DNA from: Mansonella perstans | Lineage: Eukaryota > Nematoda > Chromadorea > Rhabditida > Onchocercidae | Length of the DNA stretch: 64,000 nucleotides | Assembly: GCA_037074765.1 (NCBI GenBank) | Contig: JBAMDO010000181.1 | Coordinates: 310,001 to 374,000 of the forward strand | Direction: 5' to 3' | In this document: positions 1 to 64,000 of the stretch, piece after piece | Numbering within the stretch: the first letter of the stretch is position 1 | Layout: each line of letters opens with the position of its first letter | Made by a program: the position numbers and the translations under genes | The notes under the pieces: model-generated | Seen by the model: the letters and a program-made list of their open reading frames with translations, nothing else | Databases searched by the model: none | What the model was told of the DNA's origin: nothing

Positions 1-327
1 TATGGGGAATTATGTCATTAAAATGAACCGGATTGCAATAGTTTCGCAAAAAATTAAAGTTTAGACTACAGCAACATTACAATGTAATTACAATCAAAAA
101 AAAGAAAAGTGCAAGAATCAATAACAGAATAACGGAACTATCAACCACCAACACCGCTATTCGTGCAATCTAAATCATTTCCTTTGTCATCTTTCATTAA
201 AATATCAGTGATACAAGTTCTTGTAAGTGAAAAATGTCTCACCTTAAGTGAAAAATGTAAGTGGAAAATGTCTTATCGTAATAACGCCTTAATTAAAGAA
301 TAATCTAAAAGAGAGAAAAAGACGAAC

Positions 328-2426
328 CTGGTTCAAATAAGCTAACTTTTTCATCCAACAGAGATGACGATGAAAAAGACGGTAATATGTAATCCTCAAC
401 TTCCATCTGCTTCAAAAAAAACTGCTCTGGTGTGAAGAAATTAATACCACAATTCAAAGCAAATAAGCGGTCAGCATTTGAATGGTCTTTTTTTTCTCGA
501 ATCTTCAAATAAATTGGATACGGAATTCGAAATTCGATATTTTTGTAAGTTGTATAGTAGCTCACTGGCATTAACTGATGAAAAATGAGCAAAATAAGTC
601 TAACGAAATAACCTTTACTCACAATATGAGTCCAGAAATAAACCATACGTGTAACAGTTTAAAAAAAAAAAAACGTTTTTTAAAAAAAAAAAAAAAAACA
701 AACGTTCGTCTGTATGCGACCTGCAGCGTCACCAACATAAAATGATGACTGGAGATTGACTAAAATATCTCCATTTCCATGATTTTTAAAATAATTCCAC
801 ATACCAACATACGGCTTACGATACTTCAGTGTTCCAAGAGAAACAAATACCTTAACAAAATTTAGTATATCATAATTTTGCAAAATGTCTTCATCAGTTC
901 TGTGATGTACCATGGTTTCTCACAATATAAAGTCTCGAAGAACTATTGGAAACAGGCATAATGCTTCACTTTCCTTTTTCAACCATTAGTGCTTAGTCTT
1001 CTGAATCAAAATGCATTCATATAATTTGATCCCTATATTCTGTCAAAACAGCATATAGATACCTGTATGGGAAGTTTGATTTGCCGGCAAACTCTTACCA
1101 CTTTTCTGCAAAAGGCATCACGATCTTGCGAGCCCGTCTATAAAAAAGGAACTAAAAAACACGCACTGAAACTACAACAAAAATCCTTACAGTGATTCTA
1201 TTTCTACATCAGTAAAGCATCATCAATTGTATTTTTCCTTTTTAAAGCATAGTTCAATGTAAAAATTTATGATGAATCACTCACTTGTATACCTCGTTGA
1301 TTTGTAAAGACCACTATTTTGAAACCTTTTCCAGCAATCTCAGCTAATGCTTGCGGAACAGATTCGCAGAAAAACTTCCAGTCATCCTCATTTTCAGGAA
1401 ATATTTTGCCTGATTTCGTCACTACCATGGTACCATCTCAAACAAAATACATCATCCAAAGAGATCTGACTATAAACTTTGTCGTTATAAGGAACAAAAT
1501 ATCAATCGCCTTGAATAAACCTAATTTTTTAGAATCTTTCTAAAAAATCTTGAAAAAGAAGCAAAGAATTATAATACTTCATGTAAATAATTATGACCGA
1601 GTAATGTGATCGATTAATGCCAAAATTTCGGTATCAAATCCAGTAACTGCCACCAACTATACATATATATAACTTAAGTAGTAACAAGCAAAAAAACTGG
1701 GACTGCATCTCTTTCAAAAGATCCTCGATCCCATAACATTTCGACTCAAAATCTCAATGCACTTTTTCTGTACATATCAAATATTAAGCCTTTTCATCCT
1801 TTCGATCTAAGTAAATTAAATGCTCTAAATTTAATCATTTTTGGCACTTTTTTTCCAAAAAAAAAAAAAAAGCGCTACTTCACTTTTTTTACGAAGAAAT
1901 TGGAGCAATACATTGTAATTGAATGCAGTAAAATGAAAAAGAAAATATAGTAGAATAGAAAATGAATCAAGAAAAGCAATATAATAATGCACAACTTAAA
2001 GAAACATCAATGACTACGGTATATCTTTGAAAACAAAATGCACTAAAGTCGCTGTATTTTTTCCAGAAAACTTATACACTTTGTAAAAGTAAATAAGAAA
2101 TTATAAGATGAAAACTAATAACCAACCAAAATCAAAAGCTGCTACATCTGGACAATGATTAATGTTACCGAAATCAAGGACCATAAGATCTTTGCCAATA
2201 CTATACCATCGAACATATTCACTATTTTCGCCATCATTTTGGTCTGAAATTCAAATTTTATAGCATAATAATGATTAATACGTGTTATTGAAGAAAGAAA
2301 AACTGCATAATATTAGTATCAGCGCAACATCAATAAAGTTGCTGATTTTCTGTTAAGCAATAGCTGCAAACCTCCTCTTCTGTCATCTAACCAATTGTGC
2401 AGAGTTGAACAGGTTCGTTTTGCCAT
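328..2426 (-). CDS. PNKP: Polynucleotide 5'-kinase/3'-phosphatase (PNKP), phosphatase half, partial
   Basis: PNKP repairs DNA strand ends: the HAD-type phosphatase removes 3'-phosphates and a P-loop kinase phosphorylates 5'-OH ends. Minus-strand exons: 2426-2372 (start Met), 2243-2127, 1436-1285, probably 1137-1099, about 913-704, and 502-328. The catalytic DxDGT motif (FDFDGT) is formed across the second intron. It is followed by [45 protein letters not shown] and NADRLFALN, all in the order seen in animal PNKP. No FHA domain precedes the phosphatase. The last exon ends at a donor (CCAG/GTTCGT), so the kinase domain should continue left of position 1; I see none of it in 1-300. Two oddities: exon 3 uses a TTTGAG acceptor, and the phase between 1137-1099 and 913-704 does not close in my model. 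Identity is confident; exon 4-5 borders are not. Confidence 0.85.
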
Positions 2427-4126
2427 CACTAGCGTCTAGTGTTGCTGAAGAAAATTTACTTCTAGAAAATATCCATATCTAAAATTTACAACGATTACCA
2501 CATAATCCATCATAACAATGGTCACTTTAGCTAGCCATGAATTACCAATCATACAGCATTAAGCGGCATTAGAGGTGGCAATAAAAATGCCAATGCAATT
2601 TACGCAAGGAATACTTGTGATTTTTGTTTGATGTTGATGCAGATGCTATCATGATCAGTTTATGGGAGACATAACTGCAACATTCATTTTCTCTTTCAAA
2701 ATAAACTTCTCAATCTATGAGAAATTCAGCAATTGTGAATTTATTACGAGCTTAATATTTGACAGAGTTTAATTTTGACAGAGAAAAAAACATTTCATAA
2801 TGTCATTAATCTTAAATTACAATACCAGCAATGTGATGATTGTTTGAAACAAAAAAAAAAAAATTTGATGGCAGTTATTTGTTTGTCAAATGATGAAGAA
2901 ATTTCTTTCATCTGCATTAGTTTAATGTTATCTATTTATAAATGATCCAAAACTTTCTTCAAAGAAAACAACGATTCACTTTAAGATTTAATCAACACAC
3001 TAAATGATCCAAGGTCTCCTACTCATATGGAAAATTGTCATTATTCATGATATTATAAACTTCTCAACGTTAAATTACAATTTAAGAAATTAGGAAACTG
3101 AATTTTGATCATTCTAGCAGATTAACTTTTTCAAAATTTAGCTCAATGTTTCATCCATTTTTTATCAGTTTTTTTTTTTTTTTTTTTTTTATCAACAATT
3201 TACTTTTTTTTTCCACAAATAGTAGCGTTAATATTTGCAGCCAAAATATACAGTTACACATGCTCAGTTTCATTTACATTTTTTAATGAGAACATTAATT
3301 TTTGTGCATTTTGCAAAAATGTCTTTTATCAATAAAATTTTCGATGTGTTAAATGGCAGTTCTGGAATTTGTCTTATTTATCACAAAGTATGCAGTTTTG
3401 GATCTTTAGCAGGACATATTTTTCTGATTACTTGGTCAACGTTCAGAGTTCATCAGTGCAAAAATTCTGCGATTTAAAAACTTTGATATCGCTTGATATC
3501 AATAAACTCAGCATGCAATTCAAAACCAGTATAATTTTAAATTAGCTTTTCGGTTATTTCATTTCTTATCATAAAGTTTCCTAACTTCACTTATGTTAAA
3601 TAGCACCAGCTTCAATGAACTAAGAACAGTGGCTTATAACTGGAAATTTAATTTTATATTTAATTAAATATATGACATTGCTGTCGTACCATCAATTAAA
3701 ATTAGTGTTATCCAACTTTATCAGCTGACTTTTTTAACTTATTTGATGTACAAGCATCTCACACCGTAATAATGTATTTTTCGAATTTTGTAGTTAAATA
3801 ACAACTCAGTCAACACATAGAACAGCCAAAAATTCAGATCCAATAACAGCTAAGGATGATTAAAATTGAGGGCAAGAAGGAAAGAGTATGCGTGATAAGC
3901 TTATTATTGCAAACTATACTTTCAAAACATTAATTCTAGTTTTTCAAAATGACTGCAGAGTTCGGTATTCATTTCAATTAAGAACCTGCCTGATGAACTT
4001 TCTCTACAAGGACATGATGCTCCTTTCTACTTTTATGATTTAACAGATATCTGTCAAAAGTCTCGAAACTATTTAAATTTAGTACTTATTTTGTGGCCCA
4101 ACTCCTTTCATTTCTGCTAATTTCAG
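2427..4126. other. Intergenic, no supported gene
   Basis: AT-rich sequence upstream of the PNKP start codon, with long A and T runs (for example around 3170-3190). A plus ORF at 3235-3477 (80 codons) has strongly AT-driven codon use and no recognisable motif, so I do not call it a gene. Confidence 0.5.
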
Positions 4127-4296
4127 GGCATCGACAGCAACCATCAGCCAATCTGTACCGCCCCTTCCGATCTTTGACGAAAGTTTATTGAAAATCTACT
4201 TCCAGTTCATCTATTCGCGATGCAGCGCTGGCCTTGATTTAATTTTCGCCTCCTACCTACGTTCACTTCATACTCAAACCGCGATTTGTCTTGTCT
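4127..4296 (+). CDS. Orphan internal exon, function unknown
   Basis: This 170-base segment is richer in G+C than its surroundings and is flanked by a strong acceptor (TTTCTGCTAATTTCAG) and a strong donor (GTAAGTAC). Read in the phase that needs two bases from an earlier exon, it gives 56 open codons including SQSVPPLPIFDESLLKIYF and GLDLIFASYLRSLHTQTA. A possible following exon in the right phase begins near 4711 (SNSNLLGVCDEKLF) and runs to a stop at 4913, but it soon becomes AT-biased. The opposite strand also carries a shorter open frame ending at 4211 with an AATAAA nearby. I do not recognise the protein. It may be one exon of a gene with long introns or a decayed remnant. Confidence 0.35.
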
Positions 4297-4913
4297 GTAA
4301 GTACTATAACCATTTATCTAAATTCTGAACTTCTAAGGTAACCGATTTTCATTTAACACTAAAGATCATTTCTTCAAAAAAAAAATCTAAAAAAAAGCTT
4401 CTTATAAGTAACAGATCTTTCTAGTCTTTAAAATTAACAATAGGTTGGTGGAACTTTGTTTGAGGTTTCTGAAACATTTTATAAAGTAATACAGCCATCT
4501 ATTATTGAACTTCACTGCCTTTTTTCGGCTTCACTTTCGTTAAGCTCGAAAGCAAGCATTTCCTGAAAAACTCAAATTTGAATAATTTTACATAATATGT
4601 GAAAATAAATCTTTTATGGGAAATGATTTAAAAATCTAAGGATGCGCAAGAGTTGAAATGTGTCAAAGTCTTGAGAGATTATAGACTGGAGTACTGCTGA
4701 ACTTCTGAAGCCAATTCGAATTTGCTCGGGGTGTGTGACGAGAAACTATTTTTGAAGCGTCATTTTTGTTTATTATTTTGTTTTTCTTTCTTCATTCCAA
4801 TCATTTATACGCAAACATTTTCCACATACTTCTCTGTCTTCGTGATACCTACACCAAAAGCTCAGAAAATTCAGAGAATGTGTCCTTTAGAAATATTAAA
4901 ATCAGCTAGTTGA

Positions 4914-6163
4914 CATTTTTCGCTTGGAATTTGGAATTTTTCATACATGGTTATCAAAAAGAATGAATATGTTATATAAATTTTTAAATAAATTCCAGTT
5001 TCCTAAAAAAAATAATTTAATAACAGAAATAAATACTGAGGGAAAATTTTCCATAAAATCGTAGTCCTTGAATACTTTTTTAGGTGGAATTATATTTCTC
5101 AGTAAACAAATATAATTAACAGCGTAGGAAGTGCTACTTCGATCTTTCTGTAAACTTTCACACTCTTCAAATTTCATTCGGACTTTATAGCCTTTATTTG
5201 AATATATACTGCTGCAAAAACTACCACTCTGCATCGTAGGAAGTGCTACTTCGATTTTTTTGTAAACTTTCGCACTCTTCAAATTTTAATCGGTCATGTG
5301 TAACAATTCGTTTCAGCTTATTAAATGATCTATCTAACATCCTTACAAAATCTTCACAGCCAGTATTCGCTGCCATTTCTGTTAGTCTTTTCTTCCAAAA
5401 TTACCACAAAATGATCATATAGAAGGTATAAAATCTGTGCAATTGCGGCTTGAATAAAAAATATTGAGCATTGGATTGCATTCAGCACAACGATAGAAGA
5501 AGGCAATTTTGATATTTTTTTGCTAATTCAAAAATTTTTATTCCACATTTTCCTAAAAAAGAAATGTAATTATACGAAAATTTTTTTTGTCAATGCATTG
5601 TTTTACCAGGCTACATAGGAAATGTATTTCGTTTGCCTTTAATTTCAAATCAAAACTACTTATCATTAATTCCCATTTTTTAAGTACTGAAATCTCTAAA
5701 TGATATTGTTAGATAAACTTTTAGATAAATATCTACATGAAAAATATTGAAAAATTACTGCATTTTTTGGTGAAGAAAAAACTTGATTACTTGATATTAT
5801 TAATCAAATAAATGTATGGCATAACTGGGATTTATAAGCTGTAATTAAAATCCTTTGAGGGATTCTAGTAAAATAATTCTCTTGAGATTATTTCGGATTG
5901 AATATTGAAGATAATATTTTGTTTTCTTAAGATTGATCAAATATTAATTTAATAGGGTAAAGTTTTTCTTTATGACAAGTTGCAAAGTGTTCTTGCAATA
6001 TCCATAGATTCACGAGTGTAAACCGCAATTGAACCTGAAATTCAGCATGATTATCCACCAAAAGTACTAATATAACTAATTAATTTTCCAGGAATTCCAA
6101 ATCAGTTATATACACTTATATTAAGTAGTCGCGACACTGCTTCAAAAGGCAATTACAGTGACT
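4914..6163. other. Intergenic, with one short direct repeat
   Basis: No gene is supported here. The minus ORF 4941-5282 is produced by AT-rich sequence plus a duplicated 52-base segment described separately. The end of the stretch is the promoter side of the cuticlin gene. Confidence 0.5.
5123..5286. repeat. Direct repeat of about 52 bp, two copies
   Basis: Copies at 5123-5174 and 5235-5286 share the run CGTAGGAAGTGCTACTTCGA and continue nearly identically to CTCTTCAAATTT, with only a few differences. The 112-base period includes about 60 bases of unrelated spacer. This looks like a recent local duplication. Confidence 0.8.
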
Positions 6164-9100
6164 ATGCACCGAAAACAAATTACTGTCAATATTATCACTT
6201 ATATCTGCGCTTTTACGGTATGTTATCATTCTCATCCTAGTTAGCCATCCTAAAATTTTCTTATTCATGCTTTTTTAATATGTCAAATGTGCGTATCCTT
6301 TGGAAGCTAATGTTTCTTTTAAGAGCTAAAACAATATTGCACCTTGTCACAACATTGTAAAAACTGTGAAAAAGAATGTTATTTTGAAAAAGTGCCTAAT
6401 TGCAGTTTGCCTTTTAAATCTTCTTTCTCCCGAATCAAAATTTGAAAAATGTTATATTTGCAGGTATATAGAGTATCCGGCAATACAGTCGATAACGGAG
6501 TAAAGGGTTAATTAATTTTCGTATTCTTACCGATAGATGGAAAACGCTGGAATGAAAAAATTTGAAATGTTGAAACAGTTTTAAGAATACAAAAAGACTA
6601 GAAATAGACCATAGATTCTTTAACAAATAATGTCTCTGGAAGTTTGAGCACTCTAAAAAGATGATTCATGTCTGAAATCATTGAACCTATCCCTATCACT
6701 GAACAGTTGTATGTCCGTGAAGTGCTCCAAAAAATAATAATAAATCTTTTTTTTTTTTTGAATGAATCAATGCAATCATTGCAGGTGAGCCGATATTAGA
6801 ATGTGGAGCAGATAGCATGTCCATCACTTTTATGACAGAAAAAGAATTTGAAGGACATGTTTATGTGAAGGGCCATTATGATAACAGCTTATGCCGGACA
6901 GATGCCACTCTTAAGAAAAATGTTAATTTTACTGTACCCTTCTCTCTTTGTGATGTACGAAGGCGACGTACGGTTTGTCGTTCGATTCTCAAGCTCAAAA
7001 TTTGAAATATTTCTAGGACAAAAAGATATAAAGTTCCCATTATCACAAATGAATCAATAATTATATTTTAATAATATACAAGAAAATAAATATAATACAG
7101 AGTTTTTTTTTTATGTCTAAATTAGTTTTATAACAGTTAGCTATCTTTTCATTCTAAATACTGAATTTTCAGAGTAATCCACGTGGCCTATATGTGTGTA
7201 TGACTGTCATCATTACTTTCCATCCGGTATTTTCTTTTATTCTTTAAAATTTAAAAATTTCTCTAAATGCTACTGGTGCAACTGGTATGGAAAATGAAAA
7301 ACACTGATTTATCTTTTTGTTGCAGATGTTTATCACCAAAATTGATAAATCGTATCATGTGAAGTGCTTTTATATAGAAACAGATCGTACTGTGACAACA
7401 CGCCTTGATGTTAGGTTACTTTATGAATCCTTTTTTTTTACTTTGGAAAATAAGACAGAATAGATTCTAATAACAGTGAACAGAACTAATAAAAAATAAA
7501 TAATTATACTAGACCTGATATTCTTTAGTTTAATCTTTGGTTTAAATATTTAGATTAACATTCTTTAGTTTAAATAGTGAACAACAAAGAAAGATTGTTG
7601 TAATGATCGGTGGCGATAACTATCAGGTGAAAGCGCTTGCCAATCGTAATGGTACACTTGATGATTTCGAGTAAGCTACATTTATTTCTATTAAAGGGTA
7701 AAATAAATTTTGGAAATTCATTATATAACTGGTAATGTTCGGAATTTTGAAGTAACCAATAGCATAAGCGAAAATATTTTGAACGCTTGAAATACCCTTT
7801 CTTCTTTTGGGCTTTAATCACATATCTCGGTTATTAAAGTTGTTACATTGTTCGTTATTTTTCTTTGGGAATCAAATCAGCTTTATTTTCACATTTTGAA
7901 ATGCTTTGATTACATTAGTTAAGCCATACTTATTTTGAAAGCTTAAGTTTTTGTAATTGCTGAAACTTGAATATACAAAGCAAATATAAGATGAATGAAA
8001 ACTAATTGTTATTGTTCTATGATAAAAATTGCCAGAAGTGACGCACCTTCAAACGGAGTGATTACACAACAAATAGCTCTTCCAACTTGCCGGTATCAAG
8101 TTCTTATGGACGGACCACATGGTTCCCCTGTAAAATATACTACTGTTGGCAAGCAGGTTTATCATCAGTGGTCGTGTGCAGAAGAAGATGGAACAGTTCC
8201 GGGTTGAATATTTCGTATCTGAATTCATAAAATGCTGAACTTGTCCTGATTTTCTTTCATTTCTTTGCACTAATGCCATTTTTCAAAAAAAACTTTTGAA
8301 TTTAAAAGGTCACGAAATGATCTCGAAAAATCCTTGAATTAATTTACATGTAAAATAGTTTAGCATCGTCATTTTTTGATTATTGCAGAAACAAATTTGT
8401 ACTGCACAACCGTTCATTCATGTGTTGCCAAAGAAGAAAATGGAAAAGAGGTTCAGTTGCTGGATGAAAATGGCTGTGCTGTTGACAAATATCTGTTGAA
8501 TAATTTGGTTTATACGTCTGACTTGACCGGTGGACAACTGTCCCAGGTTGTAAGAACTTCTTTTGATCTCGTCAATTTCGGCAATCTATTGCTGCATCCC
8601 GCTGACAGAGAAAGAAAGAAGAAAAATAGGATATAGTTGGAAAGCAGGAGTTATCTCATGCCAAAATTAAAATTAAAAAAAGTTATTTATTAAGAAACTT
8701 GCGTTGGAATTTTTCCATTTTCGAATGATCTTTGATATGAAGAATTGAGCTAATAAAATGTTAAACTAAACTTGAATTTCTTATCATTAGCAGTAATTAT
8801 TTAGTGGATTTTAATATATTTGTGTTTTCTTGCTATTCTGTTTTTCAAGTTTTTTCCTTAATCAAGAGTCACGATTTCTTTCCAGGTATTTAAATTCGCA
8901 GATCAGTCATCGTTATACTTTCATTGTCAAATACGTCTCTCATTAAGGCGCGGAAGTTGTAAGGTCTATTCTATGATTGTTTTGCATGAAAGGATCAAAA
9001 TCTCGAAAATTGAAAATTTCAAAAATTATTTGCTTTTTTTTTTCATTGTTTATCAACCAAGATAATCTGATATGATTTCAGAGAACAAGTGACAATTGTT

Positions 9101-9591
9101 CAATTGAACAAGTAAGGAGTAAGAGGGAACTATTTATTGCATCTCATAGCAGCGATACCGATCCAGCAGTGGTTGATGTGTTCTCGCAATTTTTGACGGT
9201 TTTTGATATAGATGATCCAATAAGTACTTCCCAGTTCTTTTTTCTAGTATTTCGCGCAATTTAGACAAGTGTTGAACAGGAAAGATGATATGCACTGGAT
9301 CAGGAATCAAGATCATCTCTTTTAAATTGCATACAGTCAGCCAAGAGTTATATTCTTTTCCTTGATAGATAATAAAAATTTTTGATGAAGACTGTTAATA
9401 AACTGATTGCAGATGCTGATTCACTGAAACGATTTGAAGCGAAAGAGCTGAAAGATAAAACTATTTGTTTAACATCAACATCGTTCAGCTTCCTATTGGC
9501 AACTTTCATCACAGAGCTCTTTATTTCAACCTTATCAGTTATTATCTTATATCGAAGAACTTGCTACAAGCAAGAATATTGTACAAAATGA
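6164..9591 (+). CDS. Cuticlin-like ZP-domain protein
   Basis: A transmembrane zona pellucida (ZP) protein of the nematode cuticlin family. These are made by epidermis, cleaved by a furin-type protease and polymerised in the cuticle. Ten exons join in phase: 6164-6217, 6464-6506, 6785-6972, 7173-7226, 7326-7414, 8036-8202, 8389-8546 (or 8549), 8886-8963, 9082-9223 and 9413-9591, giving about 383 residues. The N-terminus is a signal peptide ([18 protein letters not shown]). The ZP domain starts at [15 protein letters not shown] (about residue 30) and runs to about 275, with motifs [42 protein letters not shown] and [11 protein letters not shown] furin-type site RSKR is at about 289-292. A transmembrane helix lies near 345-370, followed by a short tail. 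All parts of a cuticlin are present. Which cuticlin paralogue it is cannot be decided from memory. Confidence 0.92.
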
Positions 9592-10887
9592 TGAGTGAGT
9601 TCGGAAAATCAGTATCTACCGCTCATTTACATCTATCATTTCATTTCTTTTAAATCCTTTGAGATCATCAAATATCCAGGTTGTTTTATTCTCTCTTTCT
9701 TCCACATTAAGTTTAGTTAATAACAGTAATGACAATCGGATGAATTGCATCACTGAATGTTGAATTTTATTTCCGAGCTAGGGATATATAGCTTTAAAAC
9801 GTCTGCCTACTGCGCAACTGGCGCATGATCAGACTAAAATAGAATTCATAAACAAAGTGCTTCAGCCCTAAACAATCCTCATTTGCTTGATTGTGCATTA
9901 AATTATATGCAAAAATCCGCTGAAATAATAATGGTGCTGATATGAATGATCAAAATAAATGATTCGTAATGTTTGTTATTGGTTAGTGAAGTGAAAGAAA
10001 TATACAACACTTCTCCGAAAATATATTTGCTTCACATTTGGATCGGTGAGAAAATCTCATTTATTGCTTTTGTGATTCAAATATGATTTAAAAACTGCCA
10101 GAAAAACATGTCGGATATTTTTACCATCATTTTTTTCAACAGCTCATACTGAAAGTATGAATCCATGTCATACCTTTACTTCTTCTCTATTAGAAGAAAA
10201 CACTGCTTTGTCGATCCATTGTTAATTAAATGAATTAGAAAAAGTAATGCATTGAAAATTGCATCAAATAAAGTAGCATCATTATCAGGAAACAATTGGG
10301 ATTTCGAGCGCTATTATGAAATTTTGGTCCGGGATAAATACTAGAAAGAGCTTGCATAATTTTTTTATCATTTATTCCATTAGGAATAAAAAAAATTCTG
10401 CTTTTCACTCTATGTTTATTTGATCTTTGTTTATTACTGGCAAAAACGGATAAGTTATGATAATGTTTATAATCATGGATCAAATTTTCAAGAAAAAATT
10501 TTTTGGAATGTTTACGTAAAATATCAACTTTTTTTATCAACTTAAATTTTCCCAGGAAACCATCTGTAACATGTATTTTAACAGAAAATCTCAAAAGATT
10601 ATGAAATGAAGGAAAAATTATTATAACTCATTAAAATATAAATATTTAAATAAAAAAGACTGACAGTAGGGATATATCAATTATAGGATGGTAATAAATG
10701 CTGAATTAAATGTTTAAAAAACCAAGTTAAATTAAAAGAGCAACAATTTTGATTTCAAAACACAAACCAGCTAATACTTCACTTCAACCGTCAAGAAGGG
10801 CCATACCGAATAAATGCAAATACACAATGAGCCCCGAAATATGAAATTTACAAAAGTGAATAGTTGCAATATTCCATTTTTTTGATT
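9592..10887. other. Intergenic between convergent genes
   Basis: This separates the 3' ends of the plus-strand cuticlin gene and the minus-strand coiled-coil gene. A minus ORF of 119 codons (10594-10235) lies here. It is AT-rich, lies past the stop of the coiled-coil gene, has no splice-linked neighbours and matches nothing I know, so I leave it uncalled. Confidence 0.45.
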
Positions 10888-13800
10888 TCATGATTTCATG
10901 ATGATCTCTTTCAACGCTGTTTCCATCTCGCTCTGCAGTAAAGGCTTTCAGTTAATCACTAATTTGCAAATTTCAGTTGTTCAACTAATTTTGCATACGC
11001 TATAGCAAATATTTCAATTTAAAGCTAATCGCAATTCCTTTCAAAACCCATGTCAAACAGGAATAGAAATTTTAAAAATGAAATTAAAAAAATTTAAAAA
11101 ATAGCGATCTTGAAAGAAAAAATCTACTTGTAAGAGTTTAAGATCTTTAACAGCATCCAAACGATTTAATTTTTCGGCTGCCTTATTCAGTTGTTCCATA
11201 ATATCATTAATTTCTTCTTCATTATATTTTGATTCACTAAATATATAAATATATATATTTATATACAATCGAAATGAACAAAATTTAAACTTTTCTTTCA
11301 TATTTTTCCAGAAAACTATTTTCTTGCATTATCGTCTTCATCCTTTTGAGTCACTTTTTTTTCTTGATCATGAAGCGAAGATAAAATTCAAATGGGTAAA
11401 AACTCAAATAACTTCAGAAAGTCAAATGGAGGGAATAACGCTTAGGAGTGGAAAGAAAAGAAAGGCAGCAACTTTCAGACAGTATTTCAACAAAAATCGA
11501 AATTCTCTGCACCTATTCTTTGCATTAGCTTTCATAAGAATATGTTTTCACTATGCTCTAAGCTTAAAATTCTATGGTACTTTTTGCAAAGCTAATTTAA
11601 CAGTTTTATAATTTTCTTTATATGATCAAAATCTATAATTTTTTTATTCGTTAAACGAAGAAAGGAACTAGCAACATTCGATTTATGACAGAATATTCTA
11701 GACTTTTCAAAAATTTCTTTCGTCAAACTACTTGGTTTATTTCTTATAATGCACTTAAAATCATTGTGAAAAACTAAGCAAGCATAAAAAATGCTCAATA
11801 TTTAGATCAAAAATTGCAAAAAACATTTCAACCTGATTTCGACTGTTGTTCTTAGTTTCAGCATCTCATATTTCTTTTTCCACACTTTTATTTCTGCTGC
11901 ATTTTCTAATATTTTTCTACAAAAAAAAATGTTGAAATGCGGTAACATTCTAGCCACCAAAATTAATAGGCGTTTAGTGTGCAATTGACCGGTTAATTCA
12001 AAAATACCTCAAATGCTGGAAGTATTACGAACCGTTATGGGCTAATGAACAATTTAGAAGTTATGAAATTTGGAGATCTAAAGAAAATTACATAAAAAAT
12101 AGGCTGACCTTCTAAATTCCATTTCTGAAATTTCTTTTTCTGCGAGCTTTAAAGTTAATCGTTTTACTTCAGCCTCCAGTGACTGAAAAAGTAACATTTC
12201 AGAAGCATCCACAAAAAACAGGTGATACATGAAGGGCAACTGATACATGAAGAAATATAACTAAAATCGTTTTCTTTGTAATCTTTCTGCTACTGATAAG
12301 CTTACGAATTTTTCGTTAAATAAATTTAAAGACATTCTTGAAAAACTTTCTAAAAAAAATCTAGTTAAATATTTACACTCAACTGCATCACTAACATCAC
12401 TGAAAAAAAAAGTTTTTCCGGTATGGTAGATAATGTAACATCATTTTGTCTTTTTTTCCAATTGGCATCTGTAAACTTTGCAAACAAACTGGATTCATGA
12501 ACTGATTTAGAATTCTGAATTAAATAGTCACTTGCCTTATTTTTTTCTACTAAAGCCTTCATTTCTGCAGAATCCTCGGAAAGTTTTGAGGTTTCATCTG
12601 AAAAGGATACTACTGTTTGATAATTTCTTGGAACCATCCGCTTGTTTGAAAAAACTTTGGCTCTCAGAGTGCTAGAATTTTTTTTTTCCAACTGCAAACA
12701 AAATATGGCAAAATCGATAACAGAACAAACATTAATAGCTAAACTTGAAAACTTCTCGTATCCTTATTAACCGTTACTTTGAAAGAAATTAAACTAATGA
12801 CAAACTTTAGTTACCATTACAGCCATGACATTTTGCTTGCATGCATACATATTTGTAATGTACGAGTTTTTCAGATATAAGAAAGAAAACCAATTACTAG
12901 AAACATTAAAATGAGTCTTCTAAAATACGGATAAGGTTTTTTAGGAAGTGAAAGTTCAATTTTTTGGGAAGACACTGATTAGGTTTTGCAACCTGCAGGA
13001 TGAAAACCGGTACTGATAGCTAAAAATACTGAAAAAAGTCTTGTAAAACATAAAATTTTCAAACGCACAAACTTTTCATTTCTAGAACAATAGCTACATT
13101 TGACGGTTGTTCCCGCAGTTGTAATCCAGTATCGTTTTTGGTATAATACGAGCTTCGCGTATTGATCTGGAAGCTGAACAGTTCTTAAAATTTTGGTCAA
13201 AATTAATTAACAATTTATGAACATTCAAGTGAAGATGGAACAAATTTCAGCTGTGTTAAATGCTCTAAAAATGATTCAAAAATTATCGACAGCCAAGCAA
13301 AGATCTCAACGCACTGCATTGAATTTGTTGGATAAGTTTATTTTTTTTTTAATAAAACTAAATAGAACATAATTTAGCAAAGAAATTGAGGGAAAATTCT
13401 GAAACGTTAAAAATTTAACAGAACTTGGCATTGTACTGATCACTGTGTTTCGCAAGATTTTCGGCAAAACTATTTTTTCTGTTCTCATCTGATGATTTTG
13501 CTTGCGATCCCATTTCTGGAATGGAATTTACCTCAATATCCTTAAAAATAAATATTTGCGAAATATAGCGACCAATACAGAAGTGAATTGAACTGATCAT
13601 AGGAATTTTCTATGGAAAGAACTACATTAATAAAATTGATAAATAACAAACAGAAAATCTGTGGATATTGATAACTGCGCTTGAATAAGGCTTGAAAATG
13701 TTGGACAGTGGTGTAAAGTAGTGTCGGTTATGATGAGTGCACTTTATACTACGTAGCGAGGATGCCGTGGAAGAATGTTGAATGGTGATACCCTTTTTCG

Positions 13801-14333
13801 CGGGTTGCTGCAACGGTACTGTGTACAAATTGCTACAAGGCGCATTATGTGATGATGACCTGAATAAAAATTACAACAGTAATACTTTTTCTTGCATTTA
13901 CTATCCCATAAATTTTAATTTTCTTGATTCCAGTATTATGTGTTTTTGAAATGTAAAGATGTGAGAACTGCACCGCTAAATTGTCTGACAGCGTCTTCGT
14001 GTAAAAGCGTCATATCTTAGAACTTTTCGAAATTTCACTTCATTAATAGAGCTGCAAACTTTGAGCTAAACACTGGCAACTTAATAATTACTTATGCGCT
14101 TCACTGCAAATTTTGTGCTTGCTGTGCAGATTGGAAGTCACATTTCTGCTATAGAAAAACGGTGAAGAAAATTGAGCAGAATTTTTGAGAACAGTTCTTG
14201 GATTAAGAAGCTCTTTCCCCAAATTATGTTTGGATTTGAAAACCTTTATTTACCTTTGCAGAAAAGGACTTCGTCCACTACGAGCTCCGAATGCATAAAA
14301 TGTTCTTAGTGATAAGAAGGATCTATTTGGCAT
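10888..14333 (-). CDS. Coiled-coil protein, function unknown
   Basis: Nine minus-strand exons join with consistent phases: 14333-14254, 13859-13652, 13540-13444, 13183-13098, 12691-12401, 12182-12109, 11916-11833, 11236-11128 and 10932-10888, giving 357 residues. The first third is basic and Ser/Arg/His-rich (MPNRSFLSLRTFYAFGARSG; SSTASSLRSIKCTHHNRHY). The middle is polar and probably disordered. The last 90 or so residues are strongly helical with heptad-like spacing (SLEAEVKRLTLKLAEKE; EEEINDIMEQLNKAAEKL), ending SEMETALKEIIMKS. The overall shape, a basic tail plus C-terminal coiled coil, is common in kinetochore, centrosome and cytoskeletal adaptors, but I recognise no family. The four 3' exons are the surest. 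The joins at 13444/13183 and the start Met are least sure, because the open frame continues upstream of the chosen ATG. Confidence 0.6.
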
Positions 14334-17300
14334 TCGCGAATCGGTAGCTGTTTTCCTGAAGATTCCACAACTATTGTCTTTCAAATTTAAAAAAACATAT
14401 AATTTAAAATTTTCAGAATTTCCATCTGGTTAATTTCGCAATATCTTATTTTTTTTGTCCATTTAATTCCATACGTCAATTTATTGAAATTATTCAGAGA
14501 TCTTTCAAATACATTGTTGAGAGAATGAATGCAGGATATGGATTTACTAACGGAAAGATTGATCATTCCCTATTTATATCAATACACTTGGTATTTATGT
14601 CAATACGCTTGGTATTGGAACTTAATGGAACAATTTGATAAAAGCTGAGCGTTTGGAATATCGAATTTTTAACTTCCAATGTGAGCAATAATAGTGCCCA
14701 AAGCAAGTCAAAAACGAAAAATTGCAGTCAGCAAAAAATAAGGTTTAAAATATTGCTAATCTATTTGAATGAAAAATTTCACCTGGAGGGGAAATGTAGC
14801 GATGAAGGCAGCATTTTTATTACAAATTCTGCCAGTATTCAGCGATAATAAGGTTAATATTAAAGTAAAGTGACTGAAATCGATTTCGATAAGGTGGAAC
14901 GCTCAGGAGTTTTGCATTAATGCTCTTATAAAATAAAGCGTTCCATGGGAAGAGATCTCGTTTCAAGCTGAAATTAAATTTTTCTTCAATTTAAAATCAT
15001 TAACATGATCGATCAAATCAGGTGAAGCCAGCAATACACAATGCAGTAAAGTGATCGATTATTCTCTGTTAATTTGCATTATCTAAGATTTGGTCGAATT
15101 GTGCAAATAATCTTTGTCATGAATTCTATTCTTAAAAAAGCGATTAATCCTGAGTGCTTAAGATTGTAATAAGCCAATTATAAAAGCTAAGAAATTGGAA
15201 CTTAACAGCTAGTGAAGTGATATTAGCTAGCGAAAATGCTTCTTAATTAAGAAATTAAATTCGAAATGACTAAACCATAAAAAAGAAAAGAAATGAATTA
15301 TTAATTGGGTTGAGAGGTCATCATCGAGACAAAAAATCATCTACTAAATAAAGACATGAAATTAAATTTCTCCTCAATTTAAGATCCTTTAAATGATCGA
15401 TCAAATCAGGTGAACCAGCGGTACACAATACAGTGGTTGAATTGAGAAATTATTAAGAGCACTAAAAGTTAGCAGTACCTTGTGGTGGCTGTTTTTCATC
15501 TCTATCCATTCTGAAGTATTTAGCACAATGGTGCAGTTGCTCCTACTAGTAAATGCTGTAAATATTCAGTTGCTTTATGTAAATAAATGTGGTTGAGGAG
15601 TGTCAGCGATTCAGTAAGAATGTTCAGTCATTCATAATTATTTATTACTATGAATTTGATCTACTAATACCTCTTAATACTAATAAAGCTACTTGAAGGA
15701 GTGAGCTAATTTGAAAACCATTCGAAGAAGAATGAGACAATTTCAAAATGTGTTTTTAAACAAGTATATTTCTTTACTTATGTCTGTTACCTTAGTAATA
15801 TTTGTTTACTAGCTTGCAATGATCGGGCAGTCGTTTTCGTTCCGAATAAATTCTTCACAGAAGAAGAATGCAACCGTTAATCAGATGGACAGTGAGAAAA
15901 TTGGATATAGCATTATTATTTGTTATATTAAGACATTTTTTATGGTGTTGCAACCAAGGTGTTTGTGCTACATTTCGTTAAAGTTTTATAACTATAATCG
16001 TACAAAAAATAGTACATTGTAGTAATCGATTGGAAAAATCAATTGAATTTTAAATATGTTAATAGCATCAGTGTTTTAAGCTGGAGCAAATTCTCATTCA
16101 GTCGTCCCTTCAAATCAGATCGCTAAAATTCGTAACAGATAAATTTCCACAACAAAAAAAAAAAAAAAAAAAAACAAAAAAAAACCAAATAATAATTACA
16201 TTTCTTTAAAATTCTACTCTAATATCAAATTCACCGAAGGCATTAGGCGTGAATTCATTATGTTGCGTTAAAGAGAAACAATAATGATTTATCTGCAATG
16301 GTTTGTCAAGAATATCGTATTATTTTTTAAAAGTCTCCACTAATTACATTCATTTCATTTTAATATATTCATAAAATGCTATATAAATGAAAAGTTATTT
16401 AAAGGATGTTTATAATATAAATAAAATTTTTAAATTATTCAATATTCGTTAACGAACGAAAAATTTTTCTACGATTTTTCCTTCGGATGCAAAATTGACC
16501 TCATCTTTTTCTGTTTCTTCATTATGAAATGCATCTGAAATGATGGCAGAGCACTTCAATAACTTCTCAGTCTCTCGAATAATTTCTTCCTCATTTCAAT
16601 TTGGTGATTGATGCAGTGGATAGTCCCAATTGGAGTTTGGTTAACTCTGCTTATTGTTAACCATCCATCAGTTTATTGCTTAATCAGTTATTTTTCCTTT
16701 CTTTTTTGCTTCCCCTCTCTCTCTTTCTTGTCATTGCATTTTTCGAAAAATAATTTTTGACTTTTAAATCCAAAATTATTTAGCAATTCTTTGATTTTTT
16801 TTCTTGATGTTGACCTTATCTTAGTTTTCATTTCCTCGTAGCATTAATCAGAACTAATTCTTCCTCACCTTATGAACTTTTGATTAATTCAACTATCCTC
16901 TCTTAATTTCAATCATTTGCTTTTCATATATCAATCGTCTTTCTTTTATATGAAGTAATTGAAAATTTTTTAAATTAATGGAAGGGATGATGAACAGGTG
17001 GAAAAAATGACATGCTTTTGCGATTTTCTCACATAAACAGCAAATTTATTTCTAACTATTTCATTATAAGGTATTTTTACATTAGGTAAAAATGTAGTCC
17101 CGTGATGAAAAATATGGCAAAGTGCATTACTGTAGTTTTTTTTTTCTCAACTGAAAAGACCGCAAGAAGCTTCTGGAATCAAATACATGTTATAAATTTG
17201 ATTTTTGTTTTTAAAAAACAATCTGATCGCTAAGGAATTTGCTTCAAAGCAATTAAATTAAAAGTGACAATGCGTACCCAAAAGCAAATACACTTTCAGA

Positions 17301-20300
17301 ATACTTAGAATAATTAGACTTTCCTGACATTTCTGACAGCAAAATCACTTCCACTCTATTAATGAGAAAGTAAAGTTAACATATGTAAGAGAAACAATGA
17401 ATTAGCTATATCAACAATTAAATGACACATGTGAAGTTGAAATAAAATTTCACATTACTTTACGAAGTAAAATTCCCATCAATTTCGCTTCATAACTAAT
17501 TTCGATAATTCACACTTTAATGCGTTTGCTTGAAGTTTAATTAGCAAAAAATTATTGAGGTATTTGCATTCTTAATTTCACTGTCATACTTTCAAGAATT
17601 AATTAATTTTTAAGAATTTACTGTCATAACTTTTAAGAATTAATTAACTCTTAAAGATTTTTAAAAATTTCACTATCATAATTAACTTTTACGTCTTTTA
17701 AGAATTGGAATGCAATTTATTACCATGAAATTTTTGCTCAGCGTTTTTTTTTTTTTTTTTTGGATAATATGGGATGCAACTATTTTTCGAAAATATAATA
17801 ACTGATATCCAACAGTTGTTACGTAAAAGATAATGAAAGAAATGTATGATAACGACATTTTCTAATGCAACCAATGATTTTGTAGGTTATAATGGGATTT
17901 TGTATTTTATTCAGTGTGATAAAAACATCATGCAATTTTGGTCGTTGAATAATAGGACAAATATTTTTTTCATCTGGCTAACATGAAATCCAACTGGGAA
18001 TTATTGAAAACTTAGTTTAAATGCCTTTAACTTATGACATTTTTTGCAAGGATTTGTTATTGACATCAGCATGCCCATCCTTTTCTTCTATTCTATCAAA
18101 AAGCCTTTAAACAGCAACTTTCTTAAGCTCTTTATAAAATTACTCTTCCAACGAATTTAAGAAACATTTTATGTGACATAATGTTTGTTTTTTTTTTTTT
18201 TCTTTTTTTTTTTTTTTTTGCGTTTTTCTCGCATACAACTTTTCCATGCAAATATTTTGCAGAAAATAAATGATTTCAATTTACGTAACATTATCACGAA
18301 GTGACTAGTGTTCTCACCATAAATCAGAAAAAGAACAAAATATGTAGCAATGCTTTGTATGTTCAGTTTTAGTCGCAATGAAAAAATATTAAGTTGGGCT
18401 TATCTAAGATACTTCTTGAATGACTGCTTAAAATATTATTTCGATGATCGCAACAATACTGAGACGGACGAAATTCATTTAACTTAAGGCTTTCATACTT
18501 GCGTGATATTGTCGCCACATATATAATTTGCGGAATGCTATGGATGTGTAATGTAAATATATCCTATAAAATATTTGAAAAAAGTGATCTGAGTTACAAA
18601 ATTAACAATCAACTTTTTAAAAATTGTGGCACAATTTTTTTGAGAGCATTGCTTAATGAATTTTGATTAGATGAATCGAAGCGATATAGAATAAAAAGAA
18701 TGAAAAGAAAAAGTGAGAAAATTATTGTTTTTAGTCATATTCATTTTAATTGTTCGTGTTGAAGCATTTATATGCACATTATGCGCATATGATGCACTTT
18801 TCAATTTAAACCCGTTCTTTGGTTCGTTTATTCATTTTTTTTTAAAACATAGAAGTCATTTTGTTAACTGACATTTTCCAATTTAGAGACATGAACTTCA
18901 GTTTTAGTTTTAAGGTATTCGAACTTTACGGCATTCCCAATCACAATAGAAATATTTAACCCAATTTGTTCTCCGCAATGTTTTATGATCACAATCAATA
19001 TACAAAGTTGAATTTTATTATTGGGAGTAAAAATGCATAAATTTCATAAACTTTATGATAATTTTGACGCCTATTATATGAACAGATTGGTTCTATTCCG
19101 ATTTTAAAGAACTGGAAATATTGGCTTGAAGTATTTATATATTAAGATTGAATCTTGGAAATGAAAAAGACGTCTTTCGCATAGAGCCAGGTAATCAAAT
19201 TTTTGGTTATTTATACATGTTGATAAGGAATTTTCTTCATTGTTTTTCAAATTATTTTCCGCCCATTTTTTGGGATTTTGCTTGGAGAAATAAAATTTTC
19301 ACTGGAGAATGCAAAAGAAGCATGCAGAAAAGTGCCTGTGAGGCTTCTGAGATATTTTTTGCTGGTATACCATAAAACATTTCATGTGTATGTTTCAACT
19401 GGTTAAAGTAAGCAAATTATTTTTTTGTGATTATCATTCGATCATTCTCTCATAAATATTGATGAACCATCGTATCACTGCTTGAAGCCTAGATTATCTG
19501 AATCAATGATTACTGAATCCTGGCATGGATTAAAATTAACAAATGGAAGTTGCGAATTCCTCTAGAAAGAGCCGTGCTCAATCGTATTCTCGCTCGTACA
19601 GGAAGCACAGACGAAAACCATTTAATATCATCTACGTTTTTATCAATTATAATTGATTCCGGCCTCAATTATTGGTAATGAATGTATTTAATGTGTTGCT
19701 ATACTTTTCCTGCAGAAAAATAAAACTATTTAAATTAGCTTTACGAGCTATAATTCAAATCGCACTTGCCAAATTCATCATCCCTCCTCATGCTACTAAA
19801 AGTGCTACAAGGACGATCATCTCACACCAGTTTTCAATTTTTACTTAAGACACAATTAATAGTACTTTAGCATGTTCCGGATTACTAGGATCACAAACTG
19901 CTTAATGCATCGGCTGCCCTTGGAAATTGATGTTGGCAACGGAAAAAAGTAGTAATGAAGTGAGAACATGCTAGGGTCTACTTTAAAAAGAGAGGAAAAA
20001 AACTAATAAACAATAATCACTTGATGAGACCCCAAAATAGGTAGATATTACGAGGTCAGTTTGCTGATAAGGACTTTAAAATTCTTGAGAATAACGAATT
20101 TTCATTATAATATTAAGTTAAAATGTCAACGAAAATAGAAAATGAGAGAAAGTGTCTAAAAGCAGTTCAGTAATGCAATTAAAGAAAGATTGTCACTAGA
20201 TGGGAAATAATCAAGAACGAAAAATTTAATATACCCGAGAATCATTAAGAAAATACAACAATAATCACAGAACATGTTCTTTGTTCTTTATCATCAAGAA

Positions 20301-22204
20301 TAACTTGGAAGAAATTTCGACAGAAAGTTTAAAAAAAAAAACGGGCTGTGTTGAATAACATGTATTTACTAGGTTCCTAAGGCATTTTGAAACGTGAAAT
20401 AATGATTAGACAACATATAGCAAGAAGCAATAACTCCTGATACTTCAGAATTTGAGACAAATGAATGGCTTAACAGTTATAATTATCAGATAACGAGAGG
20501 ACTTATCTTACGAAACAATCTATAAAAGCTTTTGCTAATTCGAACTAATTGACAGGCGGTGAAACTGCTTTGAATTGAGGAATAACTGAACTAGGCATTC
20601 TGTTCTTTATAACTTTTTTTTTCTGAGGATTTATAGAGACAGATGATAACAGCATTTGATAAATTTCTAGCAGCCATTTGACCGTACATTTAATTCAGTA
20701 TTTTTAGCAAACAATAACCATCTTGACCAGTGATAAGACTATTTTAAGCCACTTCAGCATTTTCAACAATTTCTTGCTCCTCTATTCACTAAACGAAAGG
20801 AATCTGTTGATTATCAGTTTTCAGGATGACATAAATATTTTTTACAAATGCGTGAAATAAAAGAACACGGCAAAATTGCTGGGTACAATAATCCATGTGA
20901 TATTTAGTCTTTCGTTTAAGATAATGTGTTATTGTTATACGATAACACTGAAAGCAACTTTACGTTGAATCCATAAATGGATCTTTCGAAAGAAAACCAA
21001 AATTCTGTTGAATTGTTTTACCTGGTATACTTACGAATTAATCTGTTGATGGTTCGAGTCGCTGCAGCTATAAAACCATGAATTGGAATGTTTTCTGGAT
21101 TTACCCTAAAATTCCGTAACATTTCTTATCATGTTTGAAACAATTTCTTCCTGTGAATGCCTTCACGAAATGATGCATCTAAGGCTTTAGTATTATAACT
21201 GTACTGAAAATTTACAAAAATTAGTAAGATGTTATGAGCTATAAGAGGTCAAATAGGAAGTGCAAATAAACAGTAATCATTTTTAGAAGGGAATAAAAAA
21301 GACATTTAAGCATTTTTCGGGTTAAATTTAGTAAATCTATTCAAAGTAGTGTAATACATGATTTCACGACATTCATACAAATATCTGAAAATTTGATGCT
21401 CAATTACATCATAATTATCAAACGATCCCACAATTTAGGAAACGATATATGTCTAACCATCCAAGCAGATTTTTTGAATTTCACAAGCTCTTTGCTAAAT
21501 CAGTTACAGCAGTAGCAGTTGTTTCCATTTTTCATTAAATGCAATCCATCCATTATATTTTTTCCTCACAAGTAATATAATATAAAGGAAAGAGAGATGA
21601 AGTAAAAAAAAAAATTAGCCAACGATACAAAGTACTAGGAACAAATAGGATTCATTGCTAATAGGATGAAATGAAAGTAGCATTCATAGTTAATGGGGTG
21701 AAATAAAAAAATTAAAAAATTACTGCACTAATGCTTACGATGAGAGGTTGTCAGTGCTTAAAAACTTGTTTTAATTGTCAGCTAGACTTATATTCACTTT
21801 TTTAAAAATTTCTCTACTATTCTAATAACTTGTGAAATTTTTTTTTTTTTTTGCAGGTGAGACTACTATGCCAAATAATATTGGATTGATATAATAATAG
21901 GCGCATTTAAATCAATGACACCCAATGACTTAAAATTTTCTAAAACTTTTTATGAAAGATTTTCCTCATTTAGCTTAGTTTTTCATCACGAATTCTTCCA
22001 TTGATACACATGAAAATTTGTTTAATTATAGACTTATTACTTTTTTTTCATCTTTTATTGTTTTCGTTAAATTTATTTACGCTTTTACAAATACTCTAAT
22101 TTGTTCAGAATTCTTCATTTAAAGCTGTATTCCGTGTACTTAAAATGCCATCATCTGCATTTTTCAGTTATTTTATTTCAAGGTAAATTTTTTTCTATCT
22201 CTAG
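14334..22204. other. Gene-poor AT-rich stretch
   Basis: Mostly long A/T runs (for example 16156-16188, 17743-17761, 18188-18220) without a supported gene. Two weak islands stand out. One is a possible 3'-terminal plus exon at 15813-15880 (open as CNDRAVVFVPNKFFTEEECN then a stop, after a TTTACTAG acceptor). The other is a G+C-richer island at 19510-19678, listed separately. A plus ORF at 19148-19375 has a partly coding-like tail but no linked exons. Confidence 0.4.
19510..19678. other. G+C-richer island open on both strands
   Basis: Within very AT-rich surroundings, 19517-19678 is open on the plus strand (54 codons, containing KLRIPLERAVLNRILARTG). 19668-19510 is also open on the minus strand (53 codons, containing FSSVLPVRARIRLSTALSRG). 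Neither frame has clear splice partners. A second possible plus segment follows after a CCTGCAG acceptor near 19716 (containing KLALRAIIQIALAKFIIPPH). It may be a decayed gene, a real exon on either strand or a structured non-coding element; I cannot decide. Confidence 0.3.
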
Positions 22205-22319
22205 AACTATTTTCACAAGAAGTGACGAACAAAAACATGAAAAATTCGTTCAAACGTTAACGACGAAACTAGCGCAACATGCTGAACGAGTGCGATGCAT
22301 GGAACGACGGCTTAAATAA
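22205..22319 (+). CDS. Possible 3'-terminal exon, charged helical
   Basis: After a CTATCTCTAG acceptor the plus strand reads TIFTRSDEQKHEKFVQTLTT then KLAQHAERVRCMERRLK and a TAA. G+C-rich codons (ACG, GCG, CGA) stand out against the AT-rich flanks. The sequence is a charged amphipathic helix, probably the C-terminus of a coiled-coil protein. No upstream exon could be linked with confidence. Confidence 0.35.
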
Positions 22320-25300
22320 ACTTGTTAAATAGATGTCATTAAATTATTTTGAATTTTTATCAGCTGTTGAGAACTGTCGAGTTTATCAAAATATTTGGTC
22401 GCTATACAATTGGTTCGATCCAGCGAATGAATAAATATAAAGTCTGTGAGAATGGTATAGAAGCCATATGATGTATGAACTTCAAGATATTTACTCATCA
22501 TATTTCCAAGGTCTATTCAAGAGTTCATCATCATTTCGTTCATCTAAGACATTGCTTTTTTTTCTTTTTGTCATTTTAAAAAGCTTAAACTTGACAGTAG
22601 CATTCTACATATGAGCTATATTGAATCTAAAGTAGAAATATTTTTTCAACATTTCTAACAAAAATTTCAACTTTTTCTTCAAAAGTCTGATAGTTAACCT
22701 TCATTGATATTTCATTCCAACTAATCATAGCTTCATATTCCTATAGTAAAAGCGACAAAGTATATGAAGGATTAATGAGAATTCACTTACCACATAAAAC
22801 TGTGGAACTATGAATAAGCTTTTTCAAAATAATAATTGTAGAAAAGTTAATTGGTAGGAATTGTTCGCTTGCATATGGTACTTCAGAAAGTTTATTTAGT
22901 TGAGACGACAAAGAAGGCCTATTTTAATCACTGTGCAACTTCTTTATTAAATCATTAACAGGTCATATTGCTGAAAAAATGGCTCTCACATCTGCTCTCA
23001 CTTTCAAAAGTATCCAAAATGAGTAATAAATTGAATCACTTAAACACTGAAATAGAACGATAACGGATTATTCGCTGCAAAATTTGATAATGACATAAAA
23101 CCTTAAATCTTTTACAATTTATCCTCTTGTTAAAGAGTTATTTAACCAACTGAGTATTTTTTTAAACTAATTACCAAGTAATTTATTCCAATATGCAAAC
23201 ACTTTGTTCATTCTACATTCAAATTTTTTTCTGCATTATATCGTTTGCACCACTTTAAAAATTCATGCAAAAATTGTTTGGTTTTTCCACTCTTATTTCA
23301 GTTATTCCATAACATATATTCTTTGTCATAAAATCCTTCCAATCAATTATTCATTTTCACTGGTATGCCGCAATTTATTCATAATAAACGGACTGCTTGA
23401 AAGACTCATTTGCTAGAACTTTCAAAGAAGATTGATGGAAATGCAAGGCAAGCAGCATTAACAAACAGCATTTTAGCTACTTTTAAGCTTTCCAATTTTT
23501 TCCTTTTTTTTACCTACTTTCTATTTTTCATTTCTTTTTTCTTTATATATGACGATACTAAGCAGAAATAAGATTGTTTTTTAGGTTATTCTAAAATACT
23601 GATAATATCACAAACTTCTTGCTACTCGGTAACTCTTAACAAAACGGCAGTAAAATATTATAATAAGTTCAATTCTCGAAATAAATAAACTGCCAAACTA
23701 CTTTTTACATTTTTTTTCCAAATTTTAATCAATCCTTTCTGTTATTCACTTCAGTTCATTAGATAGTATTGAGAGAAAATGAAAAGAACAATAAAGAGAA
23801 AGGAATCGATTTTACAATGTTCTACCTACTTTATTAAATTTAAATATAACATGGACTTTTTTCCTTCTTCAACGGCATCATTAATATGTAAATAATAATT
23901 GGATTCTTTCTTAACAGTATTTCACCCAGAAGTGATTGTTTGTGCTGCTGTTTTTTTTTCGTTTTAAAGAAACTCGCATTTATGGCCTGATTATTATTAC
24001 CCAAGCGAAACTGTCAGTCAAAAATTTCACTGAACCAGTTGTGGAAACGAGACGATATCGCTCTCCTAGAATTACTCAAAATAACCCAAAAAGCTTAATG
24101 ATTGATCCAAATTTTTTTCTCAGTTCATATTTGATATGAAGAATATCATCTGGATTAAACTACTTGATTATTAAAGAACAGTCTCCTTATTTACGTTGTC
24201 TTAAAAGTGATATATCTACCAAATTTTGTGTCACAAATTTATTACTTTATTTCATTATTTCTCCGTTGATAACTGTCGGAAAAAATTCGACGAATAATAG
24301 TAACTTTGCGTACTTCAATATTAGATTGAAATTAAGAATACAACTTAAGTTTCATATATTAACTCACTGCATGAAAAAAACTGAATGTAGCAAGGAGCAT
24401 AAGAGAATCAAGCACAATGAAGCTGCAACTTTCTGTATTTTGATTTTAAACTTTTTAAAATTTTTTTTTAAATTTGTAATTTGCTTGCTAGAGCTATTTT
24501 TTTCAGCTGTTTCAATTGCAAAGTCAGGAAAGGCTGTTTTATTCTGTAACTCCTCTAACATGCTCAGAAATGATGAAAGCAAAAGATGATTGATTACATT
24601 GGTAACGCTGCAGTTTTACTATTAAAAATTAGCTCCCAATTCATCTATTTATGCTGACACTTACACGATCACACTATTAACATTTCTTTCATTACCCATA
24701 TACCCATATATATGTGAAATGTTGCACAAATTGATGCTTTACTACACTTGTTATATTTTGATACAATTAATATCGAACTTACCTAAGCGTTCAATGAAGT
24801 ATTATGTTCAGTGAAGACAAACTGAGAGAATGAATTAGAGACTTTACAAGAATAGCAATGCTGTTAACAGAGATGAAGCACCATTTGGATGTATTCGATT
24901 AAATGGTTTTATCCTCACTGTGACGAAGTATAATGTAGTTAAAGGAAACTAAATTAAAGAACTGAAAGTTGTATGAATGGAAAAGTTATAGGCAGAGAGC
25001 GGAATATCTGCTTGGAACTGATCGACCAACACGTCCGAACACTTGCAACAAAAGCAAATTCAACGTAAATTATTATCTATTAATTAATTAAATTGGCAAA
25101 TAATAATTATTGAAACATATACCAGTTCAAGTTAATTATTAACTTTAACTGATATATGCTATATCAAATTATATCCTTCATTTGTATATTGAAATTTATT
25201 GAATATAGAATTTCATGACTTGCTAATTAGTGATGATCACAATCTAATTGATAGCAAATTAAGCTTCATGAAATTTTCGGACCATAAAGTCTTTCACTTC

Positions 25301-25490
25301 GTAAATACTTTTCACTCATCAAAAATTGAGCAAGCAACAGCACATACATGTGATTGAAGATGGTGAACTCTAAATGACAAGCTTGAGGAAAATTTGTAAA
25401 GCTGTATTCCTTAATTGAGATGAGTGGAAAGTGGAAAGCGGGAGGATAAGCTTGAACTTTGATCAATAATTTTTTTTTTCGGGAATTTTA
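22320..25490. other. Intergenic or intronic, no supported gene
   Basis: AT-rich. A 141-codon plus ORF (24164-24589) and an overlapping minus ORF (24582-24364) occupy the same bases. Both are driven by A/T runs and neither has splice-site support. A segment at 23966-24140 after a TTTTAAAG acceptor is weakly coding-like (containing VETRRYRSPRITQ), but no partner exon is visible. Confidence 0.35.
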
Positions 25491-26135
25491 GGTACTGCAT
25501 GGCAAATTTTGATCGATCACTATGCTGACCAAAAACGACATCGAATGAAGTTGCACAAAGGAAATGTCCATTTTCGTACTGTACGAATATTGAGGGTTGT
25601 GAAGAAATTGAAAGTCAGTTGACTGATTGACAATATATCAGCAAAACAGTTTTTCTTAAATAGAACCTCAACAACTACTTGATTTTTGCAATTTTAATGG
25701 AATATCGAAGTGGTTAATATCCTAATCAGTTTAAAATTGCAAAAAATCCCAATGACATCTGTGATAGCCGTTGTTATTGCACAGTATGGCTTGTGATATC
25801 TATTCTCTAAAAATTTAGTAATCTGAACATTAAGATAAATTGTATTTTGGAAATCTTTAATATAAACAGTAAGTGATGCGACGCATTTAGCTCAGTATCT
25901 TCTTCTAAATGCATTTATACATTATCATTACATATGCTTGCAGATGAGCTTCATTACTGGTGCATGTCTTATGAACTTCATTAGTGGTACATGCCTTAAA
26001 CAAAGCCTATGTAGATAATTATACCGTGCACCGTATCTGTAACGAGAATGGTAGTTGGGCAGAACCGATGTATACGTAGTATATTGATAACCTAAAGTAA
26101 CATCCTCATTGTCTGCACGACAGTAATTAATTGGT

Positions 26136-26167
<32 letters not shown>

Positions 26168-27311
26168 TTTGGGAAAGCTGCTGGGAAATTTATGTTTAAA
26201 ATGCGTCTGATATACAATAAGACGCGTTTATAAATCACTAAATAAAAAACTTAGCAAGGTTCAAAGAGACGTTAGAGAGTTATCCATAAGCAGCAAAAAT
26301 TTTATTTTTCCAGGAACGCTTTCATTCTTAGTCCTAATATTTGCAGTATCCAGATTTACTTCGTGACGTGGTTATCAACGTATCGTTAACGTTAAATGTA
26401 CTGATATTGCTTAGTATATTAAACTTTATTCAGTGTCGACTCCTTTTCAATTCATAAAAACTTGCAGGCTCTTTTGTATTTCGATTTACTGTTCTGGCTT
26501 TATGGACAGTTGCGCATACAACGAATTTTTTTCCAAGATTGCTCTTATTATAACTCGATGCCTCTATATGAAAACGTCAATTGCCTTCCATGGCTGAACT
26601 TTTTTTTTCATTCATTCATAACTCACTACAATCTTTAAAAACATTGTAAAGATTTGTGGAAATATTTTCATGCAGAAATAACAACTTTGAAAAAGATTTT
26701 TATGCTTATAGACTTTCGATCGACTCTAAACTAATTTTCTTTGAATTTCAAGGCATGTTTCATTGCTTTTATTGTAAATGTCAGTCTTCAGGAATGGATT
26801 TGTAAGTTGTTGCTTTGGCTGGTCACTTACTTTCAGATCCGTATTTACGCTCAATGATTTTTACCAGTGTATAAATTCAAGGATAGTTGTGATCAATATT
26901 TTGGCTTTTCATTTCCTTCTTTTATCAGCCTAAAAGGAAGGAGTAATTATTAGTTAAGATGAGTTAAACAGAAGTAAAAATGCATGGAAATATTTTATTT
27001 CGCATTTCAAGGAAGTGGAAAGTAAAAACAAAAAAAAAAAAAAAAAAGGATCAAGAATGACTGCTTTGTTTGATATATGTTTATTTACCAACTTTTCAAT
27101 TTAACTCTTCCCGTTAAATCTTAAATGCTTTTTAAAACATCGTGATAGTGATTGATTTCATTTCTAAACAGGTTGTATTGGTTATGTGGATGCTCATTGA
27201 TGGTGGCTATGTGTATAGTTAGCATATCATGCTATTTGTGTATCATATTCATCGTGTTTACGATGAGGAGTACTGACTGTCTCGATTACGCATTTCATTT
27301 TTGCGTTTGGG
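25491..27311 (+). CDS. Candidate multi-exon membrane protein, fragments
   Basis: Three plus-strand segments look like exons. (1) 25491 to about 25598, after a TTTTAG acceptor: a basic stretch containing WQILIDHYADQKRHRMKLHK and a possible AG/GTTGTG donor. (2) From 26467, after CTTGCAG, open for over 50 codons in more than one frame; one frame contains ALLYFDLLFWLYGQ and NSMPLYENVNCLPWLN, another contains LFCISIYCSGFMDSCAY. (3) 27172-27311, between TTTCTAAACAG and GTAAGT, containing a clear transmembrane helix (MVAMCIVSISCYLCIIFIVF) and then DCLDYAFHFCVW. Phases can be joined (1)-(2)-(3) if the second frame of (2) is used with a GTCAAT donor. I do not recognise the protein, and start and end are not found. 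Exon 3 is the best supported. Confidence 0.4.
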
Positions 27312-28161
27312 GTAAGTCAAGGACTGGCTAAGGTTAAGATCTTACAACTAGCACCGAAATTCAGAAAATTGAAGTTTATTTTTTAGTATGCAATTGCACT
27401 GCATCTATTAAAAAGTGCTGTACTAGATTAGTGATTATTCTCGGTAATGATATCAATTAATATCAGTTGGCAAGATCAACTTTGATTGACTAGTATTGAT
27501 TTCTTTTTATCTTTTTAAATTTTATTGTTAGTATGACACTGAACTAAAATAGCCATTGTCGTGAATTATAATATCTATACAGTAAGTTTGATGAACTGAA
27601 CGAAATAAAGTAATATCAAATGTATCATTTGTTGTTGTTATCAGTTGGACCATTGTCCTCAGAAACCAATTTTTTGAGTCAAAATCAAAATTCATTTTTC
27701 TAAAGTTTGCATTTTAAAGGGCATATTTATTATTGTTTTTCGAATGGTGAAGTGCAAAGTGCAGTAAAGCGACAATTATTAAGGCTGAAAAAGCATGTTT
27801 CAAGATATCCAGCCACACATTAGTCAGTAATTTTAATGTTTTAATAAACAGATATGGGTTGCGAACACTTTAATTTAAGCAATACAATAATTTTTATAAA
27901 TTTTATTAATGAAGTAATTGATTATAATTGCTATAACAGGCCATCTATTTTCAATGAACAACTATGTTTTGAAATAGAAAGAAGCTACATTTTGAAAGAG
28001 CTAAATGAATGGGACAGTTAATTGGGTATACCCACGGAAGAGTTGAGTAATACGGATAGCACAAAAAGGACTCATAATTCTCATTAAAATGTGTGTTCAG
28101 GAAACTGATAAGCGATCTAACTATGACACAATTGTTATTTTGTCGCTGTTGCTGTTAAACA

Positions 28162-28629
28162 ATGCAAAGGATATATGTTCCACATAAGTACTCCAATGAA
28201 CTTAGTTTCAATTTCGTTACAGCAATCAAACGACGAAACGCTGATTACAATTTCAAAATTAGAAAACATAAGTTAGAAATCCCTAAATCCAAAACTGTTT
28301 ATCAAGTTTTGATTGTCAGGTTTGGCTTAATATTTGGCTTTAATTTAAGCATAATCGCTAACTGAAATTAGTGAAACAAACTGATTAAACGGTTTTAGCA
28401 AATTTTATGATATATGATTTTAAGAAAAAGCGATTTGGAGCAACAATATTCGCAATCAACAAGATTTTTGAATCCAAACGATGAAAGATTCGCTATGAAT
28501 ATTCGAAGAATAATATATATGTTGCACAAACCAATCGTATTTGTTCTGTTGTTCGATTATTTCACTGAAATAAATGAAATATTTTTGCAACATTGTCGGC
28601 AGCAAATTATCATTTATTTGGATAGTTAG
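28162..28629 (+). other. Two coding-like ORFs beside an inverted repeat
   Basis: Plus ORFs 28162-28365 (containing VTAIKRRNADYNFKIRKHKL) and 28414-28629 (containing STRFLNPNDERFAMNIRRII) follow one another, and the second stops exactly where the inverted-repeat arm starts. They could be remnants of a mobile-element protein or exons of a host gene. No family is recognised and the A/T bias weakens the coding case. Confidence 0.25.
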
Positions 28630-29160
28630 TCATTAAGAAATAATTTAGATGCATCGATTAATCATCTTTATTAAACCAGAGCCTTAACGGCTAGATATTT
28701 TTTTAAAAAAAAGAAAGAAGCTACAAGCTTAGTATATCTAAGAAAGTACATGGCATTGTTGAGTGTTAAGCTAGGACAATATGACAAGCAAATAAATTAT
28801 TGACGAAAAGTAATACATTTTGGCTTATTTATTTATTGAAGCGATGATTGGTGTTATGTAAAACGGATTACGCACAATTTCAACACTTCTGAATAAATTT
28901 GAGAAGTGCAGTTCTGATGCTGAATAACAAAAATACTACATTTATCTCAGTATTAATATCGTTCAGACAACGGTGCAAGACTTACATAATCGATCAGTAT
29001 GTCCAAACACTTGCAACGGTAAACTGTTGTCTATTAATTAATTAAATTAGCAAATAATAATCATTAAAACATATACCAGTTCAAGTTAATAATTAACATA
29101 AGGCTCTGCTCCAATAAAGATGATTAATCGATGTATCTAAATTATTTTTTGATGACCATC
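28626..29160. repeat. Inverted repeat pair, arms about 60 bp
   Basis: Arm A at about 28626-28690 and arm B at about 29095-29160 are reverse complements of one another. They share the core ATCGATTAATCATCTTTATT, AATAATTTAGAT and CAGAGCCTTA. About 400 bp lie between the arms, including the start of the second direct-repeat copy. The layout fits the ends of a small non-autonomous DNA element (MITE-like) with no transposase of its own. Target-site duplications were not clear. Confidence 0.65.
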
Positions 29161-29308
29161 TCAAATTAAAACCTTCATTTGTGGATTGAAATTTATTGAC
29201 GGAGAACTTCATGACTTGCTAATTAAGATGTATGTCCGTAAATCATCTATCTGAAACGCTTTTCACTCATCGGAAGTTGAACAAGCGACAGTACATACAG
29301 GTGATAAG

Positions 29309-31131
29309 ATTAAGCAATCAAAGACTTACAGTCCCTTTGAACTATGCAAATAAAAGGCCAAAAACCATCCTAATCAAAAAACAAAAAACAAAAAGAAAAA
29401 CAATAATTTAAAATCAAAAAAAAATTAAGCGTAGAAAATACCTATTGAGATATCCATAATTCCAATTATGGTAATATCAGAGTTATTCGATTCAATTGCA
29501 CATCAGTCGTTAAAATTTCTAAATTGCTTCAGAACCCCAATCATTTACAGACTTATATTAATCTATTCGTTAACACTTTTGTTTTTGTTTGAATAAAACA
29601 TCGTAGCGAAATTTCTATCAAAAAAGATAAATAAAACTAAAACGAAAAGTTAAATTTCAAATTAAATTAGGTCTTTCAACTATTTATTCTCTATGATATG
29701 AAACAACTTTCTTTGATAGACATTTGTTTGGAAAAAAGTGCGTGAATCTTAATCGTTTTGGTCAAATTTCTATTAAACAAATTTTGTATTTTCACTTCAC
29801 CTGGCAGTATCTCGCATGAGAATATTTTGCTTTATAAAAAGTTAATTTTCATATTAATTGTGCAAGAAATAAACTTTTTAATCATTAATATTAAGTAATT
29901 TATTGCTCAATGTGGTATATGAAACATGCAGCAGCGGTACGATTTTACTTCTTCAGTGGAATTAATTTCTTTCCAGTAACATCTCCGATCGACAAATTTG
30001 ATTCTTCAGAAAAATTGAACTTTGTTCTCTGTTAGATTACGCAACTTAGTGAGTGAGAAAGCGCAAATTCTTGAAAAACAAAAACAGCAAAGAAGTATCA
30101 CTTACATAGTTGAAATTATATCCTGTTGCTGGGCGAAATTTGAGATTTCAGTAAAGAAAGAAATTAGTTCGTTATCACATTCTCTCTATTCATTTGTTGT
30201 ATGCTCGTGATGTTAATTTACCTTAGCGTTTACTCAACTAAAGATTAATTTCGAAAGAGCCGACAGGTCAACTGCTTTGTATATTCTTTTTCATGTGTAA
30301 ACGTCAGCCTTACAAAATTTTTGCAAAAGTTGTAAGAAAAGTCAATTCATACATATATTTATTTCGAAGAACAAGCATCAAGATGTAAAGAGATTTTATC
30401 TGAAAAATTTGTTTTTAAATTTCAAAATCTTGGTTTCACTAACTTCTTATGAGTGATACTTGATCTTCGCTTTACATGAGGTAGGTGAAACAAATGTTTA
30501 ATTTTTTAAGGATTTTTTTAATTGACTGCAATATTACAAAGACCAAAAGTCTTTTGTTCTACTTCTCCAATTAAAATTTCCTCTATATAAAAACTGTGAA
30601 TTTATAACAAAACTTCCATTAACTGTCAAAAATTGATGCGATTATTTTGAAATTGGAGAAAATTATCTAAATTCGAATATTCATCACACCATATCGCATT
30701 TTGTTTGATCGTTTTAATATTTATTAAAAAAGATTCATTTTTCAGATAAATCTCTTTCTGTTCTGTGTTCAGTTCAATACTGAACTGATTTACGTTAATG
30801 GATTCTGTAGTACTGCGGGAAACATGTTGAATATAGGGTTAGGTTTAACATGGAACAACAATTAAATAGTAGAAGATTGAACTGAAGCCTTAAACTTGAA
30901 TTCTTTGAAATTTTCTGATTAAAAATAAGCATATTCGATACAGAAGTTTAAGGACCTGGACAAGCTTATTGAAGTACTAGAGTGCTTATGAAGAATTTTT
31001 TTTAAACTTTCAGAAAATATGGAATCATATTAATATGTGGAAGAAAAAGGATTACGAATTAAACGAAAAAGGATTTTTTCAAGAATTTAATGGTATTAAA
31101 ACCATAAACACTCTTATTCAAAGTCCCAGGA
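29309..31131. other. AT-rich, no supported gene
   Basis: No supported gene. A weak plus segment at 30030-30090 after CTCTGTTAG (containing LVSEKAQILEKQKQQR) could be an exon but has no partners. Confidence 0.4.
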
Positions 31132-31308
31132 ATGTACCAGGCAAAAAAAAGAAATTTTTTTGTTGTAATTCTCAGGCTTTTACTTCTGGCAACTGAAACA
31201 GAAATATCGGGAAGTTGTGAAAATAAACTGTTAATGACTTGTCAGTGTGACTTCATTGAAGAATGCGTCATTTTGTTTTCTGGGTATTTGCTTGATGCGA
31301 AATTGTAG
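31132..31308 (+). CDS. Possible small secreted cysteine-containing protein
   Basis: A complete 58-codon ORF starts with Met, has a basic N-region and a hydrophobic core (FFVVILRLLLLAT) like a signal peptide, and then a short chain with four cysteines (SGSCENK, MTCQCDF, EECVI), ending at TAG. A good acceptor (TTGTAATTCTCAG) lies inside it, at 31165-31177, so the last part may instead be an exon of a longer gene. Family unknown. Codon use after the signal is more balanced than in the flanks. Confidence 0.35.
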   Translation: MYQAKKRNFFVVILRLLLLATETEISGSCENKLLMTCQCDFIEECVILFSGYLLDAKL

Positions 31309-32660
31309 CAAGAACTAGACCGATTGGTCAAGAGAACAAAAAGATATAAGGAGAGGTGAAATTGCAAAAGAGATACTCTAATGATTCTTATTAAAAGCAT
31401 AGCCCTGAAAATCAAAGATCTGCATGATTTCTTTTATCAAACTAATAACAATTGAATTGCTAATCATTTCAAAAATCGATTAATTCTTCATATTGTCAGC
31501 ATTTCCTCTAACACTAACCTCTATCTCGTGATCTGTCAAGTACTTAAAGATTTTGACTTACACAGATATGTTTCAAATTTCTCTCTTATTGCTATTTCTT
31601 CCTTATGATTGATGTATCGCTAATGATGTATCACGGGACATTTATTCTGTTGATACGTTGTTTAACTTCACAACATCAAACGAAATGACAAACTTCTTTA
31701 CTATTGTTATTGTTATGATTATTATTTTATTATTTATTATTATTAGTAAGTAGTAATAATATTATTATTATTATTTTTATTACTATTATTATAATATTAT
31801 TATTATTGCTAGTTATTGCAATTCAATGTTTTAAATGATCATTTAAATTAATTTTTTTATCTGATAACTGCCTGCAAAAGTACTTCTCGGTCTTTTTACA
31901 TTCAAAAATGGACACAATTTCAGGTTTTTAAAGTGACCTAGATTACTTATGGAAAATAAGAAATTCTTTTTAATTTCCTGTTTTCATCTCTGAAATACAA
32001 CATTACCAGATCACTGCAACAACAGAATCGGATGTCAGTTAGGTTTCTGTAATACTTTCATCTACCCGGCCGCATCTTGTCTTTTTACCTTTCATTCTAC
32101 TTCATCAAACGCTTTTTATTGCACAATCATAAAACTGCCTCTTATTTACTTAAAATCGAGTTGAATAAGCACTTAACTAAATAATCGTTTTGTTTTCCTG
32201 TTACCCTATTGTCTGCATAATAACCTTCGTTTTCCATTGAATTCGTGCATTGCATTATTTACGAAACAAGTAAATCCACAAGGATTATCTTAAAAATCTA
32301 GTCTAATGTGATTGCATTTGATAAAAATTACGATCCTTAATAGTTATACTTACCAACTTTTCAAATACGTTTTTTTGATTTTTTAAATTAAGAAAACTTT
32401 TCATCCATCCCATTCTTTCGCTTCAAATTCAAACGAAAGAACTTATAAGTCTTTATGATAAACAAAGAATTTTCATCAAATATTTCAGGCCTTACTGACT
32501 CTTTTTTCCACTTTTCTACCTCACTACCTTAACTTGGCAACACTTCTTCATTTCTTCCTATAACATCGGCATATAAACAGCACTGCCTACAATTAATGTG
32601 AGCATCGTTTCATTAAATTCACAAAAATAAGATAAAATCTATTGAATAAGTTTCTAGCTA
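31309..32660. other. AT-rich, no gene; ATT-rich tract
   Basis: No coding region seen. An imperfect ATT/TTA trinucleotide tract occupies about 31706-31811. Confidence 0.5.
31706..31811. repeat. Imperfect ATT trinucleotide tract
   Basis: Repeated TTATTATTATTA-type units interrupted by single changes. Confidence 0.85.
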
Positions 32661-32833
32661 TTATTTCACCCTTTCCACACATCCCTCTCTAAATGTTTCG
32701 GTCTCCCCGCGACTCTCTCCGGGTGTCCTTGTTCGAGCCTGTTCTTTTCCTCCTTTCTTCCCTTGTCCTTGCCTCCGTTTCTTTCCTATTTCTTCTCTCA
32801 TAATTCTCTCAGCGGTTGTTTGACGTTTGCGAC
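32661..32833 (-). CDS. Possible 3'-terminal exon, very basic; polypurine tract
   Basis: On the minus strand a perfect-looking acceptor (CTCTAATTCAG) opens a 57-codon frame ending at TAA: basic and low in complexity (RKRQTTAERIMREEIGKKRR, then GQGKKGGKEQARTRTPGESR). G+C content is far above the neighbourhood. Caution: the minus strand here is almost all purine, so all three frames are open and the ORF may be an accident of composition. Adjacent 32890-32990 is also open in several frames on both strands (plus frame contains SRNYDSRKYSDPTAEQKSQI). Confidence 0.3.
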
Positions 32834-33751
32834 CTGAATTAGAGTAAGTGCAGTCCTAGGACTGAAAAATTAGAGAATTCCGAATTCATCATGCTGGTTC
32901 AAGGAACTATGATTCACGGAAGTACTCTGATCCAACTGCAGAGCAAAAATCGCAAATTCTACACCATTTTTTATCAGTGAATGATTGATGCTCATTTAGT
33001 TTTAAATATTTGTCATGTAATATTTTCTGGGAAAATATGTTCAAAGTGAATGAATTATTGAAGAGATTTGTCAAATTTGGAATGGGTCCTTACGGAAAAT
33101 AGCAAGTGAATTTTTTTTGGACTCTAAGATCAAGCCTTCACATTTGTCATTTGGGCATTATGATAGAAATTCATATTACATATATATGACGGTATTTTAA
33201 GACAAATGTTACTCTTGAAAACGCTAAACAGGATTTGCAGGGTTTCATTAAAAAATAGTTTGGTAAACTGGCTGGCTATTCATTTGAATACTAGCTGTAA
33301 TTTATTTTTATCACCACATAAAATTTAAGCTATAAATCATTTCAATTTAATTTACCAGATTACATCCTATCGCATTATTTCATCCGTTTTTATTTTTCTC
33401 ATTGATAGCAAACTTTACGAAGTTAACCGTTTAAATTTGAGCCATAATCTTATTTTACATCTCGAAATTAGAGTATAACCATTTCCTTATGTCATTTTTT
33501 ATCATCCCACCCAGTTCCTCACTAAATCTCCCATTATTACCGCCATGAGTAATAATGGTTTTTTGATAAAATGCTATAAATAACTGGTCGTTGTTCCACC
33601 AATGGTAATCTGATTAATGGTTAGTTCTGCGACAAAACTATTTATGAATAAGCGGTAAGGTCGAAAGTTACATTGGTACCGCTTATTTGCGTATAAAAAG
33701 AAAAAACAGCTTGTTTGCATAATAATCATTCTGTACAACATATACAGACAA

Positions 33752-33802
33752 ACACACACACATACACACACACACACACACACACATACATACACACACA
33801 AA
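33752..33802. repeat. CA-dinucleotide microsatellite
   Basis: Mostly ACACAC with TACA interruptions. It creates a Cys-Val ORF on the minus strand that is not a gene. Confidence 0.9.
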
Positions 33803-34390
33803 TACACTCAAAAACATATTCATTCATATAGCAAACATCATTTTGCTGTTGTTGAGTCATGCTAGTTCAGGCAGTTATGCCTCTTTGCTTTTTCAGTAGT
33901 GTCATTGTGCTTCTTTAGTATTATTGCGTCCTGTGCCCTGTGTCATATGTTCTTGGCAGTGTATTTCTTCATCTTATCACTGATAGGCAGTGTATATCAT
34001 TTTGAGCTTTTTCGTACTTTCACAACAAATATCGTTTGTTTTAAAAATTAATTCCACTATCAATTTGTCATCAAATAATTGTTCCTTTTTTTTTTTGCCA
34101 TTTAATTTTTCAATTACAATTCTCTATGGGCAAATAAATGTTGAACAAAAATAAATTATGGGTAAAGATGTAATCAGCTGAACTTTTAATTTCACTTTAT
34201 TTTTATCCTTTTCTAACCAAAATTTTAAACATCAAAATTTTTTAAATGTTATTTATCGGTCAACATTTACTATCAATCCTTTTTTTTTTTTTTTTTTTTT
34301 GTTTTTCAAGTTTTTGATTATAAGCTATCTCATAGGGAATTCTCACGAATACTTTTCATGAGCTTGGCATTTAGTCTTTGATCATAATTA

Positions 34391-34412
34391 CATATATATA
34401 TATATATATATG
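34391..34412. repeat. TA-dinucleotide tract
   Basis: Uninterrupted TATATA run. Confidence 0.9.
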
Positions 34413-36524
34413 TATGGAAGAAATATCGACAGTATTTGAAGGGATATTTCATGCCAATGAAGAATTAGTTTTTATATTTGTGCCTTATAAAGAATAAATG
34501 TTTTGGTTCACATTTGTTATTCTCTGTGGGAATAAGTTAAGGAATTTTTTAATTACTTTCAGTTGTTCTTTATTTCCAATGAAAGTTTGGTATCAAATGA
34601 GAGCAAGTTAATTTCCTTTTCAGTAACCACAGTCCATGTTTATTTACATCGTTAAAAAAAATTGCTTCATCAATCATTTTATGGTGTGTGTATATGGTAC
34701 ATCTGTGTGTGTGCAGAGATTTTCTATGCAAACTAAATTTTGCTTAACGTACATTTCACATTTATTATATGAATATATAAATTAATTCTAAAAGTTAATG
34801 AATGAGAACAACCGGTGCTATTATATGTTAAATACAGAGAGACAATTTATTTTGATCTACTAATAGGTTTACTTTATTTTTATTGCTTCTTGATAATATT
34901 ATCATTTGATAAAGAGATAAAAAAGCGAAAACGTGATATATTACCTGTTTTCGTAATATAACTTTTCATCTTAAAATATTTGTGTGTAACCAGTTTAGCA
35001 TTGTTAATTTCATAGTTTTTTTCCTTAAGGAAACTTCATGGATATCTTTTTGTGAGTAATGAAAATCCGGTACTGAGAGCAATAACTAATCCGGCAACAG
35101 TAATCATCGACTCGCATCATTTTTACGATTTGGTTACTTGAAAACCTGCTGCTATAATACCACATCACCATTTACTTCGATCGATGATATAAGCATTGAT
35201 GGACGACCACATGTTGTATTGCGGAATTGGAATAGAACAAAAAAATAGAATAGAATTGAACATGATAAGTAGGGAAGAGAGAAAGTGGAGTCGGATGAAC
35301 GGCAAACGCAAATGAATACAAGAAATGAAATTTGACAGAGCTGAACAAATGTTTGAAAATGTAGTTTTGTTGTTGGTTGAAGAACGACAATGATGTGCCC
35401 TGTGCATCATCTTATCCATCATAATAGTGCCACTCTTTCTTTTTCTTGTCATAAAATAAATAAATGGCTCACTGATTGCATCATTGATTGATATGCTTGT
35501 TTCAGTTATTACTTCTAAATTAGAAATCTCATCTGATTTAGAATGAATATTCCATCACGTAATGATTAAGCTAATTTCACTTGAATGAACAAATTATACA
35601 CTAAAATAATAATAACATATTCGTCATAAAACCTTTCAACAAACAGTAAACTCTCAAAAATTCTAATTTATTGAAGTGTATATCACATTTGCAGTAGAAA
35701 AATTGAAAATGCTTAAAATTAGTTGCAAAGCTGTTACATCCAACTTTAACATGTCTTACGTAAAGAATATCATAGTTGTTAGGACCTATCAAAATTACTT
35801 TGCAGTCAGCAAACAGTGCTTCATCGTTACATCTTCATGAAAATACTTCATCCGGAAAGAAAATTGAATAACATTCTGCTAAAATGTGATCCAAAAATCA
35901 CTGCTTTCTGTTCAACATTGAGAAGATGAAGTTAAGGTACTATTTTCAACTCTTTTAGATAGGTAGGTATACGGGCAATACCTAATATTTCAAAATTTAA
36001 TGTTCTAGCTGCAACGAACTAACTATTTTTTCTTATGTCATTTATGCTGTATCTATCAATATGCCACTGTAATTGTTCACTTGTTTACTCATTTTTCGTT
36101 TTCATGACATCACGCGACATCACTTTTACTCTCTTTTCCACAAAAATATCACTGGAAGAGTTAACTGTTGCTGTAAAGTCGTCTGGAAGTTGAAAATCTG
36201 TCTGAAAACTTGATGAATTCTTTCTTCTTTACAATTCTCATAAAAATGATGTACCCTCTTTTAACCTTACCGTACTTGTCTAAAAGTGCCTGTAAATATT
36301 CAGTGTAAGTGAGCTTTTTTGTACATGTTTGTTCAACTGTCCACAGATTTTGCTTCCCTTGTAAAGTTATGGGAGAAAAAAAAAGGGTTTTTAAAAATTT
36401 AGAAGAAAAGAGCGACTAGAGAAGTTTAAGTTATTTCACCGACTAAAAGATGCATTTGCAGGAAGAAAAGGTGATATAATCCAAGCAGCTAACCTTATTT
36501 CTTGCTGCTTAATCTAATGTAAGT

Positions 36525-39500
36525 ATGGCAACGATTTCAAGTGAATCACTAATTCAGAAATTGTCTTCACCTGCTACCATAGATTTACAGGGTGGAACTT
36601 TGTTGGATGTAAAAGAGGTTTCTTTTTCTTCATTTCTATAAATATGTTGGGCAAAATGCCCATTAAATTCTAAAACATCATTGACATGTTTGGGCGGTTT
36701 CTGACAGTTTCAGACTGTTTGCAGTTCGACGAAGTTGACGAAACAGATGGCTGCAAGGTACACGTCACCGAGTACCACATTCTCTCTGCAAATGGTCAGG
36801 AAGAGATGACGAAAACTTGTCGGAGAAAGTTAAAAATTGAATGCAATCAAAGTACCAGGAAAACCGAAATTGCTAACGGTAAGCGCAAATGAACCAGCCG
36901 CATGTTTCATACCAGTTCCATATTTAAATTATAATTAGAGCTGATTTTGATTAGTGTTTACAATAAACTTGGTGGAACGGTCGCATTTTTCAATGCTCTG
37001 AATTTTGAGCATTGTGTTTTCAGGTCGGGAAGCTTTGATCGAAGAAAAAACACAACGTGTATTTGGTGATATCGATGGGTTCCGACAGCCCATAGTTCTC
37101 GTTGATAGATCTCAGGCTGTTGTGGATTTTTCTAATCCTGAGGTGTTCCCGTATAGTTAGAAAGAAAAAAGTCTAAATTCTAAATTCATGATATCTTTCA
37201 ACAAGTTATGATTGAAAATGCAAACTAAGTAAAATCTGGGTTTTCAGGGTCCAACAATTAATGCCGTATTACAAAAGACACGGGAAAAATTTCTTAATAT
37301 GTTAAATGAACAGAAAGGTCAGCTTATAAATATGTTTCCTGAATTATTTTCTGAAATGAGAACAAGTTCATCGCTTTCGGATACTCCACAAACTGAAGTT
37401 GAAACGGTTGTTAATCCAGACGGTAGCACGACAACACGAATGCGCTCTTCCAGAGCTTACAGGTTAATTCAATTAATATTCCTGTTTGGTTAATCCTTGA
37501 ATTAGTTGTTGTGCAAAGTTCTCGAGTAAACTGTTGTGAAAAAGCAGTTTTGCTCTGCGTAATAGGTACAATAAGCCTCAAAAGTCTTACAATTTTCCTG
37601 AGAGAAGAAATTCTTGATCAAATGTTTATGGATCTCTTCATTTGTTTCGAATTTAATTTCGTTTAAGATTTTCAGCTGCAGCTAAGTATTGGATTTTGTC
37701 CGAATATTAAATTAAACGCCTCTGGAAAAAACTGGAAAAAACGTGTTTTGGGACAAAAACATTTCATTAATTTATTCTAAGAGTTTCGAAAAGAATGCAA
37801 ACAATTTGCTTCTCAAATATTTTTTCTAATATAACGAATGCATTAGCAGAATTGCAGTACTGAATCTAATGCTCATTTAATTGCACTTCAAAATCCAATT
37901 CTGACTTTTGATAAAATCTTTCACTTGCAGTACACGTTTTTCAAAGCATGAAATGTACATAAATGGCGTAAAACAAGAATCAAAGAGTAAATTCAGAGCC
38001 TTTATGGAATATAAGGGTATATTTTATTTGTGCATATTGTAAAAATTAAATTTCATTTTGATTCAAATCTTTAAATGTCTGCAGGATTTGTTGTTAAAGA
38101 AGCAGCATTTGCATCATTTCCAGCTCTCACAATTAGGAAATTTTATTTTTTTCTAGGTCCAGAAGGCGGTTTCAAAGTGAAACTGCGGGATACTTCTGGA
38201 GATGACGATCTTTCGGAAGAAGAAGCAGATGACGATGATATTGTCGTGGATGCGCAGTCGCAAATCTCAGAAATCCCAGACACACAGTCTCTGGTGATCT
38301 TAGGAGGAAGCTTAAATCGGATACCAGCAATGAAAGAAAAAATCAAAAAACGCACCGAAAAAGCCTGGCTTGCCGCCAAAGAATTAGTTGATTCAGAACA
38401 GCGATATGTTGAAAAACTTCGTCTACTCGATGAAGTATAAATTTACATATGGCTAATATGTTCTGCTTTATTTCATCAAAGTTTCAATAATTCTAAAAGC
38501 AGTTCTTGATCTGTATTGTAGACATTCCGGAAGAAAATTGATGAGGAGAAAATCTTGGAACGGGACAGAATGACACAGCTGTTTTCAAATATATCCAGTT
38601 TACATCAGTTTCATAACACCCATTTATTGCCTGCATTAATGGAAAGTTCACGAGACTGGCATACTACGCATAGGTTTGGAGCAGTTCGTTCATTATTACT
38701 ACTGCATTTATTTCAAAAAAAGAAATGGGTTGCGCACAATTTGATTTTTATTTGTTGATAAAGTTGAAATCATAAGCTTAAGATAGATCTTTATGTTATT
38801 GCATTGCCTTACTATTTGTTATTTTTAAGAATCAGTGGTGTTCTTCGAAAGCGTGCCCCTTTCCTGAAGATGTATTCCGAGTACACAAACAATTACAAAC
38901 GAGCGACCAAGATTTTCGACGAGTGTTTGAAAAAAAAGCGACGTTTTGCACAAATCGTCCATGAAATTGAGGTTCTTATTTGAAAAGTTTACCTGCAGGG
39001 TATTAACTTCAGATGCAAAATTTCATTATTTCCAAATCAGCTGATTTTCAAAAAATCAAAACGCAAGGAAAACGTATAGGGCACTTTAGACATTCAATAA
39101 TCTATTTTATTCATGTCTTTATAGACGAAACCTGAATGTGAAAATTTACCTTTGGTTTCACACCTGATATGTCCAGTACAACGTGTCATGCGATATCAGC
39201 TGTTATTGCAGGTAACTATCCAATTTTTTATTATTTTTCAGGTCAAAGTGAACATTGTGTTTTTGCTGAGTAGTTCTGATTGACCAAAAATTTTCACTTT
39301 TGTGTGTAAATAAATAGGAAATATCATGCTGTGTAAGGAGATGATTGTAAAAATCTTGACAGTTATAGCTTTCCTTTTTAAGGAATACAAGAAGCACCTA
39401 GATCCTTCGGATGTTGATTACGATGATACAGAAGCTGCTCTAGAACTGGTGCTTGATGCAGCAAGTCATGCAAATGAGATGATGCGTAAATTGGTATGTA

Positions 39501-41833
39501 CAAAAATCATTTCATTCACACCGAAATGATTTAATTAGACATTTGTCCAGAAATTTAATTAAAAAAAAAAAGCAGTGTTCACTTGCAGGACCGTTACAGA
39601 AACGTGCTAGAAGTCCAAGAGCAGCTAGGCAGTGCAATTTCATTGGTGTCGCCAGGTCGTGAATTAATCCGGAAGGGAAAGGTGATGAAGGTAGATGGCT
39701 TTTAATAGCTCTTGAAAGATGGAATTTGGCGTGTTACACCGTTTATAATCCCATGTTATAACTTTAACTCGAATATATATAGTTAGGTAGGGCTATTCAG
39801 GAGAAGCTATATTTTTTATTTTGAAGATACTATCATCGTCAGAAAAAACTGAAGAACGGCATCTGTTTCTTTTCAACGACTTATTACTTCTTGCATCAGA
39901 AAGGACATTGCCCGGTTTTGCTAAACTTAAGGTTCGAGCACTGTTCGACACGACATTTGCACAGGTCTATTTTAAACCGTTTTCTTACCAATTTTTAAAA
40001 ATATTCATTTCGGTTGGTTGTTGAATGAAATGACGAATGATTGATTATGGTGTGTTTAAATATCTGCAGATCTCTCAAGACAGCAAGTTACGTAGCAAGT
40101 AGATGACAGATAGTTCTGTCACGTTAGGTCAATAACAAATATGTGCTAAATTGGCACAGTTTATATTTTGCATAAAGATCTAGCGAACAAAACTATAACG
40201 AAACATTTTCGATTCCTGCAAAGTCAGTAAGTGCTGCTGATGATGCATAAAAATAAGCAGTTTTAATTATATGGCAATTTTGAAAAATGGTCATTGTTTT
40301 GGACAAATCTTCTTTCTAGCTTTTTGAAAGGTTAAAAAATTGCTTTCAGATTTGTGAAGGTGACAATCTTGAGCGCGAAAATTCATTTTATTTACGTGGT
40401 TCCGACTCTCCAAATGGACCATCCCGGTAATTTTTTTTTATCTGGTTTTTTCCAGTTACTTAAGTATTTGGTATTTCATCATACCTTTTAATTATTCTCT
40501 TACAGATGTATAGAACTGATGACCGAAAATAGCAAAGAAAAAAGTGAGTGGTTGGATGCGATGTGGCTTGTTATCAGCGAAAGTTTATCGCGCAAGGAGT
40601 CCTTACGTCCGCCGGTATCACTCATAGCATCGATTAATTTCGATACAGTTAGGAACATAGTTGATTTATTTGCGTTAAAATGGATGAAAAATATAATATT
40701 TTATTTTGTAATCTCAATTCGTTGGTAAGGTCGGATCTCATAACTTCTCAACTTAAGGTACTTTTTACAGATACCGCCTATCACATCACCGCGATCCGAA
40801 AATCGCTGCTGTGCTAAATGTGACGCTGAATTCTCATTTATCTCAAAGGGTACCGCTTGTGCTCATTGCGCGCAACGATTCTGTAAAAAATGTTTCGGGA
40901 AGCTACGCAACGAATATAAAAACATGCGTGTCTGTGACACTTGCTTGCGTCAACGTGTAAGTTAGATAGAATGTTTTTCAATTAAAGGAACTAATATGAT
41001 GTGATTATTTAATATTTGAGAAAGTTTGGATGTAGAATATGAGTGCTCCATTCATTTTCCAACCGTTTTAAATCGAACTCTTTGGTGGGCTTTCATCCTT
41101 ACAAAATTCAGATTAAGCCCTACTTTAGTTCGATTGATTAGAAAAAAAAGAAAAAAACCATAAATTTAGGACGTATGGGACAATTTAATTACAATTGTAC
41201 AGATCAGCTCGTCGTATTGATCACACTAAGGAATTTATTATTATTGCAATAATCATGAATTTTAAGGAGTACTCCCAAACAAAAGAAAACAATCTGAAAA
41301 CCCGAGCGAATCCCCTGTCAATAGGAGCTAAAGAAGGCGAAATATTGTATGCCAGTTATGTTAAATTTCGTGGTTCGTTGAACAAACCATTAAAAAGATA
41401 TTTCGTCGTGCGTAAGGACTTCTGCTTATATTCCTACGTTTCGGACAATGTGAGTTACTTTTCTTATATACCGTTACAACTACATTCAAAAGTCTAAATT
41501 TTAAATCAAAAGAGCTTGATAATGCGGTGTAACCTGGAATGCTTTGTATTTTTTAGTTTCGCATATATGTTACCTAAGTTTGAAACAACCAAAATGAATT
41601 TCATGAAATATATTTGCGCTATTGCTAAGTATTTACAGGCAGAAAGCGCTCTCACAATGCTTCCGCTTCCCGGCTGCGAACTCAAGATAAGTAATGAGGG
41701 ACTTGCATTTACCATAAAACATTTGCAACGACAATATATAATTAGTGTGGAAGATGAAGCATCACAAATAAAGTGGATGGCCGTACTGGATCTCGCTTCT
41801 AATGCCGTGCTCAGGGAGAAGACAAATTCGTGA
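36525..41833 (+). CDS. exc-5: FGD-family Rho guanine-nucleotide exchange factor (EXC-5-like)
   Basis: FGD proteins activate Cdc42/Rac-type GTPases; nematode EXC-5 maintains excretory canal tube shape. Seventeen exons join in phase (36525-36617, 36725-36878, 37024-37142, 37248-37462, 37931-38016, 38157-38434, 38522-38673, 38830-38971, 39125-39211, 39383-39493, 39589-39690, 39827-39964, 40350-40426, 40506-40614, 40771-40956, 41267-41449, 41639-41833), giving 808 residues. Order: a variable N-terminus with an acidic patch (about 238-250); DH domain about 291-480 (WLAAKELVDSEQRYVEKL; PVQRVMRYQLLL); PH domain about 500-615 (RHLFLFNDLLLLAS; SEWLDAMW); FYVE-like zinc finger 622-683; second PH 684-808 (FRGSLNKPLKRYFVVRKD; QIKWMAVLD). 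This DH-PH-FYVE-PH order defines FGD/EXC-5. The FYVE keeps eight cysteines but lacks the usual basic R+HHC+CG motif (reads KGTACAHCA). The family is sure; orthology to exc-5 is likely. Confidence 0.9.
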
Positions 41834-43386
41834 TCAACCTTTCATTATATTGATTTAATTGGAAATTGCCTCGAAAAGCATAAATTAAATAAATTTTGCG
41901 ATCCTATAATATGAATTTATGTAATCTTATTTTTTACCTTTCAGGATCTTTTGTATCTCCTGCTTTCATAGGATGGTTAATAAATACAGGAAATCCTGGA
42001 ATGGTTCAGTAACTTTTTTATTCTAAAAACCGCAAAAAATGATTCTGTTAGTTGAAGTGGAAAGCACTGTGGTAAATGCACTTCCAAAAAGCTATTAACA
42101 GTTGCTAGTTGGCGATATTTTCTCAAAGTTGAAGAAGATAAAACATTAATTAGTGATAATTTATGCAAATTGCTGATTTGCTGAGTTGTACCAAAGAGCT
42201 TTTTTCCGCTGTCATCTTGATCTTATTTCATCTTTGAAAATGACGTTCCCTAAAAATACTATTGAATCTCGAACTGTAGAACTGGAAAAGTTGTTCCAAA
42301 CAGAGTTCAAATTATTCCAGATTTTTATTTGTATTTTCAACTTTTACTTTTACGCACTTTCCTTTATATGCGGTTGTCATTATAATGCATTCCAATCGGT
42401 ACAAGTAATTTGTATGTAATTATTGATCAGAAGAGATTAAATGTTAAAATTTGTTTTTCTTTAATTCTTTACAAGAAATGAAGCAAAAGATTCTTGTTGC
42501 CACTGGAAATAACAGATGACTTTGCAAAGCATGCAATACAAAAAGATTGTACTGTCAGACAAGATAACTTATTAATTTCAGAGTATCATTCATATTTTGG
42601 TCTAAGGCTAATGCATTTTTGCTATATCATTTTAACTGCAGAACACTGTTTTGAATTCCGCGTAGAACTTTCTGATGAAATAACATTCCTGAGCATTTCC
42701 TTTGAAGCAGCATTTTGATTTTTTTACTCACGTTTGTTTTACCCAATCGAGGACTGGTACGAAGGAAAAACACGTTTACGGTTGGGTTAAAGGTGGTTTT
42801 TGCGGCATTCCAATTTATCACTTTTGAAATATATTATAAATTACATATCTACCTACTGAGGGAGTTGTGTCTTGAGAAAAATAAAAGTTTGGGAGAAATG
42901 AAAATTAATCTTGCATGGTGTATGAGAACTTAAGATAACATTAAGGACCAGTCTTCTGAGAGCGAAATATGATTATCACCAAGAGTACACTGTGTTTTCG
43001 CTGTTTCAAGAGTACATTGTGTCTTTTTCTGTTTTCACTTTTTTGGTATACCTTATTTGTTTATATATTCCAGAACATTTGGAGTTAAAGATAGTGCGGA
43101 ATGTTTTGGATTCCCCTAAATGATCAGTTCATAACTCATGGTAACATTAACCAAGCTACAAATGTAATGCGTGATAAATGTCGATATTTTATTGGTGAAT
43201 GAAAGGTACTTTCGAGAATATAAGACAAAAATATTTGGTTGAGTTATTCATTAAGCGGATAATTCTAAAGCTTTCTGAAAACGAGCGGTTAGGATGATTT
43301 TATTATTAGCATGTTGTCGATTGATCATTAAAAAAACAGCGTTTTTAGCCGAACTTGTTTTGAAGTTCATTTCATTTGATGCTTCC
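41834..43386 (+). other. Downstream of FGD gene; coding-like fragments
   Basis: Three successive plus ORFs (42240-42419, 42494-42718, 42715-42933) contain coding-like stretches such as FPKNTIESRTVELEKLFQTE, ITDDFAKHAIQKDCTVRQDN and RGLVRRKNTFTVGLKVVF. I could not join them with convincing splice sites or recognise a family. They may be exons of an unknown gene or a decayed one. Confidence 0.25.
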
Positions 43387-43896
43387 TCATTTGCCGTGAG
43401 CAACATGCCTCTTTGAACAACCTGTTTCATCAGAATCATCATTACATTCTTGTATATCGTCATATCGACCTTCCAAAACTGCTATTATCCTCCCATCGAT
43501 ACTAATAATCTATAATCAGAATGTAAACAAAATATATGCAATTTCAAAACAACTACAGTCATCTCCGAAATTCAGTGACCTTCCACAAAAGCAAACGTAT
43601 CGCAGATTATTAGATGTTTTGCGGAATAATTTCCCATTTTCCAACCCGCACCTAGTTTGATTTGAAAAATTAGCATACAGTTAGATGCAAATATTCGTAG
43701 CGCAGTTTTTAAGCCCGGACCGAAAGGATAAAGCAATTGATATTTGTTAGAATACTTTTTTTTTTCATTAAGTTTAAACCCGTTGTTCAAATCGAACATT
43801 TTCATGATCACCAAAATCTCCTTTAGGATCAGAATTTCTCAAATCTACCTTAATTTTTTCCCAATAGGCATTCAAATAAACAGTTCTGGCAATGAC
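43387..43896 (-). CDS. Unrecognised minus-strand gene fragment, two exons
   Basis: Exon 43896-43780 starts after TTTTTAAATTAG and reads IARTVYLNAYWEKIKVDLRN then GDFGDHENVRFEQR, ending in phase 0 before GTTTAA. Exon 43509-43387 starts after TCTGATTATAG in phase 0 and reads DGRIIAVLEGRYDDIQECND then SDETGCSKRHVAHGK and TGA. The two join cleanly. An alternative last exon (43651-43610: VRVGKWEIIPQNI, stop) also fits in phase. Family not recognised; the 5' exons are not found. Confidence 0.4.
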
Positions 43897-45758
43897 CTAA
43901 TTTAAAAACCTGATGTATAGATTACCAACTAGAAGTTTGTATAAGGATGGTATTTTGCATGCAACACATAACAATCTTGTCTCTTTAAATCAATTGCTCC
44001 TCGATAATAAAATACTGCCAATAATTCTTCGTTGAATTGAACAAATCAAAACTCATATCACGCATCAAAAACTAATCATTCAAGACAATACTTCGACTGT
44101 TATTATAACATCACGTCAAAAGTAAACATTACATCTTAGAAGTGTTTAAAAATGCACATGAATGGTAATAACATATTTGTGAGTAGCATAAAGTATCCAG
44201 GAGAGTTCATCCTGAACAACCATGTAGCAAGAATTTTTATATAAAGTCTGTTCTAATAGTTGTGCTTTTTTAATTATAAATTATATTCATTTTGTTCTTA
44301 TTTTTAGATACAAAAAGCGCGAAAAATGGAATTTTCAAGTGCAGGATTTTCAAAAAAGGATTTTATTTGCTAACTTAAATGTGCCATCGTGTCATCGTAT
44401 TTTTTTTTTTGTTTCTATGCTACTTAACATAATTATCATCTTTGTTACATCGTTTTTCCACAGAAATCTATCCTCAATGTAGGATAATTTCGAATTTCCA
44501 ATATGGTAGCAGCGAAAGCCAAACGATATTGATATACAAACGGTGGCAAAACTTGGAATCATGCCATTAAAGGGGAACTTTCACCTTTACTTCACGAAAA
44601 GTATTCAATGAACAGGATGTCGTAAACACAAGAATTTATGATTTTGCTGCAATTCTACCTTTCTCTCTAACTTTTCGGTAATTTTTGTTGTTGTCATCTT
44701 CCAGAATCGTAGTGAGATGTACCTGTCGTGCTTTTCTTATTTTTGTTCCAAAATTAGTTATATTCCGAATTACAATATTAATTATCCGGCATTTTCTTAA
44801 TCAGCAAGTTGCAAATTATAAATAAATTTCCATAATGAAAGGTTCGAATTTAATTCGAATTCTCTACTCATACCGAAATTCGACCATCCGTTTAAAATTG
44901 CGCGACATAAGAGAAACATTTAATTTCAACCCTACCATTTAAGTTTCATATTACTATCAGTAACGGAATTGATACCTCTGTACAAACTGATCGTAATTAT
45001 CTATTACTACATCTTGCAATAGGCTATGCAGTCGAATATTCCAAAAAAAAAAACTCGGAAAATATCTAAAAGAATGGTTCAGTATAAAACATTAAATAAA
45101 CATCAAGCTTTTTGGAAATAACAAATCATTCTAGATCCTGAATGCTTCGGAAGAAACAGGGCGAAGAAGCTGACCAAAACAATAAAGGGAACAAACTGAC
45201 TAAAACAATGAAGCATGCTAACAGTCGAGACACATGACAAGAATTTGTTCTATATCATCTGTCGCGAGTTTTTGCTAGAGTTGACATTTTGATATCCCCT
45301 TTCTGTCTTATTTCATATATACATTGTATTTCATTTAAAAACATCTTTTTGTAGGTTTTCTACAGTATAGAACGGAAAAGACAAAAGCTAAGAGCTGTCG
45401 TATTTTTGAAATTTTAATTACGAAAAGATGACTTAAGCATTATTTTCTACAAACAGGAGACCTGTATTTTTCCTCTCTTCTGATCATTATTGAAGTGCGA
45501 ACCTATTTGTATCGCTAGCTTTGATTTAATTCACGTTTAGTTATGCGCAGTTGTGACTGATCAAGTTTGTTTCCATAATTTCTAACTCTGAAAAAGCGAT
45601 CATTTACTTGTAGTAACCATAGATATATTAAATGAGATTTCACTGTATTCCTGTGTCAACAGAAAATCTCTTCCGCATATGTAAGCTTCGAGGAGTGAAG
45701 ACTATGGGCGTGATCAATTAATTCGCCTAATGAGCATCATAGTAATTGATTGTTATTA
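43897..45758. other. Intergenic, one candidate plus exon
   Basis: AT-rich. At 44510-44611, after ATATGGTAG, the plus strand is open as QRKPNDIDIQTVAKLGIMPL followed by KGNFHLYFTKSIQ and a stop. It may be a terminal exon, but no partner was found. The rest shows nothing. Confidence 0.35.
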
Positions 45759-47196
45759 ATGAGGGTGAAACCATTGGAACTTATTTTTTTACCTTATGGC
45801 ATTTTACCAACTACAGCAGCTGCTATTACCACTGCAGCAAGCCGCAACGCTGTATTCGAAAAAAATTACTGTTCAAGAGGTAGCTTTTCTTACATATTAA
45901 TTACGTACTTCTCATTAACGAAATGATGTATTATCATCAGCGATTTTCATTCACATATCTGAAGTTATAAAATTGCCTGGAATTCACTTATTATTGTTGT
46001 TGCCTACTTCCTAGCTTTAATTAATGAAACTTTTTGCCTTTCCAATTTTACCGTTCTCTGTCATTTCATCATTCAACAGCTCTTTCAGTATGTTCACTTT
46101 TTAACAATTGTGCGAAAAACCCGTTTTCACCATAAATAAAATCTATTTAAAAAAAAAAAAAAAGCACAATGCTCATTGATTATATCTTTTTATTTGTATT
46201 AAGTGAAAATTGCTGAATTTACAATATTTGAATTCACATTAGATGATGAAAAAAGCAACAAGCTACCCCGCAGACGAACTGCATTTACTGATGAACAATT
46301 GTCACTACTCGAAAATGCATTCCAAAAGTGTGAATATCCAAAAATTGATATGAGGATAAAATTGGCTTCGGAAACACAATTACCAGAAACACGAATCCAG
46401 GTCCTTTTAAATCTAATACTTCAAATACCTTCCAAATAATTAATCACATCAAAATTATCTTTCTATTTGTATTCAATAAAAATATTTATTTTGCCCCTTT
46501 TTTATTTTTGTCACATAAAATGCTAAAAAATTTAAACAGCTCTGCACATATCTTCTCATAATTAAGTAGCCGTAAATTGATATGAAAGGTTGGTGAGATT
46601 ATTGAAAATTTATGTTCTGTTGACCTGCTGAATCATTAGTTAAGTCGAACTCGCAGCTATTGATGATGATGATGATGATGATTTAGCAGTGCATTACTGT
46701 ACTATGCAAACAAATCTAAGGTTCTATCGGTAATGCGATGGGCAGATGCAGTCAGATAGCATTCTTTTCACAACCACTCAAGTTATCTATCTAATACAAC
46801 TGTAACTTCTGTAATCACTTCACGACCTTCCAATGATCCTTCATTTTTACTTGATGCATACTTACGATTTTCAGAACATGAAAAGAGTATATTTGAGATT
46901 TTTTGACTGCGAAAAAAGATTTAAATATTAAATAATAAATCATAATTATATTGGATGACTCAGGAAGAATTTTTTGTTTTTCTTACCATACTATGCGGCT
47001 ACTGTTTGCTGTTTTTTTTTTCCAGCAAACTAAGTAACGACACCATTTTATTCACGAAATTAAAGTTTTTGAAACAATTTTTAATTTAAGGTATGGTTCA
47101 AAAATCGGCAAGCAAAATACCGAAAAAAGATGCAAAACATTGCTAATCCGGAAATTATACCCGAAACTTGCGTTCCAAAATTCAATGCCGTAATCA
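45759..47196 (+). CDS. Paired-like homeodomain protein (K50 class), 3' part missing
   Basis: A DNA-binding transcription factor. Exons 45759-45879, 46243-46400 and 47091-47196 join in phase; the last ends at A/GTGAGT, so further exons exist that I could not find. The N-terminus is short with an Ala/Thr stretch (LPTTAAAITTAASR). The homeodomain (residues about 50-109) reads RRRTAFTDEQLSLLENAFQK, then LPETRIQ, an intron, then VWFKNRQAKYRKK. The intron between homeodomain positions 46 and 47 is typical of paired-like genes. Lys at position 50 puts it with Otx, Goosecoid and Pitx types. FTDEQL..LEN.FQ resembles Goosecoid and LPETRIQ resembles Otx, so I do not assign an orthologue. Position 53, almost always Arg, is Gln here. 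An alternative acceptor for exon 2 at 46204 keeps the same phase. Confidence 0.85.
46661..46682. repeat. GAT trinucleotide microsatellite
   Basis: Seven GAT units inside the second homeobox intron. Confidence 0.85.
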
Positions 47197-47469
47197 GTGA
47201 GTGTCTCCGTAGATAGCTTTAACTAAAAGATAGACTGTGTTAGTGTTGTCGAGCTTGATTTTTTTCATTTATTATTTTGACTTCTAATACACTTCAGAAA
47301 ATAGCTGTAACACGGCTTTGGTTGCTGGTTTTTTTATTCGCATTTCTTTTAGCTTACATTTCATTCTGGACAATTTAAAAGCCTAAATTTTTATTTCTGA
47401 AAGCTTTTTTATCTTTCAAAGATTTTTTAAAGCATAATTTTATAGCATGGAAGCCGAATGCTGCACTTG

Positions 47470-47607
47470 TTTTTGTGACATCCTCTCGAGAATCCGTGAC
47501 GTGCAGCTGGCACACTTCTAATATGACAGCCAATTTTTGTGACACTCTCTCGAGAAGCCGTGACGTGCAGCGGACACACTTCTAATATGACAGCCAATTA
47601 ATTGGCT
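47470..47607. repeat. Tandem 64-bp duplication ending in a 16-bp palindrome
   Basis: Two adjacent 64-bp units (47470-47533 and 47534-47597) share TTTTTGTGACA, CTCTCGAGAA, CCGTGACGTGCAGC and CACACTTCTAATATGACAGC, with a few changes. They are richer in G+C than their surroundings and lie just 3' of the last visible homeobox exon. Each unit carries CTCGAG and TGACGTGCA (CRE-like). Directly after the second unit is the perfect palindrome AGCCAATTAATTGGCT (47592-47607). It could be a regulatory element or a small mobile-element remnant. Confidence 0.75.
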
Positions 47608-47954
47608 TTAGCAAAGGCTGATTGATATACATCCTATTACTCTGAAATTATTCAGTGAACATCCTTTCAAAACTTCCGTTTTAATTTATTTGTTAAAAAA
47701 TTTCATAATTGAAGTATATTTTATTCGTGAGTTCTAAATGAAAATCTAATTTAGAATTTTGTTTTTAGATTTTATCCTTTTGTTCAATTCACATAATAAG
47801 CTTTACGTTGACGATGATTCAAGCTCAGTTGTACGACTGATAGAAGAGTAGATTGTTTGTAATTATGTGTAATGCAATCATTTTTTGATTAGGCTACATT
47901 TTATGTGCTCACTGTTTGGTGAATTTTTTGCTAATGAATATTGATCAATAATAC

Positions 47955-48150
47955 AATAATGACATCATTTTTTTTAAAGAGAGTTAAACGCCCAGTGTTA
48001 CTGTTTGGTGATTTGTCGACGTCCATAGCCCAATTATCTTCTGGAATCCATGTGAGCAGTTCACCTGTTGAATTTTGTGACATAAACTTTATTAATATTA
48101 AATCTGACCAAAAAAAAATTCATAGAATCTCTCAATCACAACCAAAGAGT
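47955..48150 (-). pseudogene. Inverted partial copy of INTS10 exon 10
   Basis: The minus strand reads TGELLTWIPEDNWAMDVDKS with NSNTGRLT. This matches INTS10 exon 10 at 54934-55100 (GEVLAWIPEDNWAMDVDKLL, NSNADCLT) at roughly 80-85% by eye. The match extends past the acceptor into the intron (GTCACAAAATTCAACAG against GTCACAGAATTCAACAG), so it is a genomic, not RNA-derived, copy. No other INTS10 exon accompanies it. The plus strand here is also open (ORF 47941-48153), only because it is the antisense of this exon. Confidence 0.8.
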
Positions 48151-48550
48151 TAGGATAACATATCAGATCTTTCAAAATTAATTCAAAAAATTTAGTGCTT
48201 TTTAAATGTAATATAACTGACGGAAAAGCAATATATCATCATTTTCTGATTATGGGAAAATAACCTAGTAATATAGTAATATCAGATATAGTTATATCAT
48301 CTGCCCATATTCAGCAAATGGAGACAAATGCTAGACCAAGGAAACTTGTTAAAGGAAATATAGAAGAAACGTTTAAGAAATGTAAACGCATCACTTTTTT
48401 TCCTATTTTCAAATTTGAACTTAAATTTTTGTTTGTTTGGACTTAAAGAAATATAAGAGGTATACTTAAAGAGAAGTATTTGCAAGTTATTCGCTTTTGT
48501 TTTCTTACCTAAGTTCTAAACTGATAACTATTTTTATTATAGAAAATTAG

Positions 48551-48798
48551 TTTGTTGCGATAAATTTGAAGCAAGTAAAGAACGGAGATCTGCTTGCTGA
48601 AAAAGCTATTCGGTTAATCCTGTAAGTCTGACCATTAATGATCTTGAATCCACAGGGAGTAGCAGAATTTGCTTCAACCATTTCAAAGGTTTTTTTTCTT
48701 TTTTTCAATACTTTACTAATTTTCAAAGAGGAATAAGTGTACATATCGTAAGCAAAAATTTTTATGAAATTCAATCCTGTGATCATGCGGTTATATGA
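48551..48798 (+). CDS. Possible two-exon gene fragment, function unknown
   Basis: Exon 48551-48621 lies between AAAATTAG and GTAAGT and reads FVAINLKQVKNGDLLAEKAI then RLI. Exon 48729-48798 follows TTTTCAAAG in the matching phase and reads GISVHIVSKNFYEIQSCDHA then VI and TGA. Codon use is balanced and phases agree, but no upstream exon or family is recognised. Antisense ORF 48786-48547 overlaps it and is the competing reading. Confidence 0.35.
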
Positions 48799-50953
48799 AG
48801 GTGGGACGATTTACCGCACTAATCTGACAAGTTTTATCAATAAATGAAAGTGGAATGTAATACATTTTTTTTGCACGCTTGCTTACCTTTTTTTCACTGA
48901 TATATGATACATTGATATAATAAACCACCAGCATGTTCGTCCCTAATTACCATTACATGGTTTCATCTGACACATCTTTAATTGAAAAAGACGAAAGCTT
49001 TTTCTGCATTAACTAGAAACTATGTAAATAAAAAATGCACTCTTCTTTTTTAATGAAACTAGATCTAGTAGTAGAATTTGGTGAAGCTCCGTAATTAGTT
49101 CGACACTTCCTATTGCAGATAATAAGTTCACTAATCTGTAGGTGACAAAATGTAGTAAAATACAACTTTTACCGACACATTTCTTCGCATTCTTAATTTC
49201 TTTTTCTTACTTCCTTTCATGCAAAACAGCTGCCAACCATGTTTTTATGTTACATCCACGTTTGTAAAATTTCACTTTACTTGACTTTTTAACTTCAAAT
49301 AAAACTATAACAACTTATAATTCATATTTCCTTTTATTTTTTAATTACATTTTTCACATTTACTTGTCTTAAAAGGATGCGAAAATGAGTTCATGTTGAA
49401 TATGTATTTGTATGTTAATGTTTATCTGATAATTGATATCAATCGAGAACTATGTAAGAGAAAAATGTGACAATATATGTTAAGGATCATCAGATTTGCA
49501 TTCTACTCATTATAATGTCTAATTCCGCATCTGGCTTTAATTGGAGATTTTAATTCTAAAACAAACAGAAAAATAGGGTTCAAGATATTTCCGCATCCTA
49601 ACTTATAGTCGCTGGATTTACATTAGATAAAAAGTCGTGGCATAAAAATTGTCCAGCTTCATCAGTTTTTTACTTTCATTTTTCTTTCAGTTTTTTCACA
49701 TTACTCTGAATTCGCATGATTTTGAATGTTTTATTCGTAAAAGTTTAAATCTTAAAATATTTCTGTTTCTTTTGTAATGAATACAATTTGATTCTTTTAT
49801 CTGATTAAGTTTCTTCAAAGCAAACAAATTCAATTAATTAATAAGACGGGAAGTTAAGAAAACATGACAAACATGCCTACTATTATAGTAATTGCTTTAA
49901 GGATTTCACTCTCAGTTCCGCCATTCGCACTCAGAATTACTTGATTAAACTGATCGCTTTTCCAAGGGAGTATTAATTATCAACTCATTGATATTGTAGT
50001 CTTAAATTTTCCATGATTCGGAAAAAATACACAATTTCCTCTTTTGCTCATGCATCATTTCACTGATTTTTGAAAATTATTTCCTGTCGGATGCTTGCCA
50101 GTGATGGAAGCTATTAGTATGCCTTAACGGTATCTCACATTTCTACTTAAAGTAAGATAAAATTTATGGTGAGCAATGGTCATTTCTTCTTTCATTAAAC
50201 CTCTGTAAAAGCCGAACTAACATTACTTCAGTTCAAAGTTCTTTAGAGCAAATGATGTTCAATATTATTAGTCGAAGCATTTTTTTTCTGAACCACTAGC
50301 ATTTTCACCTCTTTATTCCGTTGTTTACATAAAGTTGTGGAAAATGAAAGAATAAAGCTAAAAAATATGGAAATAAATTCTGAGAAAACGATTAAATTCT
50401 GGGGAATAATGTTGCTGATGCAAAACGGGTCGAAGGTATTTTTTTTTGAAATTGTTTGATTTTTTTCGAAATCAGTACGTACCCACTTTCACTGCTTCTC
50501 GCTTTTTCCAATTTCATTTGATCTTTCAGCCTGACACTTTGTTCTACCTTCAAAAAATACCGAAAAAAAGGCAAGTTTCTGAATATTTAAAAATGCAACG
50601 ACAGCTTCCTTCAACAAATTGTAAAACTTGCAAAAAGAATTGAATATCATGAATCCCTCATCACAAAATGAAAGAATATCATTCATCTCACTAATTTCAT
50701 TGCTTTATTCGGAATATTAATCTCATTGTTTCGTTTCTGGATTATGAAAGATGCAACAGTTGCAAAATGTGATTTAAAATTTCGAAATTTCCTTTATCAA
50801 ATGACAAAATATTATTAATTTATATAACCTTCGTTTCGTTCACGACCGAAATTTGGTGTATATTTTGCCTCGTCTGAATATTTCGTTTTTATTCGGTTAG
50901 TAATAATTACGGACACTTCCTGAATTGATAGTCGGTTTCCAGCTTATTCATTA
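48799..50953. other. Intergenic, nothing recognised
   Basis: AT-rich sequence with overlapping short ORFs on both strands around 50390-50690 that cancel each other. The right end is the promoter side of the neuropeptide gene. Confidence 0.5.
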
Positions 50954-51633
50954 GTGGGAAAAAAACGAATAACGATGACAAAAGCAATATGTTTATTGAT
51001 GGTTACGTGGTGTATGATATTGCCATATTATCACACAGAATCCCAACGTATTTCACGTCGAGCAAATTATATCGATTATAATGATGGTAATTTGTTTATG
51101 GTTAGTCTTCTGTATGCATCCTTTTCTTTCTTTGAAAGAAAATTCCATGTAAAATATTTCAATCTTACCAATTTTCCACTCATAAAAAATTTGAAGATAT
51201 GCTAAAAAATCAAATTTTCACTCCAGAATGCTTTCAAATATCTATCCTTCAGTTCTAAATTTATGAATTTGAGAAGTAAATAATAATTAAGTAGCTCCAG
51301 CTTTCCCATATAATTAAAATTAATATTTTATCAATGTACCTATAGAGTGAGGAACTGAATTGTACAACGATCAGTAAAAAAAGACAAAAGATATAGCGCT
51401 TAAACACTACGTATCAAAAGTGAAATTTTTGAGAAGCCTACTGCAGATTGTCGTAATTGCAGCGAAAGTTTGGCATAATCAATCCGTTCTACAATTCAGA
51501 TAGCAGAAGGATACAGTTTTACAGTTCTCGCGAATTACCCAAACGATATTTTGATGCATTGGCAGGTCAATCATTGGGTAAACGATCAACTATGATCCTA
51601 CAGCCATTGTATGATACTGTTTCCACAATTTGA
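50954..51633 (+). CDS. nlp-3: NLP-3-like neuropeptide precursor
   Basis: A secreted precursor cut at dibasic sites to give short peptides that act on neuronal receptors. Exons 50954-51100 and 51463-51633 join in phase 0, giving about 105 residues. The first exon holds a signal peptide (KAICLLMVTWCMILPYY). The second contains NPFYNSDSRR, then ELPKR YFDALAGQSLG KRS. YFDALAGQSLG flanked by KR on both sides is one residue away from the C. elegans NLP-3 peptide YFDSLAGQSLG. The Gly before KR predicts C-terminal amidation. INPFYNSD upstream resembles the NPFLDS-type NLP-3 peptides but ends in SRR without the amidation glycine. Alternative donors at the end of exon 1 do not keep phase. Confidence 0.85.
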
Positions 51634-52564
51634 ATACCTGTTGTATCTTTGAATTAGTAATTTAAAAATTGTTGCATATCTTCATTGTTTGCTATTCAAT
51701 ACCAGCATGCTCATGATATCGTTCACAATAAAAATCGGATTATTCACAAAATCCGAACTGTTACAAACTTTTAGTAATTTAAAATATCATATTCTCGAAA
51801 ACAAAAGAATTCCAAAACAGCAATCATATGGAAAGTAAGGATAGAATAATTTAAATGTTTGAAGATAATAAAAAGTGTCATTTCAATTAAACAATTCAAA
51901 CTGGCTAAATTTAATAGTCAGTAGACATGTACATTTCGGAAGTGTAAAATTACTGCAATGATATGTCCCAAAACATGATCCTAATTAGGCTGTTTATTTG
52001 CTTTGATTCATTCAATTCTTCTCGCAGAAATGTCTTTTCTGACATCATCAATGAATTTTAAAACTACTGATGATATCAGAAATGACACTTGTCATCTCAT
52101 TATATCTGCCCATTTGAGCAGCATTTGTAATGTAACAGCAGCGATTGAGTGAAAAAAAAAATGCAGCATTGAGTTTTGAGATACACAGAAATTGCGAAGT
52201 AGCGGAATGTTTATTGGAAAAAGAGAAAGAAATTTTAATTTCTTTGCAATTAAATTTAGTAAAGAGTTAATTTGAACTCTTCAATTCTTTGTTTTCACCT
52301 CTTCTCCTACTTTTTATCTCTGTTTCTCATTTTTCCCTTCTCTCTTTTCCCTCTCCTTTTCTAATTTTTTTAGAGAAAAATGAATGGAATGTAGAAATGT
52401 AAATAAAAAAAAGAAAAAAAAAAAAAAGACGTAATTGTGATCATTTTATTTTGTCATTTCGTATTTTATTCAATTTCATATTTAAAACTGAATTTCTGAA
52501 TTACATTATTTATCAAATAGGCTACAATGTTGACGAAATAAATGCAAATTAACAGAGGAATTGA
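51634..52564. other. Intergenic, between nlp-3-like and INTS10 genes
   Basis: No gene seen. It contains A-rich tracts (about 52406-52428). Confidence 0.5.
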
Positions 52565-55500
52565 ATGATGGAATTATCAGCTAAAGAACATTTGGATCGT
52601 TGTTTAACAGAGGAGCACGATTATGCAGTGGGTAAAGCGCATTGTCGATTAGCTTCATTGTATCCTGATTTCAATTTATTGCTCTGTGATGTAAGCCTTT
52701 ATGGGTATTAAAGACATTTTCACAAGCTTCGGTTGTTCATGTGCATATTTAGATGTGGCTCATGTTCGGTAGCCATGATAAGAAGTGCCTGGAAGAATGA
52801 TTAGAAGTTTAATGCAGAATACTGGCCTACCATTGTTGTGGTGTTAAAGTATACTGCACAAAGGAATGTTCACTAATGCTATTTGGCCAACTTGAACCTG
52901 TAAGCAAAACGACATGGAATTAAGTAAAATCAATTTTATCATTTAAGTTTTCTGTAAAACTCTTCTTCTGCTTATAGATCACCGAACTGCGATTTTATAT
53001 GAAATGGAATCGTGCCATAGAAGCTGTTCCCGTATTGGAACGACTGTAAGTTTTCATCATCACTATTATCCCTATGATTATAATTATGATTTCCTTGACT
53101 GTGACTATAATCACGATTCCCTTATGATTTTCTTGACTATGTTATAATCATGATTTCCTTATATTTTCGACTGGCAAGACGTACAGAGATTTAAAAAAAT
53201 TTTTTATCTACAAGTTAGTCAGTTACTGAGGTTCATTATTTTAGTGTAAAAACACATCCATCGGATGAGGCGTGGACACTAATACATCAGCTTTTCCTAA
53301 AAGCATCGTCTTCAGAGAATTCTACTGAAAAAAGTATTTCTTCAGCAAATTTATTCTTTATTGATAATTAATATTGCAAAAAAAAAAAAAAAAAAAAAAA
53401 AAAATTCCAGTTTTGTTCACCGAAATATCAAACGATGCATTTGAATTCATCATTGGTGGCTTAACAAAGCGTTTCGACAACGACGATCTTTTGAAAACAA
53501 AATTACTTCTTTTTTGTTTACGCTATGCTGATGAAAACAAGTTCAACAAACTATTGGTTAGTTTAACATTTTTCATGTCTTTGTCCTTTCAAAGTCTATT
53601 TCTTTATTTATAATAGCTCCTTTTTTCGAATTCTGCCTCTTTTGAATGTAAAAAATTTGAGAAGTGAATGAACAATATTCCTTGAATAAATTCATTTTAG
53701 AATATCAAAGTATTCTTAGAATCTAACAACTTTGACTTTATAGAATCGCGCCGTAACATTTATAACGGAAAGAGCTAGCAATGACAAGGAACTCGAGAGT
53801 GGCATTGGCAAGTATCACGTTTATTTAGGTAATTTTTGGAGATATTCAAAGTTTCTTTTGGATTTGGATATATGACCTATGTACCAGAAAGATGTGCTAT
53901 TTTAAAATGTAAAAACTGGGACAACTGAATGGAGTATAGAATTGCTACTTGTTCATTCAGTTGTATAGTTTTATAGTACGTGCACGACAACTGTGAGCAC
54001 AATGCTTTCATATTAAAAGAAGAATTATTGAAAGTGAAGCTAGCGGTCTTGCATAACACTTTTTATGCATATTTTAACCAAATTCTTTTTCAGCAGTTTT
54101 TGTTGCCCCTGCTCTTTTGAAGCTAAATTTTGCAAGCATAACAGTGAGCAGAGCTTTGAGTATTGTCATCACGGTTCTTCATGTTGGAATTGCATGGCCA
54201 GAACATAATGATACCTGGACTAATCTTTTGCGGTCATTATTTTCATATTTTTTTCCTTACCAAGAGAAAGCAATAATTTTGTTGTCCTGAATGTATATTA
54301 TAATGATCCGTTCATGGTAATTATTTTTACTAATTAACAGTTGTTTTCATTTTCTTCAAAGCAACTCTCAGTGATTTCAGGGTAGTTTCAGAAAATTATG
54401 AAGTCGAAGCGCAGCACTTCTCACAAGAAAGCTTTAAAATAGGGGCTGCACTATTCGACAAATGTGTCATTTTGTATGATCTTGGGACATCTATTAATTT
54501 AAGTTTAAATTTGAGGTATGGTATTGATATATATAGGGATTTCCTTCCGAAAAAGAAATTTTTTGCTTGCTTATTTTACAGTCTATAGAAAATATATGCA
54601 TTTTATAGACTATATTTTCAGTGGATGTAGTATTCTGTTCGGTATTGTGGATAAAGCATGCAGCTTAAAAACTGAAGCTCGTAAGATTGTTTTTTCATTT
54701 TTCGTATGGTACGCTTATAAGCAGTGGAAGGCAAATATCAATGAAGGTCTCTTTATACTTTTTTTGTTTTTTGTGTATTTTCATTTTCAAAGCTGAGACA
54801 TATATTTGTTTTTTATTGCGACTGGGGTCTTTTTTGTATCTGTTTGGTGAATTTTGTTACTACATAGCTTGCAAAAGCTTCAATTTTTTTGGGCTAGATT
54901 CAGTATTATAATTTACGTCACAGAATTCAACAGGTGAAGTGCTTGCATGGATCCCAGAAGATAACTGGGCTATGGACGTTGACAAATTATTGAACAGTAA
55001 CGCTGATTGCTTAACTCCTTCAAAAAAGACAAAACTTAAAGAACGCAAGGAGGAAATAGCAACATTTCAAACAGAGTATTTGATGTCATCACGACGTGAG
55101 GTAGTTTTTTTTTTTCAAAATGTTTTCATCAAAAGTAAATTGGTCAGGCTTTGCTTGAACTGTTTTTATTTGGATTGGGGTGTTCTTAAAGAGGCCCTTT
55201 AAGGAAGGCAGTGCAGTCAAATAGAATTTTTGAAGTATTTATGCTCTTAGATAGAAGCATATTATAAGATGAACAAGATTTTTAATACTATGCTTTTCAG
55301 TTATGCGAGGCGTACGAACTTTGTTGTGCAGCAATTTGTGCAAATGTAACGCCGATATCTGCAGATGCTGTTGCTGAAAGTCTGTATTTTGCTTCTTTTT
55401 ACAGTGACATACGACAGCTCATTACGGAATCTCTATTGTTCAAATGCAAAATCAATGAATTAATAGCGTATGTTGATGATGTGGGTGTTCATTACAAATT

Positions 55501-57131
55501 TTCAAAGTGTCAATTCTTCTATGTATTAGTAATTTCATTATTGCTCTGTTGGAAACCATAATCGATTAGTAGTATTTCTACTTATATTTGTAACTTTATC
55601 TTTTCAGCATCTGGGAAATGCTGATTCTAGGACGAAAGAAGTACTTTATTTTCAACTTGCCTGTGCTCACTGCTTGAACCAGAGTTGGCCTGATGCATGT
55701 GAAAACGTGATTCACATATTTCATATTGTAGCAGAAAGCAATATCGGATCAAAAGTGGTTTTTTCCTGTCAAGCAGTTATTTGTACTAATTCTTTAATCA
55801 GTCGTAATCAAAAAATAGGTGTTGTCGAATATTTTGTGCATGTGAAAATAAGCGAATCGAATATTTGTATTTATATGTTCAAGTTCCATCAAGTTCTAGA
55901 ACTGATTCTTATAGGAACATTTAATATCCAGTATTTTAATGGCATTAAATAAACTACATATTAATGATAGTTTGTCTCATTTGCAGTCCATTTACGACAC
56001 ATATTTGTCAAATTCATCTAATAGAAACCACTCCAACACTCAGGTTTGTGTAATTTTTCTGTGGCGTATTCGACAAAACCTAGTACAAGTTTACATCTCA
56101 TTTGCAGCCCATTTGTTGCGTTTAATATCGGAAAAGCATTAGTTTTTGTAGATCTTTATTTAATGTTAACCAATGAATTGTTAGAAATCAGTTTTTTGAC
56201 TGAAAATATTAAATCAGGTTTTACTTGCATGTTAGTATTCATTTTTATCAAGCTTTTAATTTTAGCCGTCTTTTGTAATAGTCAAACAAGAACGATTAAG
56301 AAGAATTGTGTACGATATTGCTTATCATATTTTATTTCGGGTATTTTATTATTGTTTTCCGTTAAATTTATAGAACCCAATGTAGTTCTTTATTTATAAC
56401 TAAAAAATTTCAAAAATACCTAAACCAACATTTATGGGAGGTACATAACTCATGTTAATTCAAGGTTTATACGTCAACAGCGATGGATCATGATAATGAT
56501 CAATTACTGGGTGCTCTTCTCGTATTATCTCAAATCGATTTTTCAACAAAAGGATATCGATGTTTTAATCGCATCATGCGACATGTAGAAGCAAAGGTAA
56601 CACTTGTGTCATAAGAATAATATCAGGAAAAGCGAGATATAGTAAATAATGATCAATTTGAAGGAAGTGATGTTCTGATTACAGGGATCGCTAAGAAGCG
56701 CGGGGCTTATAAAGTACATAAGTAATATAGCAATTCTAGAAGAACTGTCAAGAATTCAGGATTACTGCACCGAATATGTTTCCATTCAAATTGCAATACC
56801 ACAAGTGCAAAGGTTGACCACTTATTTTGGTCTTGCTGTCAGTTTTTGAATAATAGAACCATATTGTCGGAGCCAATTACCATCACAAATAAGCTTAATT
56901 CACTTAAATAATTTGCAGTACTGGAAAGCAAGGATTTCTTGAATATAAATTTTCTTTTCCAGAAGGATAGGACAGTCGACGCGTCACAGTGTCAGAGGGA
57001 CGAAAGATGGTCAAAAACAATCAATAGAAGAGCAAATAAAAAAGTGTCGACAAGATCCATATGTAACAGTGTTGACGTATTTTATTGAAAACAAAGAGGC
57101 AATATTGAAAATGCTTGGGGCCAAGTTTTAG
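52565..57131 (+). CDS. INTS10: Integrator complex subunit 10
   Basis: INTS10 is a helical-repeat subunit of Integrator, the nuclear complex that binds RNA polymerase II and cleaves snRNA and other nascent transcripts. Sixteen exons join in phase: 52565-52690, 52864-52899, 52978-53045, 53245-53333, 53411-53556, 53744-53828, 54094-54232, 54381-54515, 54622-54746, 54934-55100, 55301-55480, 55608-55757, 55987-56043, 56465-56596, 56685-56812 and 56963-57131, about 643 residues (human about 710). Anchors to the human protein, compared from memory: CRLASLYPDFNLLLCDE near the start (ARSLYPADFN in human); VLYFQLACAHCLNQSW (ALIQLATCHFALGEY); SNIAILEELSRIQDY (TNIDMLEEFAYLR); and a C-terminus HSVRGTKDGQKQSIEEQI then ENKEAILKML (HTVTRGITKGVKEDF, NEKILLL). 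The whole protein is alpha-helical with no catalytic motif. The end of exon 12 is uncertain because open frame continues to about 55817. Confidence 0.85.
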
Positions 57132-57296
57132 AAATTAAAAACTTCATCATATCGGGTAAACAGCGTTGATCACTTGCATAGTACAACAGTCATGAGATTG
57201 GTAGTTTCTATTTCTTTTCATATTTTTTTCTTAGTTATGTGTTTGCCATCATAATTTTAATCGTATTTTCATATTGTCACAACCTAAAATAATTTT

Positions 57297-57541
57297 ATGA
57301 ATTCATCTCATCGCGTTTTTTTAGCGTGTTTTTTACCACATCCACAAAAGTTAGATCTCGAGCATATATATGTAGCTGCTGTGGAAAATTCTAGCGAGGG
57401 AATAGAGGTGAGTGAGGCTGAAAGCCATTCACTAATTATTTTGATCGGGATCTACCAGCTTTCATTTATTAAGTAAACGAGTCTGTAGTAATGGTTCAGG
57501 AGCTCAGGGTATTTATGCACCAAGGATTTAACACACGTTAA
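57297..57541 (+). CDS. Possible 50-residue gene downstream of INTS10
   Basis: Exon 57297-57407 (ATG, open to a GTGAGT donor) and exon 57500-57541 (after ATGGTTCAG, ending at TAA) join in phase 0. The 50-residue product contains FLPHPQKLDLEHIYVAAVEN and EELRVFMHQGFN. It begins about 165 bp after the INTS10 stop on the same strand. A pyrimidine-rich acceptor (TTTTTTTCTTAG, ending near 57232) lies between them, as expected for trans-splicing in a nematode operon. The product is not recognised. It could also be an alternative 3' end. Confidence 0.35.
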
Positions 57542-57757
57542 GCGGTGAGAGTTTTTATAGCGGAATTTAATCTGGCGATAGCATCGAGCTCTCTCGACGG
57601 ATTTCTGTTTGCACCCGATATTGTGGCGGTAAAGGGAATAATTTGAGATGAAAACATGTTAGGCAAATTTATTACATTAGAACAAGAAAACCAGAAAAAA
57701 AAAAGTGATCAAAATACAACGATGCTAGCGAAACTTCTGCAGTAAACATTATTCACT

Positions 57758-58913
57758 TCAACAAGCATCTTCTAAAACTATTGATGCACAACTAGCTTTC
57801 GGACTTGCTGGAACGGATCTCATTTTTCTGTCGGAGTTTGAATCCATATCCGTCATTGCCTTTGATTTAATGACTGGTGGGCGTTTCCCTTGCTTCTTCG
57901 CATTTCCTGGCGGACGAACTAAAACTACCCGTCAGTTACACACCAATACTCTAGATACCAGATAATTTCTTGCAATGAATGGGTAGGCGAGAATGAAAAA
58001 ACAAGATTCGGAAAATCGAAAGTGAAATGAATACGAATATCGAACGTGAAACGAATACAGCTAACCAAACTTCGAAGGACGCACAACAATGAACATTTTA
58101 TCTTTCCACCCTCCTTTTGGAGTTATAAAACACGTTTCGCCATGATCCATCCTATAAAATCCTCGGTAAATTGATTTCTTATGGGGTAATTACTCATTAA
58201 GTTCGATATGACTTCAATGGCCACCTATTTCGTAAAAAGGTAACTTGCCCAGTGCAGGAAGCAACCCAGCAAGATCTGCGATACTCATTTGATTTGCCGG
58301 ATAATTTCTCTCTGGACTATTGCAATCGTCACAAATTTTGATCTAATTTGTGCTTCTGGAGCATCTTTCGACCTGCTCCGATCACACTGTACTGCGATTG
58401 TGCATCGAGTGGGATCTCGTGAAACGACAAACAATTATTTATAGCGATGGTCACTGACCACTGGCGGCAAGAAACAGGAAGGCTTGTCATTTGCACATTG
58501 TTGATACGAATATACTTATTTACAACAAAAAACCAAACATACAACAGCACTCTATCGAAACCGGTGTCGGGATTCCGGTACTTCAGCCCTGTGGCGTCCT
58601 TGAAAACGTTTTTTAACGTCCTGACATGCAGCACACCATGCGAAGGACATATAGGAATCTCGATACCTTTGCTGCCTATGGTGTTCGATACTACAACCCA
58701 TTCCTCCGGTGCACATACCTAGAACTACTAGCGCTACTGTGACATAATTCTAACATACGGATAATTGTTCTATTTGCTACAATTTGATATCTTGTCACTA
58801 ACATTAATTAATCGATTAATGATGCGAAAGTAATGATAATAAATAATTATGCAGATACAACAACGTACTGATTTTAGTGATTCGTCCGAACTGCAAATCT
58901 GTTCCCCATCCAT
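57758..58913 (-). CDS. TDP-43 N-terminal-domain-only protein, no RRMs
   Basis: Four minus-strand exons join in phase: 58913-58869 (start Met), 58718-58543, 58151-58066 and 57918-57758 (stop TGA), giving 155 residues. Residues about 22-100 match the ubiquitin-like N-terminal oligomerisation domain of TDP-43, compared from memory: KGIEIPICPSHGVLHVRTL for IEIPSEDDGTVLLSTV; ATGLKYRNP for ACGLRYRNP; GGWKDKMFIVVRPSKF for AGWGNLVYVVNYP. In TDP-43 this fold lets the protein self-assemble in the nucleus. It is followed by a basic stretch that could be a nuclear signal (AKKQGKRPPVIKSK) and a Ser-rich tail to the stop. The two RRMs and the glycine-rich tail of TDP-43 are absent, and no RRM motif is seen in 57132-57757. 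It is tail-to-tail with INTS10. Biochemical role unknown; it could modulate full-length TDP-43 by NTD pairing. Confidence 0.75.
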
Positions 58914-59149
58914 CTTGGTAGATCTGTAGTGAAGATAGTGAGTTAATTAGCTCGCTGTTCTGATATATCAATATTCCAACGTCCAAAAAAAAATCAAGCA
59001 AAAAAAAAAAAAGGTACCACAGGGAACAACAATAAACTACTAAATATGATTGAAATATGATTTAGTATTATTTCATCAAAGGTAAAAAGATATTTACAGA
59101 AGATTCAACCAAAAGAATAACGTATCTGATGATGATAATGATGATGCTA
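58914..59149. other. Short intergenic gap
   Basis: 5' side of the TDP-43-NTD gene. AT-rich with a GATGATAATGATGATG-type stretch near 59128-59145. Nothing coding. Confidence 0.5.
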
Positions 59150-59605
59150 TTAGCTAAAATAGACTCTTAACGGAGAAACCAACAGAGAGTAGCAAAGGTG
59201 AATTGATACAATGAAGAATGGGGAATATACAAAGCAATCTCGGCGCCAAATCTCAAGATCATAGTTGAGCTTAGAGAAAAAAGTTTAGAGGAACCGATAT
59301 ATTCTTAAAGGATCCAAATAAAAGTTGTTTGTTGAATCGATCTTTGTATCGCACAACAATTTAGTAGCATTTATGATTGGGCTTATATCAAGAAAGTTCT
59401 TGATATATCAACAATTAATTAAGAAGTTGAACAAAAAAATTGCTTAGTATTTACACTTTCCGTAATTCGCTTTAATTTCTGAAACATAATGCTATCAATA
59501 CATTCGATTTGTGCATTTTCAATCATATTCATTTCATTACAGTTCAAATCTTTGAAATATTCTTCATCAATGCAACATTTAACCGTATAACCAATGTATT
59601 TCAAA
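59150..59605 (-). CDS. Unrecognised minus-strand fragment, two exons
   Basis: Exon 59605-59455 (after TTTGATAG, ending at GTAAAT) contains YTVKCCIDEEYFKDLNCNEM and NAQIECIDSIMFQKLKRITE. Exon 59269-59150 (after TTCTCTAAG) joins in phase 0 and contains LNYDLEIWRRDCFVYSPFFI, ending with TAA. Several cysteines in the first exon suggest an extracellular protein. Upstream exons would lie on the far side of the CA microsatellite; a weak candidate (SLHDQFREPRGRS) is near 60595-60555. Family unknown. Confidence 0.35.
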
Positions 59606-59733
59606 CTATCAAATGTTAACAAACATTTCAGATATTTTTCAATATCAAATTAGCATTTGAAATATTACATTGGCGGTCAGTAAAGAGTTTTCATTGTGTT
59701 ACCGTCAAAGTAATTTAATAATTTTTGCTCGAA

Positions 59734-59752
59734 TGTGTGTGTGTGTGTGTGG
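59734..59752. repeat. GT-dinucleotide microsatellite
   Basis: Uninterrupted TGTGTG run. Confidence 0.9.
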
Positions 59753-60140
59753 TAACATATCGTGTATGATTGAAGATGAGGGGCGGGACAGCGTGAGCTG
59801 TTGTCCATTGATCGAACGTTGATGTGAAGTGAGCTATGTGTTTCGCTATTGAATGATAATTGATCTGTGATGTGTTCCGGGTTTACCGAATCTTACGGGT
59901 CCTATTTTTATCTTATATGTACACGTGTATGGCATCCCACTGGTATATTCGAGCAAACCAAAGAGGTAGTGTGGTAGGTATATACACACAATTGCATTAG
60001 CATACACTATGTGTGCTTGGATTTTTGGTATATCAATGAACCGCAAAAAAAAAGGAGGAAGAGTAAGGGATTCGTGAAAAAATGACCACAATTGTTTACA
60101 TGTTTTAGCCATGAGAAGATGCCACTCAACGTAGATCTTT

Positions 60141-60164
60141 ACACACACACGCACCCGCCTACAC

Positions 60165-60202
<38 letters not shown>

Positions 60203-60250
60203 GCACACACACACACACACACACATACATACACACACACACACATACAC

Positions 60251-60285
<35 letters not shown>

Positions 60286-60496
60286 CATACATACACACAC
60301 ACACGCACATACACACACACGCACACACACACACACATACATACATACACACATACACATACACACGCACACACACACACACACATACACACACACACAC
60401 ATACACACACACACACACATACACACACACACATACACACACACACATACACACACACATACACACACACACATACACACACACACGCACACACGC
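60141..60496. repeat. Long CA/TACA microsatellite
   Basis: About 356 bp of ACAC with regular ACAT/TACA and ACGC variants. It produces long Thr-His and Cys-Val ORFs in several frames on both strands, which are not genes. Confidence 0.97.
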
Positions 60497-60663
60497 ATAC
60501 ATATATGTAATAGCTTCTCTTTTGGCTAAAAGTATAATCGAAATGCTCGGCAAAAAAACACTTCTGCCACGGGGTTCTCTGAATTGGTCATGAAGCGATG
60601 CTTGCTTCAATCTATGAGATTCATAAGGAAGGAGTATTTTTCGGTTTGTGGCATTTATGTGGG

Positions 60664-60687
60664 AGTGTGTGTGTGTGTGTGTGTGTT
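60664..60687. repeat. GT-dinucleotide microsatellite
   Basis: Uninterrupted GTGTGT run. Confidence 0.9.
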
Positions 60688-61862
60688 CTTGTATGCATGC
60701 ATTTGTGTTTATAAATGAAGTAGATGAAATTGTAAATGGACATGACCTCCAAAAGAGATGACACCTTCTCTTCCGATTAACTTAGTTATTGTCATAACGA
60801 GCATTGACGTACGCCAGTATCTTTACTTTCCATTATTAGATTTGAATAAGGCAAAAGAACAGTTCATAAAATAGTTCTATTGCATTCCCCTAAATTTTCA
60901 TCTAAAACTCTCATTTGTTTGCTGACACAATTTGAGTGAATTTTTGTATGATTTTTTTTGAGGTAATTTTTGAGTAAATTTGAAGAAAAGTTTTTAAGAA
61001 AGAATGAGATAAGTTAGTCTTTGCAGATTAAGGCATTTTCAAAATAAATCTTGTTTTCTAGCTATTGAACATCGCTTTATACGTTTTCTTTCAATAAATT
61101 AGTACGTCGTCGGCTAAAGATATATCAACTATCTATCTTCAGTCAACGACGCTATATGTAGTAACATTCGGTCAGCCTCATGATAAACCTGTACACTAAC
61201 ATCTGTCAGACTCTTCATTGCAATCGTTGACATTTCGATCGTTTCAACGGTTGATCATTGCCAACTGGTACATGGCAGTATTTTTTTAAACAGTTCGAAG
61301 ACAAAACTTAATTTCATTTGTGTCTAGTTTTATTTAGTGCTATTATATACCGTTATTTCACCATCTTTCATCGTATCATTTTCGCAAATGATAAATTTTT
61401 ACGTAATCAGAAGAGAAGGAAAGTATGGCTGGTAAGTTCGACGTGACGGTAAACGTTTCCTCCGTTGAAGCATAAGTTTACTAGTTTTTTTTTTTGCATT
61501 TTTTACGATTGCAGCACACTCGTTTTTCTCTTTCGCTGTGGTACGTAACGTATTTGACACCCTCACTTCTCTCGACTGAATCAAATTGATAGCAGCATTT
61601 TATGTTGTGCTTTTCATCATTCAATCATTGGCTTTCTTCCTGTATGTACTTTTGCATTACTAGAGACGTTATTTCATCCATTCATTCACTTGCACAAAGT
61701 AATGTAGCATTGAGCTTCGACCGGGATTAAAAAAATTAAAGAAATCTGGCTTTGAGACCTTTTGTTGCGCCACATACAACTGATTTAATATGAAATTATC
61801 CCATCACTGAACAGTATATATTACATTTCTCGGTTCGCAAATAATTTTCATTACAGATAAAA

Positions 61863-63946
<2,084 letters not shown>

Positions 63947-64000
63947 GTTTCATTTATCTTTTCGAATCTTTTTATCTTCGAATTTGGTGTACACTTTGCG

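What the first reader, a model, noticed from the sequence alone, without database searches (positions are those of the whole stretch)
57758..58913. A complete gene for a TDP-43 N-terminal domain without RRMs
Four exons join in phase into a 155-residue protein whose first 100 residues follow the TDP-43 self-assembly domain (GLKYRNP, GGWKDKMFIVV), then a basic patch, a Ser-rich tail and a stop. RNA-binding domains and the Gly-rich tail are missing. Such a protein could cap or tune TDP-43 oligomers, or form its own assemblies, and would be a natural counterpart of truncated TDP-43. I know of no described gene with this architecture.
Basis: partly seen in the sequence, partly recalled or inferred. 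Interest (0 to 1): 0.85.

Follow-up and report, generated by a model that had tools for sequence, protein, structure and literature searches.

The report
RRM-less TDP-43 paralogue in filarial worms
Filarial nematodes carry a small conserved gene that keeps only the chain-forming domain of the disease-linked protein TDP-43, with one of its two docking faces stripped of its usual acidity, so it may act as a natural stopper for TDP-43 chains.

Summary
Four exons on the minus strand (58913-57758) give a 155-residue protein with a TDP-43 N-terminal domain (Pfam E 3.9e-22) and no RRM. No RRM exon was found in the stretches searched around it, and the gene is single-copy. It is not a relic: a protein search returned 10 relatives from 9 filarial and related species, 4 of exactly 155 residues. 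Databases already label 7 of the 10 as TDP-43 N-terminal-domain proteins; I found no paper. AlphaFold2 on the Loa loa orthologue gives the TDP-43 NTD fold (TM 0.92 by target length to 5mdi). The same genome holds three longer TDP-43-like genes with RRMs and a second RRM-less candidate; shared intron phases point to descent from TDP-43. New here: the chain face that is net acidic in 118 of 118 surveyed full-length TDP-43s has lost its acidity in 8 of 8 complete NTD-only proteins (+2 by my main residue set, 0 or +1 by two narrower ones), while core contacts on both faces (E17, N45, R52) are kept. My leading reading is a nuclear, one-sided cap on TDP-43 chains; a self-selective polymer is a close rival. 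The gene is secure; the mechanism is inferred.

The parts
58869..58913 (-). Exon 1, residues 1-15 (MDGEQICSSDESLKS); most conserved part of the protein
   Evidence: Translation; 13 of 15 positions invariant in 8 proteins
58719..58868 (-). Intron 1, phase 0
   Evidence: GT-AG, 150 nt, 71% AT against 55% AT in the CDS; the L009 model also has phase 0 here
58543..58718 (-). Exon 2, residues 16-74 (74 split): most of the NTD (GLKYRNP)
   Evidence: Pfam TDP-43_N 50.2 bits on this exon alone
58668..58670 (-). Codon of K32 (human E14 position): charge-reversed position on the tail face
   Evidence: K/R in 9 of 9 NTD-only; E/D in 118 of 118 full-length TDP-43
58554..58556 (-). Codon of D70 (human M51 position): new acid beside the conserved R71 (human R52) on the head face
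   Evidence: D in 9 of 9 NTD-only; acidic in 0 of 118 full-length
58152..58542 (-). Intron 2, phase 2
   Evidence: GT-AG, 391 nt; phase 2 in all five hand-made family models of this genome
58066..58151 (-). Exon 3, residues 74-103 (both ends split): end of the NTD (GGWKDKMFIVV)
   Evidence: Pfam positions 52-73 on this exon alone, 17.7 bits, below the cut-off by itself; inside the 78.4-bit match of the joined protein
57919..58065 (-). Intron 3, phase 1; weak donor GTTAGC, junction fits orthologue predictions (KFVRPPGN)
   Evidence: phase 1 in all five hand-made family models
57758..57918 (-). Exon 4, residues 103-155 and stop TGA: basic segment (residues 104-122, 57916-57860) and variable Ser-rich tail; counterpart of the TDP-43 linker exon, ending before RRM1
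   Evidence: Translation; 12 of 24 invariant in residues 100-123 and 5 of 32 in residues 124-155
58924..58925 (-). AG ten bases before the ATG (CTTCACTACAG/ATCTACCAAG/ATG), possible splice-leader acceptor
   Evidence: Read in the sequence only; inference
57668..57673 (-). AATAAA, starting 85 nt after the stop: likely polyadenylation signal

Best explanation
This is a functional gene made by duplication of a nematode TDP-43 gene that kept exons 1-3 and a shortened linker exon and lost both RRMs and the C-terminal region. The protein folds as a TDP-43 NTD, probably enters the nucleus by its linker-derived basic segment, and docks through its head face (human N45, S48 and R52 positions kept) onto the acidic tail face of a TDP-43 chain end. 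Its own tail face has lost its acidity (E14 to K/R, S29 to R/K, T32 to K/R, P36 to K, E9 to N/S) and would poorly accept the basic head of the next TDP-43. It would therefore stop chain growth and tune TDP-43 oligomer length and RNA-processing activity. Shown by computation: gene, conservation, fold of an orthologue, intron phases, loss of tail-face acidity. Inferred: nuclear entry, binding to TDP-43, capping.
For: Conserved gene: 10 relatives, 4 of them 155 aa; one clade at 100/100 with a long stem and short tips, so change was followed by constraint. Fold: pLDDT block means 93-96 over residues 21-100 of the Loa orthologue, TM 0.92 by target length to human NTD 5mdi and 6t4b. Intron phases 0,2,1 as in L009. 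Core contacts kept in 9 of 9: E17, P19, N45, R52, with T/S at 48. Tail-face net charge +2 in 8 of 8 complete NTD-only against -4 to -1 in 118 of 118 full-length; with two narrower residue sets 0 against -3 to -2, and +1 against -1 to 0, no overlap in any set. Rest of the domain -1 on average in NTD-only, 0 in nematode full-length, so no general drift to basic within nematodes. Human precedent: substitutions on one face block growth, and two complementary one-face variants pair as dimers (PMC5656600 passages; PMC5830921 passages and section 10).
Against: E17 is kept in all 9; a dead tail face would have no reason to keep it. D70 beside R71 adds a negative charge to the head face: in the narrowest residue set the head falls from +1 in all 48 nematode full-length proteins to 0, so the head is not strictly unchanged and docking on acidic TDP-43 may weaken. 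K32 and D70 form a possible complementary pair, which suggests self-assembly. The main residue set was drawn up after I had seen which columns differ. The human contact map is carried over about 28% identity, and nematode TDP-43 itself lacks R55 (0 of 48) and mostly lacks E21 and Q34. The nine sequences are one clade, so the changes may be a single event on a long stem. No expression, binding or localisation data.
Confidence: 0.38

Rival explanations
1. Insulated homopolymer: the charge changes are complementary (K32 on the tail with D70 on the head, perhaps D56 with R98), so the protein forms its own head-to-tail chains that no longer mix with TDP-43, for a separate scaffold.
For: Core contacts on both faces kept in 9 of 9. 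Position 14 basic and position 51 acidic, on opposite faces, in 9 of 9 against 0 of 118 each. In human NTD the 16-19 and 50-53 strands pair across the interface (PMC5830921 section 10). In the narrowest residue set both faces are neutral (0 and 0), so nothing forbids self-pairing.
Against: In the two wider residue sets like charges face each other (+2 with +1, +1 with +1). K14-D51 proximity is inferred from strand pairing; no coordinates were measured.
Confidence: 0.27
2. New partner surface: the recharged tail face and basic linker bind nucleic acid or another protein, and head-to-tail assembly is no longer the point.
For: Four basic positions gained on one face (14, 29, 32, 36), a basic segment with 12 of 24 invariant residues (100-123), and a nearly invariant N-terminal 15-mer that does not align well with the own-genome paralogues. 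Possible DNA or RNA binding by the NTD is cited in PMC9676014 (passages).
Against: E17, N45 and R52 invariant in 9 of 9, which would be unneeded if assembly were lost.
Confidence: 0.16
3. Diluter: it co-assembles with TDP-43 through both faces and simply spaces out RNA-binding units, lowering RRM density in the chain.
For: Fold and core contacts kept on both faces.
Against: A tail face without acidity (0 to +2) opposite a TDP-43 head face at +1 (L009) makes one of the two junctions unfavourable or neutral.
Confidence: 0.14
4. Decayed or misannotated TDP-43: a pseudogene, or the first exons of a full-length gene whose RRM exons were missed.
For: Long stem in the NTD tree (1.3 changes per column).
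Against: Four of 10 relatives have the same 155-aa length across genera; open frame intact; tblastn with RRM parts of three paralogues gave no match better than E 0.49 in window 44001-64000 (13.7 kb on the gene's downstream side) and none up to E 1 in C181:372000-381900 on its upstream side, while the L009 control rang at 3.5e-35; single-copy locus.
Confidence: 0.03

Closest known systems
Nematode TDP-43 (C. elegans TDP-1; own-genome L009)
   Same: NTD, core interface residues, intron phases 0,2,1 (L009), basic linker after the NTD
   Different: Has RRMs and a C-terminal region; acidic tail face; C. elegans is reported to have only this one homologue (PMC12820612, passages)
Human TDP-43 NTD (PDB 5mdi, 6t4b, 6b1g)
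   Same: Predicted fold of the Loa orthologue matches at TM 0.92 by target length
   Different: 25-29% identity in the eight structural alignments at E <= 0.001; human E14, E21, Q34 and R55 not kept, E17 and R52 kept
One-face human NTD variants (E17R, Y4R, S48E; head or tail double mutants)
   Same: Alter one of the two faces; complementary pairs stop at dimers
   Different: Laboratory variants, not natural genes; here E17 is kept and charges around it are changed, and a D is added on the head face
sTDP-43 splice isoform
   Same: A shortened natural TDP-43 product that keeps the NTD
   Different: An isoform that lacks the C-terminal domain, replaced by 18 residues (PMC9048411, passages); here a separate gene without RRMs
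DIX and PB1 domains
   Same: Ubiquitin-like folds known for head-to-tail assembly (recalled); the TDP-43 NTD is said to resemble DIX in PMC12820612 (passages)
   Different: Weak structural matches only, E 0.12 or worse

Membership tests
TDP-43 NTD family (Pfam PF18694) | Profile score above the curated cut-off | tested here: met
   78.4 bits against 27.1
TDP-43 NTD family (Pfam PF18694) | TDP-43 NTD fold | tested here: met
   AF2 of the Loa orthologue P0003, 80% identical; TM 0.92 by target length to 5mdi_A and 6t4b_G (0.47 by query length, because the query has loose ends). The window's own spliced protein was not folded
TDP-43 proper | Two RRMs after the NTD | tested here: not met
   No RRM in the protein; none found around the gene in the stretches searched
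TDP-43 proper | C-terminal Gly-rich or prion-like region | tested here: not met
   The frame stops 53 residues into exon 4, with no Gly-rich stretch
TDP-43 proper | Acidic tail face and basic head face with E17 and R52 | tested here: inconclusive
   E17 and R52 kept in 9 of 9, but the tail face is net 0 to +2 by residue set
TDP-43 proper | Head-to-tail self-assembly | not testable with these tools
   Needs purified protein
TDP-43 proper | Nuclear localisation signal after the NTD | tested here: inconclusive
   Basic KKQxKR...KxK segment lies where the linker of L009 lies; function not tested
Spiruromorpha NTD-only orthologue group | One clade, K/R at position 14 and D at position 51 | tested here: met
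   Clade 100/100; residues 9 of 9

The most novel reading that the evidence does not exclude
A separate gene in filarial nematodes encodes a dedicated chain terminator of TDP-43: an NTD with its docking head largely intact and its accepting tail stripped of acidity or made basic, a natural counterpart of the laboratory one-face mutants used to prove head-to-tail assembly.
Probability: 0.37. Interest if true: 0.85.

Novelty: new variant of a known kind. Interest (0 to 1): 0.6.

Why it matters
In human TDP-43, NTD chain formation supports splicing, autoregulation and phase separation (PMC5830921 and PMC9048411, passages), and the title of PMC5491494 states that it antagonises pathologic aggregation. 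Phosphorylation at S48 has been proposed as a regulator; I know of no separate gene that regulates chain length (recall, and the ten paper searches listed under NOVELTY). A conserved gene that is almost only an NTD, with one face recharged, makes the question 'does nature cap TDP-43 chains?' directly testable with two small proteins, and would show which surface changes separate binding from chain growth.

Tried and rejected
A weaker exon 3 donor (GTTTGG) was tried and breaks the frame. First models of L011 and L012 had wrong junctions and gave stops; corrected models are, and the RRM search was repeated with them. These models were made by hand to keep the frame, some on weak donors (L010 exon 2 GTCCCT, L012 exon 1 GTCCCA), so the shared phases are not fully independent evidence. 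The pseudogene and missed-RRM readings were rejected (see rivals). Species was not established: L009 is 91% identical to a Wuchereria bancrofti protein and 86% to a Litomosoides one, so an onchocercid is likely; no genus is claimed. dN/dS was not possible because no orthologue DNA was at hand. The NTD tree (79 columns; 51 rows, of which 18 were picked from the 120 listed full-length hits and 33 from the alignment) cannot say which full-length paralogue gave rise to the gene; the tool also warned of long branches meeting and of an outgroup that is not one side of a branch. The alignment has an indel near human position 21, so C39 there is not interpreted. It also said that the paralogues have two RRMs; Pfam shows one each over its cut-off. 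Paper searches: (112 papers, 20 listed; 7; LOAG_02861, none; 2; 1; 7, 6 listed; 132, 3 listed; 2,021, 15 listed; 'TAR DNA-binding protein' occurs in none of those 15; 21, 12 listed), 59 (62, 10 listed). None of the listed titles or abstract starts describes an RRM-less NTD gene; the library lacks most subscription journals. Papers opened by passages only: PMC5925147, PMC12820612, PMC5656600, PMC5491494, PMC9676014, PMC9048411; PMC5830921 by passages and section 10.

Full report
WHAT IS THERE. The gene lies on the minus strand. Exons 58913-58869, 58718-58543, 58151-58066 and 57918-57758 join in phase into 155 codons and a TGA; all three introns are GT-AG, in phases 0, 2 and 1. An AG ten bases before the ATG could be a splice-leader acceptor, and an AATAAA starts 85 nt after the stop (the first is inference). 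Pfam TDP-43_N matches residues 22-97 (78.4 bits, cut-off 27.1, E 3.9e-22) and no RRM is listed up to E 1. Against solved structures by sequence all 8 rows up to E 1 are human TDP-43, best 5mdi at E 0.0026. In its own genome 8 pieces match up to E 1: four at this locus and four weaker NTD pieces at three paralogues (6 candidates scored), so it is single-copy as far as that search sees.

IT IS A CONSERVED GENE. A search of 5.8 billion proteins scored 14 candidates; 10 match at E <= 0.001. They come from 9 named species: Cercopithifilaria johnstoni, Loa loa, Wuchereria bancrofti (two entries), Setaria digitata, Onchocerca flexuosa, Dirofilaria immitis, Thelazia callipaeda, Brugia pahangi and Acanthocheilonema viteae. 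Four of 10 are exactly 155 aa; the other six are 142-212 aa, with differing predicted ends or a partial model. Loa and Thelazia are both in the infraorder Spiruromorpha; for the others I rely on recall. A profile search found 25 of 1045 candidates at E <= 0.001: the same 10 plus 15 short pieces of 56-138 aa. Of these 15, five are named (W. bancrofti, A. viteae, O. volvulus, two of Gongylonema) and look like L010 or L011 rather than this gene; ten have no named source, of which P0013 (67 aa) looks like one more member's exon 2. Only proteins of 0.55 to 1.75 times the query's length are candidates, so this is not proof of absence elsewhere. Ascaris and Toxocara appear in the full-length search and not; Ascaris belongs to another infraorder, Ascaridomorpha.

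Conservation is uneven (window protein plus 7 orthologues): residues 1-15, 13 of 15 invariant; NTD 21-99, 45 of 79; residues 100-123, 12 of 24; tail 124-155, 5 of 32.

THE FAMILY IN THIS GENOME. Pfam TDP-43_N passes its cut-off at five places. I modelled all five by hand. L009 (488 aa), L011 (406 aa) and L012 (376 aa) each have the NTD and one RRM_1 over the Pfam cut-off. A second RRM region is seen only by similarity: L009 is 91% identical to a W. bancrofti TDP-43-type protein over its whole length, L011 and L012 match the later L009 exons by tblastn, and L011 has a sub-threshold RRM_7 match. L010 shows three exons with the NTD and no RRM in the 14.6 kb of its contig searched. Intron phases after the first three exons are 0,2,1 in the finding and in L009, and 1,2,1 in L010-L012 (hand-made models, some weak donors). 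Exon 4 of the finding starts where the linker exon of TDP-43 starts and stops before RRM1. With RRM parts of L009, L011 and L012 as queries, tblastn over window 44001-64000 gave one chance-level hit (E 0.49) and over C181:372000-381900 none up to E 1, while the L009 positive control gave 3.5e-35. Among the 82 listed RRM_1 matches of the genome (150 of 172 candidates scored) the two on this contig are over 180 kb away. C. elegans is reported to have a single homologue, TDP-1 (PMC12820612, passages).

FOLD. AlphaFold2 on the Loa orthologue P0003 (80% identical to the window protein; a 40-row alignment) gives block means of pLDDT 93-96 over residues 21-100 and 55-64 outside. Foldseek against the PDB: eight matches at E <= 0.001, all human TDP-43 NTD; the best have TM 0.92 by target length (0.47 by query length) and rmsd 1.1-1.2. 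The window's own spliced protein was not folded.

ORIGIN. In an NTD tree of 51 rows and 79 columns the 9 NTD-only rows are one clade (100/100), inside a set of 30 nematode rows (98/92), on a stem of 1.3 changes per column with short tips. The tool warns that so few columns resolve little and that long branches meet; the parent paralogue is not identified.

THE TWO DOCKING FACES. Human NTDs form chains head to tail. The papers place E14, E17, E21 and Q34 on the tail and R52 and R55 on the head (PMC5656600 passages). E17 pairs with R52, S48, N45 and the backbone of 51 and 53, and the tail is acidic, the head basic (PMC5491494 passages). Further contacts are listed in PMC5830921 (passages and section 10), which uses the words head and tail the other way round; I follow PMC5491494. 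I compared 9 NTD-only rows (P0009 and P0010 were left out because their predicted N-termini differ; P0011 is partial; P0013 was not used) with full-length TDP-43: the 120 listed of 347 hits, of which 118 were kept (P0041 and P0091, which have no TDP-43_N domain, dropped).

Kept in 9 of 9: E17, P19, N45 and R52, with T or S at 48. Changed: position 14 is K (7) or R (2), against E (106) or D (12) in full-length; 29 is R or K, against 1 basic of 118; 32 is K or R, 36 K, 37 D, 9 N or S; 51 is D, against no acidic residue in 118; 77 is R. In my main residue set, drawn from the papers but after I had seen the table, the tail-face net charge is -4 to -1 in 118 of 118 full-length proteins and +2 in 8 of 8 complete NTD-only proteins (the partial ninth: +3 with two residues missing); the head face is +1 in all nine and +1 to +3 in the full-length ones. 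With only the residues of PMC5491494 the tail is 0 against -3 to -2 and the head 0 against +1 to +2; with only those of PMC5830921 section 10 the tail is +1 against -1 to 0 and the head +1 against +1 to +3. So the loss of tail acidity holds in all three sets without overlap, its sign depends on the set, and the head is unchanged or one unit lower than in nematode TDP-43. The rest of the domain is -1 on average in NTD-only, 0 in nematode full-length and -4.8 in other full-length proteins, so within nematodes this is not a general drift to basic. The own-genome paralogues L009, L010, L011 and L012 have tail faces of -3, -3, -2 and -3 and head faces of +1, +2, 0 and +1 in the main set. Nematode TDP-43 itself lacks R55 (0 of 48), so the human map is only a guide.

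READING. A domain that keeps its head and spoils its tail should bind the free tail of a TDP-43 chain and not let the chain grow further. Human one-face variants behave this way: a head mutant and a tail mutant together stop at dimers. Against this, E17 is kept, and D70 next to R71 with K32 on the other face is a plausible complementary pair for self-assembly; that rival is close. The nine proteins are one clade, so the changes may be one event. Capping is the leading reading at 0.38; the gene, its domain and its conservation are close to certain.

NOVELTY. The proteins are in public databases; 7 of 10 carry automatic NTD-domain names. Ten paper searches listed nothing on an RRM-less NTD gene; a survey of TDP-43 evolution reports the domain count conserved in over 88% of sequences (PMC9676014, passages). 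I class it as a new variant of a known kind.

Noticed in passing
L010 (G000:C201:17603-17746, minus strand, and flanks): A second RRM-less NTD candidate with a Pro-rich start (PPPIPPPPPPARPPP), Pfam TDP-43_N 72.5 bits; related pieces in A. viteae (P0014), O. volvulus (P0017) and Gongylonema (P0019). Its last exon was not found and its group's tree stem is longer still (2.04).
   Followed up: partly
P0012 (Wuchereria bancrofti, partial, 1.9-kb contig): An L010-type protein in which the second half of the NTD occurs twice with almost identical letters, as in a tandem NTD; could be an assembly artefact.
   Followed up: no
L011 and L012 (G000:C528, C94): Two further TDP-43-like genes with NTD and RRM besides L009, grouped together in the NTD tree (100/100) and far diverged (stem 1.19); C. 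elegans is reported to have one.
   Followed up: partly
window 58542-58152 (intron 2): The A. viteae entry P0011 reads into sequence that resembles this intron (IEAGLEMLYKHKLD versus IGAGRKMLQKHKLD); here it runs into stops, so it is probably a mispredicted exon, but the intron seems conserved.
   Followed up: no
window 62109-64000 (+): Neighbouring gene with an organic solute transporter Ostalpha-type domain (PF03619, E 1.6e-20 and 2.1e-10 on two open frames).
   Followed up: partly
window 60141-60494: A (CA)n-type repeat of about 350 bases.
   Followed up: no
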